This document shows, in pieces, positions 1 to 64,000 of a stretch of DNA of 64,000 nucleotides. Below the pieces are notes generated by a model. That model saw only the letters and a list, made by a program, of their open reading frames with translations, ran no database searches and was not told the DNA's origin. Positions within the stretch are counted from its first letter, which is position 1. Each line of letters starts with the position of its first letter. This DNA comes from Gammaproteobacteria bacterium (GTDB lineage Bacteria > Pseudomonadota > Gammaproteobacteria > Eutrophobiales > Eutrophobiaceae), in contig JAURNW010000009.1 in assembly GCA_030829985.1 (NCBI GenBank), positions 1-64,000 on the forward strand. The letters are read 5' to 3'. Made by a program: the position numbers and the translations under genes.

Positions 1-56
1 GTACGTCGACGAATATCACGTACGGTTTGTTCTGCACTTCTTTTATTTGTCATCAT
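1..56 (-). CDS. Transposase OrfA, IS3-like, N-terminal fragment
   Basis: The minus strand from 56 reads MMTNKRSAEQTVRDIRRR and runs off the left edge. This N-terminus resembles OrfA of IS3-family elements whose helix-turn-helix DNA-binding domain follows directly. There are two adjacent ATG codons at 56-54 and 53-51; I used the outer one. OrfA is normally about 90-110 residues and is joined to the catalytic OrfB by programmed frameshifting, but neither can be seen here. Only 18 codons are available, so the call is moderate. It is supported by the IS-like terminus just upstream and by the truncated gene on the other side of that terminus. Confidence 0.5.
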   Translation of the reverse strand, partial: MMTNKRSAEQTVRDIRRR

Positions 57-139
57 CGTTTCCTCTTCGGTTAACGATGAACGAAAACTATCTCTTAGGC
101 AATTAGGCTAATTGGTCCACATGGGGCTGACGGGGTACA
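1..139 (-). mobile_element. End of an IS3-like insertion sequence (partial)
   Basis: The window opens inside an insertion sequence. Bases 1-56 encode, on the minus strand, the start of a protein that resembles the OrfA transposase subunit of IS3-family elements. The probable outer end of the element is the CA at 138-139: read outwards on the minus strand it starts TGTACCCCGTCAGCCC, which has the TG...CA terminal form of IS3 elements. From base 140 the sequence switches to an unrelated reading frame coding for allophanate hydrolase. The other end, the target duplication and most of the transposase lie outside the window. The family call rests on recognition of the OrfA N-terminus; the exact boundary is inferred. 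Confidence 0.6.
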
Positions 140-396
140 GTGGACCTCCTTATCGACCAGGCTTGATGAAAGTAAATGAAAATGGAGCTGCTATCGAGGT
201 TGAAGTTTGGCGTATGCCTCTATCTTCGTTTGGTAAATTCATGTCAGGTATTCCCCATCCATTAGGCATAGGCAAAGCATTGCTTGAGGATGGTGAAGAA
301 GTTAATAGTTTTATTTGTGAAGCTTATGCCATCGGCGATGCGGAAGACATCACCCGTTTTGGTGGTTGGCGTAGTTATGTGAAAGATGTTCTTTAG
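140..396 (+). pseudogene. atzF: Allophanate hydrolase, C-terminal fragment truncated by the IS
   Basis: The open frame runs to a TAG at 394-396. From about 140 it matches the C-terminal domain of allophanate hydrolase, the enzyme that splits allophanate into ammonia and CO2 in the urea carboxylase pathway. Recognisable blocks are GPPYRPGL at the start, VEVWRMP, IPHPLGIG, FICEAYA and a terminal DITRFGGWRSY. A full enzyme is about 600 residues with an N-terminal amidase domain; only about 85 residues remain. The frame continues upstream into IS sequence and can start at a GTG at 112, but that part is not AtzF-like. This is a dead remnant unless the IS-borne part is expressed. It sits next to ammonium-transport genes, consistent with a former nitrogen-scavenging locus. 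Confidence 0.75.
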
Positions 397-411
397 TTTA
401 TATTTGGAAAA

Positions 412-675
412 TTATTTTTCAGGGTCTGTTTTTTGCAATTGATTCTCAAGTTCAGATAGTTTTTTTTGTAAGCTATCCAACTTAGCACGAGTTCGTTGTA
501 ATAATGCAGTTTGAATATCAAATTCTTCACGATTAACCAGTTCCATTTTAGATAAGCTGGCACTCAACGTTGTGCGCAAGTTGGTTTCAATATCTTTCTT
601 AAAACGTGATAAATCATCAGGGATCATTTTACTCGCCTGCTGAATAAACTCTTCGAAGTGTTCTTTGTTTATCAC
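412..675 (-). CDS. ubiK: Ubiquinone biosynthesis accessory factor UbiK
   Basis: A protein of 87 residues of the YqiC/BMFP family. UbiK is a small cytoplasmic and membrane-associated factor that helps the UbiJ-linked complex make ubiquinone under aerobic growth. The sequence shows the family layout: an N-terminal amphipathic region (FEEFIQQASKMIP), a central FKKDIETNLRTTL segment and a C-terminal coiled coil (residues about 50-82) rich in Leu, Lys and Glu. Length is typical. It is transcribed away from the porin and glnK genes. The ubiK next to torF-glnK-amtB arrangement is common in gammaproteobacteria. It ends only 15 bases from the atzF remnant, so the IS insertion did not disturb it. Confidence 0.88.
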   Translation of the reverse strand: MINKEHFEEFIQQASKMIPDDLSRFKKDIETNLRTTLSASLSKMELVNREEFDIQTALLQRTRAKLDSLQKKLSELENQLQKTDPEK

Positions 676-764
676 TTTTTTTGTCGACCTCTAAAATTGC
701 TTTAGTGGATATACGTTTACTTAAGAATCGGTACTTTAACATACCTTGGAAAGAATAAATCAAT

Positions 765-809
765 GCTCCATTAAAGTGCGAATATATATTTTATGCTTTT
801 TTAAAGTGC
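765..809 (+). promoter_or_regulatory. Two NtrC-like enhancer sites upstream of the porin
   Basis: Two copies of the NtrC half-site pattern GCAC-N7-GTGC are visible. The first is GCTC-CATTAAA-GTGC at 765-779 and the second GCTT-TTTTAAA-GTGC at 795-809. Their right halves are perfect and their left halves carry one and two mismatches. The centres, 772 and 802, lie 30 bp apart, about three helical turns, matching the spacing of the pair in front of glnK. They lie roughly 145-175 bp upstream of the transcription start predicted from the sigma-54 element at 920-935. This is sequence-pattern evidence only. Confidence 0.55.
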
Positions 810-919
810 AAAAAATATTGAATAACATCAAGAGTAATTAACTAAAAACCAATGACATTAGGACCCTAAGTCAATGAAAAGATTATAAAATATACGTTTG
901 TCGTATTTTCGTAACAGCG

Positions 920-935
920 TGGCATAAAAGCTGCA
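920..935 (+). promoter_or_regulatory. Sigma-54 promoter of the TorF-type porin gene
   Basis: The sequence TGGCATAAAAGCTGCA matches the RpoN consensus TGGCAY-N5-YTGCA. The GG of the -24 element (921-922) and the GC of the -12 element (933-934) are separated by exactly 10 bases, as required. It lies 72 bases before the porin start codon. The rest of the 331-base gap between ubiK and the porin is AT-rich and holds only this promoter and the paired NtrC-like sites. Confidence 0.7.
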
Positions 936-1006
936 ATGACCAGATACAGTTATTTTAACTTATTGCTTCAAAGGCATTTTTTTTAATTTTTTGAGGGAAC
1001 AGTATC

Positions 1007-1855
1007 ATGAAAAAATTTACAACGGCGTGTGTCACAAGCGCTCTTATATTTGGATCATCTATAGCTAATGCGGACATGACTAATTGGTTTGCAGAAACGG
1101 AAATAGCGGCCAACGTCAGACTGGCTAGTGACTATCAATTCTATGGTGCGTCACAAACAAGTGGTGCAGGTGGTAACGATCCTGGTACCACAATTCAAGG
1201 TGGTTTCGATATCACTTGGTTTACATTAGATGCCATAGGCGCTGATGTTTACTCTGGTGTGTTTGCTGCTAACGTCGAATGGGGTCGTGGCACCAATGAT
1301 CCAGCTGGACTTGAGTTTACGCACTATCACGGTATAGCGGGTGAATTTGGAGCCTCTGGTATTTCCTGGGATGTTGGTGCTATTAACTATACCTATCCTA
1401 ACCAGGATGCCGATCAGGGTTTTGCAGATGACTTTGACTACTGGGAATTTTATGGTGTGTTCGGTTATGGTTTTTCAGATGTGATGTTTGAACCTTCATT
1501 TAGTGTTGGTTATTACTATTCACCAGAATGGTTTGGATTTGGTGATGCAAGTCATCATATTCCAGTAAGTGTAGACTTTTCATTGCCTTATGGATTTGGT
1601 TTAAACGCGTTCTTTGGTCACCTGTCTCTCGATTTCAGTGATGCTAACTTAGCGGCTCAAACCACTGGCGCCGGTGGAACTGCTGATGAATATCAGTACT
1701 TTGGTGTTGGTATTAGTAAGACGATCTTAGGCGTTGATGTAGATGCTTCTTACACTGCATTATCAAGTGATAATGACTGTGCTCTTGTCCAGACTGGTAA
1801 TATTGGCGGTTCACAGTGTGGTGGTTTCATTTTTGGTGTGTCTAAATCATTCTAA
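1007..1855 (+). CDS. TorF family putative porin
   Basis: An outer-membrane protein of 282 residues. An N-terminal signal peptide (MKKFTTACVTSALIFGSSIANA, cut after residue 22) precedes a region rich in alternating Gly, Tyr, Phe and Asp, typical of a beta barrel, ending in the aromatic C-terminal signature VSKSF. Family features include an early ANVRLASDYQFYG segment and the C-terminal GVGISKTILGVDVDASYT strand pair. The substrate is not known from sequence. Its position in front of glnK-amtB and its sigma-54/NtrC-type promoter suggest it lets small nitrogen compounds into the periplasm under nitrogen limitation; that role is inferred. A strong terminator follows, so it is probably a monocistronic unit. 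Confidence 0.8.
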   Translation: MKKFTTACVTSALIFGSSIANADMTNWFAETEIAANVRLASDYQFYGASQTSGAGGNDPGTTIQGGFDITWFTLDAIGADVYSGVFAANVEWGRGTNDPAGLEFTHYHGIAGEFGASGISWDVGAINYTYPNQDADQGFADDFDYWEFYGVFGYGFSDVMFEPSFSVGYYYSPEWFGFGDASHHIPVSVDFSLPYGFGLNAFFGHLSLDFSDANLAAQTTGAGGTADEYQYFGVGISKTILGVDVDASYTALSSDNDCALVQTGNIGGSQCGGFIFGVSKSF

Positions 1856-1890
1856 TGATTTAGTTACAGAATTAAATTTTGTATAGATAA

Positions 1891-1917
1891 AAGCGGCCTT
1901 CGGGCCGCTTTTTTTAT
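1891..1917 (+). terminator. Intrinsic terminator of the porin gene
   Basis: A perfect 8-bp stem, AAGCGGCC/GGCCGCTT, closes a stable TTCG tetraloop and is followed by a run of T. It lies 36 bases after the porin stop. Confidence 0.92.
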
Positions 1918-2078
1918 GCATTCATTAATAAAGTTTTAAATTGATAGATCATTAAATAAATTTCTACATGGACATAATTTTTTCTTTATTTTAACTAAGG
2001 ATATTAGCTCTAATCTATCCTCTCTTTGAACTTACTAATGTGTTGTATTTTCTCTTATATTTTTATATTTGATATTAC

Positions 2079-2123
2079 GCACATAAAACGTGCGTTAAGA
2101 ATTTAATCGCACCAATATATTGC
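2079..2123 (+). promoter_or_regulatory. Two NtrC-like enhancer sites upstream of glnK
   Basis: The first site, GCAC-ATAAAAC-GTGC (2079-2093), is a perfect match to GCAC-N7-GTGC and extends to ACGCAC/GTGCGT. The second, GCAC-CAATATA-TTGC (2109-2123), has one mismatch. The centres are 30 bp apart. Relative to the transcription start predicted from the sigma-54 element (about 2225) they fall near -139 and -109. That is almost the placement of the two strong NtrC sites of E. coli glnA promoter 2, which is known from the literature. The flanking gap 1918-2383 otherwise shows only AT-rich DNA and the promoter. Confidence 0.72.
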
Positions 2124-2198
2124 GTACTCATAATGAAAGTTCGTGCCAGTTGCGTTAATCATTAAGGTAACTCTATGTAATATATAGACAAAAATGTT

Positions 2199-2214
2199 TG
2201 GCATGGATACTGCT
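2199..2214 (+). promoter_or_regulatory. Sigma-54 promoter of glnK-amtB
   Basis: TGGCATGGATACTGCT fits the -24/-12 consensus TGGCAYR-N4-YTGCW, with GG at 2200-2201 and GC at 2212-2213, 10 bases between them. The predicted transcript starts near 2225, leaving a leader of about 160 bases before glnK. Confidence 0.78.
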
Positions 2215-2323
2215 ATTTATATTATATAACTGCGCTATCTGCTTGGTTTTTGCTCAAGCTATAAACCAGGTAGAACAGTTGTAAAAATTATGGCTTGGAT
2301 AATTAACATCCAAATCCATGTAA

Positions 2324-2722
<399 letters not shown>

Positions 2723-2748
2723 CAAATAACCTTACTGGAGAAATAACG

Positions 2749-4029
2749 ATGGAAAATAATATTTTCGAATTACAGTACGCCATGGATACGTTTTATTTTC
2801 TGGTGTGTGGCGCACTGGTAATGTGGATGGCTGCTGGCTTTGCAATGTTGGAAGCTGGTTTAGTTCGTTCAAAAAACACGACAGAAATTTTAACTAAAAA
2901 CGTTGCTTTGTTTGCTGTGGCGTCAACGATGTACATGATTTGCGGTTATGACTTTATGTATGGTGGTGGCATGTTCCTTTCCGGTGTTGAAACCGTTGGG
3001 AACCTTGATGTAGCCGGGGCATTAGCAGCATCAGCTGAGAATGGTTTTGATGGTGATTCGGTTTATTCCGGCGCATCAGACTTTTTCTTTCAGGTAGTGT
3101 TCGTTGCTACTGCGATGTCTATTGTGTCAGGCGCAGTTGCAGAACGCATGAAGCTATGGGCATTTCTGGCCTTCGCAGTTGTTATGACTGGCCTTATCTA
3201 TCCAATGGAAGGTGGCTGGACTTGGGGTGGTAACTCTGTATTTGGTTTATATGAATTAAGCTACAGTGACTATGCTGGTTCCGGTATTGTGCATTTAGCG
3301 GGTGCAGCAGCTGCACTGGCCGGTGTCATAATTCTTGGTCCTCGAAAGGGTAAATATACTGCTGATGGTAAAGTTCGTGCTATACCGGGTGCAAATTTAC
3401 CGCTGGCAACTTTAGGAACCTTTATCCTTTGGATGGGATGGTTTGGTTTTAACGGTGGTTCAACCCTGAAGTTGGGCGGTATTGCTGTCGCTAACGAAGT
3501 TGCTTATGTGTTCTTGAATACCAATGCCGCAGCAGCGGGTGGTTTAATCGCAGCATTGATAGTGGCCAGAATATTATTTGGTAAAGCTGATTTGACCATG
3601 GCACTTAACGGAGCCTTGGCAGGACTAGTTGCTATTACAGCTGAGCCAGCTGATCCTACAGCATTACAAGCCACGCTAATTGGTGCTGCTGGTGGTGCGT
3701 TGGTTGTCTTTGCGATTATCACAATGGATAAGATCAAAATAGACGATCCGGTTGGTGCTATCTCTGTACACGGTGTGGTTGGTATTTGGGGTATCTTCGC
3801 GGTACTTATAACCGATGCCGACGCCACATTTAGTGGACAATTAGTTGGTATGCTGACTATCTTTGTCTGGGTGTTTGTCGCAAGTCTGATAACCTGGTTG
3901 GTAATTAAAGCCATCATTGGTATCAGGGTTAGCGAAGATGAAGAAATGGAAGGTGTTGACATTAGTGAATGTGGACAAGAAGCCTATCCAGAATTCACCT
4001 CTTCATCAGGTATGTCATCTACATCTTAG
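2749..4029 (+). CDS. amtB: Ammonium transporter, first copy
   Basis: A member of the Amt/Mep/Rh family, 426 residues with about 11 membrane segments. It conducts ammonium or ammonia across the inner membrane. The first helix carries the family signature (AGFAMLEAGLVRSKN, from about residue 29). The twin pore histidines are visible in SGIVHLAGAAAAL and ISVHGVVGIWG. There is no cleavable signal peptide; the protein starts with the short MENNIFELQYAMDT, unlike the second copy at 4700. The C-terminus is acidic and then Ser/Thr-rich (FTSSSGMSSTS). It is co-transcribed with the upstream glnK and ends at a terminator, which separates it from the second pair. Confidence 0.95.
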   Translation: MENNIFELQYAMDTFYFLVCGALVMWMAAGFAMLEAGLVRSKNTTEILTKNVALFAVASTMYMICGYDFMYGGGMFLSGVETVGNLDVAGALAASAENGFDGDSVYSGASDFFFQVVFVATAMSIVSGAVAERMKLWAFLAFAVVMTGLIYPMEGGWTWGGNSVFGLYELSYSDYAGSGIVHLAGAAAALAGVIILGPRKGKYTADGKVRAIPGANLPLATLGTFILWMGWFGFNGGSTLKLGGIAVANEVAYVFLNTNAAAAGGLIAALIVARILFGKADLTMALNGALAGLVAITAEPADPTALQATLIGAAGGALVVFAIITMDKIKIDDPVGAISVHGVVGIWGIFAVLITDADATFSGQLVGMLTIFVWVFVASLITWLVIKAIIGIRVSEDEEMEGVDISECGQEAYPEFTSSSGMSSTS

Positions 4030-4059
4030 TCCGCTAGATAAATTACCTTTAACATAAAA

Positions 4060-4087
4060 ACGGGCGCATTCTGCGCCCGTTTTTTTA
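4060..4087 (+). terminator. Intrinsic terminator after the first amtB
   Basis: The stem ACGGGCGCA/TGCGCCCGT encloses a TTC loop and is followed by seven T. It closes the first glnK-amtB operon and implies a separate promoter for the second pair in the 214 bases before 4302. No convincing sigma-54 site was found there, only a GTAC-N7-GTGC sequence at 4116-4130. Confidence 0.93.
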
Positions 4088-4271
4088 TGCACTCATAAAA
4101 GCTTAAATTAATCGCGTACTTATTAAGTGCCGAGAATAGTCTTTAAATAGGGCATAATCCCTTCATAAGCCTTTCACTTCCATGCTAATATTTACAAATA
4201 AGAAGAATCGCATCTAAAAATGCACCAAATTGTAAAGATTGATAGTCTTGTTAACCCAAAAACGAGCATAA

Positions 4272-4640
<369 letters not shown>

Positions 4641-4699
4641 AAAAATAATAATATTAATAACAATACCTATTTATCAGCACTGAGTTAGGGGAGATTTCA

Positions 4700-5974
4700 A
4701 TGAGACGTGCTTTATTATTAGTAATAACATTATTCCCGGGAATCGTCCTTGCCGATGACCTAAATAGTGCAGATACAGCCTGGATTTTAACTTCAACGGC
4801 ATTAGTGTTATTTATGACTTTGCCTGGTCTGGCTTTGTTCTACTCAGGATTAGTCAGAGCAAAAAATGTGTTATCAGTATTAATGCAGTGTTTTGCGATT
4901 GCCTGCCTTGTTTCAATTATGTGGATGATAGGTGTTTACGGTCTGGCTTTTGGTGATGGTGGTTCGATAAATAAAATCATCGGTTTGGGCAATATAATGA
5001 TCGCTGATATTAAACTCGAAAGTATGAGCGGGACTATCCCCGAGATTGTTTTCTTCATGTTCCAGATGACTTTTGCCATTATTACTCCCGCACTCGTAGT
5101 TGGTGGTTTTGCTGAAAGAATGAAATTCTCGGCGGTGCTATGGTTTAGTGCACTTTGGTTGATTTTAGTCTATGCGCCAGTATGTCACTGGGTTTGGGGA
5201 GGTGGTTGGTTAAGTGATTTGGGCTTTATGGATTTTGCCGGTGGTGCAGTTGTGCATATTAACGCCGGTATTGCGGCTATTGTTGCAGCAATAGTTTTGG
5301 GGAACAGGAAAGGATTCCCCGAGACACCAATGGCACCGCATAATATGACCTTGACTGTGGCTGGTGCTTCTATGCTGTGGGTAGGCTGGTTTGGTTTTAA
5401 TGCGGGCAGCGCGTTAGCTTCAAATAATAGCGCTGGCATGGCTATGGCCGTCACCCATATCTCAGCAGCAGCGGGTTCATTAGCCTGGATGGCGTGTGAG
5501 TGGTTTAAATTTAACAAGCCGAGTGTACTAGGTATTGTGACAGGTATGGTTGCTGGATTGGGCACCATCACGCCAGCATCAGGTTTTGTTGGTCCGATGG
5601 GTGGATTGGCGATAGGGTTAATATCGGGTGTGGTTTGTTTCTTTGCCACACAATATGTTAAGCGAGTATTAAAGATTGATGACTCTCTGGATGTTTTTCC
5701 AGTTCATGGGGTTGGCGGTATTCTGGGAACTTTATTGGTCGCAGTATTTTATGCAAACTCATTTGGCGGATTAGTCAGCGATGAAGCTTATTCTATTGTT
5801 TCTCAATTAGGCGTTCAGGCTATTGGTGTTGTTGCGACAATTGCATGGTGTGGGGTTATTACCTTCGTATTATTGAAATTAATAGATGCGTTTGTTGGTT
5901 TAAGGGTTGATGATGATGATGAGATACAAGGTCTTGATCTCGCCCTACATAATGAACGTGGTTACGATATTTAG
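4700..5974 (+). CDS. amtB: Ammonium transporter, second copy, with signal peptide
   Basis: An ammonium channel of 424 residues and a different subtype from the first copy. It starts with a cleavable signal peptide (MRRALLLVITLFPGIVLA) as in E. coli AmtB, then TAWILTSTALVLFMTLPGLALFYSGLVRAKN. The pore histidines lie in GGAVVHINAGIAAI and FPVHGVGGILG. The C-terminal tail (GLRVDDDDEIQGLDLALHNERGYDI) ends in the NERGYD-type motif that PII recognises in classical AmtB proteins, which the first copy lacks. The ATG at 4700 has a GGGGAG ribosome binding site. It forms an operon with the second glnK. The contrast in tails suggests different PII control of the two channels. Confidence 0.95.
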   Translation: MRRALLLVITLFPGIVLADDLNSADTAWILTSTALVLFMTLPGLALFYSGLVRAKNVLSVLMQCFAIACLVSIMWMIGVYGLAFGDGGSINKIIGLGNIMIADIKLESMSGTIPEIVFFMFQMTFAIITPALVVGGFAERMKFSAVLWFSALWLILVYAPVCHWVWGGGWLSDLGFMDFAGGAVVHINAGIAAIVAAIVLGNRKGFPETPMAPHNMTLTVAGASMLWVGWFGFNAGSALASNNSAGMAMAVTHISAAAGSLAWMACEWFKFNKPSVLGIVTGMVAGLGTITPASGFVGPMGGLAIGLISGVVCFFATQYVKRVLKIDDSLDVFPVHGVGGILGTLLVAVFYANSFGGLVSDEAYSIVSQLGVQAIGVVATIAWCGVITFVLLKLIDAFVGLRVDDDDEIQGLDLALHNERGYDI

Positions 5975-6000
5975 AAGCTTGTAACACTATTATTGCTCAT

Positions 6001-6033
6001 CGCTGTATTGCATCATAAAGATGCAATACAGCG
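6001..6033. repeat. Perfect 14-bp inverted repeat after the second amtB
   Basis: CGCTGTATTGCATC is followed by ATAAA and its exact reverse complement. RNA from this region would form a strong hairpin, but no T run follows on either strand, so it is not a standard intrinsic terminator. It may stabilise the 3' end of the amtB message or stop transcription with Rho. The remainder of the 295-base gap to 6270 is AT-rich with nothing else recognised. Confidence 0.7.
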
Positions 6034-6269
6034 AAAATAGGATCGGCACAACCTAAAAAGCGACAATCTATAGTTTATAAGTTTGCTTAATATCTCATTA
6101 CCTAATTGAATTTGTTTATTGTATTACTCTCGAATCAGCCTTTATTTAAGTCAAATTAGATATTAATTTCATCAAGATGAAGTTTGTGTATTTAAATATT
6201 TTCACTCAACGCTTACAATTGACACTCTAATTAGATAACTCGAATTATTTGTGTAAGGAAAATAGTTAA

Positions 6270-7334
6270 ATGCCTGATCTTGTTGATAAAACCACATTAA
6301 AATCACTGGTGCCTCCCAGTGCACTCAACGCTGAAAATTTTCAGGAGTTAGCAGGCAAGACATTTGTTGAGGATATAGCTGCGGGTAAAGTCATTTTTAA
6401 AGAGGGGGACACTGATAGACAGTCAGTTTATCTTGTTGATGGGCAGGCTGAAATTTCATCCAGTGCGGGTGAAAGTAAAACTGTTATGGCTGGTTCTGAT
6501 ATAGCGAAACACCCACTTGTCAATCAGCAACCCAGAAAAAACACTGCAACAGCTAAAGTTGATTCTAAAGTAATACGAATTGATAGTGATTTGCACGATA
6601 TACTGCTGACATGGGATCAGTTATCAGGGATTGAAGTTGATGAAATACAAGTTGAAGAGAATGGGTCGGATGAGGATGAGGATGATGATAGCGACTGGAT
6701 GACGCGCATTTTACAATCCAAGGCATTCCTTCAAATCCCCCCAGCTAATATACAGGCTTTATTCATGCGCGTTCAGGAAGTGCCTTTAAAGGCGGGTGAC
6801 ACCGTTATAAAACAAGGTGAAGATGGGGACTATTATTACATAGTCAAACACGGCAAATGTAAGGTTACGCGAAGTTCTAAAACAGGTTCAGAATTAACAT
6901 TGGCCACTCTCGGAGATGGGGATGCATTTGGAGAGGAAGCGCTCCTTTCTGAAGCCAAGCGTAATGCAAATATCATCATGACAACAGATGGTTCGTTAAT
7001 GCGTCTTTCTAAGGAAGATTTTAATGAGCTTTTAAAAGAACCGATGCTAAGTTGGGTGACGAATGAACAAGCAGATGCATTAGTTAAGGATGAAGGAGCT
7101 GTCTGGATTGATGTTAGATTAGATAGCGAATATAAGAATTCAAATATTGAAGGAAGCATTAATATTCCACTGTTTATGTTGCGCCTGAAAGCGCAAACAC
7201 TGGATCCACAAAAACAATATATTCTTTACTGCAATAGTGGTCGGCAGAGTTCAGCTTGTGCTTATTTACTTAGTGAGCGTGGTTTAAAAGTTCATTGTTT
7301 AAAGGGTGGTCTGGTTGAAAGGTCCGGCAGCTAA
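6270..7334 (+). CDS. Cyclic nucleotide-binding / rhodanese fusion protein
   Basis: A soluble protein of 354 residues with three parts. Residues about 25-115 look like a degenerate cyclic-nucleotide-binding (CNB) fold lacking the phosphate-binding cassette. An acidic linker (EENGSDEDEDDDSDW) follows. Residues about 150-250 are a good CNB domain with GEDGDYYYIVKHG and the cassette FGEEALLSEAKRNA including its arginine. Residues about 262-354 form a rhodanese domain with an active-site Cys321 in YCNSGRQSS. No DNA-binding helix-turn-helix is present, so it is not a CRP-type regulator. It may couple a nucleotide signal to sulfur transfer; that is inference. The gene is followed 40 bases later by aroE. 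Confidence 0.82.
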   Translation: MPDLVDKTTLKSLVPPSALNAENFQELAGKTFVEDIAAGKVIFKEGDTDRQSVYLVDGQAEISSSAGESKTVMAGSDIAKHPLVNQQPRKNTATAKVDSKVIRIDSDLHDILLTWDQLSGIEVDEIQVEENGSDEDEDDDSDWMTRILQSKAFLQIPPANIQALFMRVQEVPLKAGDTVIKQGEDGDYYYIVKHGKCKVTRSSKTGSELTLATLGDGDAFGEEALLSEAKRNANIIMTTDGSLMRLSKEDFNELLKEPMLSWVTNEQADALVKDEGAVWIDVRLDSEYKNSNIEGSINIPLFMLRLKAQTLDPQKQYILYCNSGRQSSACAYLLSERGLKVHCLKGGLVERSGS

Positions 7335-7374
7335 TTTTTATATACGATAAATTTGAAGTTAGTTTCAGCCTGTT

Positions 7375-8226
7375 GTGACCAATGATTTAAATCTTGATCG
7401 GTCTATATCTAATTACGCTGTATTCGGCAATCCGATAAAGCATAGTAAATCCCCGCAAATCCACTCTCTTTTTGCACAGCAAACTGGGATAGAGCTTGAA
7501 TATCAAGCTATAGAAATTCCATTAGAAAAATTTAGTGAATATGTTTCTTTATTTTCCTCTAAAGGTGGTCTTGGGATAAATATCACTATTCCTTTTAAAG
7601 AAGAAGCGTGTTCAATTTGTACTGTATTAACTGATCGTGCCAAATTATCCGGATCGGTTAATACGATTCGATTCGATGAGCAATTAAATAGTTACGGTGA
7701 CACAACAGATGGTCAGGGTTTTATTAATGACCTTACTGTTAATAACAAGTTTAAGCTGGATGGTAAATCTATTTTGATTCTTGGTGCTGGTGGTTCTGTC
7801 AGGGCAATTCTGGAGCCATTATGCAGACAAAAACCAGATCACATAGTTATTGCGAACCGTACCGTTTCACGTGCAGAGGAGTTAGCTGAAAAATTTTCAG
7901 AACTAGGTAATATTTCAGCATGTGCTTATTCTGCATTATCAGAACATTCTTTCGATTTAATTATCAATGGAACGTCGCTCAGTTTAATGGGTGAACTTCC
8001 TGAAATTCCTGACACAGTGATCAAAAGTAATACCTGTTGCTACGACTTAATGTATTCAGATGTGGCAACGGTTTTTATGACCTGGGCCAAACAAAACGGC
8101 GCTGCAATAGTATTGGATGGATTAGGAATGCTGGTAGAGCAAGCGGCGGAGAGTTTTCTGATTTGGCATGGTGTTAAACCTGATACAAACACGGTAATAA
8201 AAACACTAAGAAGTCTAAGCAGCTAA
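7375..8226 (+). CDS. aroE: Shikimate dehydrogenase (NADP)
   Basis: An enzyme of 283 residues that reduces 3-dehydroshikimate to shikimate in aromatic amino acid synthesis. The N-terminal substrate domain carries NPIKHSKSPQIH and the catalytic lysine in INITIPFKEEA. The dinucleotide domain has LILGAGGSVRAI and an NRT segment (ANRTVSRAEELAEKF), which favours NADP. The C-terminal DGLGMLVEQAAESF block is typical of the family. It starts at a GTG (7375); no ATG is suitably placed. It is convergent with the TRAP permease gene, 55 bases apart, with no clear terminator between them. Confidence 0.95.
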   Translation: MTNDLNLDRSISNYAVFGNPIKHSKSPQIHSLFAQQTGIELEYQAIEIPLEKFSEYVSLFSSKGGLGINITIPFKEEACSICTVLTDRAKLSGSVNTIRFDEQLNSYGDTTDGQGFINDLTVNNKFKLDGKSILILGAGGSVRAILEPLCRQKPDHIVIANRTVSRAEELAEKFSELGNISACAYSALSEHSFDLIINGTSLSLMGELPEIPDTVIKSNTCCYDLMYSDVATVFMTWAKQNGAAIVLDGLGMLVEQAAESFLIWHGVKPDTNTVIKTLRSLSS

Positions 8227-8281
8227 ATCATCTAACATTATTTTTTAAATGCATATCTCCAGTGTTTAAATTCTTCTCCTC

Positions 8282-9595
8282 CTAGAGGCCATGAATGTTA
8301 TCCATCAGGTCTGGTAACCAGGTTACTAAATCAGGTATTAAAACAATAATTATTATTGTGATGACTTGTAGGAGCACAAAAGGAATTATACCGGTATATA
8401 TATCCTGAATACGCACCTCTGAAGGCGCAACCGCTTTAAGATAAAACAGCGAGAATCCAAAGGGTGGTGTAAGAAAAGAGGTTTGCAGGTTTATAGCAAT
8501 CAATACAGCAAACCAGAGTAAATCAATTCCAAATTGGCTTGCTATCGGAGCAAGTATTGGAATAACAATAAAACAGATCTGTAAAAAATCGAGAAAAAAA
8601 CCAAGCACAAAAATTAATAACATACTAACCAGCAAAAAGCCCCATTTGCCTCCCGGCAGGCTAGACATCACCTCTAATACCAGACTGTCTCCTCCCATCC
8701 CTCTAAATACGAGACCAAATGCTGTAGCACCGATTAATATCATAAAGACCATGCTGGTCAGTTTTGTTGTTTGCTGCATTGAGTCGTTAAGGTTTTTCAG
8801 AGTCAATTTTTTATGTACAGCCGCTAGAGTAAGTGAACCAATTGCACCTACTGCTGCTGATTCTGTCGGTGACGCTATACCAAAAAATATGGATCCAAGT
8901 ACCGCAAGAATCAGGATCAGCGGAGGCAAAAGGGTAATGAGTATTTGTATGTAGTTGAACTCATCTGAAGCTGATTTAAGCGCTGGTGCAGCCTCAGGTT
9001 TGTACCAGGCATATATAAGGATATACGACATGAACAATCCAACCAGCATTAGGCCAGGCATTACTGCGCCCATGAACAAACGACCCACTGGGACCCCCAT
9101 AACATCACCCAGCAATATTAAAATGATGCTGGGTGGGATAATTTGACCTAATGTGCCGGACGCAGCAATTGTGCCGGTGGCTAATGGTGCTGAGTAATTA
9201 TGTTTTAGCATCGTCGGTAAGGCGATAATTCCCATCGTAACAACCGTAGCACCTACCACACCAGTTGTTGCGGCTAACATAGCACCCACAATAACTATTG
9301 AAAGCGCCAGCCCGCCGTTTAACTTCCCACAAAGTTTGCCCATTGTTTCCAGCAACTCTTCAGCCAGACCGCATCGATCTAGAATAACGCCCATAAAAAC
9401 AAATAAGGGGACAGCTATTAAAGTGAAATTTGTCATTATTCCCCAGATTTGAAGGGGTAATAATGTGAAAAAATCAAACCCTAGAAAAATACCACCATAA
9501 AATAGAGCAACAGCACCAAGAGTGAAGGCAACAGGATAGCCCAACAATAAAAAGACCATCAGAGTTACAAACATCATTAAGACCCAGATTGTCAT
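8282..9595 (-). CDS. dctM: TRAP transporter large permease subunit
   Basis: The large membrane subunit of a tripartite ATP-independent periplasmic (TRAP) transporter, 437 residues with about 12 membrane helices. Together with the small subunit it imports organic acids or similar solutes using a sodium gradient. Family hallmarks include the N-terminal LLGYPVAFTLGA, the GATVVTMGIIALPTML segment and the ASGTLGQIIPPSIILILLGDVMG loop, plus a late LDFLQICFIVIPILAPIASQFG and LQTSFLTPPFGFSLFYLKAVAP. The start overlaps the end of the small-subunit gene by 4 bases, so the two are translationally coupled. No periplasmic binding protein gene is adjacent. Confidence 0.93.
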   Translation of the reverse strand: MTIWVLMMFVTLMVFLLLGYPVAFTLGAVALFYGGIFLGFDFFTLLPLQIWGIMTNFTLIAVPLFVFMGVILDRCGLAEELLETMGKLCGKLNGGLALSIVIVGAMLAATTGVVGATVVTMGIIALPTMLKHNYSAPLATGTIAASGTLGQIIPPSIILILLGDVMGVPVGRLFMGAVMPGLMLVGLFMSYILIYAWYKPEAAPALKSASDEFNYIQILITLLPPLILILAVLGSIFFGIASPTESAAVGAIGSLTLAAVHKKLTLKNLNDSMQQTTKLTSMVFMILIGATAFGLVFRGMGGDSLVLEVMSSLPGGKWGFLLVSMLLIFVLGFFLDFLQICFIVIPILAPIASQFGIDLLWFAVLIAINLQTSFLTPPFGFSLFYLKAVAPSEVRIQDIYTGIIPFVLLQVITIIIIVLIPDLVTWLPDLMDNIHGL

Positions 9596-10113
9596 TGTTG
9601 TTTATCCAATGCGATAGATAGTTTTTTTATTGCTTCGGCAATGCCTTGTATAAGTAGTAGGCAGAAACCGACTGGAATCATGGATTTGATCAACCAACGT
9701 ACAGCTAAGCCACCAGGATCAGGCGAGGCCTCATTGTGAACAAAGGCCTGTGAAACAAATGGCCAGGCACTCATGATAATGAGGAGGCAAAATGGAATCA
9801 GTAGAAATAATGTGCCAAACAGATCAATCCAGGCACGGTGTCGGTCTGTTAATAATTTACTTCTGTAAATAATATCCAGCCGGACATGTTCATCATGTTT
9901 TAGTGTGTATGCTGAACCGATGAGAAATATGACGGAGAATAAATGCCATTCCAGTTCTTGTAGCCCGATTGATCCACTTCGAAAAAGGTATCGCATGGAC
10001 ACGTCATAGCCGATAAGTAATACGAGCGTGAGCACTAGCCAAGAAGTATATTTCCCTATGAATTCGCTTATTGAATCTAGATTTGAACCTATTTTAATGA
10101 GTAAAGATTTCAA
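9592..10113 (-). CDS. dctQ: TRAP transporter small permease subunit
   Basis: A small integral-membrane TRAP subunit of 173 residues with four predicted helices. The segments YDVSMRYLFRSGSIGLQELEWHLFSVIFLIGSAYTL and HDEHVRLDIIY are typical of DctQ proteins. It starts at a TTG (10113); no ATG is available near the expected N-terminus and the ribosome binding site is weak. It lies upstream of and overlaps dctM. The solute-binding subunit DctP, usually in the same operon, is not present upstream (338 bases without a gene) or downstream (aroE follows on the other strand). Confidence 0.88.
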   Translation of the reverse strand: MKSLLIKIGSNLDSISEFIGKYTSWLVLTLVLLIGYDVSMRYLFRSGSIGLQELEWHLFSVIFLIGSAYTLKHDEHVRLDIIYRSKLLTDRHRAWIDLFGTLFLLIPFCLLIIMSAWPFVSQAFVHNEASPDPGGLAVRWLIKSMIPVGFCLLLIQGIAEAIKKLSIALDKQQ

Positions 10114-10451
10114 TGTTTTTTATAATTATTCTTTCGAATTGGGAGGCTAAAGTATAAACCATCGATGATAAAATGCAGAGCAGGTATGTAAATACTTACT
10201 TGGAGAATTTTAATGAGCATTATCATGGTTAAATTCATTATAAATATGAATTATGCACAGAAAACTACTGCTTTATATGCATTTTATTTATTTATGGATA
10301 GAATGACGCTGAAAGCGTTTAAAGTTAGTGTAAGCATATGAAATAGTTAATAAAAAACAGAATTTTTAGGTTTGTCACTTAAATTCAATAAATGAAGAGT
10401 TCATTAATGTCTAAATTTTCACTCAAAATAACACACAGAGTTATCCACAGG
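10114..10451. other. Gene-free gap with one perfect DnaA box
   Basis: This 338-base, AT-rich stretch upstream of dctQ and downstream of rsmA shows no coding frame worth reporting. It must hold the promoter for dctQM. A perfect DnaA box, TTATCCACA, occurs at 10441-10449, directly after the rsmA stop. A single box without neighbours is not evidence of an origin. Confidence 0.5.
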
Positions 10452-11252
10452 CTATAAAGCATTGATTTTTTGTTGGTGATAACAGTTTGCGAGCTTTACA
10501 AAGTCGAATATGTCCAGGTTTTCTGCGCGACTGTCGGGTGCAATATCGGCGTCTTTGATACTTGTTTCGTCCAGGTGTTTTTTTAGCGCATTTCTTATAG
10601 TTTTCCGTCGTTGTGAAAACGCCTCTCTAACGATTAATTTTAGGCTTTCATGATCATGGAGTTCATATCTTGGTTGTGCTAATGGACTTAGTCGTACTAT
10701 TGCCGAATCGACTTTCGGGCTGGGTGTAAATGCGCCTGGCTTGATGACAAACAATGACTCTACATCACAATAATATTGCAGCATGATAGATAAGCGTCCG
10801 TATTGTTTATTACCGCTTTTAGCACAAATTCGGTCAACGACCTCTTTTTGCAACATGAAAATCATGTCCTTGATAGAGTGCCTATAGCCCAGCAGGTGAA
10901 ACAGTATCGGCGTGCTGATGTTATAAGGCAGGTTCCCAACTATACGTAAATCCTCATAGTTGAATGAATCAAACTCCAGTTTTAAGGCATCTGCTTGATG
11001 AATAACTAATCGGCTATCATCTGCAAAATCTGTTTTTAACGTTGCAACGAGATCACGGTCTATTTCAATTACATCGAGTTTTTCAACATGATTCAGCAAT
11101 AGTCTAGTTAGTGCGCCTTTCCCCGGACCAATTTCAATAATATGGTCCTCTTTCTGAGGATGAATGGTATCAATAATACGTTGAATTACAGTTGGATCAT
11201 GCAAGAAGTTTTGGCCAAAACGTTTACGGGCACGGTGTTGATCAGCGTTCAT
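10452..11252 (-). CDS. rsmA: 16S rRNA (adenine1518-N6/adenine1519-N6)-dimethyltransferase
   Basis: KsgA/RsmA, 266 residues. It uses S-adenosylmethionine (SAM) to dimethylate two adjacent adenines near the 3' end of 16S rRNA late in small-subunit assembly. Visible motifs are KRFGQNFLHDP at the N-terminus, the SAM-binding IIEIGPGKGALT and the catalytic NLPYNIS. The C-terminal helical region includes the AFSQRRKTIRNALK segment. The ATG at 11252 lies inside the end of pdxA (11-base overlap), so it is coupled to the lptD-surA-pdxA operon. In E. coli apaG and apaH follow; here transcription meets only the TRAP genes. Confidence 0.97.
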   Translation of the reverse strand: MNADQHRARKRFGQNFLHDPTVIQRIIDTIHPQKEDHIIEIGPGKGALTRLLLNHVEKLDVIEIDRDLVATLKTDFADDSRLVIHQADALKLEFDSFNYEDLRIVGNLPYNISTPILFHLLGYRHSIKDMIFMLQKEVVDRICAKSGNKQYGRLSIMLQYYCDVESLFVIKPGAFTPSPKVDSAIVRLSPLAQPRYELHDHESLKLIVREAFSQRRKTIRNALKKHLDETSIKDADIAPDSRAENLDIFDFVKLANCYHQQKINAL

Positions 11253-12279
11253 CTAAAGTGATATCAGTATCAAACATAGTTGATTCATGTTGTGCTAATT
11301 CGTTTGCCATATCAATCGCTGCTATCAAGCTGCTGCAATCAGCCTTGCCTGTGCCGGCAAGTTCAAGTGCCGTGCCGTGATCTACCGATGTTCTAATAAT
11401 AGGCAAGCCCAAAGTAATATTAACGGCTTCGCCAAAGCCCAGTGTCTTGAGCACAGGTAAGCCCTGATCATGATACATACAAATAAAAACATCTGTTTTT
11501 TGTCTTATCTCAGGTCTAAATGCTGTATCTGCCGGTAATGGTCCGGTTAGGTCGTGACCACGGTTAATAAAATCGTTTATCACGGGAGATATTATAGTCA
11601 TGTCTTCGGTTCCTAAATGACCACCTTCCCCTGCATGAGGGTTTAAACCACACACCGTAATTCTGGGTTGGCTAATACCGAAACGTTGTTTCATTTCGTT
11701 GATAACGATGCGTATTGTGGATTCAACGCTATCATGTGTTATTGCATCGGGTACATCGCGCAGTGGTAGATGAGTTGTTACCAATGCTACACACAGTTCT
11801 GGACAGCTAAGCAACATCACTGGTTTGGCATTTCCACAGCGTTCGGAGAAATATTCGGTATGACCACTGAATTTAATTCCTGCATCATTGATTACCGATT
11901 TTTGCAAAGGGGTTGTAACAACAGCCGCATAACGTTTTGCCAGACATTCGCGTGAAGCTATATCAAGCATCTCGAGTACATAAGCAGCGTTACGAGGATC
12001 TAGCTTACCTGGCCGGCAAGTTTCTTTTAATTTAATTGGAATTACATTTAATGATTTAATATCAGAGACAGTTTGAGACTCTCTGAGAGTTGAAACAACA
12101 TTAATGGCTAGAGGCAAGCATAATTGTTGCGCGCGTTGTTCAAGCAAATCAGGATCAGCAATAACCGTTAACAGTTGATTATGATTTATTTGTGCCAGTT
12201 TGATTATTAAGTCTGGGCCAATTCCTGCCGGTTCACCCGAGGTAAGTAAAATACGTGGTTTTTTTTTACTAGCTATCAT
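11242..12279 (-). CDS. pdxA: 4-hydroxythreonine-4-phosphate dehydrogenase
   Basis: PdxA, 345 residues, oxidises 4-phosphohydroxy-L-threonine in the DXP-dependent pathway of pyridoxal phosphate synthesis. The N-terminal SGEPAGIGPDL, the metal-site histidines in SGHTEYF, VTTHLPLRDV and MYHDQGLPVLKTLGF, and the LPIIRTSVDHGTALELAGTGKAD block are diagnostic. It starts at an ATG that overlaps the end of surA by 11 bases and its own 3' end overlaps rsmA. A run of nine A follows codon 4 on the coding strand, a possible slippage spot, though the frame is intact. Confidence 0.96.
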   Translation of the reverse strand: MIASKKKPRILLTSGEPAGIGPDLIIKLAQINHNQLLTVIADPDLLEQRAQQLCLPLAINVVSTLRESQTVSDIKSLNVIPIKLKETCRPGKLDPRNAAYVLEMLDIASRECLAKRYAAVVTTPLQKSVINDAGIKFSGHTEYFSERCGNAKPVMLLSCPELCVALVTTHLPLRDVPDAITHDSVESTIRIVINEMKQRFGISQPRITVCGLNPHAGEGGHLGTEDMTIISPVINDFINRGHDLTGPLPADTAFRPEIRQKTDVFICMYHDQGLPVLKTLGFGEAVNITLGLPIIRTSVDHGTALELAGTGKADCSSLIAAIDMANELAQHESTMFDTDITLDER

Positions 12280-13579
12280 CTAAGCGATATTCGACGTACG
12301 CTTCGTCCCGTATTTGTCGGGTCCAGTTTTGCATAGATTCTTCAAGTTTACGTTCTCTAATAATCGCTCTGGCCTTGCCTCTTTTTAGAGATTCACTGTT
12401 ATCAAAGTTTCTTCGTTCCAGAACTTCCAGAATATGCCAACCATAATCAGTTTTGAATACTTTGCTTACTTTGCCAGGTTCCAAATTGTCCATTACTTTT
12501 TGAAACTCCGGAACCAGCGAGCCTGGAGTCGTCCAGCCCAAATCGCCACCATTGATAGCGCTGCCCGGGTCATCAGAGTTTCCTTTGGCTAATAATCCAA
12601 AATCATCACCATTTTCAATTCGAGTTTTGAGTTGTTTTGCTTTTTCACGAGCCTGCTTCCTAGTGGTTAATTCATCTTCCTTAATCAGGATATGTCGCGC
12701 GCGGGTTTGTTGAACTATGTGCTCCTCGTCGCTCTTAATGTCCTTAATTGTAATAATATGAAAGCCACTAGGGCTTTGAATCAGTTCGCTGATATCTCCT
12801 TTTTTCATGTCGGGTATATAATCTGCAAATAATGAGGGAATCTCTTCCATCTTGCGCCAGCCCAGGTCACCACCATTTTCTGCATTGCCTCCATCGGAAA
12901 CAGATTTTGCAGTTTCAGCAAAATCGGCACCGGCCAGTAGATCCTTCTGAACTTTAGAGGCAACCAATCTGACTTGTTCAACCTCATCAGCGGTTGCCTC
13001 TGCGGGTAATGCCAACAGTATGTGAGATATTAATACTTCGGTCTGAATTGACCCCTGATGTTCCTGGTTTGCCAGAAAATTATCAATTTCTTTCTCAGTT
13101 ACAACAATACGGTTTTCAACCTGACGTCTACGTAATTGGCTCAGGGCGATCTCATTGCGAATATCTTCTCGAAATTGTTCATAGTTATATCCGTCTTGCT
13201 CAAGGATATCTCTAAATTGGGTTAGAGAGACTTTGTTTTCCGAAGCGATATTACTGATGGTTCGATTCAGTGCCTCGTCATTAACTTTAATGCCGGTCTT
13301 TTCTGCAATTTGTAACTGAATTCGATTTTGAACAAGCTTATCAAGTACTTGGCGCTCCAGCACAGATTCAGGGGGTAATTGAGAACCTTGTTGTTGCAAC
13401 TGCTGACGTATGGTGTGAACTTTCGCTTCCAGTTCACTTTGCATGATCACATCTTCATTCACGACTGCAACAATGCGATCCAGTGGCACATAAGCATGTA
13501 CATTAAACTGGATTATACATAGGGCTAATAACCCCAACATAAAATGTCGGGGTTTTGTTCTGGAAATTCTAAAATTCAC
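12269..13579 (-). CDS. surA: Periplasmic chaperone / peptidyl-prolyl isomerase SurA
   Basis: SurA, 436 residues, escorts outer-membrane proteins such as LptD across the periplasm. A signal peptide (hydrophobic segment around residues 14-28, ending VHA) precedes the N-terminal chaperone domain (LDRIVAVVNEDVIMQSEL, then helices to about residue 170). Two parvulin domains follow (about 175-275 and 290-390), each with the GGDLGW signature. The start is a GTG at 13579 that overlaps the lptD stop by 11 bases. Position directly behind lptD is the standard gammaproteobacterial order and matches its function as an LptD chaperone. Confidence 0.96.
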   Translation of the reverse strand: MNFRISRTKPRHFMLGLLALCIIQFNVHAYVPLDRIVAVVNEDVIMQSELEAKVHTIRQQLQQQGSQLPPESVLERQVLDKLVQNRIQLQIAEKTGIKVNDEALNRTISNIASENKVSLTQFRDILEQDGYNYEQFREDIRNEIALSQLRRRQVENRIVVTEKEIDNFLANQEHQGSIQTEVLISHILLALPAEATADEVEQVRLVASKVQKDLLAGADFAETAKSVSDGGNAENGGDLGWRKMEEIPSLFADYIPDMKKGDISELIQSPSGFHIITIKDIKSDEEHIVQQTRARHILIKEDELTTRKQAREKAKQLKTRIENGDDFGLLAKGNSDDPGSAINGGDLGWTTPGSLVPEFQKVMDNLEPGKVSKVFKTDYGWHILEVLERRNFDNSESLKRGKARAIIRERKLEESMQNWTRQIRDEAYVEYRLDDS

Positions 13580-15869
13580 TCTGGTAACCGGGGATTTGTT
13601 GTTTCAGGAAGTCTACTGTCTTTTTACCTATTCCGGCTAGTCCTTTTAATTCCATTTGTAAAAAAATGCCAGTATCAAATGCGCCATCTACATTGGAGAG
13701 GAAACGCCGTGCGACTGCTCTAACGCCCCAGCAACAGCTTTCATATTCAACACCACCAAAAAGCTCTAATGAACGACCTTCAGGTACGGCATAATTCCAT
13801 CGTCCTACAACACTCCAGTTGTTTTTGATTGGCCAGCTAAAAGAAAGGTCAGTTTGATCAATATCAGTAGTGGCAACTCCAAAACTATCAAATCCAACAA
13901 CGGTATTAATTTCATTACTACGAACTACACGATACGCGAAATTTATAATTTTATCAGGGGCAGGATTATAAGCTACCTGAAGTGTCATTTTTTCAGTGCT
14001 ATCTGAGACATAGGGGTTCCATTGAAAATCGCCACTTAGACGAGTATTTTTTATGAGGTTGGTATTAAATGCTGCAACCAATGACGAAGTGTCTTGATCT
14101 CGGACTAACAGACCTGGGAGAGTCACTTTTCGATCACGAAAATAAAAAATCTGTCCAAAACTAATAGACCCAATATTTTGTCCAGTATCCTGCTTAATCA
14201 ATTGTGAAGTTACAGCCAAAGTAACCTGATTGGCATCGCCAACCCGATCAGGCCCAGCAAATCGATCTGGATAAAATAATGAATCGAATGAGAAAGTATA
14301 TAAACCACTATCAAATACAGGCAAATCTTCCTGCCCATCATGCGGTGTGTACCGATAAAAAAGTCGTGGTTCTAGCGTTTGAATATAGTCAGTATTAAAT
14401 AAATCAATGTCTCTTTCCAGAAAAATACCACTATCTAGACTAAATATTGGCAGCACTCTATTCGGACTGGATTCGAATAATGAATTTTCATTCAAGGCGT
14501 ATTGTGTGTAGCGTAAGCTGAGTTTAGGCTCAATGAAGGTCGCAGCAGTAGTCATTGGAAAACTTACATAGGGGTTTAAATCAAAACGTGCGCCATTCAC
14601 AACATCTAATAATGGCGTATTCTCACCTCTGTCAAAATAGACAACTTCACTAGTAAGTCCAAAGTTTAGTTCATGATTTCTTTTAGGTTGGTTATAATTA
14701 AAAAGTATCTGTGGTAATCGTTTATAGGGTCTGGAAGTGGTCGGAATACTACGGTTTACTGTTTGAAAGTTTTGAACTCGTGCTAAACCCCACCAATTAG
14801 AACCGGAATAGGTGATATCTGCCCGTTGTTCGAGAAAAGAAGTACTCGTTACACTTAGTTGGCTACCAAAATCCTCAAAATAAAATTTATCGGAGACTCT
14901 ACTATAAGTCAGGAATAAATTGCCTGTGCTGGCAAACCGTTGGTTAAGCTCTAAATCAATGAAATTTCGATGCTTGTCTTCTCGACCATTATCACTGGGC
15001 AAATACTCTAAATTAATTTCACCACTACCGCGATTATGCAAGTAACGATATTCACCCATCGCCATGACACCGCTATCCGTTAATAAACGCGGTGTTAGTG
15101 TTGCATCCATATTAGGGCTAATGTTCCAGTAATAAGGGGTACGAAACTCAAACCCGTTTCTATTCGTGTTGCCATAGCCTGGTGCGAGGAAACCAGTTTT
15201 GCGTTCTTTACTTAATGCGAAAGATAAATAAGGCGTATAAAATACAGGGACATCTTTTACGCGGATGACGACGTTTCTTGCTTTGCCGTAGTTCTTTTCG
15301 TGATCCAGAGACAGACTGCTGGCTGTGAAATTCCAAAACTGGTCATCAGGGTCACAAGTTGTGTATTCCAGTTTTTCCAGATCGGTACGGGTGCCAATAT
15401 CAAGTACCATTTTATCTGCAGAGCCTCGTCCACGACTTTCTTTCAATATGTAATCTGCACTGGTGAATTCACCCACACCATTATCAAATTTCAAGAAAGC
15501 ATCTTCGCTATTCAAGAAGAGGTCGACATCCCAATAATTTACATTTCCATCGAGGTTAGCCGTGTCTTCGGGTTGGTTATATACGATAGTATCTGCTGTT
15601 ACTTGTTGAGTATTTCGGGTAATTTCGGCATTACCAGAGAGTGTCGATATTCCGTTTTCGATGAGATCTGCCTCATCAGCAGTCATATAAGTATCATCTT
15701 CGTCCAATTCCGCATCGACAAACGGCCGGTCCGGGATATTGAGTGATTGAGGACAAATCAGGCTAGTATAATCGCCACCAAGCTCAGCAGAAAATGTCTC
15801 GGTCATGAGTCCAAACGATAGCAGACTGCTACCTAAATATATGACTAGTCTGTTCACAATGAGATTCAT
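13569..15869 (-). CDS. lptD: LPS-assembly protein LptD
   Basis: The outer-membrane translocon component that inserts lipopolysaccharide into the outer leaflet, 766 residues. A signal peptide (about residues 1-28) leads to an OstA-like beta-taco domain (about 55-190: TADTIVYNQPEDTANLDG and similar strands) and a large C-terminal beta barrel. The four disulfide cysteines known from E. coli are all present: Cys39, the Cys in EYTTCDPDDQFW and the CC pair in ESCCWGV. It starts at an ATG and is the first gene of the lptD-surA-pdxA-rsmA operon. The promoter must lie in the 156 bases shared with the divergent efflux operon. Confidence 0.96.
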   Translation of the reverse strand: MNLIVNRLVIYLGSSLLSFGLMTETFSAELGGDYTSLICPQSLNIPDRPFVDAELDEDDTYMTADEADLIENGISTLSGNAEITRNTQQVTADTIVYNQPEDTANLDGNVNYWDVDLFLNSEDAFLKFDNGVGEFTSADYILKESRGRGSADKMVLDIGTRTDLEKLEYTTCDPDDQFWNFTASSLSLDHEKNYGKARNVVIRVKDVPVFYTPYLSFALSKERKTGFLAPGYGNTNRNGFEFRTPYYWNISPNMDATLTPRLLTDSGVMAMGEYRYLHNRGSGEINLEYLPSDNGREDKHRNFIDLELNQRFASTGNLFLTYSRVSDKFYFEDFGSQLSVTSTSFLEQRADITYSGSNWWGLARVQNFQTVNRSIPTTSRPYKRLPQILFNYNQPKRNHELNFGLTSEVVYFDRGENTPLLDVVNGARFDLNPYVSFPMTTAATFIEPKLSLRYTQYALNENSLFESSPNRVLPIFSLDSGIFLERDIDLFNTDYIQTLEPRLFYRYTPHDGQEDLPVFDSGLYTFSFDSLFYPDRFAGPDRVGDANQVTLAVTSQLIKQDTGQNIGSISFGQIFYFRDRKVTLPGLLVRDQDTSSLVAAFNTNLIKNTRLSGDFQWNPYVSDSTEKMTLQVAYNPAPDKIINFAYRVVRSNEINTVVGFDSFGVATTDIDQTDLSFSWPIKNNWSVVGRWNYAVPEGRSLELFGGVEYESCCWGVRAVARRFLSNVDGAFDTGIFLQMELKGLAGIGKKTVDFLKQQIPGYQSEF

Positions 15870-16025
15870 TCCGTTCCGAGTTCTTATAATTATTTGTCTA
15901 GTTTATAGTGTCTAAAATCGCATACAATGGTTTTATCTTCAAATTTTTATTCAATATCATTGTCAAACAAGTAATTACAGCAAATTCCGGCGCAATATTA
16001 AGCGAGTTCTAACTATATTTATCTC

Positions 16026-17162
16026 ATGAGAATACTTTTTATAATCACTATTTCAGTATTAATCATTGCCGCATTATTCTGGACGAAGCCCGATACCTAT
16101 GCTGAACTCCAGACCTTGCCACCGCCAACCGTGAATGTTGATTTCGTTGAGCAGATTGACCTCCAGCCTATCACAGAAGTGACCGGAAAATTACAGCCAG
16201 CTCGAAAAGCAAACCTGCATTTTCAGGTGTCCGGACAGGTAGATAAACGGTTCGTTGAAGTAGGTCAATATGTCGAAGCAAATGCTCTTATGCTCAGCAT
16301 AGAGGCGGGTGATTTTCTCGATGAAGTAGAGGAATCAACTGCGAGATTGAGAACTGAGCGTGCTGCAATAGAGCGAGACTCCGAATTATTGCAGTTAATG
16401 CGGCGAGATCTCGAACTGCAGGAGCAGGAAGTTGCAAGATTAGAACGACTAGGTCGGGATTCACTCACTTCAAAATCAAACTATGATCAGACTTTACAAG
16501 CCTTATACCGACAACAAGCAGAGGAAGCACGACTTAAACATAGTGTTGACTCTGCACGATCTCGTTTAATGATAGAGCAGGTACGCTTAAGTAAGGCTGA
16601 AAGAAACCTGAAGCGTGCACAATTGTTATCTCCTTTTAACGGAACCATCAACGCAATTCATGTCGATGTGGGTGATTATGTCTCGCCCGGTCAGGCAGCA
16701 CTCGAAATCGTTCAGGTTGACAAACTGGATCTCAATTTAGAAATTACTGGAATGTCAGCATCTCAATTGCAAATGGGTCAAACAATAAAAGTATTTACGA
16801 ATAACGATGAAAGAGAAGGACAAATAATTTCACTCGCAGTAGATCCAAATGATGAGACAAATACGCACTCATTAAAAATCCGGTTACCCTCGGATGGTTT
16901 TTTTGCCGGTCAATTAGCAGTGGCACACTTACCGGGACATTTTTATAAGAATGCCAATGTAATACCTATTAGTGCTATTTTATATGAAGACGGTCAGTCA
17001 TACGTATTTGAAGTTGTAGATGATCATGTAACAAAAAAAACAATTAAGCTAATTGAACGTTATAAAGAGTTACAAATTATTGCAGGACTTGAATCGGGTA
17101 GCAGAATTATAAGCAAAGATGTTTCCAGTTTAGCTGATGGACAAAAGGTCATTGTTCCTTAG
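16026..17162 (+). CDS. RND efflux periplasmic adaptor subunit
   Basis: A membrane-fusion protein of 378 residues. It starts with a single hydrophobic segment (residues about 2-18) and then shows the usual hairpin order: a lipoyl half-motif (KANLHFQVSGQVDKRFVEVGQ), a long alpha-hairpin rich in Glu, Arg and Leu (about 90-195), the second lipoyl half (RAQLLSPFNGTINAIHVDVGDYV) and beta-barrel and membrane-proximal domains. It would link the inner-membrane pump encoded 27 bases downstream to an outer-membrane channel, which is not encoded here. Substrate unknown. Confidence 0.9.
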   Translation: MRILFIITISVLIIAALFWTKPDTYAELQTLPPPTVNVDFVEQIDLQPITEVTGKLQPARKANLHFQVSGQVDKRFVEVGQYVEANALMLSIEAGDFLDEVEESTARLRTERAAIERDSELLQLMRRDLELQEQEVARLERLGRDSLTSKSNYDQTLQALYRQQAEEARLKHSVDSARSRLMIEQVRLSKAERNLKRAQLLSPFNGTINAIHVDVGDYVSPGQAALEIVQVDKLDLNLEITGMSASQLQMGQTIKVFTNNDEREGQIISLAVDPNDETNTHSLKIRLPSDGFFAGQLAVAHLPGHFYKNANVIPISAILYEDGQSYVFEVVDDHVTKKTIKLIERYKELQIIAGLESGSRIISKDVSSLADGQKVIVP

Positions 17163-17189
17163 TCACGATATAGTATTTGTTAGTTAGCC

Positions 17190-20100
17190 ATGCCACTCAT
17201 TCACTTTTCATTAAAAAATCCATTACTGGTTAATTTAAGTCTATTTATTGTTCTAATAATGGGTGTGTTTGCCTGGCGGGGATTACCACAGGAAATATTT
17301 CCCGTTGTTGATCTGGATTTGATCAGTATTCAAACAACTTTTGAAGGCGCTTCACCAGCAGAAGTAGAACAACAAATCACTCTACCTATTGAGGAAGAAT
17401 TTGAAGATAGTCAGGATATAGACTACATCTCCTCGACTAGTAAAGAGGGCCTTTCCAGTATCTATATCAAGTTAAAACCAGGTTCAAACGTAGATGATTT
17501 TATTCGTGATACAAGAACCATAATTGATCGAGTTGATGATTTACCCGAAGCAGCTGAGGAACCAGAGTTAAATCGTATTCGCACACGATTCCCGGTTATT
17601 ACTCTCACGCTATACGGCAACCTTTCCAAGGCCAATTTGTACGAATATTCAGAAAAAGCCCGTAGAAAAATGCAACAAATAAATGGTGTGGCAAGTGTTG
17701 GCATGGCTGGGGAACGTGATTGGGAAGTATGGGTAGAGATCAATCCACATGATTTAGCAGCGCTTAATATTCCATTGGAACAAATCAATGCAGCACTCAG
17801 GAATAATCTGATTGATCAACCGGGTGGTTCCATTAAATCAAATGAAGGCGATATTCGTTTGAGAGGGAAGGGCGTTAAACCTGAACCTGAGAATATTGAA
17901 CAGATTGTATTACGTACAAATGCCAATGGTGGAGAATTAAAACTGGGCGATGTTGCAAAGGTTGTTCGTCGGTTTGAGGAAGCAGAGACCTATGCGCGTT
18001 TTGATGGTAAGCCATCAATTAATTTAACGGTAACCAAAACAGCTGAAGCGTCAACTATTAAGGTGTCTGAACAAATCAGGACGCTAGCTGATGAACTTAG
18101 TGAAGAATTACCCGAAAGCATAAATGCTGGGTATCATACTGATTCATCAGTCTATGTTAAAACACGTTTGAATCTGGTTAAGTCGTCCGGGTTGATTGGT
18201 TTGATACTGGTTCTGATTTCACTGTATCTCTTATTAAATTTTCGTATCGCCGCCATTACTGCATTTGGTATCCCGGTATCTTTTCTATTTGCCGTCATTC
18301 TGCTTTATTATTTTAACTACACGATAAATATGGTCTCGCTGTTTGCATTTCTGATTGTGTTAGGAATGATTGTGGATGATGCAATTATTGTGAATGAGAA
18401 TGTATATCGACATATAGAAGCCGGTATGTCACCGGTGGATGCTGCTTCATTAGGTTCGAAAGAGGTGTTTTGGCCGGTCGTAGTTTCAACTCTAACGACT
18501 ATCGCCGCGTTTCTGCCTATGTTCGCGATAGGTGGTATTTTAGGAGAGTTCATAAAAGTAATTCCGGTCGTTGTCTGTTGTGCATTAATAGGATCTCTTA
18601 TTGAAGCTTTTCTGGTTTTACCTTCTCATGCGGCACATATCCTCAGACTCGAAAAAAAGAAACCACGCTTTAACTGGCAATTTATTCTCGATAAATATGG
18701 TCGCTTATTACATTGGTCAGCACTAAATCGTTATTTTATTGCAACACTCAGTGTTAGCGCCCTGGCTATAAGTCTTGTCTATGCGACGACTCGGCTACCG
18801 TTCCAGTTATTCGGTGATGTAGAGATTGGACAGTTTTTTGTCAATATAGAAGCACCCAACACCTATAGTCTTGAAGATACGCTTGACTTAGCTGTCGATC
18901 TGGAAGGCCGATTAAACAAGATAATGACAAAGCATGAAATGCTAACGTTACTAACCAATGTCGGTGTCAGTGTGATCGATCCCAATCGAAGCAAGACGGG
19001 CAGTAATATTCTTCAGTTTGTGGTTGATTTACAAAAACCGGTACCGATTAGTTTCATTGAGAAGTGGGTAACACCCATTGTTAGTCTGGATTTCAATATG
19101 AGTGGTTCACGAAAGCGCAGTGCTGATGACATCATTACTGAGATAAGGGATGATTTATTACAGGTCCCGGGTGTTGACCGACTGAGTATATTGAAACCTA
19201 ACGCTGGTCCGGCGGGTGATGATATCGAGTTAGGTATCGTCAGCTCCGATCTCAATGTATTACAGAAAACTGCAGTTGAGATTAGTGATTATATGAAGCG
19301 AATGCCAGGTGTAAATGATGTTGTGCATGACCAGGAACCAGGCAAACTGGAATATAAATATCAATTGAACGAGCGTGGCAGGCGACTCGGCCTGACTCAG
19401 AATGAATTGGCCAGTGCTGTACGAAGTGGTTATCTTGGGAATGAAGTGGTGAACATTACCTGGAAAGATAAACGCTTACCTGTTCGTGTCATCTATCCGG
19501 AATCAATGCGCGAACAATCAACCAGTTTAAATACGTTGCCCATTATACTGGCATCAGGTCAAACAGTTTATCTCAACGATGTTGCTGATATCAGTATTGG
19601 TCGTGGTCTAAATCAAATTCGCCGCCGTGATGCACAGCGAATGGCAAAGATAACTGCTGATGTTGACGTATCGATCACGACACCGAGTGCGGTAACACAA
19701 CAGATAGAAGAGACTTTTGGAGGCGCATTACAGAAGCGTCCTTACTCATTACTGTATCTGGGTGAAAAGAAAAAAGCAGAAGACTCATTTAAAGGCATGA
19801 ATCAAGCATTGATTATTGCACTCGCTGTTATCTTCTTTATGTTGACGGCATTATTCAAATCATTAATCGACCCATTAGTAGTCATGTTTGCTATACCTTT
19901 TGGGTTTATTGGGGTTGTCATAGGGCATGCTGTGTTTGGTTACAATATTCAGTTTCTCTCTGCGGTCGGGATGTTGGCATTATCTGGAATCATTGTTAAC
20001 GATTCGCTTATCATGGTTGATTTTATTAAACGATTAAGAGCTGAGGGGAATGACAGAATTACGGCTGTTGTTGAAGCGGGTAAGGTGCGTGCCCGGCCGA

Positions 20101-20330
20101 TTATATTAACGACGATAACTACGTTTTTAGGTGTGTCACCGTTAATTTTCTTTGCAACGGGTCAGACTGCATTCCTCTCTCCTATGGCAGTAAGCCTGGG
20201 TTTTGGTTTGGTTTTCGCAACGGTTTTAATTTTATTAACCTTGCCCTGTTTTTATCTTATTGCTGATGATATACGTGCACGAATCTTCAACGGTAAGGAT
20301 AAAAGTCAAGAAGGTGAAATTTTGACATGA
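17190..20330 (+). CDS. RND family efflux transporter permease (AcrB/HAE1 type)
   Basis: A proton-driven inner-membrane pump of 1046 residues. It has the standard two-fold layout: helix 1 (about residues 12-30), a large periplasmic loop, a helix bundle around 335-545, a second periplasmic loop and a terminal bundle (about 865-1030). The conserved acidic pair of helix 4 is in LGMIVDDAIIVNENVYRHIE. IPVSFLFA and the FLPMFAIGGILGEF motif also match the family. It follows its adaptor and overlaps the next gene by 4 bases. Without a TolC-type gene it probably uses a channel encoded elsewhere. Confidence 0.94.
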   Translation: MPLIHFSLKNPLLVNLSLFIVLIMGVFAWRGLPQEIFPVVDLDLISIQTTFEGASPAEVEQQITLPIEEEFEDSQDIDYISSTSKEGLSSIYIKLKPGSNVDDFIRDTRTIIDRVDDLPEAAEEPELNRIRTRFPVITLTLYGNLSKANLYEYSEKARRKMQQINGVASVGMAGERDWEVWVEINPHDLAALNIPLEQINAALRNNLIDQPGGSIKSNEGDIRLRGKGVKPEPENIEQIVLRTNANGGELKLGDVAKVVRRFEEAETYARFDGKPSINLTVTKTAEASTIKVSEQIRTLADELSEELPESINAGYHTDSSVYVKTRLNLVKSSGLIGLILVLISLYLLLNFRIAAITAFGIPVSFLFAVILLYYFNYTINMVSLFAFLIVLGMIVDDAIIVNENVYRHIEAGMSPVDAASLGSKEVFWPVVVSTLTTIAAFLPMFAIGGILGEFIKVIPVVVCCALIGSLIEAFLVLPSHAAHILRLEKKKPRFNWQFILDKYGRLLHWSALNRYFIATLSVSALAISLVYATTRLPFQLFGDVEIGQFFVNIEAPNTYSLEDTLDLAVDLEGRLNKIMTKHEMLTLLTNVGVSVIDPNRSKTGSNILQFVVDLQKPVPISFIEKWVTPIVSLDFNMSGSRKRSADDIITEIRDDLLQVPGVDRLSILKPNAGPAGDDIELGIVSSDLNVLQKTAVEISDYMKRMPGVNDVVHDQEPGKLEYKYQLNERGRRLGLTQNELASAVRSGYLGNEVVNITWKDKRLPVRVIYPESMREQSTSLNTLPIILASGQTVYLNDVADISIGRGLNQIRRRDAQRMAKITADVDVSITTPSAVTQQIEETFGGALQKRPYSLLYLGEKKKAEDSFKGMNQALIIALAVIFFMLTALFKSLIDPLVVMFAIPFGFIGVVIGHAVFGYNIQFLSAVGMLALSGIIVNDSLIMVDFIKRLRAEGNDRITAVVEAGKVRARPIILTTITTFLGVSPLIFFATGQTAFLSPMAVSLGFGLVFATVLILLTLPCFYLIADDIRARIFNGKDKSQEGEILT

Positions 20331-21148
20331 AACATATATTGGTCACAGGCTGTTCCTCTGGCATTGGTCGTTGTATTGCAGAAGGTTTAAAACAACGAGG
20401 CTACAATGTATTTGTTACCGCAAGGAAATCGTCTGATATTAAATCATTAAATCAGGCTGGATTTGATGCAATCATTCTCGATTTGAATGATTCCAATTCT
20501 ATTCAGATTGCTGTTAATTATGTATTAACTAAAACAGACGGGCAGTTGTATGGTTTGATCAATAATGCGGCCTATGGTGTAACAGGAGCCGTTGAAGATT
20601 TACCTGCCAAGGCATTACGGGATCAATTTCAAACGAACGTGTTTGGGACGCAGGAATTAACCAATTTGATTATTCCCGTCATGCGGAAAAAAAATCAAGG
20701 CAGGATAATTCAAATCAGTTCTGTACTTGGTTTTGTAACCATGCGGTTTCGAGGCGCTTATTGTGCATCCAAATATGCATTGGAATCGTTAAGTGATGCG
20801 ATGCGTTATGAGTTAAGCAATAGCGGTATTAAAGTTTCTTTAATAGAGCCTGGACCTATCCTGAGCAATTTTAGAAATAATGCGCTCAAGAACTTTCAAG
20901 AAATCATTAATAGAGATGAAAGCCATTTTGCAAATGACTATGCCAAAATTGAAAATGAATTGAATGGAGATAGTTATACTGTCCCATTTTCGCTCGGGCC
21001 TGAAGCAGTACTGAAAAAGGTAATTCATGCATTGGAAAGTAATAAACCCAGAGCGCGTTACTATGTGACATTCCCAACCTATCTATTTGCTTTCCTTAAA
21101 CGACTTCTCCCGGGAGTCCTGCTAGATAAGATTCTTGTTAGGGTTTAG
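20327..21148 (+). CDS. Short-chain dehydrogenase/reductase
   Basis: A classical SDR of 273 residues, an NAD(P)-dependent oxidoreductase. The nucleotide-binding GCSSGIGRCIAEGL (GxxxGxG), the NNAAYG motif, the catalytic Ser in IIQISSVLG and the YCASK catalytic pair are all present. The basic residues after the second strand (TARKSSD) suggest NADP. The ATG overlaps the pump gene stop (ATGA), so it belongs to the efflux operon. The substrate is unknown. A decayed copy of this gene's two ends lies at 22194-22290, beyond the next gene. Confidence 0.9.
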   Translation: MKHILVTGCSSGIGRCIAEGLKQRGYNVFVTARKSSDIKSLNQAGFDAIILDLNDSNSIQIAVNYVLTKTDGQLYGLINNAAYGVTGAVEDLPAKALRDQFQTNVFGTQELTNLIIPVMRKKNQGRIIQISSVLGFVTMRFRGAYCASKYALESLSDAMRYELSNSGIKVSLIEPGPILSNFRNNALKNFQEIINRDESHFANDYAKIENELNGDSYTVPFSLGPEAVLKKVIHALESNKPRARYYVTFPTYLFAFLKRLLPGVLLDKILVRV

Positions 21149-21336
21149 GCTATCACTATGTTTAATTAATTTATCCTCTATATAGGAATGTGAAAAATTA
21201 ATATTCTATTTATGCATTGCTGTTGGGAAAGACATAGGCCGCTCTTTCTTACCAGTGGAATTTTAAAACGCTCGACGATTTTGCAGGCAAGTATAACGCC
21301 GGGTATAGATAAAAATATAAGAGGAGTTTAACTCTG

Positions 21337-22122
21337 ATGAGTCAAGTGGACGAGCTTCCCAATAAAAACTTGCGCGATGTCATCAACAATTTGACACTCG
21401 ATATAAAATATCGCTATATGCCATTTCGGGCTTATTATCGTTACCGCGCCTATAAATATATGGCCTATAAGAACATCGAGATGGGTTTATTAAAATATCT
21501 ATGTTCACCAGAGAGGGCCAGTGTCGATATTGGCGCTAATCTGGGTATGTTTACCTATTATCTGGCCCGTTATTCACCAACAGTTTTTGCGTTTGAGCCT
21601 AATCCATATCCTTACCGTATTCTTAAAAGTGTGATAGACAGGAATGTTAAACTGGAACACGCTGCTATGACTGACGTCAGCGGCGACGTTGATTTGATTG
21701 TTTGGCGTAGCTCCAAGGGTTGGACGTCAAATGGAGCGGCAATTGAATGTAATTTAGATGTAGTGGTGGACCATACTGTTGTCAAAGTGCCTGGGTATCG
21801 TCTTGATGATTTGGATTTAGGTGAAATTGGGTTTATTAAAATAGACACCGAGGGTCACGAACTGGCAGTGCTGAATGGATCGCTTAAGTCGATTGAATTA
21901 TATCGACCTAACTTGTTTGTAGAAGTTGAATACTTTCGCACTCAGGAAAAAGAATCAGAGGTATTCACGCTTCTTAAGGATCTAAACTACGATGGATTTT
22001 TTCTGGTAAACGGCGTACTTACGAATATCTCAAAGTTCTCTGCTGATGAATTTCAGAACAGGGAAGCTTGTGAAAATGAAAATCGTCGTTACATCAAGGA
22101 TTTTATTTTTTTACCCAGATAG
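21337..22122 (+). CDS. FkbM family methyltransferase
   Basis: A SAM-dependent methyltransferase of 261 residues. The SAM-binding motif is SVDIGANLGMFTYYLARY with the acidic FAFEPNPYPYRIL on the next strand. The late FIKIDTEGHELAVLNG motif is the FkbM signature. Members usually O-methylate sugars or small molecules; the substrate here cannot be told. The ATG at 21337 follows GAGGAG. It lies between an intact SDR gene and a ghost of the same SDR, which suggests rearrangement here, and 260 bases from a second FkbM-like gene on the opposite strand. Confidence 0.85.
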   Translation: MSQVDELPNKNLRDVINNLTLDIKYRYMPFRAYYRYRAYKYMAYKNIEMGLLKYLCSPERASVDIGANLGMFTYYLARYSPTVFAFEPNPYPYRILKSVIDRNVKLEHAAMTDVSGDVDLIVWRSSKGWTSNGAAIECNLDVVVDHTVVKVPGYRLDDLDLGEIGFIKIDTEGHELAVLNGSLKSIELYRPNLFVEVEYFRTQEKESEVFTLLKDLNYDGFFLVNGVLTNISKFSADEFQNREACENENRRYIKDFIFLPR

Positions 22123-22193
22123 CGCAAAAAATTAGTAAAGCAATATTGAATTTTTGTAAGAAAGAATATAAGTGCGCAAGGCGATGTTGTGAT

Positions 22194-22290
22194 ATGAAAT
22201 GTGTTCTTGTCAATAGATGTTCTTCAGGTATTGATTGTATTCTCCAGTTCAGCTCTGATTTTTTTAGATAAGATCCTCGTTAGAGTTTAG
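22194..22290 (+). pseudogene. Remnant of a short-chain dehydrogenase gene
   Basis: The start reads MKCVLVNRCSSGIDCI, matching the first 16 residues of the SDR at 20327 (MKHILVTGCSSGIGRCI) in the same order. The end, 22264-22290, encodes LDKILVRV followed by TAG, identical to the last eight residues and stop of that SDR. The central 240 or so codons are missing and the two parts are out of frame. Differences in the 3' part are all at third codon positions, so the source copy diverged under selection before it decayed. No function is expected. Confidence 0.75.
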
Positions 22291-22383
22291 AGGGTCATTA
22301 ATCCCGATATTTATCTCAAAAAGAATGCTAGTTAGAGTAAGCTAGTTTGTTGGATAGATTAACTAGATATTAACATCATAAGC

Positions 22384-23145
22384 TTAAGCATCAGGAACAT
22401 AAATATAATTATACTTGACCTTACTGTGCAGCTTATATCCAATACTTTGCATATATTCTGTGTAAGAATTGTTATGAAAAAGGTTTTCCATTACGATTAC
22501 TTTTGTCTTATAGCGCTCCGGAGAAAATCCTTTCATAACTTCTATTTCATACCCTTCGACGTCGATTACAAGTAAATCAATTTTTGATATACCCTCACAG
22601 TGGTTCTCTATAATTTGATCCAGTCGGCGAACTCGTACTTTAATCTTTGATTGATTAAAATATGCCAATGCTCCCCTTTTATATTCCGCGTATTCAGGCT
22701 TAATGCTTAAAGATGAATAGGAGTGTGCTGATAGTTGGTGTTCGGAGTAATCTGCTCCTGCCTCTACAACTACGAAATCATAATTATCAGCTTCAAAATC
22801 GGCAGCAGCGTATTGATAAACTTCATTATTGCAAGCCCGATGAAGAGCAACGAAATGAGGATTTGGTTCAATTCCAATACATCGCCAACCACAGTCACGG
22901 AAGTGTTTGCTCATGCTGAGTAATTCGGGAGTTGCACAACCTACTTCAACCATGCGCCCTTGGTATGAAAAGTCAGGAAAAAAGTTTTTGCGGATGTACC
23001 GATCGGTGAAAAATTCTGCATAAAATCGATGTTTATTATTCAGTTTGCCGATTATACAGTTACGGTATTTTATATAAGATAGATATAATGAGGCGGCGCC
23101 ACGACGAATAATGAAGGCAATTTTCTTTATACTTATAACGGCCAT
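22384..23145 (-). CDS. FkbM-like methyltransferase
   Basis: A protein of 253 residues with a weaker but recognisable FkbM fold: MVEVGCATPELLSMSKHF at the SAM site, IGIEPNPHFVALHRAC on the next strand, and IDLLVIDVEGYEIEVMKGF as the FkbM C-terminal motif. The N-terminus is basic and partly hydrophobic. It is not a close copy of the gene at 21337 and faces the opposite way. Substrate unknown. The 287-base gap upstream (23146-23432) contains no gene I can support. Confidence 0.75.
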   Translation of the reverse strand: MAVISIKKIAFIIRRGAASLYLSYIKYRNCIIGKLNNKHRFYAEFFTDRYIRKNFFPDFSYQGRMVEVGCATPELLSMSKHFRDCGWRCIGIEPNPHFVALHRACNNEVYQYAAADFEADNYDFVVVEAGADYSEHQLSAHSYSSLSIKPEYAEYKRGALAYFNQSKIKVRVRRLDQIIENHCEGISKIDLLVIDVEGYEIEVMKGFSPERYKTKVIVMENLFHNNSYTEYMQSIGYKLHSKVKYNYIYVPDA

Positions 23146-23432
23146 AATTTATAGATAAGATTTAACAATTTTCAGGGACTCCATCTGTCGGGCAATATTG
23201 ATATCTATATTAATGTTGTTAGAAGTCAGGGTGATTTCATGATCGGTTTACCCCGTTTTTTTACACAAGCTAACGATATTCTAAATACATCATACAAGGG
23301 TCTGTTTAGTCTCCACCTCGCGTTCGCCGATATGTTTTGTATCAACTCAATAATCTTTAGCGCTTAATCAATCTTACCTTGCCCAAACAGCAGGTTTTTT
23401 AAATGATGCGTTGGTACTTGTTCAGTTAACGT

Positions 23433-24485
23433 CTAAACAGGCATAGCCAGTAATTCGTCAAGATGATTGTCTACCTGACCAATATAATTTGCGTCCGTAC
23501 CAAAAAGGCCAAGATGACCATGAATGCTCTTTATTATCCTGAATTCACTGTCGGGCACCAGTTTTTGTTCTGCTTCGCAATCTTTTGGTGGGAAAAACAT
23601 GTCTTCATCAATCGGCATGACAAACATTTTAGCCTTGATTTTTCCCAGTGCGGCTTCCAGATCGCCACCGGTATGTCGGCTGACATCGCCGCGCTGCCAT
23701 TTCCAGGCCATGCTTAAGAGATCGTTCGGGTCCATAGCGCCAAAATAACCAAACATGAATGTCGTCAGGAAGTCTTGAACAGATGAAAAGCCCAGATCTT
23801 TCCAACATTCCTGCTTGTAAAACTCTGTACTCCAACCCATTGTTGCCCAGATTTCAGCATGGCGTCGTAAACCTTGATGAACCTCAAAATTTGAGGAATA
23901 CCAGCCGTCCTTCCATGCTGGATCAGAAGTTATGGCATCAATCAGTGTCTTGGTAAATAAAAAATCGTGTTCTGTATTTTTGGCAGTGCCGGCGATGGGT
24001 GCAGCGCGTTTGACCATGTCTGGAAATCGAACCGCCCATTCATAGGTCTGTTGCGCACCCATAGAACCGCCGACTACCAATGCGAGTTCTTTAATGCCAA
24101 ATTTCTTATTAATGAATTTTTGTTGTGCGCGCACATCATCACCAATTCTTACATGCGGAAAATTAGTGCGACCATTAGGAAAAGGCGTGTTATGTGGTGA
24201 ACTGGACAATCCATTTCCAATTTGATTGATAGTGATAATGAAATATTTTTCCGGGTTCAGCGCATGTTCTGTTCCTACGTAAACCTGCTCCATTATTTTG
24301 CTGGTACCTGAATACCATGTTGGAACAACAATAGCGTTGTCTTTGGCTTTATTCAGTTTGCCAAATGTCGAGTAAGCTAATTGACATCCACGGATCGTGC
24401 CGCCTTCTTCTAGTTGGAAATCACCTATATCATGAAGTTCATAAGGGCCATGATTCTCTTGTGAATAATAGCTATTTTCGTTCAT
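23433..24485 (-). CDS. MetX-like alpha/beta hydrolase (homoserine O-acyltransferase family)
   Basis: An alpha/beta-hydrolase-fold protein of 350 residues related to homoserine O-acetyltransferases. The nucleophile elbow is VVGGSMGAQQ, the acidic residue lies in MPIDEDMFFPP and the histidine in SIHGHLGLFG. Conserved blocks such as AYSTFGKLN, NQIGNGLSSSPHN and a FPHVRIGDDVRAQ segment fit the family. The segment after the elbow differs from true MetX, so it may act on another substrate; members with this pattern are often annotated only as homoserine acetyltransferase family. It stands alone, with gaps on both sides. Confidence 0.78.
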   Translation of the reverse strand: MNENSYYSQENHGPYELHDIGDFQLEEGGTIRGCQLAYSTFGKLNKAKDNAIVVPTWYSGTSKIMEQVYVGTEHALNPEKYFIITINQIGNGLSSSPHNTPFPNGRTNFPHVRIGDDVRAQQKFINKKFGIKELALVVGGSMGAQQTYEWAVRFPDMVKRAAPIAGTAKNTEHDFLFTKTLIDAITSDPAWKDGWYSSNFEVHQGLRRHAEIWATMGWSTEFYKQECWKDLGFSSVQDFLTTFMFGYFGAMDPNDLLSMAWKWQRGDVSRHTGGDLEAALGKIKAKMFVMPIDEDMFFPPKDCEAEQKLVPDSEFRIIKSIHGHLGLFGTDANYIGQVDNHLDELLAMPV

Positions 24486-24670
24486 TGACTTCCCCTGTTA
24501 GTTATTATTTATGCTCTAATTATGACGATAGATTAAAGTGTGAAACTGCAATCACTTTTTTCGAAGAATATCAGATTGCCAATAAAGTGGGTAGGTGTCT
24601 CAAGATATAGAATTGGTCTTGTGGTGAAAAGTAATAGTAATATTTTAAATATTAAACCTTGATATCAGCG

Positions 24671-24964
24671 TCAGGGTAATTTGATAACTGGCTTTTCTTT
24701 ATTCTTTTTATAAAGGGTAACTATATTTCCTATACCTTGTACAAGTTCAGCATGCGTGTCTTCACATATTTTATTTATTCCCGCATCACGTTCTTCACGT
24801 TCACCGAGTCGGCATTTTACCTTGATTAATTCATGCCGTTCCAATGCTTCATCTATTTCTTTAATAAGCCCTTTTGTTATGCCATGTTGACCAGCCCAGA
24901 CGACCGGTTTTAGATGGTGAGCGGCCTGGCGCAGGAATTTCTTTTGTGCATTATTAATTTTCAT
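24671..24964 (-). CDS. yhbY: Ribosome assembly RNA-binding protein YhbY
   Basis: A CRM-domain protein of 97 residues. YhbY binds pre-50S particles. The fold is recognisable by KKFLRQAAHHLKPVVWAGQHGITKGLIKEIDEAL, the GxxG-type loop, and the ELIKVKCRLGE segment followed by GNIVTLYKKN. In E. coli it lies between greA and rlmE; in this chromosome those two genes are neighbours at 62.7-63.9 kb without it, and it stands here behind the deacylase gene instead, 90 bases downstream. Confidence 0.92.
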   Translation of the reverse strand: MKINNAQKKFLRQAAHHLKPVVWAGQHGITKGLIKEIDEALERHELIKVKCRLGEREERDAGINKICEDTHAELVQGIGNIVTLYKKNKEKPVIKLP

Positions 24965-25053
24965 ATTGTTTGTAAATATACTCCGGTTTCAATTCAAATT
25001 ATTTCGAATAACATCATGTAATCAATGTGCCTGAATAAGTATTTAAGCTAACA

Positions 25054-26337
25054 TTAATGAATCTCTTCTTCGTCGCCTGTCTGTATATCATATTCATTGT
25101 CAGGCTCATCTGATTCATCATCATCACTATCTATCATAGATGATGTATCGGACGATACGCCAATATGAAATGCCGCGTAACCAGGCAGCATAAACTGATT
25201 TAATGCCATGCCAAGCACACGACCTTTTACTGGAGATACTATTTTTAGTTGTTCAGTTGTTAGCGGGTTGATGATATAGCCGAGTAATTGATTGGTTTTT
25301 ACATTGGCACCAATTGCTACTTTCGACATGAGTATGCCACCACTATTCACTCTTACCCAACGCGAACCATAATAGATGGGTTGTGGTTCAAACCAGAGAT
25401 GCAGCTTCTTTAATATACCGAGATTACCAATCAGCGTATCAATTGTTTCTATACCAGACTCAACATATTCTTCCTGTAGTGAACCAGGTTGACCAAGTTC
25501 AAATGCAACGGTCGGAATTCCTGCTTGCGTTGCCGCCGCTCTTAAACTTTTACCATGCCCTGATTTGTGTAAGACCGCTGTTGAACCAAAGTGTGTGACA
25601 AACTCCTGGACCATTGGATTATTCATGTCCGCTCGTAATTGTGGCAAATTATTACGTTTAAATGATCCTGTATGAAAATCGACTACGTAATTACAATGTT
25701 TTATTATTTGTGTAAAAAATCGATATGCAATTCGTGATGCAGCACTTCCTCTCGGGTTTCCAGGAAAGTACCGGTTGAGATCACGCCTATCAGGTAGATA
25801 GCGTGAATTACCAGTGAATCCAAATATATTCACAATAGGGACACCGATAACTGTGCCATTAATTTCTGCGGGATCCAGATTGCGAATTACACGTCTGACA
25901 ATCTCAATACCATTTAATTCATCACCATGAATTGCAGCAACTAAACAAAGCACTGGTCCAGGCTTGCTTCCTCTCACGACTATGACGGGAGGTTTGACTG
26001 TTTTTCCGGAAAATGATTGTCCAGCAGACCAGCTGAGTTCTCTCAATTCTCCAGGTTGAACTACTTCTTTTAAAATAGTTAAAGGCGATTGCTCTGTTTG
26101 TTTGAGCTTGATCTCGGCCGATTCATTTTCTTTGATTAAATCTTCGATTGTCTCCGGCTCTTCGGGATATTCTGAAATATTTTGTTCAATTGTGATATTT
26201 AGATCGACAGGTATTTCTGGCGTTATAATCTCGATTTCGTTTGAGCCAGTTTCCTCAGCAGATAAATTGTTTGGAGAAACCAGAGGGCTTGTTATTAATA
26301 AAAACAATAAAATCTCTTTATAGATCTTTAAGTTCAT
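25054..26337 (-). CDS. Succinylglutamate desuccinylase/aspartoacylase family protein
   Basis: A zinc-carboxypeptidase-fold protein of about 427 residues. From the ATG used here (26337) it has a signal-like N-terminus (MNLKIYKEILLFLLITSPLV); an in-frame TTG at 26355 would add six residues. An acidic Glu/Ile-rich spacer (about 30-90) follows. The catalytic part carries the metal motif AAIHGDELNGIEIVR, RRDLNRYFPG, NYVVDFHTGS and a late FELGQPG. The C-terminus ends in a strongly acidic tail (DSDDDESDEPDNEYD). It probably removes an acyl or amino-acyl group in the periplasm. It sits 20 bases behind the ATP-grasp gene as last member of a four-gene cassette. Confidence 0.83.
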   Translation of the reverse strand: MNLKIYKEILLFLLITSPLVSPNNLSAEETGSNEIEIITPEIPVDLNITIEQNISEYPEEPETIEDLIKENESAEIKLKQTEQSPLTILKEVVQPGELRELSWSAGQSFSGKTVKPPVIVVRGSKPGPVLCLVAAIHGDELNGIEIVRRVIRNLDPAEINGTVIGVPIVNIFGFTGNSRYLPDRRDLNRYFPGNPRGSAASRIAYRFFTQIIKHCNYVVDFHTGSFKRNNLPQLRADMNNPMVQEFVTHFGSTAVLHKSGHGKSLRAAATQAGIPTVAFELGQPGSLQEEYVESGIETIDTLIGNLGILKKLHLWFEPQPIYYGSRWVRVNSGGILMSKVAIGANVKTNQLLGYIINPLTTEQLKIVSPVKGRVLGMALNQFMLPGYAAFHIGVSSDTSSMIDSDDDESDEPDNEYDIQTGDEEEIH

Positions 26338-26357
26338 AATTTTATTAATATTCAATT

Positions 26358-27293
26358 TTATAAAATAGTTTGAATTATCGATATTCGATCTTCTATTTTT
26401 TCAGGAAGCGTTTTTATTTTATCAATGGCATCAAGGCGATGTTTTAAGCCTTGTCCATTTGCTATTTGTATCGCGAGTCCTGGCCTTGCATTAAGTTCAA
26501 GTATAAGTGGGCCCAATTCTGCATCGAGGACAATATCTACTCCAAGGTAACCTAATGGAGCAAGCTGATAACAACTTGCGGATAAGAATAATAGTTGCTG
26601 CCAGTCAGGGATGTGTACATCAGATAGCGCAGAACCAAAATCAGGATGTTCATATACACGGCGGTCATTACAAACAGCGAGTGTGGTAGTACCCGTCATT
26701 AAATTAATGCCAACACCTACAGCGCCTTGATGCAGGTTTGCTTTACCATCTGATTGTTGTGTTGGCAGACGTAACATAGCCATCGCAGGAATGCCTTTGT
26801 AGATCAACATACGTATATCGGGCACACCTTGATAACTGATTGAATTAAATATTGGATCGAATTTGACTCGGTATTCAATGATTGCTTGATCGACTTGACC
26901 ACCAAGGCTATAGACACCGCCCAGTATATTCTCTATATGATATCTAATCGCTTCCGAATTAATTGCAGTATTGTTTGGTTTAATAAACAAATCCCCACGA
27001 CGATTATCAATAACCAGTATGCCTTTACCACCACTACCATGAGCAGGTTTAACCACAAAATCTTTTTTATCATGAATTATTTGATTGAACGAATTTATTT
27101 CGTGGACTGTAGTAATTAAGCCGTATAATTTGGGAACAGCAATATTAGCTTCTTCAGCCAGTTGTTTTGTATAGACTTTATCATCGACAAACTTATAAAG
27201 TTTCCGAGGGTTATGCGGCATAACATAACTACGATTACGGGCATTGATGCCCACAACACCTGCTTCACGAAGTTTTTGTATTCGTTTTAGCAT
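26358..27293 (-). CDS. Alpha-L-glutamate ligase-like ATP-grasp protein
   Basis: A cytosolic ATP-grasp enzyme of 311 residues related to RimK. ATP-binding blocks are visible as FVVKPAHGSGGKGILVI (about residues 80-96), and the metal-binding end as YLGVDIVLDAELGPLILELNARPGL. Such ligases join an amino acid, typically glutamate, to a carboxyl group on a peptide or small molecule; the real substrate is unknown. Its first codons overlap the end of the 7TM gene by 29 bases, showing tight coupling. The set retropepsin, 7TM transglutaminase, ATP-grasp, deacylase recurs in gammaproteobacteria (established family knowledge). Confidence 0.85.
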   Translation of the reverse strand: MLKRIQKLREAGVVGINARNRSYVMPHNPRKLYKFVDDKVYTKQLAEEANIAVPKLYGLITTVHEINSFNQIIHDKKDFVVKPAHGSGGKGILVIDNRRGDLFIKPNNTAINSEAIRYHIENILGGVYSLGGQVDQAIIEYRVKFDPIFNSISYQGVPDIRMLIYKGIPAMAMLRLPTQQSDGKANLHQGAVGVGINLMTGTTTLAVCNDRRVYEHPDFGSALSDVHIPDWQQLLFLSASCYQLAPLGYLGVDIVLDAELGPLILELNARPGLAIQIANGQGLKHRLDAIDKIKTLPEKIEDRISIIQTIL

Positions 27294-28845
27294 TTTTATC
27301 TTCTTCGTTGGCGAGATCTTTGAATCTGATTAATTCACTAATACGATAACCTGTGTATCTACCTGCGGTTAGAAAAATTGCTAATATAAATAATAAGAGC
27401 TCAGGAAAATTAAACATAAGATGTTCAAGTTGATTATTAGTCATCACAAAATAGCCTATTATTGCGATAAACAGACTGCCCAGACCTTCTTTTATCGCAC
27501 CAAAGGCCCCGGCTTCTTCCCATGTAATTGATAAACGTTCTATAACCATAGTCAGTATAACTATGGGAAATAATGCTATTGATATACCACGATCAATATC
27601 AAGGTCATTACTCATTAGACTGATAGTTAACATCAATACTATGACCATGACCAGAACGGCACTGAGTCGTGGCACGAGCAGTAGATTCAGTCGTTCGAGA
27701 AAAAAACGAAACGCCAAGCCACTGCCTGTTATAAGGCAGAATAGAATGATGCCCCATAATAATTCTGTTTCTCTAAATGCCAGAGATATTAGGATCGGCA
27801 TAAACGTACCGAAGCAGGGTACTCCCACGACCGTACGCATCAGGACGACGACAAGCGCGCCGAGAGGAATCATTAGTAATATCTGGTATACATGTTGGGA
27901 CGCAAGCGCCAGCTTATATAAGGACCAGCTATTTAGAAATGATTGTTTTGTCTTTGCACGTTCTTGCGATATGTCAGCTTCCGAATAAGGACGTTGTGAT
28001 AAAGTAAAACGAAGGTGTTCGTTTCTCCCGCCCTCAACATTTAACATTGGTTCGTCGCTGATACTCCAACGCATGAAGTTAGAGGGGTAACCTTTATTAC
28101 CCGAAAGCGGATCAAAGCCTTCCCATGTTTGTCCATTATGTACTTCAAGCCAGGAAATCAGTTTTGCATCTTTGACTCCATCATCCAGGCTGATTCCATT
28201 AACCATGCGTGATGAAATTCGTGCCCCTTCCAAAACATACATGATGCGTTTAACCCATTGCTCTGTTCCGGGAACAGCTCCTTTTTGTATAACAAAAATA
28301 TTTTTGTTCGGTGATGGATCATTAAGTTGTACCAGCAATTGACTGACAAAAGTAAATATATCCGCTGATTCGCTACGCACTTTCCCCAATGTATCTTCTA
28401 TTGCAGAAGCCAATGGTTCTTCATACTCGGGTTTTACTGGAGCAACCGGGATCTTATATTTAATAGTATCGCTCTTAGAGACAGAATCCTCGGGAACGAC
28501 TTCTATTCGATAATAAAGACGTTGTTTTCCCTTTGCATTTCGAATCGACCATTCAGCTCGACGGTCTTTTTGCTTGCTGGTAACATTCAGGCCATAGTTA
28601 CGGGAAACAAAAAACTCATCCAGCTTTAAAAAATTTCCAAGGTTGTCTGGAATATCAAGGTTGACAGTAGACGAGCGACCCAAACCATCAAATTCAACAC
28701 GTGCTTCAACGGCCCAGATTGAAGAGGTTTGATTTGGAACTAGCGGGAGTCCTAAAGTTTTGACCTTTGCATACATTAAGCCCAGGCTGGTTAAGGCGAG
28801 CAATAGACAAAATATTTTAACATTTAACTCACGCATCACTGACAT
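27265..28845 (-). CDS. Inactive transglutaminase fused to seven transmembrane helices
   Basis: A membrane protein of 526 residues. A hydrophobic N-terminal anchor (about residues 9-26) is followed by a periplasmic region that ends in a transglutaminase-like fold (about 165-280: VSRMVNGISLDD and WLEVHNGQTWEGFDPLSG). The catalytic Cys expected before the WVKRIMYVLEGARISS region is absent, so this domain is probably a binding module. The C-terminal 200 residues hold about seven helices (from ILLMIPLGALVVVLM on) and a basic tail. It likely presents or moves a substrate across the membrane for the neighbouring ligase and hydrolases; that role is inferred. Confidence 0.85.
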   Translation of the reverse strand: MSVMRELNVKIFCLLLALTSLGLMYAKVKTLGLPLVPNQTSSIWAVEARVEFDGLGRSSTVNLDIPDNLGNFLKLDEFFVSRNYGLNVTSKQKDRRAEWSIRNAKGKQRLYYRIEVVPEDSVSKSDTIKYKIPVAPVKPEYEEPLASAIEDTLGKVRSESADIFTFVSQLLVQLNDPSPNKNIFVIQKGAVPGTEQWVKRIMYVLEGARISSRMVNGISLDDGVKDAKLISWLEVHNGQTWEGFDPLSGNKGYPSNFMRWSISDEPMLNVEGGRNEHLRFTLSQRPYSEADISQERAKTKQSFLNSWSLYKLALASQHVYQILLMIPLGALVVVLMRTVVGVPCFGTFMPILISLAFRETELLWGIILFCLITGSGLAFRFFLERLNLLLVPRLSAVLVMVIVLMLTISLMSNDLDIDRGISIALFPIVILTMVIERLSITWEEAGAFGAIKEGLGSLFIAIIGYFVMTNNQLEHLMFNFPELLLFILAIFLTAGRYTGYRISELIRFKDLANEEDKNAKTNTKTS

Positions 28846-28887
28846 GGTTTCCGGCTAGTGTGTATGGCCGTAAATTATAAGGGAGGA

Positions 28888-29430
28888 CTACTTTTTATGT
28901 AAGCAGGATTTATTTGCAGTAAAGGTTTTGCCAGGATCTATAAGCACATTATCTTTTAATGTCCTGCGACCTAACAGTAGCGGGTAATGAAAGTTTGATC
29001 GGTCTGTCAGTGTAACGGGAGTTTTATAATTTTTCCCATTGAGACAAAATTCCATCTCGATTACATAACGTATCATGCTATCCCCAACATGTTCTTTGAT
29101 TTTCGTTTCTCTAATAACAGGTCTTTCAACGACAATCTTTTTTTCAGACTGATTGTTCTTTTTATTGATTGGTTGGGTCAAAGTAAACCTTACCCATAGC
29201 TCATCATCCATATGATATTCCTCAATCTGGGTTGCATGGATGGAACTAGTGAGGGCGCCCGAATCCAGTTTTGCTCTTACTTTAATACCCCACGGTTTAA
29301 TTAAAGCAGACTCTAACCAGCCTAATACTTCAGGTTCGGCATTTACATAGGGATGAAATAAAACTGATAACAACAGTACGGCATTCGAAAGGATTTTTAT
29401 GATCATGTTCTGAGTATAATTTAGCTGCAT
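28888..29430 (-). CDS. Retropepsin-like aspartic protease (RimB/RloA type, 'ATP-dependent zinc protease')
   Basis: A secreted or membrane-anchored protein of 180 residues. It has a signal peptide (hydrophobic residues about 10-30, ending VNA) and a retropepsin fold with the active-site LDSGALTSSIHA (Asp-Ser-Gly) and a second conserved block PLLLGRRTLKDNVLIDP. The database label 'ATP-dependent zinc protease' is historical; the fold is that of an aspartic protease. An inner ATG at 29406 would give a neater signal peptide. First gene of the four-gene cassette that runs leftward to 25054. Confidence 0.83.
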   Translation of the reverse strand: MQLNYTQNMIIKILSNAVLLLSVLFHPYVNAEPEVLGWLESALIKPWGIKVRAKLDSGALTSSIHATQIEEYHMDDELWVRFTLTQPINKKNNQSEKKIVVERPVIRETKIKEHVGDSMIRYVIEMEFCLNGKNYKTPVTLTDRSNFHYPLLLGRRTLKDNVLIDPGKTFTANKSCLHKK

Positions 29431-29559
29431 AATAGATACAAAAAGTTGATGCGTCTTTCTAAAGATGTTGAATATCAGGTCTTGTATTAATCAGACATAT
29501 GAAAGGTAATTTAATTTCACTTCCAAACTGAATATAAATGTGGCGAAGGTATTTCCCTC

Positions 29560-29967
29560 TTATTGCGAGGGAATCATGCTAATACAATCAACCGGGCAAG
29601 GTGCGATGCAGAGCTGGCAGCCAGTGCAATAGGAATTAATGACGCTATGCATTTGTTTTGGGGCGCCAAGAATGGCATCTACCGGACAGGCAGCAATACA
29701 TTTCACACAACCAATACAATGCTCTTCATGAATGAATGCGATACGTGGTTCATCATATTTATCTGTTTCTTTATATAGTGGTTTGATCGGCAATCCTGTT
29801 GCTGCTGATAATGCCTCTACTGTTTCAATGCCGCCAGGTAAACATCGATTAATATCTGCTTCACTATTGACTATCGCCTCTGCATACGGTTGGCAGCCAT
29901 TAAAACCACAATCACGACATTGCGTTTGCGGTAGCAGTTTATCAATAGACTCAATATCTTTATTCAT
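29560..29967 (-). CDS. rnfB: RnfB-like iron-sulfur protein (soluble, short form)
   Basis: A ferredoxin-type protein of 135 residues. Residues about 10-60 form the RnfB-specific 4Fe-4S domain (LPQTQCRDCGFNGCQPYAEAI). Two classical 4Fe-4S motifs follow: HCIGCVKCIAACPVDAILG and YCTGCQLCIAPCPVDCISM. RnfB/RsxB of E. coli is about 190 residues with an N-terminal membrane helix; this protein lacks that helix, and none of rnfACDGE is nearby. It is therefore either a soluble electron carrier derived from RnfB or a partner of an Rnf complex encoded elsewhere. It follows metG by 44 bases and may be co-transcribed with it. Confidence 0.88.
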   Translation of the reverse strand: MNKDIESIDKLLPQTQCRDCGFNGCQPYAEAIVNSEADINRCLPGGIETVEALSAATGLPIKPLYKETDKYDEPRIAFIHEEHCIGCVKCIAACPVDAILGAPKQMHSVINSYCTGCQLCIAPCPVDCISMIPSQ

Positions 29968-30011
29968 TAATGAATTATGGACAGGTACAGGTTTGATCTG
30001 TCTCGGGAATA

Positions 30012-32048
30012 TTATTTAACCTTCATTCCCGGTTCTGCACCAGAATCGGGGCTTAAAATAAAAAGATCCTTACCTCCAGCGCCGGCGGCGAGTACCATGC
30101 CTTCAGATAAACCAAAGCGCATTTTTCGCGGTGCGAGATTAGCTACCATCACGGTCAGTTTCCCTTCGAGGTCTTCCGGGCTATAGGCTGATTTAATGCC
30201 AGCAAAAACGTTACGAGTCTCACCACCCAAATCCAGTGTCAATTGTAATAGTTTATCGGCACCTTCAACATGTTCTGCTTTGATAATTTTGGCGATGCGA
30301 AGATCAACTTTCATGAAATCATCAATCGTAATCTCATCAGCGATAGGGTTATCAGCTAACGGGCCACGTGCAACAACTTGTTCAGTTGCGTTGGCGGTTA
30401 GATCTTCTTTACTGTCTTCAACCATGGCGTCTATGTGCTCCTTTTCGACTCGCGTCATCAGGGGTTTAAATTTATTTATATCGTGATCAATTAATGCGCT
30501 TCCAGCATCTTGCCATTGTAATGGTGCAATATTAAGAAACGTTTCAGTTCTGGTAGCCAATACCGGTAAGACCGGTTTTAAATATAATATTAATAAGCGA
30601 AAACAATTAATACCCATACTGCAAACGGCCTGTAACTCTTCATCCCGCCCTTCTTCTTTAGCGATAATCCAGGGTTTGTGATCATCAATATATTGATTGG
30701 CCTTATCTGCCAAGGACATGACCTCACGCATTGCTTTCGAGTATTCGCGTGCTTCATAGGCATTTGCAATAGTTTTATTGGCATCAACCATGGATTTCAA
30801 AAGTGTTTGGTCGTGGATATTCTTTGAAAGTTTTCCATCAAAACGCTTACTAATAAAACCCGCGCAACGACTGGCGATATTCACTACTTTGCCCACTAAG
30901 TCTGAATTCACCCGGGCGGTGAAGTCTTCCAGATTAAGATCAATATCATCAACACCCGACCCCAATTTTGCCGCGAAGTAATAACGCAGGTATTCCGGAT
31001 TCAGGTGATTTAGATAAGTACGTGCGGTAATAAACGTGCCGCGAGACTTGGACATCTTTTGCCCATCAACCGTCAGAAAGCCATGCGCGAAGATGGCTGT
31101 TGGTGTTCTAAAACCGCTGCCTTCCAGCATTGCCGGCCAGAATAAAGCATGAAAATAAATAATATCTTTACCAATAAAATGGTACATCTCGGTATCGCTA
31201 CCGGCTTGACACCATTCATCAAAATTTAATTCGGATTTATCACAGAGGTTCTTAAAGCTGGCCAGATAACCCATTGGCGCGTCCAGCCAGACATAAAAAT
31301 ATTTACCGGGTGCATTCGGGATCTCAAAACCAAAGTAGGGCGCATCGCGCGAGATATCCCATTCTTGTAAACCTGCTTCAAACCATTCATCGAGTTTATT
31401 GGTGACCTCGGTTTGCAGATGTCCGGCACGGGTCCACTTGTGCAACATATCTTCAAAATCACCGAGCTTGAAAAAATAATGCTCCGATTCTCTCTCAATA
31501 GGTGTCGCACCCGAAACAGCAGAAACCGGGTTCTTTAAATCAGTCGGGCTATAGGTTGCACCGCAGGATTCGCAACTATCGCCATACTGATCAGCCGTTC
31601 CACATTTGGGACATTCACCACGGATAAAGCGGTCCGGAAGGAACATTTCTTTTTCAGGGTCGTAGAGTTGCTTGATGGTGCGCTTATTAATGTGTCCCTT
31701 ATTATCCAGCGATTCGTAGATGGTATTGGCCAGCCACTGGTTTTCATCAGAGTGAGTACTGTGAAAATTATCAAACGCGACCGAGAATTCCTTGAAATCG
31801 GCCTGATGTTCCTCAGAGATGCGTGCAATCAATGCTTCCGGTGTAATTTCTTCCTTTTGTGCGCGTAGCATAATCGGTGTGCCGTGAGCATCATCGGCAC
31901 AAACGTAATAGCATTCATGCCCCTGCATTTTTTGGAAACGTACCCAGATATCAGTCTGGATATATTCGACTAAATGCCCGATATGGATAGAACCATTGGC
32001 ATAGGGCAGGGCACTGGTAACGAGAATCTTTCTTTGTTGGTCCGACAT
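30012..32048 (-). CDS. metG: Methionyl-tRNA synthetase
   Basis: A class I aminoacyl-tRNA synthetase of about 678 residues that charges tRNA-Met. Signatures are [17 protein letters not shown] (HIGH) and KMSKSRGTF (KMSKS). A zinc-binding knuckle shows [19 protein letters not shown]. The C-terminal tRNA-binding domain (about residues 580-678, [14 protein letters not shown] to the end) makes it the dimeric form. I start at the ATG at 32048 ([19 protein letters not shown]); an in-frame TTG at 32066 would add six residues without support. Divergent from apbC, the usual gammaproteobacterial order. Confidence 0.97.
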
Positions 32049-32164
32049 TCTATTTATAAGTCTCAAATTGGGGCGCTAAAGTAGCATTATTCAATAGCAG
32101 CGTGAAGTGATGCCGAGAAATATTGTAGAATACGCGTCCAATTCATAGCTTAGGTTGTAATTCA

Positions 32165-33253
32165 ATGTCGGCAGTCAGTCGCGAACAAATAGAAACCATT
32201 CTTTCCGGTGTCAATGATCCTTACAGTAAACAGGATCTTGTTAGTTTAAAGGCAGTAAAGGAAATTATTATAAATGGCAGTAAAGTCGCCGTTGCAATTC
32301 AGCTGGGTTATCCAGCGGAAGGATTTAAACAAGACTTGGTACAAATGATCATTAGCGCACTGGCTGAACAAGGTATCAGCGATGTCACTGTGGAGGTTAC
32401 TAGCAAGATTGTGCCTCATTCAGTTCAGCAAGGTGTCCAATTATTGCCAAATGTTAAAAATACCATTGCTGTGGCTTCGGGTAAGGGTGGGGTAGGTAAA
32501 TCCACAACCTCGATTAATCTGGCGCTGGCGTTACAAGCTGAAGGTGCCAAAGTGGGTATTTTGGATGCCGATATTTATGGGCCGAGCCAGCCGAGAATGC
32601 TGGGTTTAAAAGGTAAGCCGGATACGACTGATGGCAAAACGGTTGAGCCAAAGGTGAGTTACGGGATACAGTCGATGTCGATTGGTTATTTGATCGAAGA
32701 AGATACGCCGATGATCTGGCGCGGTCCTATGGTCACAGGTGCACTGGAACAGTTGTTAAACGATACTAATTGGCAGGATCTCGATTATTTGATTATAGAT
32801 CTGCCTCCCGGTACAGGTGATATTCAGTTGACCTTGTGTCAAAAGATCCCGGTTAGTGGTGCTGTGATCGTGACTACGCCGCAGGACATTGCGTTACTGG
32901 ATGCGAGAAAGGCATTGAAGATGTTTGAAAAAGTGAATGTACCCGTATTGGGAATTATTGAAAATATGAGTACCCATATTTGTAGTCAATGTGGACATGA
33001 AGAACATATCTTTGGCAGTGGAGGTGGAGATCAAATGGCGAAACAATATAATGTTGATTTGCTGGGTTCATTGCCTCTGGATATTCGTATCCGTGAAGGC
33101 GTTGATAATGGTAAGCCAACAGTAGCTATAGAACCTGATTCAGAAATTTCGATGAATTACCGTGAGATTGCCAGGCGTACTGCGGCTAAGTTAGCAATTC
33201 AAGCAAAAGACTATACAAATAAGTTTCCGAAAATCGTCATTGAAAATAACTAA
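32165..33253 (+). CDS. apbC: Iron-sulfur cluster carrier ATPase ApbC/Mrp
   Basis: A P-loop protein of 362 residues that binds and delivers Fe-S clusters. An N-terminal DUF59-like domain (about residues 5-90) precedes the deviant Walker A IAVASGKGGVGKSTTSINLA, DADIYGPSQPRMLG and the Walker B DYLIIDLPPGTGD. The CSQC pair near residue 278 (ICSQCGHEEHIFG) binds the cluster at the dimer interface. It is transcribed with dcd, 10 bases downstream. Confidence 0.95.
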   Translation: MSAVSREQIETILSGVNDPYSKQDLVSLKAVKEIIINGSKVAVAIQLGYPAEGFKQDLVQMIISALAEQGISDVTVEVTSKIVPHSVQQGVQLLPNVKNTIAVASGKGGVGKSTTSINLALALQAEGAKVGILDADIYGPSQPRMLGLKGKPDTTDGKTVEPKVSYGIQSMSIGYLIEEDTPMIWRGPMVTGALEQLLNDTNWQDLDYLIIDLPPGTGDIQLTLCQKIPVSGAVIVTTPQDIALLDARKALKMFEKVNVPVLGIIENMSTHICSQCGHEEHIFGSGGGDQMAKQYNVDLLGSLPLDIRIREGVDNGKPTVAIEPDSEISMNYREIARRTAAKLAIQAKDYTNKFPKIVIENN

Positions 33254-33263
33254 GAGAAAATAG

Positions 33264-33830
33264 ATGAGTGTAAAATCAGACAAATGGATACGCCGTATGG
33301 CGGAAAAACATGGCATGATCGAACCTTTTGAAGCAGGCCAGATAAAAACGAAAGGTTCTGAGCGTTTAATTTCTTATGGCACCTCCAGCTATGGATATGA
33401 TGTGCGTTGCTCCGATGAATTTAAAATCTTTACGAATGTACATTCGGCAACAGTGGATCCGAAAAAATTTGATGAAAAAAGTTTTGTCGATATAAAAGCG
33501 GATAGCTGCATTATTCCGCCTAATTCATTTGCTTTGGCCAGAACGGTTGAGTTTTTTCGTATCCCACGAAATGTATTAACAATTTGTCTGGGTAAATCTA
33601 CCTATGCTCGCTGTGGCATTATTGTGAACGTCACCCCACTAGAGCCGGAATGGGAAGGTCATGTAACGTTGGAATTTTCAAATACGACAACACTACCTGC
33701 TAAAATCTACGCTAATGAAGGTGTGGCGCAAGTTATTTTTATTGAATCGGATGAGGTCTGTGAAACATCGTATAAAGATCGTGCTGGAAAATATCAGGGC
33801 CAAACTGGCGTTACGTTACCAAAGACATAA
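33264..33830 (+). CDS. dcd: dCTP deaminase
   Basis: An enzyme of 188 residues that deaminates dCTP to dUTP, feeding dTMP synthesis. [20 protein letters not shown] at the N-terminus, the catalytic-site [13 protein letters not shown], and the terminal [12 protein letters not shown] are hallmarks. The [26 protein letters not shown] segment includes the catalytic glutamate. Length is typical. It follows apbC in the same operon; a 202-base gap without a recognised gene separates it from cysG. Confidence 0.97.
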
Positions 33831-34032
33831 CAATCCTGCGTATTATTGCTTGCATGTTGAAACAAAACCCTCAGCGATTTTTCAAATAGTTATTCTCACT
33901 CGCAGCTAAATCATCACGAAAGTGTCAATACTATTTACACTTTTAAAAACGCATAATATTTTTTTCAAGCCTATTACATATAATACCGGTGATGATAGAA
34001 AATATGTCCAACATTGTTTTTAATTAATATTC

Positions 34033-35433
34033 ATGAGTATGGCGAATTTCCCCATTTTTATAAAACTTAAAAATTGCCCGTGTCTGATTGTGGGTGGGGG
34101 CGATGTCGCCAGCAGGAAAGTACAACAATTGTTGAAAGCAGATGCCAGAATAACGGTAATTGCACTGAAAATTAACAGCACTTTGAAGGGTTTGGTTCGG
34201 AATGGGTTGATTACCCATCTTCAAAAAAGCTATGAGCAAATCGATATAGAGCAGATGGAGCTAGTCATTGCAGCTACAGATGACCGAAAATTAAATAATT
34301 TAATCGCCCAACATGCCCAATCCAGAAAAATTTTAATCAACGTTGTCGATAATCCCGATGCCGGTACGTTTATTATGCCGTCTGTGATTGATCGCAATCC
34401 GGTCATGATAGCGGTGTCCACGGGTGGTGCATCACCTGTTTTGGCAAGATTATTACGTGCGCGATTGGAAACTTTAATTCCGGCAAGTTATGGCAAGTTG
34501 GCAAGACTTATCTCACGCTTCAGAGAGAGAGTTAAGAGGCAGTTTCCGGATATAAGAGAACGGCGGCGCTTTTGGGAGCATATATTACAAGGTCCTGTTG
34601 CTGAGATGTTATACGCGGGTCAGGATCAAAGGGCGATGGACTCGTTGGAAAAACAACTAGCCGAAGAATCTCCTTACGAGGATTCAAGAGGTGAAGTGTA
34701 TCTGGTCGGTGGCGGACCAGGAGATCCCGATCTGTTAACTTTTCGGGCTTTGCGTTTGATGCAACAGTCGGATGTTGTGCTATATGACAGACTGGTTGCT
34801 CCTGCAATTGTTGATCTGGTTCGTAAAGATGCTGAGAGAATTTATGTTGGGAAAGAGCGTGATAAACATGCTCTTCCTCAAAATGAGATAAATCGTTTAC
34901 TGGTTGATCTGGCAAAACAGGGTAAGCGTGTATTACGGTTAAAGGGTGGTGACCCCTTTATATTTGGAAGAGGAGGAGAGGAGATTGATCTGCTTTCTGA
35001 AAATGATATTCCATTTCAGATTGTTCCCGGTATTACTGCGGCAAGTGGTTGTGCATCATATTCCGGTATTCCACTAACCCATCGTGATTTTGCACAGTCA
35101 TGCCTGTTTATTACAGGCCATCTCAAAGATGGGACAATGAATCTGAATTGGCCTGCATTAGTTCAGCCACAACAAACTTTGGCCGTTTATATGGGTACAC
35201 ATGGAATTGAGATATTAAGTCGAGAATTAATTAAACATGGGTTATCGGAAAATATGCCTGCTGCAATCGTGCAACAAGGGACGACAGGTGAACAACGTAC
35301 CTATATAACTACAGTAAAAGATTTGCCCAAGATACCTGAACAATACGAGGTTAAGCCTCCTAGCATGATAATTATTGGTAATGTCGTTTCATTACATGAA
35401 AAACTTGCCTGGTTTGAACCAGATAAGTCTTGA
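34033..35433 (+). CDS. cysG: Siroheme synthase (trifunctional CysG)
   Basis: A fused enzyme of 466 residues that makes siroheme from uroporphyrinogen III. Residues 1-210 form the NAD-dependent precorrin-2 dehydrogenase/ferrochelatase (VGGGDVASRKVQQLL; ATDDRKLNN; NVVDNPDAGTFIMPS). Residues about 218-460 form the SAM uroporphyrinogen III methyltransferase (EVYLVGGGPGDPDLLTFRALRLM; RLKGGDPFIFGRGGEE; PGITAASGCASYSGIPLTHRDFA). Siroheme serves sulfite and nitrite reductases. No ribosome binding site is obvious before the ATG at 34033. Its TGA is directly abutted by the stop codon of the opposing small gene (shared hexamer TGATCA). Confidence 0.96.
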   Translation: MSMANFPIFIKLKNCPCLIVGGGDVASRKVQQLLKADARITVIALKINSTLKGLVRNGLITHLQKSYEQIDIEQMELVIAATDDRKLNNLIAQHAQSRKILINVVDNPDAGTFIMPSVIDRNPVMIAVSTGGASPVLARLLRARLETLIPASYGKLARLISRFRERVKRQFPDIRERRRFWEHILQGPVAEMLYAGQDQRAMDSLEKQLAEESPYEDSRGEVYLVGGGPGDPDLLTFRALRLMQQSDVVLYDRLVAPAIVDLVRKDAERIYVGKERDKHALPQNEINRLLVDLAKQGKRVLRLKGGDPFIFGRGGEEIDLLSENDIPFQIVPGITAASGCASYSGIPLTHRDFAQSCLFITGHLKDGTMNLNWPALVQPQQTLAVYMGTHGIEILSRELIKHGLSENMPAAIVQQGTTGEQRTYITTVKDLPKIPEQYEVKPPSMIIIGNVVSLHEKLAWFEPDKS

Positions 35434-35676
35434 TCAAAAACTGTTTACACCACCTTCGCTTCCTGAATCCATCATTTTATCGGTTTGTACTGCCAGTTCC
35501 AGGGCAAGTTCTATCGCTTTTTTTATAACGGCTGCTTCGTTACTTGCATTCAACTTATCAGAAGCAATTAGTCCGGTTAAAATTTGTGTTGCTGCATTAT
35601 AGATAGTTGGTTCAATAACAAGGTCATTTCTATGAAAAGCAATACGTGTCATTTCTGACATATCTCTGTGTGCCAT
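35434..35676 (-). CDS. Conserved-looking small hypothetical protein
   Basis: An 80-residue protein of unknown function, mainly helical, with a regular central helix (SNEAAVIKKAIELALELAVQTDKMM). The ATG at 35676 follows AACGGAG-type purines, and the frame fills the space between cysG and msrB exactly. No signal peptide or cysteine is present. I do not recognise the family with certainty. It may be the last gene of the CigR-msrB unit, 54 bases downstream of msrB. Confidence 0.6.
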   Translation of the reverse strand: MAHRDMSEMTRIAFHRNDLVIEPTIYNAATQILTGLIASDKLNASNEAAVIKKAIELALELAVQTDKMMDSGSEGGVNSF

Positions 35677-35730
35677 TTTAATGCTCCGTTTAGTTGAGTT
35701 TTATATTTATATAATTTTAGTTGGTGAAGA

Positions 35731-36123
35731 TTATTCTTTCTTTAGTTTCAAAGAAACTGAATTTATGCAGTAGCGGAGTCCTGTAGGTTGTGGACCATCT
35801 TCAAAAACATGACCAAGATGAGCATCACATTCTTTACACATCACTTCGACTCGTTGCATGCCTATGCTGTTATCGATTTCTGTTTTTATGTTTTCTCCCT
35901 TAGGTTCCCAGAAACTGGGCCAGCCAGATCCGGAGTCATATTTTGCTTCAGAGCTAAAAAGTTGGCTACCACAGCAAGTGCAGTAATAAGTTCCTTCCTC
36001 TTTACAGTTGTTGTAAATGCCTGTGAAGGCGCGTTCGGTTCCTTTCTTTCTGCAGATGGCATATTCTTCAGCAGATAATTCTTTTCGCCATTCTTCGTCA
36101 GATTTATGTATGTTTTTGTTCAT
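35731..36123 (-). CDS. msrB: Peptide-methionine (R)-S-oxide reductase MsrB
   Basis: A protein of 130 residues that repairs the R-epimer of methionine sulfoxide. The zinc cysteines are in TYYCTCCG and [25 protein letters not shown] is the substrate-site motif, and the catalytic cysteine lies in [14 protein letters not shown] start at the ATG at 36123 ([12 protein letters not shown]), which stands one base after the stop of the CigR-like gene and has GGAAAC upstream; a longer frame to 36207 would only read through the neighbouring gene. Coupled translation with the upstream gene is likely. Confidence 0.94.
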
Positions 36124-36124
36124 A

Positions 36125-36582
36125 TCAGTTTCCGGTGACAACGTCTTTAAGTATATCGACGATTCGTCCGGTCGCTTTTTCAACCAATACAACGGCATTA
36201 TTGACAATTGTTCGTTCCAGACCTTCCGCAGGACTTGGTAATTCAGACTCTAGATTGGCAGGTAAATCACGTTTTGCCAAACCGGGAGGTAATGTCCCAT
36301 TTCGCTCCAGTTGTTTTGCAAGTCCGGGAGGGAGCTTTTCTTTTTTAGCTAAACCGGGAGGCAGGCCTTTCTTCTTATCTTTTTTATTAGAACTGATGTC
36401 TTTTTTGTCTGACTTGACCGCTTCTTGCTTAAAGTATTTATCAATGATCTGTTTTTCCAATTCAGTAAAGCCACCTTCTATTGCCTTATCTATAACAGCA
36501 TCTACAACAGTCGCGTCAGCTATAGAAGATGTTGAATATACACCCACAACACTAATTGCGATTAAAAAATGATTCTTTTCAT
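36125..36582 (-). CDS. CigR-like secreted protein with LPPGLAK repeats; frameshift in signal peptide
   Basis: The mature part has a helical N-terminal region, a Lys-rich linker and three copies of LPPGLAK plus one LPANLE variant, followed by a conserved C-terminal [15 protein letters not shown]. This pattern fits the CigR family of small exported regulators. The expected start is the ATG at 36582, with a GGAGAG ribosome binding site 9 bases upstream. From there the frame reads MKRIIF and stops. Adding one T to the six-T run (36564-36569) restores [17 protein letters not shown]...IADA, a clean signal peptide joined to the rest. Otherwise only a GTG at 36547 can start it. This is a sequencing error, ribosome or polymerase slippage, or a true mutation. 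Confidence 0.65.
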
Positions 36583-36675
36583 TGCTTATTACTCTCCAGA
36601 GTTTCGACGTTACTCAGTGTATGCGTATCTTATCTTTATCCTAAATGATGTCACATTATTTCAAATAATACTTGA

Positions 36676-36714
36676 AAGTACTCTTTTTGTTCTCTATTCT
36701 GAGAAAGAGTACTT
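36676..36714. promoter_or_regulatory. Inverted repeat in front of lexA, candidate non-canonical LexA operator
   Basis: An 11-bp perfect inverted repeat, AAGTACTCTTT and AAAGAGTACTT, flanks 17 bases that contain a second one (TTCTC-TATTCT-GAGAA). An extra TACTT-GA-AAGTA palindrome overlaps its left arm. The block ends directly before the AAGGAG ribosome binding site at 36715-36720. The usual enterobacterial SOS box CTG-N10-CAG is not present. As LexA represses its own gene, this is the likely operator, but that is an inference. Confidence 0.55.
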
Positions 36715-36728
36715 AAGGAGAACGTTAG

Positions 36729-37325
36729 ATGTTAACAGGTCTTGAAGAAAAAATTTTACAGTGCATTACCCGTTACATTACACAGCATGGGCATGCACCA
36801 ACACTGGTCGAAATTGGAGAAACGCTTGATATTAAATCGAAAGGGACTGTACATCGATATGTGGAGTCACTTATTGAAAAAGGGCATCTGCACAGGACTG
36901 GTCGTAGTTGGCGTGGTCTGCGATTAACAGGCGAACAAAGTCGAAGATTGCTCATTTTACCTTTTGCCGGCCGTATAGCAGCCGGTCAGCCCATAGAGGC
37001 AATTCCTGAACAATTGGAAATAAATTTTTCAGAAATGCTGATGGGGGACGATCGTTATGTACTCGAGGTGAAAGGAGACTCAATGATCGAAGCAGGTATT
37101 TTTAATCGTGATCTTGTCATAGTTCGGGAATCCAGTACGGCTGATAATGGTGACATCGTTGTCGCATTAATTGATAACGGTGAGGCAACACTAAAGAAAC
37201 TACGAAAACACGGTGATCGCGTTGAATTAATTCCGGCAAACCAATCTATGGCTCCCATGATATATCCAGCCGACCGAGTTCATATTCAGGGTGTCGTAGT
37301 GGGCCAGGTAAGATGTTACAAATAA
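36729..37325 (+). CDS. lexA: LexA repressor
   Basis: The SOS repressor, 198 residues. The N-terminal winged helix (about residues 1-65) is LexA-like but divergent in the recognition region (IKSKGTVHRYVESL). The self-cleavage site is Ala80-Gly81 in LPFAGRIAAG. The catalytic Ser118 lies in VKGDSMIEAGIF and Lys156 in EATLKKL. It therefore should be cleaved under RecA control. The ATG has a strong AAGGAG. It is the only gene in its unit; the 250-base gap behind it to 37576 shows no gene. Confidence 0.92.
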   Translation: MLTGLEEKILQCITRYITQHGHAPTLVEIGETLDIKSKGTVHRYVESLIEKGHLHRTGRSWRGLRLTGEQSRRLLILPFAGRIAAGQPIEAIPEQLEINFSEMLMGDDRYVLEVKGDSMIEAGIFNRDLVIVRESSTADNGDIVVALIDNGEATLKKLRKHGDRVELIPANQSMAPMIYPADRVHIQGVVVGQVRCYK

Positions 37326-37575
37326 AAACACTGGACAGTGTCTAGCGTCTAGATAAATCAGGCATAAAAGTAATTATTTCAAGGTAAACTGTTGTTTTAA
37401 CATTGGTCGGATTAATTATGCCGGTCTTTGGTGTATTAATTTAATAATCATAAGTTCGTGGCGAATTGTAACCAGTTGTTGTTTTTCAGGGGTATTGATT
37501 CTGAGATAGTTTTTTTCATATATAATACAAAAACTCATAAGCATCCATCGTATTTCGTTGGGAGAACATATCACT

Positions 37576-38877
37576 GTGGCAATTGAAGAACTGGAATCTT
37601 ATATCAACCAACTTGGTGTAAGATTTATTGAGTGGGCAACAAGCCCCCAATTTTATGCGCAATGCGGCATGATTATCTTATCTATTACCATCTCTTTCCT
37701 GATTGCTAACGCATTAAAAAATTACATACCGATACTCAAGAATGAGCCGACAGAAGGACGATTGTATCTAATTAGAAAAACGATACATGATACAGATGAC
37801 TTGCTTTTCCCTTTGTTTTCAGTTTTTACGCTGGCGATCACTGTTGAATTAAGCACGTTAGTTTTGCATCAAAGCGGACTTCTGCGCATTGTGCAGGGTT
37901 TGGCCGTTATTGTCCTGCTCTATACATTTATATCTCATTTTATTAAGAAACAGATTGTCAAAACAGTGATCAAATGGATCGGTATTCCGATTGCAATATT
38001 GCAAGTTTTTGGTTGGTTAGATGATGTGTCCTCATTTCTTGACACGATTGATATGCAAGTAGGTAACATCGAAGTAAGTCTCTTTGATCTGGCCCGCGTT
38101 CTTGTTTTCGGTTCACTGCTATTTTGGTTGGGTCGTATATCCAATAGTGTCGGTCAACAACTAATCCGAAATCAGGAAGACCTTGAACTTGGCACACGTG
38201 AAGTATTTGCCAAGTTGTTTGAAGTAGGGATATTTGTTGTCATCTTTATATTACTACTTCAGGTTATGGGAATTAATCTGACCGCACTCGCAGTTTTTGG
38301 AGGTGCGGTTGGTGTGGGTCTTGGTTTTGGCTTACAAGCAATCGCTTCTAATTTTATTTCAGGTATTATCATCCTATTGGATCGATCTATCACTGTTGGC
38401 GATTATATTGAGCTTGAAGATGGACGGACAGGAATTATCCGTCAATTAAAAATGCGTTCTACGACATTAGAAACTTTTGATGGTAAAGACATCATGGTTC
38501 CTAATGAACAATTCATAACAACAAACTTTATTAACTGGACGCATAAAAACAAAAAACAACGATATACAATTGAGTTTCAGGTGGCTTACAAAACGGATTT
38601 GCATAAATTATTTGAAATATTGCGAGAAGTAGTTGCCAGTCATCCACAGGTAATCAGTGGTGATCATATTCCCATAGAGGAACGTCCAGATGCTGAAATA
38701 GCCGGTTTCGGTGATTCAGGTGTCGATATCCTGATTGAATTCTGGATGGAAGGTATTGACGATGGGCCAAATCGTGTTGGTGCTGACTTATTATTAATGA
38801 TTTGGGATGCATTGAAAGAGCATGATATGGAAATCCCTTTTCCTCAACGAGAAGTCAAGATACTCAATCCACAGTAA
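37576..38877 (+). CDS. MscS-family mechanosensitive ion channel
   Basis: A small-conductance mechanosensitive channel of about 433 residues that releases solutes on osmotic downshock. Several helices (about 30-50, 85-150, 180-200) lead to the pore helix with the Gly/Ala pattern GGAVGVGLGFGLQAIASNFISG, then the cytoplasmic beta domain (DRSITVGDYIELEDGRTGIIRQLKMRSTTLETFDGKD in segments) and the C-terminal alpha/beta part. I start at the GTG at 37576, 11 bases after GGGAG; an in-frame TTG at 37558 would overlap that ribosome binding site. Confidence 0.9.
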   Translation: MAIEELESYINQLGVRFIEWATSPQFYAQCGMIILSITISFLIANALKNYIPILKNEPTEGRLYLIRKTIHDTDDLLFPLFSVFTLAITVELSTLVLHQSGLLRIVQGLAVIVLLYTFISHFIKKQIVKTVIKWIGIPIAILQVFGWLDDVSSFLDTIDMQVGNIEVSLFDLARVLVFGSLLFWLGRISNSVGQQLIRNQEDLELGTREVFAKLFEVGIFVVIFILLLQVMGINLTALAVFGGAVGVGLGFGLQAIASNFISGIIILLDRSITVGDYIELEDGRTGIIRQLKMRSTTLETFDGKDIMVPNEQFITTNFINWTHKNKKQRYTIEFQVAYKTDLHKLFEILREVVASHPQVISGDHIPIEERPDAEIAGFGDSGVDILIEFWMEGIDDGPNRVGADLLLMIWDALKEHDMEIPFPQREVKILNPQ

Positions 38878-38927
38878 TTTATTTGTTATTGAAGGTTATT
38901 TAATTTAGCTAATATTTTACCAGCAGT

Positions 38928-39560
38928 ATGAAACCATATTCACAAGCTTGTGAAAATAATAAAATTCCTATTTTTAGTTCGCTTGTAAAATGGTTTATTG
39001 ATGTAAATCATGTATTGGAAATTGGCTCAGGCACGGGCCAGCATGCGGTGTTTTTTGCAGAACAATTCCCATCACTTTTTTGGCAGCCAAGTGATCTGCT
39101 AGAAAATCATCCCGGAATTATTCAGTGGATAGATGAGACTCAATTATCAAACATCCAATATCCGATTTCACTCGATGTGAAAACTGATGTTTGGCCAGAT
39201 ACAAAATTTGATGCGGTTTATACTGCAAATACCTGTCATATCATGCATTGGAATGAAGTTGTTACCATGTTTGAGGGAGTATCAGCGATCCTGTCTGGTG
39301 CTGGTCTGTTTATTATTTATGGACCATTTAATTATAACAATGCATATACAAGTCTGAGTAATGAACATTTTGACAGAATGTTGAGGACAAAAGATCCGGA
39401 GAGTGGACTAAGGAATATTGAAGATTTAATAGCTTTAGCTGACCAAAATGCGTTTAGTCTTATGGAAGATAATGATATGCCTGCTAATAATAGACTTTTA
39501 ATTTTCAAGAGAAATAATTTAGATAACAGGAAGTGTGAATTAAATCCCGAGATTACTTAA
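38928..39560 (+). CDS. DUF938 family SAM-dependent methyltransferase
   Basis: A protein of 210 residues with a Rossmann methyltransferase fold. The SAM motif is VLEIGSGTGQHAVFFAEQFP. Characteristic DUF938 blocks are WQPSDLLENHPGI, YTANTCHIMHW and IIYGPFNYNNAYTSLSNEHFD. The substrate is unknown. Its last 21 bases overlap the end of the opposing DUF4404 gene. Confidence 0.87.
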   Translation: MKPYSQACENNKIPIFSSLVKWFIDVNHVLEIGSGTGQHAVFFAEQFPSLFWQPSDLLENHPGIIQWIDETQLSNIQYPISLDVKTDVWPDTKFDAVYTANTCHIMHWNEVVTMFEGVSAILSGAGLFIIYGPFNYNNAYTSLSNEHFDRMLRTKDPESGLRNIEDLIALADQNAFSLMEDNDMPANNRLLIFKRNNLDNRKCELNPEIT

Positions 39561-39797
39561 TGTCACCATAATATCATTAAGTATAGCAGTTGCTCTTGGG
39601 TGGTCAGTTTCAAAATCTTCAATAGATTTTTTAATGTTATCGATAATAAAGTTTTTATCTTCCGATGAGGCTTCATTTAAAGCTTCGATCTCATCTATGA
39701 GGGCGGTAATATGTTTTTTTGCCTCTAAATTATCTATGGAAATATGCTCTAATTCCTTCTTGAGAGATGATATTTTATCATTGAGATTGTCTTGCAT
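39540..39797 (-). CDS. DUF4404 family protein
   Basis: A small cytosolic protein of 85 residues with heptad-like helices (LNDKISSLKKELEHI and AKKHITALIDEIEAL) and the C-terminal FETDHPRATAILNDIMVTLSNLGI that marks the family. Function unknown. It is convergent with and overlaps the DUF938 gene at the 3' ends. Confidence 0.78.
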   Translation of the reverse strand: MQDNLNDKISSLKKELEHISIDNLEAKKHITALIDEIEALNEASSEDKNFIIDNIKKSIEDFETDHPRATAILNDIMVTLSNLGI

Positions 39798-39884
39798 AAT
39801 ATATTTTTACCTGTAATGAAAAACCATTTTTGAAATTGAGTATAATTCTATCTCAATAGTATGCAATATATCTAAAAATCAGCG

Positions 39885-40292
39885 ATGCAAATTTTTATAA
39901 ACTTTAAATATATATGTTTAATTATACTATTAATGAGTGTCCAGTCATTAATGGCAGAGCATTGCCCGACCCCGGAAAAAATTAAAGAAAGGAAAATTAA
40001 CCGGGATTATGAATGGACTCTAGATGAGCGACGCACGCTTGAGGATGTATTGTCTGTAGAAAAGTTATATTCGGTTAGAATTAAAAATGATGCTGAATAT
40101 ATAGCCTGTTATTACTCTGGAAGCAAAAACCTGCTTCGCCTGGATGGCAAACCTTTGAAACAACCTTGTATAATCAGGGCTATTTCGGGGCATTGGGAAT
40201 CAACCAATTTAGGTGAACATGTATGCAAGGAAGATGATCTTGCGCTTTGTGAATATGACATCAGATGTGAAGAAATTAATGACCCGAATTAA
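39885..40292 (+). CDS. Small secreted hypothetical protein with six cysteines
   Basis: An exported protein of 135 residues of unknown function. A clear signal peptide (YICLIILLMSVQSLMA, cleavage near residue 24) is followed by HCPTPEKIKERKI. The mature part has Cys in HCPTP, IACYY, QPCII, HVCKE, ALCEY and IRCEE, an even number that fits periplasmic disulfides. The ATG lacks a strong ribosome binding site. No neighbour points to a function. Confidence 0.65.
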   Translation: MQIFINFKYICLIILLMSVQSLMAEHCPTPEKIKERKINRDYEWTLDERRTLEDVLSVEKLYSVRIKNDAEYIACYYSGSKNLLRLDGKPLKQPCIIRAISGHWESTNLGEHVCKEDDLALCEYDIRCEEINDPN

Positions 40293-40390
40293 TGCTTGTT
40301 ATTTCAATCGCGATAATAAAAACAATCATTATTGTAAAACGATAAAATAGTGCTAGTATCGTTGAATCAATGATTTTGGGAGGAGATTCC

Positions 40391-40632
40391 GTGATATTTG
40401 GTAGTAAAAAAGACGATAGTTCGTCTAAGGAACAAGTTGAAAAGCTGGAGAAACAAAACCGGATTATGCGTGCCGCCCTTGAGTTTTACCAGATGTAACG
40501 AACTGGGAAGAAGGCCATAAATATCGTGATGAGGATAATGCGACGATTTTTACTGATGGGTCAGAATCAGGTGCCACCGTAGACAAGGGAAGTAAAGCCT
40601 ATCGTGCCTTAAAGGCATGTGACTCTGCCTAA
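40391..40632 (+). pseudogene. Small hypothetical gene with a single-base frameshift
   Basis: A strong GGGAGGAG ribosome binding site precedes a GTG at 40391. The frame reads MIFGSKKDDSSSKEQVEKLE then KQNRIMRAALEFY and stops after two more codons. In the next frame the protein-like sequence continues: PDVTNWEEGHKYRDEDNATI, then FTDGSESGATVDKGSKAYRA and LKACDSA to a TAA at 40630. One extra C in the CC at 40489-40490 would join them into 80 residues. The gene may be broken or the base may be a sequence error. A perfect hairpin follows. Function unknown. Confidence 0.6.
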
Positions 40633-40652
40633 CCATTTATCTTATCTTGTTA

Positions 40653-40687
40653 ATAGTTGTCCGAGAATATTAACCTCGGACAACTAT
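40653..40687. repeat. Perfect 13-bp inverted repeat
   Basis: ATAGTTGTCCGAG is followed by nine bases and its exact reverse complement. It stands 20 bases after the frameshifted small gene. No T run follows on either strand, so it is terminator-like but not a textbook intrinsic terminator, as with the hairpin at 6001. Confidence 0.65.
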
Positions 40688-40781
40688 CATGACTGTTTTG
40701 ATTTCGTAGAATCAAACTGAAGCTGGTTATCATACGAAATTCTCTGTCTATTAAATATAAATTCCACGTAGTGTAATTCTA

Positions 40782-41843
40782 ATGAATGGACTTCCCAAAA
40801 GGATAGAACCTAAAACTTTGCCTGCCGGTTATGAACTGCAATGTTACACAATTTCCAGTGTACTTGGACACGGCGGGTTTGGTGTTACTTATCTCGCAAA
40901 TGATAATAATCTTGACCGGGAGGTCGCTATTAAAGAGTTCATGCCGCGCGATATTGCTGCACGTGACAATGACTTCACTATTCATCCACTAAATGACGGA
41001 ATGGGTGAGCAACTAGCGTGGGGCATGGAGCGGTTTATTCGAGAAGCACGAACACTATCAAAATTTAATCATAATAATATCGTTCGGGTTCATTCTGTTT
41101 TTGAAGCAAATAACACGGCTTATATGGTGATGAGTTATGAGCGTGGTGTTAGTTTCCATGAAAAACTGCTTAAAGATGGTCAGCCTTCTGAAGAAGAATT
41201 AAAAGATATGCTCTTGGGGTTGTTGGATGGTATGGAAGTTCTTCATGAAGCGAGATTTATTCATCGGGATATAAAGCCAGGTAATATTTTTATAAGAGAA
41301 GATGGTACTGCTATATTGCTTGACTTTGGATCTGCCCGGCAGGCTATTGGTGAAGAAACAATGACACTGACCAAGGTTGTAACTCCTGGCTATGCTCCCT
41401 TCGAACAGTATTATGGTCAAAGCGCTATGCAAGGCCCCTGGACCGATATCTATGCATTAGGTGCGACGTGTTACAGGGCGATAACGGGAGATCCTCCGAT
41501 GGATTCGACGTTTAGAAACCGTCACACCGGAGAAGAGGCAATCAAGGAAATCTGGGATGAACTGGATAAGTATAGTAAAAAGTATTCAACTTTTTTTCTT
41601 CGTGCAATTGAGCATTCATTAAGAAGTAAATATCAGGAAAGACCCCAATCAGTCAAAGAATGGCGTGCAATGCTGGATGATCCAAGCATATCAACACAAA
41701 CGCAATGGCGATTAGCGACCGGCAGCTATATGAATAAGAATGCAAAGGCGACAACTATTGTTAAAAATAAGTCGTGGAAGAAATATTTGGCAGTTTCTAT
41801 TCTATTGATTATTTTTATTATTGCTGCCTTTGTTTTATTGTAA
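40782..41843 (+). CDS. Serine/threonine protein kinase with C-terminal membrane anchor
   Basis: A Hanks-type kinase of 353 residues. The glycine loop GHGGFGVTY is at 29-37, the catalytic lysine is Lys51 (VAIKEF), the HRD motif is at 161-163 (FIHRDIKPGN) and DFG at 181-183. The activation segment ends in TPGYAPFEQYY. After the kinase fold (to about residue 300) comes a basic stretch and one C-terminal membrane helix (LAVSILLIIFIIAAFVLL), with no periplasmic sensor domain. The kinase should face the cytoplasm, anchored at its tail. Substrates are unknown. It resembles the kinase domain of the Sel1 protein at 56118. Confidence 0.9.
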   Translation: MNGLPKRIEPKTLPAGYELQCYTISSVLGHGGFGVTYLANDNNLDREVAIKEFMPRDIAARDNDFTIHPLNDGMGEQLAWGMERFIREARTLSKFNHNNIVRVHSVFEANNTAYMVMSYERGVSFHEKLLKDGQPSEEELKDMLLGLLDGMEVLHEARFIHRDIKPGNIFIREDGTAILLDFGSARQAIGEETMTLTKVVTPGYAPFEQYYGQSAMQGPWTDIYALGATCYRAITGDPPMDSTFRNRHTGEEAIKEIWDELDKYSKKYSTFFLRAIEHSLRSKYQERPQSVKEWRAMLDDPSISTQTQWRLATGSYMNKNAKATTIVKNKSWKKYLAVSILLIIFIIAAFVLL

Positions 41844-41863
41844 ATTTGAATTAATAGCGGAAA

Positions 41864-41923
41864 TAAAAAAAAGCCTGGAAACGCATAGTTACGGGGGAGG
41901 TGGTTTATGCGCATCTCCAGACT
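41864..41923 (-). terminator. Intrinsic terminator on the minus strand, for the antiporter gene
   Basis: Read on the minus strand, an 11-bp stem with two G-T wobbles (AAGTCTGGAGA/TTTCCAGGCTT), a two-base bulge and a further 6 bp (CGCATA/TATGCG) enclose an 18-base loop and run into eight T. It lies about 160 bases after the antiporter stop, so that transcript has a long 3' tail. Confidence 0.8.
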
Positions 41924-42086
41924 TGATTACAACATCATAAGGAGGAATGATATTTCAGATACTGAGTACCAGTGTAGTAGCCAAACTTTATTTTGACTGT
42001 GACCAAATTCACAACTTGAGATTTATTGTCATATAAACGGAGCTAAATTGTGATGAAATTCACATTCTCACTGATTATCAATGATT

Positions 42087-43880
42087 TTATTCAGCTTCAA
42101 TTAAGCCCATAACTGTCCAGCCGGACTCAGGTTTCATTTTTCCATCCGTGACAAAGATATGTATTCGATGTTTAGTATCGATAGCAAATAGAGGGATAAT
42201 TCTTTCACCGTATTTTTCCAAATATTGCTCAAATGTAAATTCATCACTTAACTGTGTGCTTTTAATTTCAGCTCCATTTCTTAATTTATATGCAAGGTTG
42301 CCATAGGAAACATCTTCGCCAAAGAGCTCATAGCCTCTATGACGTGTTGATACGGTGTGTTTGTCAGCAATGTGTTTTTCACGTGTTGATTTCAACTCGT
42401 AGACATTTTCAACGCCAAATTCGGGTTTAAATTTCAAACACGCTAAGGTATCCAGATTACTTCGGCCTGATACAGCTAAGACCTTTCCAATACCGACGAG
42501 GTTCAGGTTTCGGTCGGCATGTTCCGATATCGGATTTCCATAATAAGTTTCTAAACCCTCCATTCGGGCTAATCTGATATTTTCCCAGGTGCTATCAGTC
42601 AAGATTACTTTGAAGTCTTGTTCTTGTAATTCTTTCCCAAGTGCGCGTGCAACATTACCGGCTCCAATGATTAATAAACCAGTGGGAGGTGGTTCACGTA
42701 CATTTAACAAATTGGCAAGATATCGTGCGGTCGCACTTTGAATTACAACGGTACCAATAATAATTAAAAATGTCAGAGGAACAATTAAACTTGCTTCTAC
42801 AAAACCCGCATTTTCAAGACGTAATGCAAACAATGCAGATACTGCTGCGGCGACGATTCCGCGTGGTCCAATCCATGAGATCAGTATCTTTTCATTGAAT
42901 GACAGGTCTGAGCCGATGGATGATACAAAAACAGAAATAGTTCTTGCTATGAACATAGTGATAGCAAGAATACCCAGAGCAGGCCAACCAATATGGATTA
43001 ACTGATGAAACTCAATTCTGGCGGCGAGTATAATAAACAGTACAGATATAAGTAATAGACTTAGACTTTCCTTAAAGTCTAAAACATCTTCAATCTCAAT
43101 GTCTTTCATATTAGCCATTGTTATGCCCATTATGGTAACGGCTAATAACCCTGACTCATGCTCTATCGTATCTGATAGCACATAAATTGTGCAGACAGTG
43201 ATCAATGTAATTATATTGCGTAAATATTGGGGTATCAGTCGTTTTTTAAGTATATTACCCAAACCCCATCCGCTTAGTAATCCCATAGAAAACCCAATCA
43301 ATATGATTTTTCCGAAGGTCAGAACTATGGCGCCGATTGAGTATTGCTGCTGTCCAGAAATAATAAAATCGAAAACAAGTACAGCAAGTAAAGCGCCTAG
43401 AGGATCGATAACAATCCCCTCCCAGCGAAGTACATTTGTAATCTTGGCGTTTGGTCGAACTGTCCTCAGCATGGGGATTATGACTGTCGGTCCAGTGACA
43501 ATAACGACAGCGCCAAATAAAAAGGCTAGCTCAAAAGGGAAACCTATTAAGTAATGTGTGCTAACAGCAATTATTAGCCATGTTATTAACGCTCCAATTG
43601 TAATTAAATTTCTGACTGTATTGCCGTGACCTCGAATGTCTTCGAAATTGAGGGTCAGGCTGCCTTCGAACAGGATCACTGCGACAGACAAAGAGACAAT
43701 TGGGAATAGTAATTTTCCAAATAGCGCGTCCGGGTCAAGCAGCCCAAAAACAGGACCAACCAGGATACCAACGATTAGCAGGAATAAGATTGCGGGTAGT
43801 CTTGCCCACCACGCTATCAATTGACAGGAGATCCCAAGTACACCAATACCAGCAATAGATAAAAGGATAGTATGATCCAA
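42087..43880 (-). CDS. CPA1-type sodium/proton antiporter with C-terminal TrkA-N (RCK) region
   Basis: A cation:proton antiporter of 597 residues. The first 390 residues hold about 12 membrane helices with VILFEGSLTLNF and the ion-site GTVIDPLGA-type motif (here WEGIVIDPLGALLAVLVF), plus SWIGPRGIVAAAVSALFAL. From about residue 405 a Rossmann domain begins (TGLLIIGAGNVARALGKEL), a TrkA-N like regulator of transport by nucleotide. It starts at a TTG (43880) with a weak ribosome binding site. It exchanges Na+ or K+ for H+; the precise ion is not readable. Confidence 0.9.
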   Translation of the reverse strand: MDHTILLSIAGIGVLGISCQLIAWWARLPAILFLLIVGILVGPVFGLLDPDALFGKLLFPIVSLSVAVILFEGSLTLNFEDIRGHGNTVRNLITIGALITWLIIAVSTHYLIGFPFELAFLFGAVVIVTGPTVIIPMLRTVRPNAKITNVLRWEGIVIDPLGALLAVLVFDFIISGQQQYSIGAIVLTFGKIILIGFSMGLLSGWGLGNILKKRLIPQYLRNIITLITVCTIYVLSDTIEHESGLLAVTIMGITMANMKDIEIEDVLDFKESLSLLLISVLFIILAARIEFHQLIHIGWPALGILAITMFIARTISVFVSSIGSDLSFNEKILISWIGPRGIVAAAVSALFALRLENAGFVEASLIVPLTFLIIIGTVVIQSATARYLANLLNVREPPPTGLLIIGAGNVARALGKELQEQDFKVILTDSTWENIRLARMEGLETYYGNPISEHADRNLNLVGIGKVLAVSGRSNLDTLACLKFKPEFGVENVYELKSTREKHIADKHTVSTRHRGYELFGEDVSYGNLAYKLRNGAEIKSTQLSDEFTFEQYLEKYGERIIPLFAIDTKHRIHIFVTDGKMKPESGWTVMGLIEAE

Positions 43881-43938
43881 AATAGATTAGGCCTTTATGT
43901 TAATTATTGAAAATATTGAGTTTGTTAAGCTTTATTTA

Positions 43939-44532
43939 TTATACATCTGTTCTAAATTGATGCCTGGCGCTTTTTATTGTTCTCAGCATTAACTCTTTCA
44001 ATATAAACTGGTCATCATTACTAAACAGTGAAAATAATAGTAGTAGTTTGCCGGCGGCTAATCCACCTTGTGTTAAATACTTATATTCACCCTGTTCAGC
44101 ATCACTATCAGAAAGATCAAATAAAAAACCGTTGCCATGAGTGCCCTGTATTTCTGTTAATTTCAATTCAGACTGATCAGATTTCAGGAGGGTATTTTTA
44201 CCCGCTTCGTAGACTAATGAATATATAAAGTCAGATGAGATAATGTCGCGTTCATAACTATCCTCCCACATCACAGAAATATTTAGCTGAAAAATTTCTT
44301 TTTTATTTTTATCGTGCATATAAAAAGTGAGAAAAGGTGGGCTGGTATTATCGATAGTCGTATACCGGTATTCCCATATGGCAGGTACTTCAATTTTTAG
44401 TTCGCCATGTTCTGGCAGAGTGAATAATTCAGTATTGGTAGAATATTCATCATTCTTTGCGACCACATTAACTGTGTACAAGGTGAGGATTAATAATATC
44501 GTTTGAATAATTAATTGGTATGTATTTGGCAC
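43939..44532 (-). CDS. Secreted hypothetical protein
   Basis: A protein of 197 residues with a signal peptide (IIQTILLILTLYTVNVVA, cut near residue 25). The mature part (ELFTLPEHGELKIEVPAIWEY; FYMHDKNKKEIFQLNISVMW) is beta-rich, with a C-terminal helix QFILKELMLRTIKSARHQF. Proteins of this type are small periplasmic or outer-membrane-associated factors of unknown function. Its start overlaps the end of the HExxH gene by 22 bases, so the two are probably made together. Confidence 0.65.
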   Translation of the reverse strand: MPNTYQLIIQTILLILTLYTVNVVAKNDEYSTNTELFTLPEHGELKIEVPAIWEYRYTTIDNTSPPFLTFYMHDKNKKEIFQLNISVMWEDSYERDIISSDFIYSLVYEAGKNTLLKSDQSELKLTEIQGTHGNGFLFDLSDSDAEQGEYKYLTQGGLAAGKLLLLFSLFSNDDQFILKELMLRTIKSARHQFRTDV

Positions 44533-44924
44533 GGGGGATAGTTCATATAAATGGCAACAAATCTGCCTGCAATTTTATTTAGATATTGACGTTGCACTGA
44601 ATATGCTTCGCGCTCACGTTTTGCGTGGAGCTCACAATTCATATCATTATATTCACCGCTAAGGTCTTGAAGGTAATGAACCAACTCATGTACAACAACA
44701 CTGCGTGTATTTGCATCTGCATGCCCTTTCAGCCGTTCATCAAGAAAAATTGTCTTTTTATCGTTATACCATGCGGCCGCATCACATTTCTCATTACCAG
44801 CACATGCTATTTCGACAAAAAACTGATGAGGTTTATAGATGATTTCGGGTGCTACTCCCGGGTGAGGATAACTCGACAGATTAACTGTCCAGCTTAATAA
44901 CACAGCTAAAAGTTTGGCATCCAT
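44511..44924 (-). CDS. Putative secreted zinc-metallopeptidase-like protein
   Basis: A protein of 137 residues with a short hydrophobic N-terminus (MDAKLLAVLLSWTVNLSS). Residues about 88-97 contain HELVHYLQ, an HExxH zinc motif, with a possible third ligand Glu in REREAYSVQ about 25 residues on. Cysteines in IACAG and EKCDAA may pair. This looks like a minimal gluzincin-type peptidase, though activity is not proven. It lies directly upstream of, and overlaps, the secreted protein gene at 43939. The 242-base gap to fabB shows nothing recognisable. Confidence 0.65.
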   Translation of the reverse strand: MDAKLLAVLLSWTVNLSSYPHPGVAPEIIYKPHQFFVEIACAGNEKCDAAAWYNDKKTIFLDERLKGHADANTRSVVVHELVHYLQDLSGEYNDMNCELHAKREREAYSVQRQYLNKIAGRFVAIYMNYPPCQIHTN

Positions 44925-45166
44925 ATTCGTACCTTAGCATGACCACCTTAGGTAGAGGGAGCGAAAATTATACGGGGTTAAAGGTTTACCGTTCGGCATG
45001 TAGGTGGGGGGGTGTAAAATAGTGGTAACGCTATTTTAACCGATTGTTTCAAAATATGAATGTAAGTTTATTTAAGTGTAATGATCGTTAGATGCCCGGC
45101 AATAAATTATTAATGCCAGCTTGTAAATTGATCACTAACTTAGAAGGCTGAATTAAATAATGTTTA

Positions 45167-46381
45167 TTAATCTGGTTTTTGGAAAACAAGGGTTGCGTTG
45201 GTTCCGCCAAAACCGAAACTATTAGACATGATTGTATTAAGCCCTGCGTTATCAGTTCGATTAAAGGCAATGGGCATACCTGCCGCTGCTGGATCGGGTT
45301 CATCAATATTCAATGACGCGGCGATGAAATCATTCTCTAGCATTAATAAACTGTAGATGGATTCATTAACACCCGCTGCACCAAGACCATGACCAGTTTG
45401 TGACTTAGTTGCGCTGATGACAGGCATGTTGTCTTTAAATACTTCTTTAATAGCATTTAATTCTGTGATGTCTCCAGCAGGTGTGCTGGTCGCATGGGCA
45501 TTGATGTAATCCACATTTCTTTCTACATTGTTTAGTGCTTGTTGCATGCATCTTACTGCACCTTCGCCAGAGGGCTTGACCATATCAAAACCATCTGAAG
45601 TTGCGCCATAACCGACGACTTCGGCGTATATTTTTGCATTGCGAGCCAAGGCATGCTCGAGTTCTTCAAGGACCAGAATGCCGCCGCCGCCAGAGATAAC
45701 AAAGCCGTCACGATTTGCGTCATAGGGGCGAGATGCTATCGTCGGATTATCGTTATATTTAGAAGAAAGTGCTCCCATGCTGTCGAATAATAATGTTGAT
45801 GTCCAATGCACTTCATCGCCACCACCGGCGAATATAATGTCCTGTTTGCCTACCTGAATTAATTCATAAGCATTTCCAATACAATGGGCGCTGGTCGCAC
45901 ATGCCGAGCTAATAGAGTAGTTCACACCTTTTATCTGGTATGCAACGGAAAGACAGGCGCTATTGGTACTTGCCATGATTCTTGGAACCATGGTTGGACC
46001 TATTTTACGTGCACCACGTTCACGTAAAGTATCAATTGCTTCCTGCAGATTAGCATTCGAACCGCCCCCGGAACCCACAACTAATCCTGTACGAGTATTT
46101 GATATATGATTTTCATCCAATCCAGCGTCTTCAATACTTTCACGCATAGCGAGATAGGAAAAAGCAGCGCTATCGCCCATAAAGCGTTTAAGCTTACGAT
46201 CAATTAGTGAATCAAGATCAAGATCAATAGCTCCATGGATGTGAGAGCGAAAACCAAGTTCTTCATATGCCGGGCAAAAGGTGATACCTGATGTACCCTT
46301 TTTCAGGGAATCTAATACTTCGGTTTTATTATTTCCAATGCTGGATACGATTCCCATGCCTGTGACGACAACTCTTTTCAA
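45167..46381 (-). CDS. fabB: Beta-ketoacyl-ACP synthase I
   Basis: A condensing enzyme of 404 residues that elongates acyl chains and is needed for unsaturated fatty acids. The catalytic cysteine lies in [16 protein letters not shown]. The two histidines are in [11 protein letters not shown] and [12 protein letters not shown]. The terminal [14 protein letters not shown] is typical. It starts at an ATG 9 bases after fabA, forming the classic fabAB operon. Confidence 0.96.
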
Positions 46382-46390
46382 TTTGAACTC

Positions 46391-46906
46391 CTAAAATTTT
46401 TCAGTTGATTTAAATAGTCCTACGCGTAGATCCTTAGCAGCATATATCTCTTTTCCATCTACAGACATACTTGCATCTGCAACGCCCATTACTAACTTAC
46501 GTAACATGACGCGCCGCATATTTATATTGTATGTGACCAATTTATTTTTTGGCGTAACCTGTCCGGTAAACTTTACATTTCCAGCGCCAAGAGCTCTACC
46601 ACGCCCCGGCGCTCCCGCCCATCCCAGAAAAAATCCGAGAAGCTGCCACATTGCATCCAGACCCAGACAGCCAGGCATCACTGGATCACCCACAAAATGG
46701 CAATCGAAAAACCAAAGCTCAGGCGTAATATCCAGCTCAGCGATAATTTCTCCCTTGCCGTTAGTACCACCGTCATCATTAATACTGATAATGCGGTTAA
46801 ACATAAGCATTGGTGGTAAAGGCAATTGAGCGTTCCCTGCACCAAACATTTCGCCTCGTGCACAGGCAAGCAATTCTTCCTGTGTAAAACTATTTTTCTT
46901 ATTCAT
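46391..46906 (-). CDS. fabA: 3-hydroxydecanoyl-ACP dehydratase/isomerase
   Basis: A hot-dog-fold enzyme of 171 residues that introduces the double bond at the C10 stage of fatty-acid synthesis. The active-site histidine is in [20 protein letters not shown], with the aspartate of that same segment. [21 protein letters not shown] follows. With fabB it forms the unsaturated fatty acid pathway. Divergent from ispG, 143 bases away, where a FabR- or FadR-type site could lie; none was recognised. Confidence 0.97.
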
Positions 46907-47049
46907 TATCGTTATTATCTCATGCTGATATTAATTTTTCCTTACAAATTAACATCGTAATTCATTCAACTGTGTGCTTGACAGCCATGATTCGCGGATT
47001 AGACTGCGCGTATTATTGTTTCATTTAACGTAACGTCAAGGTTTTAATA

Positions 47050-48282
47050 ATGTCCTCAGATTTTGGTCCACTCGATAGACGTAACAGCGTCGGTGTAAAA
47101 ATAGGCTCGGTTATGGTCGGTGGTTGCCATCCTATTGTAGTTCAATCAATGACCAACACAGATACTGCCGATGCTGATGCGACAGCAAAACAGGTTCAGC
47201 AACTGTCTGCGGCCGGATCTGAGTTGGTTAGAATAACAGTAAACACAGAAGAAGCTGCAGCAAATGTAGCCAGCATCCGTGAAAAACTCGATGCTGTCGG
47301 TTGTTCGGTCCCTTTAGTAGGTGACTTCCACTATAATGGGCATAAATTATTAACAGATTATCCTGATTGTGCAAAAGCATTAGCAAAATATCGAATTAAC
47401 CCCGGAAACGTCGGATTTGGTCGAAAGAAAGATAACCAGTTCGCAACAATGATTGAGAAGGCTATTGAGTACGACAAACCAGTACGAATTGGTGTGAACT
47501 GGGGCAGTCTGGATCAGGTGCTGCTGACGAAAATGATGGATGATAACGCTAAATTGAGTACACCTCTCGAAACTGATGACGTAATGAGAGAAGCGCTAAT
47601 TATTTCTGCTTTGAAAAGCGCGGAACGTGCAGAAGAATTAGGATTATCACGTGATCACATTATCCTGTCATGCAAAGTGAGTGGTGTTCAAAAACTCATT
47701 ACAGTTTATCGAGATCTTGCTAAACGTTGTGATTATGCGTTACATCTCGGTTTGACAGAGGCCGGCATGGGTTCAAAAGGCATTGTTGCTTCCACGGCAG
47801 CCATGGGCGTTTTATTGCAAGAAGGTATTGGAGATACAATAAGAGTTTCATTAACACCGGAACCTGGTGGTGATCGAGCCAATGAAGTGGTTGTGGCGCA
47901 AGAAATACTTCAAACAATTGGATTAAGATCGTTTACTCCGCTGGTTACAGCTTGTCCGGGTTGTGGCAGAACAACGAGTACCGTTTTCCAGGAATTGGCT
48001 GATAATATTCAAGCCTATATGCGGAGTCAGATGCCAATATGGCGTGAAAAGTACTATGGGGTCGAAGAAATGACCCTTGCTGTTATGGGTTGTGTCGTTA
48101 ATGGTCCCGGTGAGAGTAAACATGCAGATATTGGAATAAGTTTACCAGGAACTGGTGAAACGCCTACTGCCCCTGTATTCATAGATGGTAAGAAGTCGAT
48201 GACTTTAAGAGGCGAAAATATTGCCGGTGAATTCCGTGATATCGTGGACAAATATGTTGAAGAGCGTTATTCTGCTAAGTAA
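47050..48282 (+). CDS. ispG: 4-hydroxy-3-methylbut-2-en-1-yl diphosphate synthase (GcpE)
   Basis: A Fe-S enzyme of 410 residues in the MEP pathway of isoprenoid synthesis. The N-terminal TIM barrel shows [28 protein letters not shown] and RINPGNVG. The 4Fe-4S cysteines are in CPGCGRTT and [13 protein letters not shown]. It is about 40 residues longer than some versions but in the normal range. It stands alone between fabA and the OmpA gene. Confidence 0.95.
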
Positions 48283-48390
48283 GTTTCGGTTTGGGGAAAT
48301 AGTGTGGCGCAGTCCACATAATAACTAAGAAAAATCAAAGAGTTATCCGAATACGATAAAGTTGTAATATATCAATGAGGGAATAAAAAA

Positions 48391-49161
48391 ATGAAGGATT
48401 TAAAATTACTTTGTGTACTAGGCATGTTAGCAATCCTTGCTGCATGTAGTACTACAGAAAACCGTTCTATGTCGGAAAGCATAGGTTATGTGACTAAATC
48501 AGGTGGTCAGATATGGAAGAGTGGGTTTGGAGATTGCTGGAAACATAGTGGTTGGACAGAAGCTTCATCTCACCCTGATTGTGGCGGCGCCGCTCCTTCT
48601 CCTGCACCTATGGAAAAAGAACAAACAGGTTATTTTTGGTCAGATGACCAGGATCGTGATGGCGTAATTGATGCCAATGATCGATGCCCATTTACACCAG
48701 AAGGTATTAAAGTTGACAGTAATGGTTGTGCTTTAGACGACGATGGTGATGGTGTTCCTAATTATCTTGATAAATGTCCTGGCACGCCTGCAGGAACAGT
48801 TGTCGATACTAATGGTTGTGGTTTAGCGCTGGTTAAATTGTCGGGTATACACTTTAAATTTGATAGCTCAGCTCTGACTGCAGATGCTAAAGGTATTCTT
48901 GATAGAGCGGTATCTTCTATTAAAGCTAATTCAAGCCAAAACCTTGTTGTAGAAGGACATACAGATAGTACCGGTCCTGATACCTATAACCTTGGTCTGT
49001 CTCAGCGTAGAGCAGAGTCTGTTGTTAACTACCTTGTTTCTAAAGGTGTTAATGGGTCAAGACTGAACGCAAAAGGTCTTGGAGAAAATTCTCCAGCCGC
49101 TTCAAATAATACAAGAGAAGGGCGTGCTGCAAATAGACGTGTTGAGATATACGCTAGATAG
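48391..49161 (+). CDS. OmpA family lipoprotein with thrombospondin type 3-like repeats
   Basis: A protein of 256 residues. A lipoprotein signal peptide ends in the lipobox LAAC (about residue 19). Residues about 88-145 hold calcium-binding Asp-rich repeats (DQDRDGVIDANDRCPFTPEG; DDDGDGVPNYLDKCPGTPAG). From about 150 an OmpA C-terminal peptidoglycan-binding domain follows (IHFKFDSSALTADAKGIL; VEGHTDSTG; the LSQRRAESVVNYL motif). It probably links the outer membrane to peptidoglycan. A strong terminator follows. Confidence 0.92.
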   Translation: MKDLKLLCVLGMLAILAACSTTENRSMSESIGYVTKSGGQIWKSGFGDCWKHSGWTEASSHPDCGGAAPSPAPMEKEQTGYFWSDDQDRDGVIDANDRCPFTPEGIKVDSNGCALDDDGDGVPNYLDKCPGTPAGTVVDTNGCGLALVKLSGIHFKFDSSALTADAKGILDRAVSSIKANSSQNLVVEGHTDSTGPDTYNLGLSQRRAESVVNYLVSKGVNGSRLNAKGLGENSPAASNNTREGRAANRRVEIYAR

Positions 49162-49188
49162 ATAATAGTCAGTAGTTTTATGTAAGCT

Positions 49189-49222
49189 AAAGGGCAAGGT
49201 TTTCAACCTTGCCCTTTTTTTT
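49189..49222 (+). terminator. Intrinsic terminator after the OmpA gene
   Basis: A perfect 13-bp stem, AAAGGGCAAGGTT/AACCTTGCCCTTT, with a TTC loop and a T run. It may also serve the convergent YqaE gene. Confidence 0.93.
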
Positions 49223-49280
49223 GTTCAGATTGTAATGTATCTGGATAGATTATCAGGCATTCGTAATGAGATAATATTGT

Positions 49281-49439
49281 CTACTTTGTTATTAACCAAA
49301 TAGCATGCACTATTCCCGGAATTAACATCAGTAGACAAAGCACTATATTGATTAATAAGTCTTTTCCGGCTCCTTTTTTCAGAAAAACAGCAACTGGAGG
49401 TAATAGGATGGCGAGGATTATCAGCACAACCTTATTCAT
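49281..49439 (-). CDS. YqaE/Pmp3 family small membrane protein
   Basis: A 52-residue protein that short-ORF filters would miss. It reads MNKVVLIILAILLPPVAVFL, then KKGAGKDLLINIVLCLLMLI and PGIVHAIWLITK. This is the UPF0057/Pmp3 fold: two hydrophobic helices joined by a short polar loop, with the LPPVAVFL and IPGIVHAIW signatures. An AGGAG ribosome binding site precedes the ATG at 49439. Members affect membrane potential or salt and cold tolerance in other organisms; the role in bacteria is not settled. Confidence 0.88.
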   Translation of the reverse strand: MNKVVLIILAILLPPVAVFLKKGAGKDLLINIVLCLLMLIPGIVHAIWLITK

Positions 49440-49516
49440 AGTTATTCTCCTAAATTGAATTATATTAGTAATTAAGAATATACGGTCTCTTTTACAAATA
49501 AAAGCGAGGCAATGAT

Positions 49517-50248
49517 TTGAACTTTAAAACCATATTAATATTACTCTTTTTATTAACACCATTATCTTCTCAGGCAGCTTGGGGCGATTTTCTTGAAATC
49601 TTTAAAGAGGAATCATCTTCAAAATCAGGTAAATCAGTTCTTGCCAATACTGATATTATCTCCGGGCTGAAAGAAGCCTTGATAAAAGGAAGTGAAAAAG
49701 CTGTAAAAACATTAGGGAAAGAAAATGGTTTTTATGCAAATCAACAACTTAAAATCCCTATGCCAGAAAAATTACAATCGGTTGAAGCGGCATTAAGAAA
49801 ATTGAAACAAGATAAAATTGCTGATGATTTTGTTTTGTCAATGAATAGGGCAGCTGAAAAAGCAGTACCAAAAGCGATGTCAATTTTTGGCGATGCTATC
49901 AAAACAATGTCTATGGAAGATGCGCGAGGAATTTTAAAAGGACCTGATAATGCTGCTACTGAGTATTTGAAAAAAACGGGCGGTGAAAAATTGGAGCAAC
50001 AGTTCTTGCCAATCGTAAAACAGGCTACTGGCAGTGTAGGAGTGACTGAGCACTATAAAGCATTGATCGATAATCTGGGAATGATGTCGAAGTTTATCGA
50101 TGTGGAATCTTTGGATCTGGATAAATATGTAACAGATAAAGCAGTTGCTGGATTATTTACTCTGGTTGCAAATGAAGAGAAACTTATTCGAAATGACCCG
50201 GCTGCACGTACAACTGGTTTATTGAAAAAAGTGTTTTCGGGGAATTGA
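49517..50248 (+). CDS. DUF4197 domain-containing secreted protein
   Basis: A protein of 243 residues. A signal peptide (ILILLFLLTPLSSQAA, cut near residue 21) precedes the DUF4197 domain: IISGLKEALIKGSEKAVKTLG, then IPMPEKLQSVEAALRKL, TEYLKKTGGEKLEQQFLPIV and a late KAVAGLFTLVANEEKLIRNDPAARTT. It is predicted periplasmic with unknown function. It starts at a TTG (49517), 7 bases after GAGG, because no ATG fits. Confidence 0.84.
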   Translation: MNFKTILILLFLLTPLSSQAAWGDFLEIFKEESSSKSGKSVLANTDIISGLKEALIKGSEKAVKTLGKENGFYANQQLKIPMPEKLQSVEAALRKLKQDKIADDFVLSMNRAAEKAVPKAMSIFGDAIKTMSMEDARGILKGPDNAATEYLKKTGGEKLEQQFLPIVKQATGSVGVTEHYKALIDNLGMMSKFIDVESLDLDKYVTDKAVAGLFTLVANEEKLIRNDPAARTTGLLKKVFSGN

Positions 50249-50320
50249 TAAAAATATCCGAAAAGTAATATTGAAAATGTGGAAATGAGAAAATCTTAGC
50301 ACATCTATGGATAGATGCCG

Positions 50321-50337
50321 TGTTGCAAATTGCAACA
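50321..50337. promoter_or_regulatory. 17-bp palindrome upstream of acs
   Basis: TGTTGCAAATTGCAACA is a perfect 8-bp inverted repeat around one base, a shape typical of a dimeric repressor site. It lies 182 bases before the acs start within a gap of 270 bases that has no gene. TGC-rich sequence of similar composition overlaps the phasin promoter at 53146-53177, which suggests a shared regulator; this link is speculative. Confidence 0.4.
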
Positions 50338-50518
50338 ATACTCTCGGTAATATAAAAGAAAATATAAATTTAGTAATAGACCGGTATATCATATGTAGAT
50401 TGAGGAAAAACTATCTGGAATATTATCGTTTATTTATTCTTTATTTGAGCTAGATAAAAACCATGTCTTCTCATTATATAAATGATTCATTGGCAAATTA
50501 AATTGGTTGGGGGCTGTT

Positions 50519-52456
50519 GTGACTGAAGAGAAACTTTATGGTGTACCTAAAGAAATTGCTGAGCATGCTCATATTGACGCAGAAAAATACCGTGAAATGT
50601 ATGAACGATCTATTAATGATTCTGATGCTTTCTGGTCGGAACAGGCTGAAGAATTTCTGAGCTGGTTTTCAAAGTGGGATAAGGTTCAAGACTGGGATTA
50701 TAACGATGTCAGTATCAACTGGTTTAGTGGTGGCAAACTAAATGTTTCATATAATTGTCTGGACAGACATCTCGCATCACGTGGTGATCAGGTCGCAATA
50801 ATTTGGGAAGGTGATGATCCTGAAGAAGACCGCCAGATTACCTATAAGCAATTACATGAAGAAGTTTGTCAGTTTGCTAATGCACTAAAAGCGAGAGGTG
50901 TGAAAAAAGGAGATCGGGTGTGTTTATATTTGCCGATGATTCCAGAAGCAACTGTTGCAATGTTAGCCTGTGCACGTCTTGGTGCGGTTCACTCAATTGT
51001 ATTTGGTGGTTTTTCACCGGACGCTTTGAGTGATCGAATTAATGACTCTGATTGTAGGGTTGTCGTTACCAGTGATTATAGTCTTCGAGGCAAGAAACAA
51101 ATTCCATTAAAAGCGAATGCTGACAAAGCATTGCTTGAGTGCCCAAATGTAAATACATGTATTGTTGTCAAGCGTACAGGTGGCGATATTGAGTGGCACG
51201 ATGATAGAGACGTTTGGTATCACGATGTCATCGAAGCAGCATCAAAAGATTGTCCACCAGAAGAAGTGGATGCCGAAGATCCCTTATTTATCTTATATAC
51301 ATCTGGTTCAACGGGTAAGCCCAAGGGTGTCGTGCATACAACAGGCGGCTATTTATTGTATGCCGCAATGACGCATAAGTATGTCTTTGACTATCAGGAT
51401 GGTGAAGTATATTGGTGTACTGCTGATGTTGGTTGGGTGACAGGACATTCCTATATTGTATATGGACCGCTGGCAAATGGAGCAACTTCATTAATGTTTG
51501 AAGGAGTTCCTAATTTTCCCGATGCCGGCCGTTTCTGGCAAGTAGTAGATAAATGGAAAGTAAACTCATTTTATACTGCACCGACTGCTATTCGTATGTT
51601 GATGGGGCAAGGCAATGATTTTGTCACAAAAACAGATCGTTCGAGTTTACGAATTTTGGGTTCTGTGGGCGAACCGATTAATCCAGAAGCATGGCAGTGG
51701 TATTACAATGTGGTTGGAAATGGAAAGTGTCCTATTGTCGATACCTGGTGGCAAACAGAAACAGGTGGACATCTTATAACGCCATTTCCAGGCGCTACCC
51801 CATTAAAGCCCGGATCTGCAACCTTACCTTTCTTTGGTGTAGAGCCGTGTCTGGTTGATGATAAGGGTAATGAAATTGAAGGCGTTGGTGAGGGCGCACT
51901 ATGCATTAAACGCCCATGGCCAGGTCAAATGCGAACCTTATATGGTGATCATGATCGTTTTAAAGAAGCCTACTTTACAATGTTTCCGGGTAAATATTTC
52001 AGTGGCGATGGCGCACGCAGGGATGAAGATGGTTATTACTGGATCACGGGGCGTGTTGATGATGTGATTAATGTATCTGGTCATCGTATGGGAACAGCTG
52101 AGGTGGAAAGTGCACTCGTTTTACATAGTGCGGTTGCGGAAGCAGCAGTTGTCGGATATCCACATGATATCAAAGGACAGGGTATCTATGCTTACATTAC
52201 GTTGATGTCCGATATTGAACCAAGTGAGGAATTGCGCAAGGAACTTGTTCAGCATGTTAGAAAAGAAATAGGCCCTATTGCCTCTCCAGATGTTATTCAA
52301 TGGGCGCCAGGATTACCTAAAACGCGTTCGGGCAAAATCATGCGTCGTATTTTACGCAAAGTGGCAGCAAATGAACTTGATACTCTTGGTGATACGAGTA
52401 CGCTCGCAGATCCTGCAGTGGTAGATGATCTTATCGAACATCGTGTAAATAAATAA
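50519..52456 (+). CDS. acs: Acetyl-CoA synthetase (AMP-forming)
   Basis: An adenylate-forming ligase of 645 residues that makes acetyl-CoA from acetate, ATP and CoA, releasing AMP and pyrophosphate. Motifs include [15 protein letters not shown], the WWQTETGGH acetyl-pocket segment and a C-terminal [11 protein letters not shown], whose lysine is the known acetylation switch of Acs enzymes. I start at the GTG at 50519 (MTEEKLYGV), behind GGGGG; an in-frame TTG at 50507 is the alternative. Followed 15 bases later by inorganic pyrophosphatase, which would pull the reaction forward. Confidence 0.97.
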
Positions 52457-52471
52457 TTTAGGGAATACGAA

Positions 52472-53020
52472 ATGAATCTTGATAGAGTTGGTGTAGGCAA
52501 AAATCCCCCTCATGAGGTTAATGTTGTTGTCGAAATACCGATACATGGACCACCGGTAAAATATGAATTGGATAAAGCAAGCGGAGCTATGTTTGTTGAT
52601 CGCTTTTTAAATACATCAATGCATTACCCATGCAATTATGGATACATCCCGAAGACTCTGGCAAAAGACGGTGATCCTGTAGATGTCATTATTATGACTC
52701 CGATGCCAATAATTCATGGAGCAGTAGTACCTTGCCGGCCTATTGGTGTATTGAAAATGACTGATGAGGCGGGAGATGATAGTAAACTTATGGTCATACC
52801 TATCGATTCAGTATCTAAATTCAATCGCAATATTAATACTTATAAAGATGTTCAGCCTGCTTTATTGGATCAAATCACGCACTTCTTTGAGCATTACAAG
52901 GACCTGGAACCAAACAAATGGGTTAAAATCGATGGTTGGTATGAGGTTGAAGAAGCAAAGAATGAAATTGTTGAGGCAATGGCAGCCTATGAGTCATCCC
53001 CTGAAGAACTTCATTTTTAA
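52472..53020 (+). CDS. ppa: Inorganic pyrophosphatase
   Basis: A family I soluble pyrophosphatase of 182 residues. The acidic metal motif is DGDPVDVIIM; the N-terminal VVVEIPIHGPPVKYELDK and NYGYIPKTL are also typical, with a late DLEPNKWVKIDGWYEVEEA. It directly follows acs, an arrangement that removes the pyrophosphate made by Acs. Confidence 0.97.
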   Translation: MNLDRVGVGKNPPHEVNVVVEIPIHGPPVKYELDKASGAMFVDRFLNTSMHYPCNYGYIPKTLAKDGDPVDVIIMTPMPIIHGAVVPCRPIGVLKMTDEAGDDSKLMVIPIDSVSKFNRNINTYKDVQPALLDQITHFFEHYKDLEPNKWVKIDGWYEVEEAKNEIVEAMAAYESSPEELHF

Positions 53021-53122
53021 CAATTAGTTACGTGAAAATTAATACGCATTAAATTAGATGCGCTAAATAAATATAGCGCCCAAGACTTCCATTTCAGTCA
53101 TAAATAATTCACTAAAAAGTAT

Positions 53123-53177
53123 TTGACATCTTTTTATAGCTGCGATATGTTGCATTGCAATATGTTGCGCTGCACAA
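53123..53177 (+). promoter_or_regulatory. Sigma-70 promoter of the phasin gene with TGC-rich operator candidate
   Basis: TTGACA (53123-53128) and TATGTT (53146-53151) are 17 bases apart, a good housekeeping promoter. From 53146 onward the sequence ATATGTTGC is repeated directly and contains TTGCATTGCAA, overlapping the -10 and start region. PhaR repressors of other bacteria bind TGC-rich sites in phasin promoters, so an operator here is plausible. Confidence 0.55.
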
Positions 53178-53237
53178 TTATGTTCCGTCAGCGTTAATCA
53201 ACATGAAATTTTAAATTAATCTTGGAGATTTTTAAAA

Positions 53238-53621
53238 ATGCAAAACGAAATTATTGAAAAAATGACAGAAGCAGGTCAAACATCTTACGCAGCTATGCAA
53301 GAGTTAAGTGCGATTAATACTAAGACTTTGAAAACTATTTCAGAGTTACAGATAGGATTTGCAACTTACAGTATTGAATCTGGTGTTGAGTTTGTAAAAA
53401 CACTTTCTTCATTAACGTCATACAAAGATTTAATGTCTTTGGAAACCGAATATGCAACTGACTATGGTACTAAAGTTATGGAACTAGGTAACAAAACTAC
53501 TGAAGTACTAAATGAATCACGTGATGATGTAGTCAGTTTTTTCGAGAAAAGTATTGAAAAAGCTGCTGCTGAGCCAAAGAAAGCTCCAAAGCGTACAAGC
53601 AAGAAAGCGGCTGCTGCTTAA
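53238..53621 (+). CDS. phaP: Phasin family protein
   Basis: A PHA-granule surface protein of 127 residues. The amphipathic helical body contains the family patterns (KTLKTISELQIGFATYSIESG; YKDLMSLETEYATDYG). The C-terminus is basic (EPKKAPKRTSKKAAAA), as in many phasins. It stands between ppa and the PHA synthase genes and has its own promoter and terminator, so it can be made in large amounts. Confidence 0.85.
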   Translation: MQNEIIEKMTEAGQTSYAAMQELSAINTKTLKTISELQIGFATYSIESGVEFVKTLSSLTSYKDLMSLETEYATDYGTKVMELGNKTTEVLNESRDDVVSFFEKSIEKAAAEPKKAPKRTSKKAAAA

Positions 53622-53655
53622 TCAAACAAGTACAAATCCTCCTCTAGAAATTAAC

Positions 53656-53687
53656 CCACATAACCTAAACAGTTATGTGGTTTTTTT
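53656..53687 (+). terminator. Intrinsic terminator after the phasin gene
   Basis: CCACATAAC/GTTATGTGG with a seven-base loop and seven T, 35 bases after the phasin stop. Confidence 0.92.
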
Positions 53688-53775
53688 GTTTTTACGACAA
53701 AATTTTGTTTTATAACGGATTAATTGTGGTAGGAAATTAATGTTAATAATAGATTAGATGACTATGGAAACTCGT

Positions 53776-53802
53776 TATAATTTGTAAAAATAGCAAATTA
53801 TA
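53776..53802. promoter_or_regulatory. Inverted repeat upstream of phaE
   Basis: TATAATTTG and its exact reverse complement CAAATTATA are separated by nine bases and end 52 bases before phaE. The left arm contains TATAAT and may be a -10 element, so the repeat could serve as an operator over the phaEC promoter. Evidence is the symmetry only. Confidence 0.4.
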
Positions 53803-53854
53803 GTGAGTCATTTGATTTAGAATACTTAAAACATCGAACACAAGAGAAAATAAA

Positions 53855-55033
53855 ATGAGTAATAAAAAGCAGTCACCATTTGAAAAATTTGATTGGTCGG
53901 ATATTCAAAAAAAATATGTTGATGCGCTTAATGCATTTAATACACCCAAGCCATCTATGGAATCAGTTTGGGTTAATGCTATGGATGATTGGTGGAAATC
54001 AGCCAAACCAAAATCAGAATTTGAAGGCACAAACATATTTGAGAAAGTCCTCGATCAATGCCGTAATTACTATTATATGAGTGAACAATTTTCAAATTTA
54101 GTTGAAGGCATCAATAAGCTAAAAAGTAATAATGAAAATATTACTGCTTTCATTAATGGCAAATTTAAGGATATTGACTCTTCATTTTTTGATGGTTCCA
54201 ATATCTTTAACTGGAATAGTCTTGCTGAAAATTATGCACCGCCCAATGATTTCATGAAATCAGCGTTTTTAGATCCGTCAGCATTTTCTAATTCAATGCC
54301 TCATGGTTCAATTCCTGGCATAAGTAGCATTGCAGACCAGTTTCTTTCCAGTCCCGGACTTGGCTATAGTCGTGAAGCTCAGGATAAAGCAAAGCATGCC
54401 ATCAAGTTATGGACTGACTATCAGCAAAATTATCAGGAATATCAGTCAGTGATGGCGGGCTTGAATCAGGATGCGCTTGAGTTAATGCGTAAACGAATTC
54501 TCGAAATGAGTACCAACGGCGAAGACATTAGTTCTATTCGGCAGATGTATGATCTTTGGGTTGATTCTAATGAAAAGGTTTACGCTGAGTATGTTTACAC
54601 AGAAGAATATGCTGAATTAAATGGCCGTTTGGTAAACTCAATGATGGCTTTCAAAAAACAAAGTCAGGCGATCACAGAAGATGCTCTCTCTTCAATGAAT
54701 CTACCTACAACCAGTTCTGTTGATGAGTTAGCACGTCGACATTACGAACTACGAAAACAAATGAAGGCCATGCAAACAGAAATTAATAGCCTTAAAAAAC
54801 AATTACAACAAAAAAGCAATAAATCTGAAGTTGTTAAAAAGCAAGAAAAGCCGACAACAAAAAGAAAAAAGAAAGTTAAGAAAACTGTTGCCTCAAACGC
54901 AGCATCAAATGTTATTGAGATTAAGCAGACCAAAAAGAAACCTGCTGGAAACAGCAAGTCGGATGGAAAAAAAGAAAAACAAGAATCAAGAAAGTCATCT
55001 GCCGACAAAGGCATGATCGAATTAAAGTTCTGA
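53855..55033 (+). CDS. phaE: Class III PHA synthase subunit PhaE
   Basis: The non-catalytic subunit of class III polyhydroxyalkanoate synthase, 392 residues. The body resembles PhaE proteins (WVNAMDDWWKSAKP; FLSSPGLGYSREAQDKAKHA; LWVDSNEKVYAEYVYTEEYAELNGRLVNSMM). A coiled coil (about 290-325) leads into an unusual lysine-rich C-terminal tail of about 65 residues (KRKKKVKKT, KKPAGNSKSDGKKEK). Such a tail is not typical of PhaE and looks like a phasin or histone-H1-like tail, perhaps for granule or DNA binding. PhaC follows after 15 bases. Confidence 0.88.
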   Translation: MSNKKQSPFEKFDWSDIQKKYVDALNAFNTPKPSMESVWVNAMDDWWKSAKPKSEFEGTNIFEKVLDQCRNYYYMSEQFSNLVEGINKLKSNNENITAFINGKFKDIDSSFFDGSNIFNWNSLAENYAPPNDFMKSAFLDPSAFSNSMPHGSIPGISSIADQFLSSPGLGYSREAQDKAKHAIKLWTDYQQNYQEYQSVMAGLNQDALELMRKRILEMSTNGEDISSIRQMYDLWVDSNEKVYAEYVYTEEYAELNGRLVNSMMAFKKQSQAITEDALSSMNLPTTSSVDELARRHYELRKQMKAMQTEINSLKKQLQQKSNKSEVVKKQEKPTTKRKKKVKKTVASNAASNVIEIKQTKKKPAGNSKSDGKKEKQESRKSSADKGMIELKF

Positions 55034-55048
55034 ATGCTGGAGTAACAA

Positions 55049-56113
55049 ATGAACCCATTCAATATAAAACCTGAAAACATTGTTAATGAAATTCACGAAT
55101 TCAATTCCAAATTAGCACAAGGCTTTAATACCCTTAGTGAATTGGGTGAAATCGAAGTGGGTGTTTCTGAAAAGAAAGCTGTGTATAAGGAAGACAGTCT
55201 TGTTTTGTATCATTTCAAGTCACGCACCAAGACACAAAATTCGATCCCTCTATTAATCGTCTATGCACTGGTTAATCGTCCCTATATGGCAGACTTGCAA
55301 GATGGCCGCTCAATGATACAGGGCTTACTCGATGAAGGTGTTGATGTTTATCTAATTGACTGGGGATATCCTGTAAGTGCAGATCGATATCTTACTCTGG
55401 ATGATTATATTAATGGCTATATAAATAATTGTGTGGACGTGATTTGCGAAAAACATAAACGAAAAAATATTAATCTGCTGGGTATATGTCAAGGTGGTGC
55501 ATTTAGTCTTTGTTACACAGCATTACATCAGGAAAAAGTGAAAAATTTAATTACGACAGTTACACCCGTCGATTTCCATACCAAAGGTGATCTTCTAAGT
55601 CATATGGTGAAGGATCTGGATATTGATCAGATAGTAGACACCATGGGAAACATCCCGGGTGAAATTCTTAATGCAACATTTCTCAGTCTGAAACCCTATA
55701 CCTTGATGGGTCAAAAGTATGTTGATCTGGTAAATATACTGGATGATAAACAAAAGACGATGAACTTTATGCGAATGGAAAAATGGATATTTGATAGCCC
55801 TGATTTAGCGGGAGAAGCCTATCGAGAATTTATAAAACAATTTTATCAACAAAATGGACTTGTGAAAGGAACGGTTGAGATTGGTGATGATGTAGTTGAT
55901 CTCGGTAAAATCACCATCCCTATATTAAACATCTATGCCAGAGATGATCATTTAGTACCTCCCGATGCATCAAGAGCTTTGGAAGGCTGTGTGAGCTCCA
56001 AAGATTACCAGGCGCTTGAATTCCCTGGGGGCCATATTGGAATTTACGTTAGTGGTAAGGCACAAAAAATGATACCGCCTTCGGTTGCAGAATGGTTGTC
56101 TGACAGAAGCTGA
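55049..56113 (+). CDS. phaC: Class III PHA synthase catalytic subunit PhaC
   Basis: The catalytic subunit, 354 residues, polymerises (R)-3-hydroxyacyl-CoA into PHA on granules. The nucleophile is Cys147 in the lipase-like box GICQGGAF. The acidic and His residues of the triad are in YARDDHLVPP and GGHIGIYV. LIDWGYPVSADRYLTLDDYI is a class III block. Short length and the partner phaE confirm class III. It ends four bases before the stop of the opposing kinase gene. Confidence 0.95.
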   Translation: MNPFNIKPENIVNEIHEFNSKLAQGFNTLSELGEIEVGVSEKKAVYKEDSLVLYHFKSRTKTQNSIPLLIVYALVNRPYMADLQDGRSMIQGLLDEGVDVYLIDWGYPVSADRYLTLDDYINGYINNCVDVICEKHKRKNINLLGICQGGAFSLCYTALHQEKVKNLITTVTPVDFHTKGDLLSHMVKDLDIDQIVDTMGNIPGEILNATFLSLKPYTLMGQKYVDLVNILDDKQKTMNFMRMEKWIFDSPDLAGEAYREFIKQFYQQNGLVKGTVEIGDDVVDLGKITIPILNIYARDDHLVPPDASRALEGCVSSKDYQALEFPGGHIGIYVSGKAQKMIPPSVAEWLSDRS

Positions 56114-56117
56114 GAAG

Positions 56118-57779
56118 CTATGCAGTAAATTTGTTCAGTGCTCTCTCAGCATGCTCGTCGCCTTGATCAGCGGCACGACTGTACCATTTTTTCGCCTCAT
56201 CGAGATTTTGGTTAATGCCACGGCCTTTGGCATATATAACACCTAAGTTATATTGAGCTTTTGGGTGCCCCTGTTCGGCGGCTTTTCTAAACCAGTGAAA
56301 CGCTTCCGTGTCGTCACGTTTTACCCCATGGCCTTTACCATACATATAGGCCAGTTTCATTTGTGCTAAAGTATGCCCATTTATCGATGCTTTTTCATAC
56401 CATTCATGTGCTGCGTTTAAATCTTTCTCTATACCAATGCCTTTGTTTAAAATCTCAGCGACTTTATATTGTGCATTGGTATTTCCCTGTTTAGCCGCTT
56501 TTAAAAACCATAGGTAGGCGAGTTCATTGTCTTTATCTGTTCCAATACCTTTGCTATACATCATTCCCAAGGCACATTGTGAGCTTTCATCTCCCTCTTC
56601 AGCAGCTAATTGATACCACTTCAGGGCTTGATGATAGTTTTGTTTTACTCCCCTGCCTTTTGCATACATTAATGCGAGGTTGTACTGTGAATTGGTATGA
56701 TTGTTTTCGGCAGCTTCTCGAAACCATTTAATCGCTGTTATTTCATCTTTCTGAGTATGTATGCCTTTTGCATACATAAATGCCAGTTTTGATTTTGCAA
56801 CTGTATCGCCGGATTCTGCCGCCGCAATACATTCATCAATTACAGAATTATCATTATTGAAATTATTCCGACTGCTGTTGTCTCTGCGATCAAATGTCGC
56901 TGTCCATTCCGACATTGTTTGTGGTCTGTCTTGTTGGCGAAACTGTAGGGCGTAATCTATACCTTTCAAAAAATCTTCAGAGTAACCTTCACCTGCAATT
57001 TCAGTGATTGAAACATATGTATCACTATTAATTTGTGCAATCGCTGCGCTGCGATCTACCGCATCGGTGGGTGCAATACCACTAATGGCACGATACATTG
57101 TTGCTCCCATAGAATAGATGTCCGTCCACGCACCTTGTGTCTCTTCGCTAGTGTTATATTGCTCTATAGGTGCGTAACCACGCGAAAATATGCTGGTTAA
57201 AGATTGTTCTCCTTGACCTAGAGATGTCCTGGCTGAACCAAAATCAAGTAATACCGGATCACCGTCAACGCGCAGAAAAATATTGGCAGGTTTTATATCA
57301 CGATGGATGAAACCAGCAGCATGTACTACTTTCATGCCGTCGACGATAGGAAAGATGATTGTCTTAAGGTCTTGCTCACTTATCGTTTTCCGGCGATTCA
57401 ATATGTCCTGGAATGTTTCACCAAGTTCATATTCCATCACCATGTAGGCAGTGTTGTTGGCCTCGAAGACGTTTCGAACTTGTACAATGTTGGGGTGTTT
57501 AAATTGTCCCAGTGTACGTGCCTCATCCAAAAACCGTTCAAGACCCCAGTAGTATCTTTCGTGATGTTCATCAGAAACAGGAGAAACAGTGCCACTTTTC
57601 GTACGTATAGCAAGGTCGACAGGTAGATATTCTTTAATTGCGACTTCATGACCGAGATTAAGATCCTGGGCAAGATAAGTTATACCAAAACCACCTTGGC
57701 CCAATATGTCGCGGATCTCATACCAGTGTAGTTTTTTTCCGGTTTTGAGCGCGTTTAGATGTCGCGTTTTTTCACTCAT
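56118..57779 (-). CDS. Serine/threonine protein kinase with six Sel1-like repeats
   Basis: A protein of 553 residues. The kinase domain (about 20-290) has GQGGFGITY, VAIKEY, FIHRDIKPAN and LLDFGSAR, all intact. It is followed by a short Asn-rich linker and six 36-residue Sel1-like repeats (about 330-550), each with the pattern A-(Y/F)-L...G-x-G...A..W(F/Y)..AA..G. Sel1 repeats are scaffolds for partner proteins. No membrane helix is present. It faces phaC from the opposite strand; a functional link is not shown. The kinase is related to the tail-anchored kinase at 40782. Confidence 0.92.
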   Translation of the reverse strand: MSEKTRHLNALKTGKKLHWYEIRDILGQGGFGITYLAQDLNLGHEVAIKEYLPVDLAIRTKSGTVSPVSDEHHERYYWGLERFLDEARTLGQFKHPNIVQVRNVFEANNTAYMVMEYELGETFQDILNRRKTISEQDLKTIIFPIVDGMKVVHAAGFIHRDIKPANIFLRVDGDPVLLDFGSARTSLGQGEQSLTSIFSRGYAPIEQYNTSEETQGAWTDIYSMGATMYRAISGIAPTDAVDRSAAIAQINSDTYVSITEIAGEGYSEDFLKGIDYALQFRQQDRPQTMSEWTATFDRRDNSSRNNFNNDNSVIDECIAAAESGDTVAKSKLAFMYAKGIHTQKDEITAIKWFREAAENNHTNSQYNLALMYAKGRGVKQNYHQALKWYQLAAEEGDESSQCALGMMYSKGIGTDKDNELAYLWFLKAAKQGNTNAQYKVAEILNKGIGIEKDLNAAHEWYEKASINGHTLAQMKLAYMYGKGHGVKRDDTEAFHWFRKAAEQGHPKAQYNLGVIYAKGRGINQNLDEAKKWYSRAADQGDEHAERALNKFTA

Positions 57780-57890
57780 TTAGGCTAATATTCCTAACAA
57801 ATGATGCCATTTATGCTTATTCAAAATATAAAGGTTAGCACCTCAATGTAATAAATCACATTAAAAATGTCCGGTTAGTCCATTTAATCG

Positions 57891-58238
57891 CTATAAAATC
57901 AAGTATATATTGTTGTCGATTAATTTATTTTTGATTTGTTTTAATTTTTTTCCTAAACAAGGGCCGTGCACACAGAGTCCGTCATCAATCATAAATAACG
58001 CGCCATGCGTTGCGCACTGAATGAATTCATTATGACTATCGAGAAACTGGTGTGGTAACCAGTCAAGATTAACCCCTGTATGTGGACAGCGGTTGAGATA
58101 ACTAAACACTTTATCTTGATGATAAATAAGTAGGCATTGTAGAAGACGATTATTAATTGTAGTTTCCCAACCATAACAAGTTGATTTTATTAGTTCATCA
58201 ACTCCGCAGACCTGGTAAATTTCCTTATTTAAATTCAT
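57891..58238 (-). CDS. Rieske [2Fe-2S] domain protein
   Basis: A small protein of 115 residues. The Rieske cluster ligands are in NRCPHTGVNLDW (C-x-H) and QCATHGALF (C-x-x-H), with the GPCLGKKL segment after. It is a stand-alone ferredoxin-like Rieske protein, perhaps an electron carrier to an unknown partner. It is divergent from carA. Confidence 0.85.
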   Translation of the reverse strand: MNLNKEIYQVCGVDELIKSTCYGWETTINNRLLQCLLIYHQDKVFSYLNRCPHTGVNLDWLPHQFLDSHNEFIQCATHGALFMIDDGLCVHGPCLGKKLKQIKNKLIDNNIYLIL

Positions 58239-58281
58239 CTCAAATACGTTAACTGAATAGACACTTCATGTTGCATTACAG

Positions 58282-58333
58282 TATAATAATCACTCAATTC
58301 TACGGGAGTAGCCACACGGTTACTCCCTTTTTT
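58282..58333 (+). promoter_or_regulatory. carAB promoter and leader terminator (attenuator candidate)
   Basis: A TATAAT -10 element lies at 58282-58287 with a poor -35. Just downstream, GGGAGTAGCC pairs with GGTTACTCCC (one G-T wobble) around an ACAC loop at 58304-58327, followed by six T. It is an intrinsic terminator 23 bases before the carA start codon. No plus-strand gene lies between phaC and this site (the genes between are on the minus strand), so it can only act on the carAB transcript, which makes an attenuator likely. Confidence 0.65.
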
Positions 58334-58355
58334 ATGTGTCTTAGAGGTGTCGTTT

Positions 58356-59489
58356 TTGACGGATAATGCCCTGTTAGCGCTTGAAGATGGCTCATTGTTT
58401 TTCGGTACATCAATTGGTATCGACGGTGAATCCATTGGAGAAGTAGTTTTTAATACCGCGATCACCGGTTATCAGGAGATCCTGACTGATCCTTCCTATT
58501 ACAAACAAATTGTTACTCTGACTCATCCTCATATTGGAAATGTTGGCACAAACCCCGAAGATGAGGAATCAGATAATGTCTTTGTCAGTGGTTTAATAAT
58601 CCGCGATTTACCTCTCGCGATGAGTAATTGGCGCGCCAGTGAAACTTTGAGTGATTATCTCGTTAGACACAAAATAGTTGCCATCGCCGGTATAGATACG
58701 CGTCAACTTACCCGGCATTTGCGTAAAAATGGCGCGATGAAGGCTTGTATTGTGGCTGGTGATAATATTGATGCAGATCAATCAGTAGCAGCCGCTCAAT
58801 CATTTGCTGGTCTAGTTGGTATGGATTTAGCCAAGGAAGTCTCAACATCGTCTTCCTATCAGTGCGAGGAAGGAACATGGGATCTTAAAGATGGGCTGAC
58901 GCCAGCATCTGTTAAAAAAGAATATCGTGTCATTGCGTATGACTTCGGTGTGAAACGGAACATTCTTCGTATCCTGGTTGATTTGGGTTGTGATGTTAAG
59001 GTAGTACCTGCAGAAACACCTGCTTCTGAAGTATTGGCTGAGAAACCGGATGGTGTGTTTTTATCTAATGGGCCGGGCGATCCGGATCCTTGCGATTACG
59101 CCATCGATGCAATCAAGCTAATTATTGATGCTGGACTGCCGGTATTTGGTATCTGCCTGGGCCATCAACTACTTTCATTGGCCCTGGGTGCAAAAACCAC
59201 CAAAATGAAATTCGGTCATCATGGAGCGAACCATCCGGTGCAAGCATTGACTGGTGGACAAGTATTAATCACTAGTCAAAATCACGGTTTTGCAGTTGAT
59301 GAAAAAAGCTTGCCTGACTGTTTGGCTGCTACACACCTGTCATTGTTTGATGGTTCCCTGCAAGGTGTTCATCACAATGATAAACCAGTCTTTGGCTTTC
59401 AAGGACATCCGGAAGCGAGTCCAGGACCACATGACTTAAAGCCGCTGTTCAATCATTTCATAGATTTAATGCGAACACATAAAACGTAA
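58356..59489 (+). CDS. carA: Carbamoyl-phosphate synthase, small (glutaminase) subunit
   Basis: A glutamine amidotransferase subunit of 377 residues that supplies ammonia to CarB for arginine and pyrimidine synthesis. The catalytic cysteine is in [12 protein letters not shown]; the Cys-His-Glu set includes [12 protein letters not shown]. The N-terminal domain carries [16 protein letters not shown] start at the TTG at 58356 ([12 protein letters not shown]), 9 bases after GAGG; the upstream GTG at 58347 would sit inside that ribosome binding site. carB follows after six bases. Confidence 0.96.
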
Positions 59490-59495
59490 TCCCCC

Positions 59496-62400
59496 ATGCC
59501 TAAACGTACAGATATAAATAGCATACTTATCATTGGCGCAGGCCCGATCATTATTGGACAGGCCTGTGAATTTGATTATTCCGGCGCCCAGGCTTGCAAA
59601 GCATTACGTGAAGAAGGTTACCGCGTTATTCTGGTTAACTCTAATCCTGCAACCATAATGACCGACCCCGAGATGGCAGATGCCACCTATATAGAGCCGG
59701 TGCATTGGCAGACAGTTGCTCGCATTATAGAAAAAGAACGACCAGATGCGCTATTACCTACTATGGGTGGTCAAACCGCATTAAATTGTGCTTTAGATCT
59801 CGATAAGCATGGTGTGCTTGAAAAATTTGATGTTGAAATGATCGGTGCATCAAAAAGTGCGATCGACAAGGCTGAGGATCGTGAACAATTTCGAACTGCG
59901 ATGCAAAAGATTGGCTTGGGAATGGCGAAGTCTGAAATTGTTCATAACAAGGAAGAAGCCAGAGCAGCAATGGACATAATTGGATTTCCTGCAATTATTC
60001 GACCTTCCTTTACCTTGGGTGGTACAGGTGGAGGTATTGCTTATAATCGCGATGAGTTTATGGAAATTTGTGAACAGGGTGTCGAGGCTTCACCGACCAA
60101 CGAAGTTCAGGTTGATCAGTCTGTGTTAGGCTGGAAAGAATATGAAATGGAAGTTGTCCGCGATAGCAAAGACAACTGTATTATCATTTGTTCGATCGAA
60201 AACCTCGACCCGATGGGTGTGCATACCGGAGATTCGATCACTATTGCACCAGCGCAGACTTTGACCGATAAGGAATATCAGATCATGCGTGATGCCTCTA
60301 TAAAAGTATTACGTGAGATTGGTGTTGATACTGGCGGTTCGAATGTCCAATTCGCAGTCAATCCCGAAAATGGTGAATTGATCATAATAGAAATGAATCC
60401 AAGGGTGTCTCGTTCATCTGCATTGGCATCCAAGGCAACGGGTTTTCCTATAGCAAGGGTCGCGGCTAAATTAGCCGTAGGTTATACCCTGGATGAACTT
60501 GAAAATGAAATTACCGGTGGTGCTACGCCTGCCTCATTTGAACCTAGTATTGATTACATCGTTACCAAGATACCGCGTTTTACTTTTGAAAAATTCCCAC
60601 AAGCAGATGATCGCCTGACGACCCAAATGAAATCCGTTGGTGAAGTAATGGCTATGGGTAGGACTTTTCAGGAGTCATTGCAAAAAGCGATACGTGGTAT
60701 GGAAACCGGCGTGACCGGACTAAATGAAATAGCAGAACAATCATCTGAAAATGTACTCGAGCAAATTGAAAAAGAATTGCGCGTGCCGCGAGGAGATAGG
60801 CTTTGGTATGTTGCTGATGCTTTTCGAAACGGCTTGAGTGTTGATGATGTATTCAATATTTGCAGTATTGATCCCTGGTTCCTGGTGCAGATACAAGATC
60901 TTGTTCAAGAAGAAAACAGACTTAAAAAAGAAGGTGTTTCTTCTTTAACTGCAACCCGATTAAAACAGCTGAAGCGTAAAGGGTTTTCCGATGCGAGGTT
61001 AGCGGAATTAATCGGTCAGTCCGAGTCTGAAGTAAGACAGTTAAGAATAGACAATAATATCCGTCCAGTATTCAAGCGCGTCGATTCCTGTGCGGCTGAA
61101 TTCGAATCAGCTACAGCTTACATGTATTCAACTTACGATGTTGAATGTGAAGCTGCGCCGACGGATAGACAAAAGATTATGGTATTGGGTGGCGGGCCGA
61201 ATCGAATCGGACAAGGTATCGAGTTTGATTATTGTTGCGTTCAGGCGGCCTTTGCCATGCGCGAAGCGGGTTATGAAACCATCATGGTTAATTGTAATCC
61301 TGAGACAGTCTCTACTGATTACGATACGTCGGATCGACTTTACTTCGAACCGCTAACCTTAGAAAACGTATTGGATATTATCCATGTTGAAAAACCTTAT
61401 GGCGTGATCGTCCAATATGGTGGTCAAACACCATTAAAATTGGCGCGTGATCTTGAACAGGCTGGCGTACCAATCATAGGTACTACTCCGGATTCGATCG
61501 ACCTTGCTGAAGATCGGGAACGATTCCAGAAAATGCTGGAAGAGATTGGTTTGAAACAACCACCAAACCGAACAGTCAGGAATGTTGAACAGGCGGTTAC
61601 CTCTGCTGCAGAGATAGGTTATCCATTAGTTGTCAGACCTTCCTACGTCTTGGGTGGCAGAGCAATGGAGATCGTCTATAACGAGGAAGATCTAAGAAAT
61701 TACATGGATAAGGCGGTACAGGTATCTAACTCATCACCAGTATTACTCGATCGTTTTTTAAACGATGCAATTGAGGTTGATGTAGATGCTGTATCAGATG
61801 GTAAAGATGTGTGTATTGCCGGGATCATGGAACATATTGAGCAAGCAGGTGTACATTCGGGTGATTCGGCCTGTTCATTACCACCACATAGTTTAAGTGA
61901 TGACGTGCTGGACCAACTTGCGCAGCAGGTCGGTGCGATGGCGCGTGCCTTGAATGTTGTCGGTTTAATGAATACCCAGTTTGCAATACAAAATGATGAA
62001 ATTTATGTTCTTGAAGTTAACCCAAGAGCATCAAGAACAATTCCATTTGTTTCTAAAGCGACCGGAGTTCCTATTGCCAAGATCGCTGTGAATTGTATGG
62101 TCGGTAACAGTCTGGCCTCACAAGGTGTGACAGATGTGCCGGTACCGAACTATTATTGTGTTAAGGAATCGGTCTTTCCTTTTATCAAATTTCCCGGAGT
62201 TGATCCTTTGTTAGGTCCGGAAATGAAATCAACTGGCGAAGTTATGGGAGTTGGTAAGACATTTGGAGAAGCTTTTGCCAAAGGACAACTTGCCGCCGGT
62301 GAATCATTTCCCCGTTCGGGAAATGCTTTTATAAGTGTTAAAGAAATTGATAAAGACAAGGTTGTTATTGTAGCTCGGGAATTATTTGCATTGGGCTATC

Positions 62401-62717
62401 AACTGTATGCAACACATGGTACTTGCAAAGTTCTCACGAATGCCGGAATAAAATGTGAACGGGTTAATAAGGTAAGGGAAGGGCAACCGCATATTGTTGA
62501 TATGTTGAAAAATGAGACAATTGATCTGATTGTAAATACAACTGAAGATAAAAAAGCTATTGCTGATTCTTATTCAATCAGAAGGACAGCGCTGCAACAT
62601 AATGTTTTTTATACGACTACCATTGCTGGTGCGATGGCTACTGTAGAAGCATTGAAGCAAAGAGATAGTGTTGGTGTGAATAGCTTGCAAAATTTACATA
62701 AAGGGGTAATCGAATGA
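59496..62717 (+). CDS. carB: Carbamoyl-phosphate synthase, large subunit
   Basis: The large subunit, 1073 residues, with two homologous ATP-grasp halves (about 1-400 and 550-935), the oligomerisation domain between them and a C-terminal allosteric domain. Landmarks: [32 protein letters not shown], then [18 protein letters not shown] in the second half and [10 protein letters not shown] near the end. The TGA overlaps the greA ATG (ATGA). Together with carA it feeds pyrimidine and arginine pathways. Confidence 0.98.
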
Positions 62718-63190
62718 GTCAAACACCAATGACAGTGAAGGGAGCGGAAAAATTAAAAGAAGAACTGCATAAACTCAAAACTGTAGATCGTCAAAGAATT
62801 ACCAAGGCAATAGCAGAGGCACGCGCGCATGGAGATTTAAGTGAAAATGCTGAATATCATGCCGCCCGAGAACAGCAAAGTTTTGCAGAAGGTCGCATTA
62901 ACGCGATTGAATCTGCATTGGCTGATGCACAAATTATTGATGTCACTACAATTGATGCAGAAGGTCGCGTCGTTTTTGGTGCAACTGTAAAGCTTTTAAA
63001 TATAGAAACTGATGTTGAAGTGATTTATCAGATTGTCGGTGAACAAGAAGCAGATATAAATGAAGGTTTAATCTCAATCACATCACCTATTGCCAGAGCG
63101 TTGATTGGTAAGCAAGTAGATGATGTTGTCGATGTTAATGCGCCAAGCGGGATCATTGAGTATGAAATCCTGGAAATTTCATATATTTAA
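62714..63190 (+). CDS. greA: Transcription elongation factor GreA
   Basis: A protein of 158 residues that rescues backtracked RNA polymerase by stimulating transcript cleavage. The coiled-coil N-terminal half ([37 protein letters not shown] with the acidic tip) and the FKBP-like C-terminal domain ([18 protein letters not shown]) are complete. Start codon overlaps carB, so it is coupled to it. Confidence 0.97.
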
Positions 63191-63245
63191 AAAGGTGCGA
63201 AGCTGAAGGTGAAAATGGATAAACATCGCAACCTTCAAGAATAAA

Positions 63246-63866
63246 ATGTCAAAAGGTTCAACAAGTAATGATTGGCTGCAACGCCAAAAAAAAGACCCTT
63301 ACGTCAAGCAGGCTCAACAGTCGCACTATAGGTCTCGTGCAATCTATAAACTTCAGGAAATAGATCAAAAAGATAAATTAATCAAACCAAATAGCTGTGT
63401 GGTCGATTTGGGGTCAGCACCAGGTAGTTGGTCGCAATATGCAAGTGAAAAGGTTAAGTCCAGAGGGCGGATTATTTCAGTTGATATATTGCCGATGGAA
63501 CCGATTGAACGGGTGCTATTTGTTCTGGGTGATTTTACTGACGAAACGGTTGAAAATGAATGTCTTGGACATATTGGTAAACAGGGTGCTGATCTTGTAA
63601 TTTCAGATATGGCCCCCAACTTAACGGGTATAAGAGTGACTGATCAGGCCAGGAGTATGGCAATGGCGGAATTGATATATGAATTTTGTCATCAAGCACT
63701 TAAGCCGGGCGGAGATTTGCTGATTAAATTATTCGAAGGTGCGGGCACCGAACAATACAGAAAATTATTGAAGGAACGATTTACCAGTATAATGACTCGA
63801 AAACCAGGTGCATCACGTGATGAGTCACGGGAATTTTATGTTTTAGCCCGTTCGTATAGGTTATAG
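63246..63866 (+). CDS. rlmE: 23S rRNA (uridine2552-2'-O)-methyltransferase
   Basis: RlmE/FtsJ, 206 residues, methylates U2552 in the A loop of 23S rRNA. Motifs: RSRAIYKLQEIDQK near the N-terminus, the SAM motif CVVDLGSAPGSWSQYA, VISDMAPNLTG and LIKLFEGAG with its catalytic lysine. Between greA and this gene lies only 55 bases; yhbY, present here in E. coli, is not. ftsH follows in the same direction. Confidence 0.97.
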   Translation: MSKGSTSNDWLQRQKKDPYVKQAQQSHYRSRAIYKLQEIDQKDKLIKPNSCVVDLGSAPGSWSQYASEKVKSRGRIISVDILPMEPIERVLFVLGDFTDETVENECLGHIGKQGADLVISDMAPNLTGIRVTDQARSMAMAELIYEFCHQALKPGGDLLIKLFEGAGTEQYRKLLKERFTSIMTRKPGASRDESREFYVLARSYRL

Positions 63867-63904
63867 TAAGACACAGAAATCATTAATTATTGAGGTTTAT
63901 TGAA

Positions 63905-64000
63905 TTGAACGATATGGCAAAAAATCTGGTCTTGTGGGTGGTTATCGCTCTGGTCCTGATGATGGTATTCAAGAATTTTGGCACTCCTGCAGTAACAGGA
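63905..64000 (+). CDS. ftsH: ATP-dependent zinc metalloprotease FtsH (N-terminal fragment)
   Basis: The frame runs off the right edge. It starts at a TTG at 63905, 9 bases after GAGG, giving MNDMAKNLVLWVVIALVLMM and then VFKNFGTPAVTG. This matches the first membrane helix of E. coli FtsH (MSDMAKN...). An ATG at 63914 is in frame but too far from the ribosome binding site. FtsH is the membrane AAA+ protease that controls LpxC and heat-shock factor levels. It is the expected partner of rlmE. Confidence 0.9.
   Translation, partial: MNDMAKNLVLWVVIALVLMMVFKNFGTPAVTG

Follow-up and report, generated by a model that had tools for sequence, protein, structure and literature searches.

Four closely packed genes, coding for two exported hydrolases, a membrane protein and a cytoplasmic ligase, raise the question of whether they work as one system and what part the last of them would play in it. 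They lie in a stretch of 64,000 nucleotides (here called the window) of a Gammaproteobacteria bacterium contig. The operon is real and conserved, and three of its genes have already been characterized in a relative, as rloABC. The fourth codes for a hydrolase that we call RloD, a name coined here for convenience. The rlo and rim papers seem to report neither its link with RloB nor its cytoplasmic counterpart in rim operons, and we found no AstE/AspA hydrolase mentioned in either of them (PMC12239564, PMC11957791). A literature search for a published link of the hydrolase to rlo or rim found none, an earlier mention being possible.

Gene identities and the rlo system

The four genes and their flanks are as follows.

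28888..29430, minus strand: rloA, exported retropepsin-like aspartic peptidase, 180 aa (PF05618, 5.2e-38)
27265..28845, minus strand: rloB, inactive transglutaminase plus 7TM, 526 aa (PF14400, 9e-46; PF14402, 1e-95)
26358..27293, minus strand: rloC, cytoplasmic ATP-grasp protein, alpha-L-glutamate ligase-like, 311 aa (PF14397, 3.3e-86; TIGR02291, 429 bits, cut-off 314)
25054..26337 (from ATG), minus strand: rloD, exported AstE/AspA-type zinc hydrolase (PF24827, 1.8e-40)
29560-29967: ferredoxin-type gene (flank)
24671-24964: yhbY (flank)

An ORF check of the window found the four ORFs side by side on the minus strand, and the single direction, coordinates and spacings given in the original prediction were all reproduced. 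Transcription runs from rloA through rloB and rloC to rloD, with a 42-base gap between rloA and rloB, a 29-base overlap between rloB and rloC, and a 20-base gap before the ATG of rloD. The rloD ORF reaches 26355 if read from a TTG start, and RloD residues are numbered from that TTG. The domain matches of all four proteins are far over the cut-offs, and the Pfam and NCBIfam assignments are unambiguous. The predicted locations also held, with signal-peptide-like N termini on the retropepsin and the hydrolase and none on the ligase. Promoter and terminator scans around the four-gene set gave nothing better than shuffled sequences. The yhbY gene adjoins the operon in one relative of the genus too (L023) and not in another (L021), so the site of the operon within the genus is not fixed.

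The signal peptide of RloA is MQLNYTQNMIIKILSNAVLLLSVLFHPYVNA, followed by EP, and its active-site motif is KLDSGALTS. The nearest NCBIfam models are RloA3 (145 bits), RloA2 (98), RloA1 (90) and RimB (74), and solved structures are available for RloA relatives (9g58 and 9g59). Both window proteins fall below the NCBI cut-offs for the named proteins, RloA with 145 of 210 bits for RloA3 and RloB with 411 of 900 bits for NCBIfam RloB; the high cut-off of the latter suggests that the model is narrow. The locus has the RloB domain pair, a retropepsin with a signal peptide upstream and an ATP-grasp ligase-like protein downstream, and it is an operon-level homolog of rlo; we do not call it the same ortholog. 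A search of the same genome for PF14401 (RLAN) gave no match, and none of the controls matched either.

RloB consists of an N-terminal TM helix, a periplasmic inactive-transglutaminase domain at approximately residues 40 to 300 and a C-terminal 7TM domain (AlphaFold2 model, pLDDT 91.8). A membrane-spanning 7TM protein with a periplasmic inactive transglutaminase had been predicted, and the PF14400 and PF14402 matches agree with this; the position of the catalytic His is Ile in the window protein and not predominantly His among 55 homologs. In a structural comparison of the model, the periplasmic domain matched 3isr (Z 14.9). Foldseek with the RloB model matched only the transglutaminase part, the TM domain being without a convincing match, and RND-pump fragments were rejected as relatives of that domain (Z ~6, within noise). 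Comparison of the TM domain with CapC/PgsC (PF14102) gave an hhalign probability of at most 7%, with a score close to that of the best shuffled or reversed decoys. As a separate observation, several Pseudomonadota (20 loci) code for proteins of ~1080 aa with two tandem CapC-like (PF14102) domains and a large C-terminal region.

The rloABC genes were described in Pseudomonas aeruginosa in 2025 as coding for an exported retropepsin, an inactive transglutaminase-7TM protein and a cytoplasmic ATP-grasp protein (Lormand, mBio, PMC12239564). In vitro, the exported RloA peptidases cut stretches of 8 or 10 Glu and leave those of 6 or fewer intact; loss of all three RloA proteins leads to hypo-osmotic sensitivity and to biofilm, antibiotic and cell-shape defects, and a beta-lactam phenotype is among those of rlo mutants (PMC12239564). 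Deletion of rloB or rloC rescues the defects of RloA loss, fully or in part (PMC12239564), which is most naturally understood if RloB and RloC produce or supply something whose removal falls to RloA. An rloB homolog has also turned up as a vesiculation mutant of Shewanella (PMC12096838). The statement in the original prediction that substrate and role are not established therefore no longer fully holds for three of the genes, with hypo-osmotic tolerance, biofilm, cell shape and cleavage of runs of at least 8 Glu published; its outline, in which the ligase adds glutamate, the membrane protein handles the product and the exported hydrolases reverse the modification, agrees with the published genetics and biochemistry (PMC12239564).

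Association of RloD with RloB

Linkage was looked at in other genomes, in 70 canonical RloB loci. RloC lies directly downstream of RloB in all 70 and a retropepsin directly upstream in 65, so the rloABC arrangement is not due to chance. The fourth gene behaves differently, as a hydrolase follows rloC in just 10 of the 70 loci, which rules out a fixed four-gene operon. Conservation of linkage, on which the proposed cassette depended, is thus found for rloA-rloB-rloC and not for rloD, although the latter co-occurs with rloB genome-wide.

For this co-occurrence, 15 exported hydrolases encoded within or close to rlo loci were aligned into a profile (A1), and the same 370 gammaproteobacterial genomes, of varying completeness, were searched with it and with the RloB family. 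RloD-type enzymes were called above 450 bits, the types being split by the gap in bit score down to the next matches (348 bits or less). RloB was present in 83 of the 370 genomes and an RloD-type enzyme in 21, all of which were RloB positive (hypergeometric, 2.6e-15, relatedness not corrected for). These 21 genomes span ~15 families, and in roughly half of them the rloD gene does not adjoin rlo. Of 12 genomes of the window's genus, the 3 that have RloB are also the 3 that have RloD, and within the family, RloD is found in 8 of 10 RloB-positive genomes versus none of 27 RloB-negative ones. A third test took 50 named genomes, picked by RloD similarity, in which RloD lies away from rlo; RloB was encoded elsewhere in 49, the lone exception being a metagenome-assembled genome.

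On the RloB tree, a minimum of 10 changes is required to account for where RloD is present and a minimum of 4 for its operonic placement, and the former number indicates that the association is not one inherited event. RloD must be dispensable or replaced in many genomes, as 62 of the 83 RloB-positive ones have no RloD-type enzyme. Because the two co-occur genome-wide, linked or not, we regard the hydrolase as a functional, though optional, partner of RloB. Could it instead be an unrelated neighbor with an independent role? Its rarity after rloC would fit this, as would the lineage-specific genes that RloD adjoins elsewhere (an LpxL-like acyltransferase, gltX), which were the only neighbors found for unlinked copies, none of them conserved. 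The strict co-occurrence with RloB, kept even when the genes are unlinked (49/50, 21/21 in the class and the same 3/12 in the genus), makes such independence very improbable. On these genomic patterns, the exported hydrolase is probably the missing fourth part of the rlo system. We also observed, in Woeseiaceae and related contigs (nine cases), an LpxL-like acyltransferase gene 13 to 59 bases after the unlinked exported hydrolase.

Relatives and active site of RloD

The genome of the window also carries a rimB-rimK pair followed directly by a cytoplasmic AstE/AspA hydrolase (L029, G000:C34:1-6000, 1665-4094). Such rim-type hydrolases adjoin rimK in 16 of 20 sampled loci, and we found no mention of this third gene of the rim set in PMC11957791 or PMC10092738. 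By a rule based on hydropathy rather than a trained predictor, an N-terminal hydrophobic stretch is present in 84 of 86 RLO-type hydrolases versus 0 of 33 RIM-type ones. The two types are sister families and split on a fully supported branch, the single outgroup being too distant to root the tree. The combination of endopeptidase, glutamate ligase and AstE/AspA hydrolase thus recurs on either side of the inner membrane, and because a cytoplasmic version of it exists, the exported set can be read as the periplasm-facing counterpart of the rim module. Two relatives have the rimB-rimK-hydrolase set directly upstream of rloABC (L018, 1-7774; L022, 2112-7698), and in two others (L102 and L103) a divergent RloB-like gene adjoins such a set on the opposite strand. 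In many of the cytoplasmic hydrolases, an acidic stretch is followed by a terminal PP-I-V/L-like tail that may serve for docking (for example, ...NYDPATDINSPEEPPIL at the C terminus of the rim-type hydrolase in the window's own genome).

RloD has the complete active site of the AstE/AspA (M14-type) family, with an H-x-x-E...H zinc site (H143, E146 and H228), the N194-R195 carboxylate site and the catalytic E286, each kept by 94% or more of the members of both hydrolase families, and the model has the fold of this family. The AlphaFold2 model (overall pLDDT 75.6, with high values in the core) has a disordered linker and a disordered acidic tail. The acidic C terminus, taken at first for an unusual trait, turned out to be common, the last 30 residues having a net acidity of 6 or more in 62 of 86 exported and 23 of 33 cytoplasmic relatives. 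Seven exported relatives have a linker motif, [VI]AP.[LV]DLK, after the signal peptide, which is absent from the window protein.

The model is closest to DoeB, 3cdx and related AstE/AspA enzymes (Z 29 to 32; DoeB, 29 to 31). It also matches CphZ, which hydrolyzes cyanophycin dipeptides (Z 26.6, 15% identity in the structural alignment), and, more distantly, the M14 carboxypeptidases Csd4 (Z 15) and CCP5 (Z 14), the latter a deglutamylase. Two names were rejected for RloD: the DoeB deacetylase, as TIGR02994 gives 69 bits against an equivalog cut-off of 403, and CphZ, as the likeness is structural only and neither membership of that sequence family nor a cyanophycin gene cluster was found. None of the four genes reached the cyanophycin synthetase or cyanophycinase cut-offs.

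The substrate cannot be deduced from fold and family, since N-acyl deacylases share this fold. Rather than trimming the chain, RloD could be a genuine deacylase, taking an N-acyl cap off an N-acylated Glu oligomer made by RloC or freeing the primer from it. Its closest solved relative of known function, DoeB, is an N-acetyl-diaminobutyrate deacetylase, its match to TIGR02994 is weak but present, and in other organisms N-acyl amino acids are elongated by enzymes of the RimK fold. We nevertheless regard this as unlikely. R208, R234, R241 and R272 are common to the RloD and rim-type families, whereas neither DoeB nor 3cdx has an Arg aligned with R234, R241 or R272 in the profile alignment; this pattern fits, though it does not prove, an acidic substrate. 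Moreover, the known products of RimK, Glu tails on S6 and free poly-Glu (PMC11957791), need no cap.

A role in the cell wall, with RloD as a Csd4-like stem-peptide carboxypeptidase and RloC and RloB adding Glu to wall or envelope substrates, would bring together the Csd4 match and the cell-shape and beta-lactam phenotypes of rlo mutants (PMC12239564). The Csd4 match is far poorer than that to DoeB or CphZ, the sister family of RloD adjoins rimK and has no signal peptides, and RloA requires 8-Glu runs, which peptidoglycan does not have; we judge such a role quite improbable.

A proposed periplasm-facing polyglutamate cycle and its known parallels

We think it rather probable that these genes form an rlo operon extended by a fourth enzyme, in which RloC makes, RloB presents or exports, RloA cuts and RloD finishes a glutamate product. 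Cytoplasmic RloC would join glutamates through alpha linkages into a polymer or tail. This product may be received, presented or exported by RloB, which sits in the inner membrane and has a periplasmic domain, and periplasmic RloA would then cut the long glutamate runs. As RloA spares runs of 6 Glu or fewer, it should leave short oligomers, from which the exported M14-fold RloD may remove C-terminal residues, or which it may hydrolyze, to give free glutamate. Such a finishing role has a precedent, because CphZ finishes cyanophycin, itself made by an ATP-grasp enzyme.

It is possible, if doubtful, that RloA and RloD act on Glu tails of specific envelope proteins (protein polyglutamylation) rather than on a free polymer. 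RimK and RimB target the C terminus of S6 (PMC11957791), and RloA cleaves Glu-tailed S6 in vitro (PMC12239564). However, a run of 8 Glu was not seen in any exported protein of P. aeruginosa (PMC12239564), which leaves this reading without a known genome-encoded target; and with RloC in the cytoplasm, any target would need to be modified before export.

Taking the four-enzyme reading further, we tentatively propose that a periplasm-facing polyglutamate cycle in Gammaproteobacteria mirrors the cytoplasmic rimK-rimB-hydrolase cycle, that exported poly-alpha-glutamate would be an osmoregulated periplasmic polymer, and that these AstE/AspA hydrolases may be a new polyglutamate-finishing family. The 2025 rlo work left the product and its disposal as questions. 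An exported hydrolase that tracks RloB and has a cytoplasmic rim twin points to full breakdown of Glu oligomers in both compartments. RloD is also a defined enzyme to assay, and deletion mutants might accumulate, and so reveal, the missing substrate.

Among known systems, the closest is rloABC of P. aeruginosa (PMC12239564), which shares with the window locus the exported retropepsin, transglutaminase-7TM protein and cytoplasmic ATP-grasp protein in one operon. The exported AstE/AspA hydrolase of the window goes unmentioned there, and a single RloA accompanies RimB in the window's genome, compared with three RloA proteins in P. aeruginosa. The rimB-rimK (rimABK) system likewise pairs a poly-Glu-cutting retropepsin with an ATP-grasp alpha-L-glutamate ligase (PMC11957791, PMC10092738), and in many gammaproteobacteria a cytoplasmic hydrolase of the sister family of RloD comes next; it differs in being cytoplasmic, lacking RloB and having ribosomal protein S6 as its target. 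DoeB/EutE shares the fold and zinc site of RloD, but it belongs to cytoplasmic ectoine catabolism and is without R234, R241 and R272. Cyanophycin metabolism (CphA, cyanophycinase and CphZ) offers the parallel of a nonribosomal polymer made by an ATP-grasp enzyme, with one peptidase that cuts the backbone and an AstE/AspA-family enzyme, CphZ, that finishes the short products, although there the polymer is of Asp-Arg, the compartment is the cytoplasm, and neither a retropepsin nor a membrane protein takes part.
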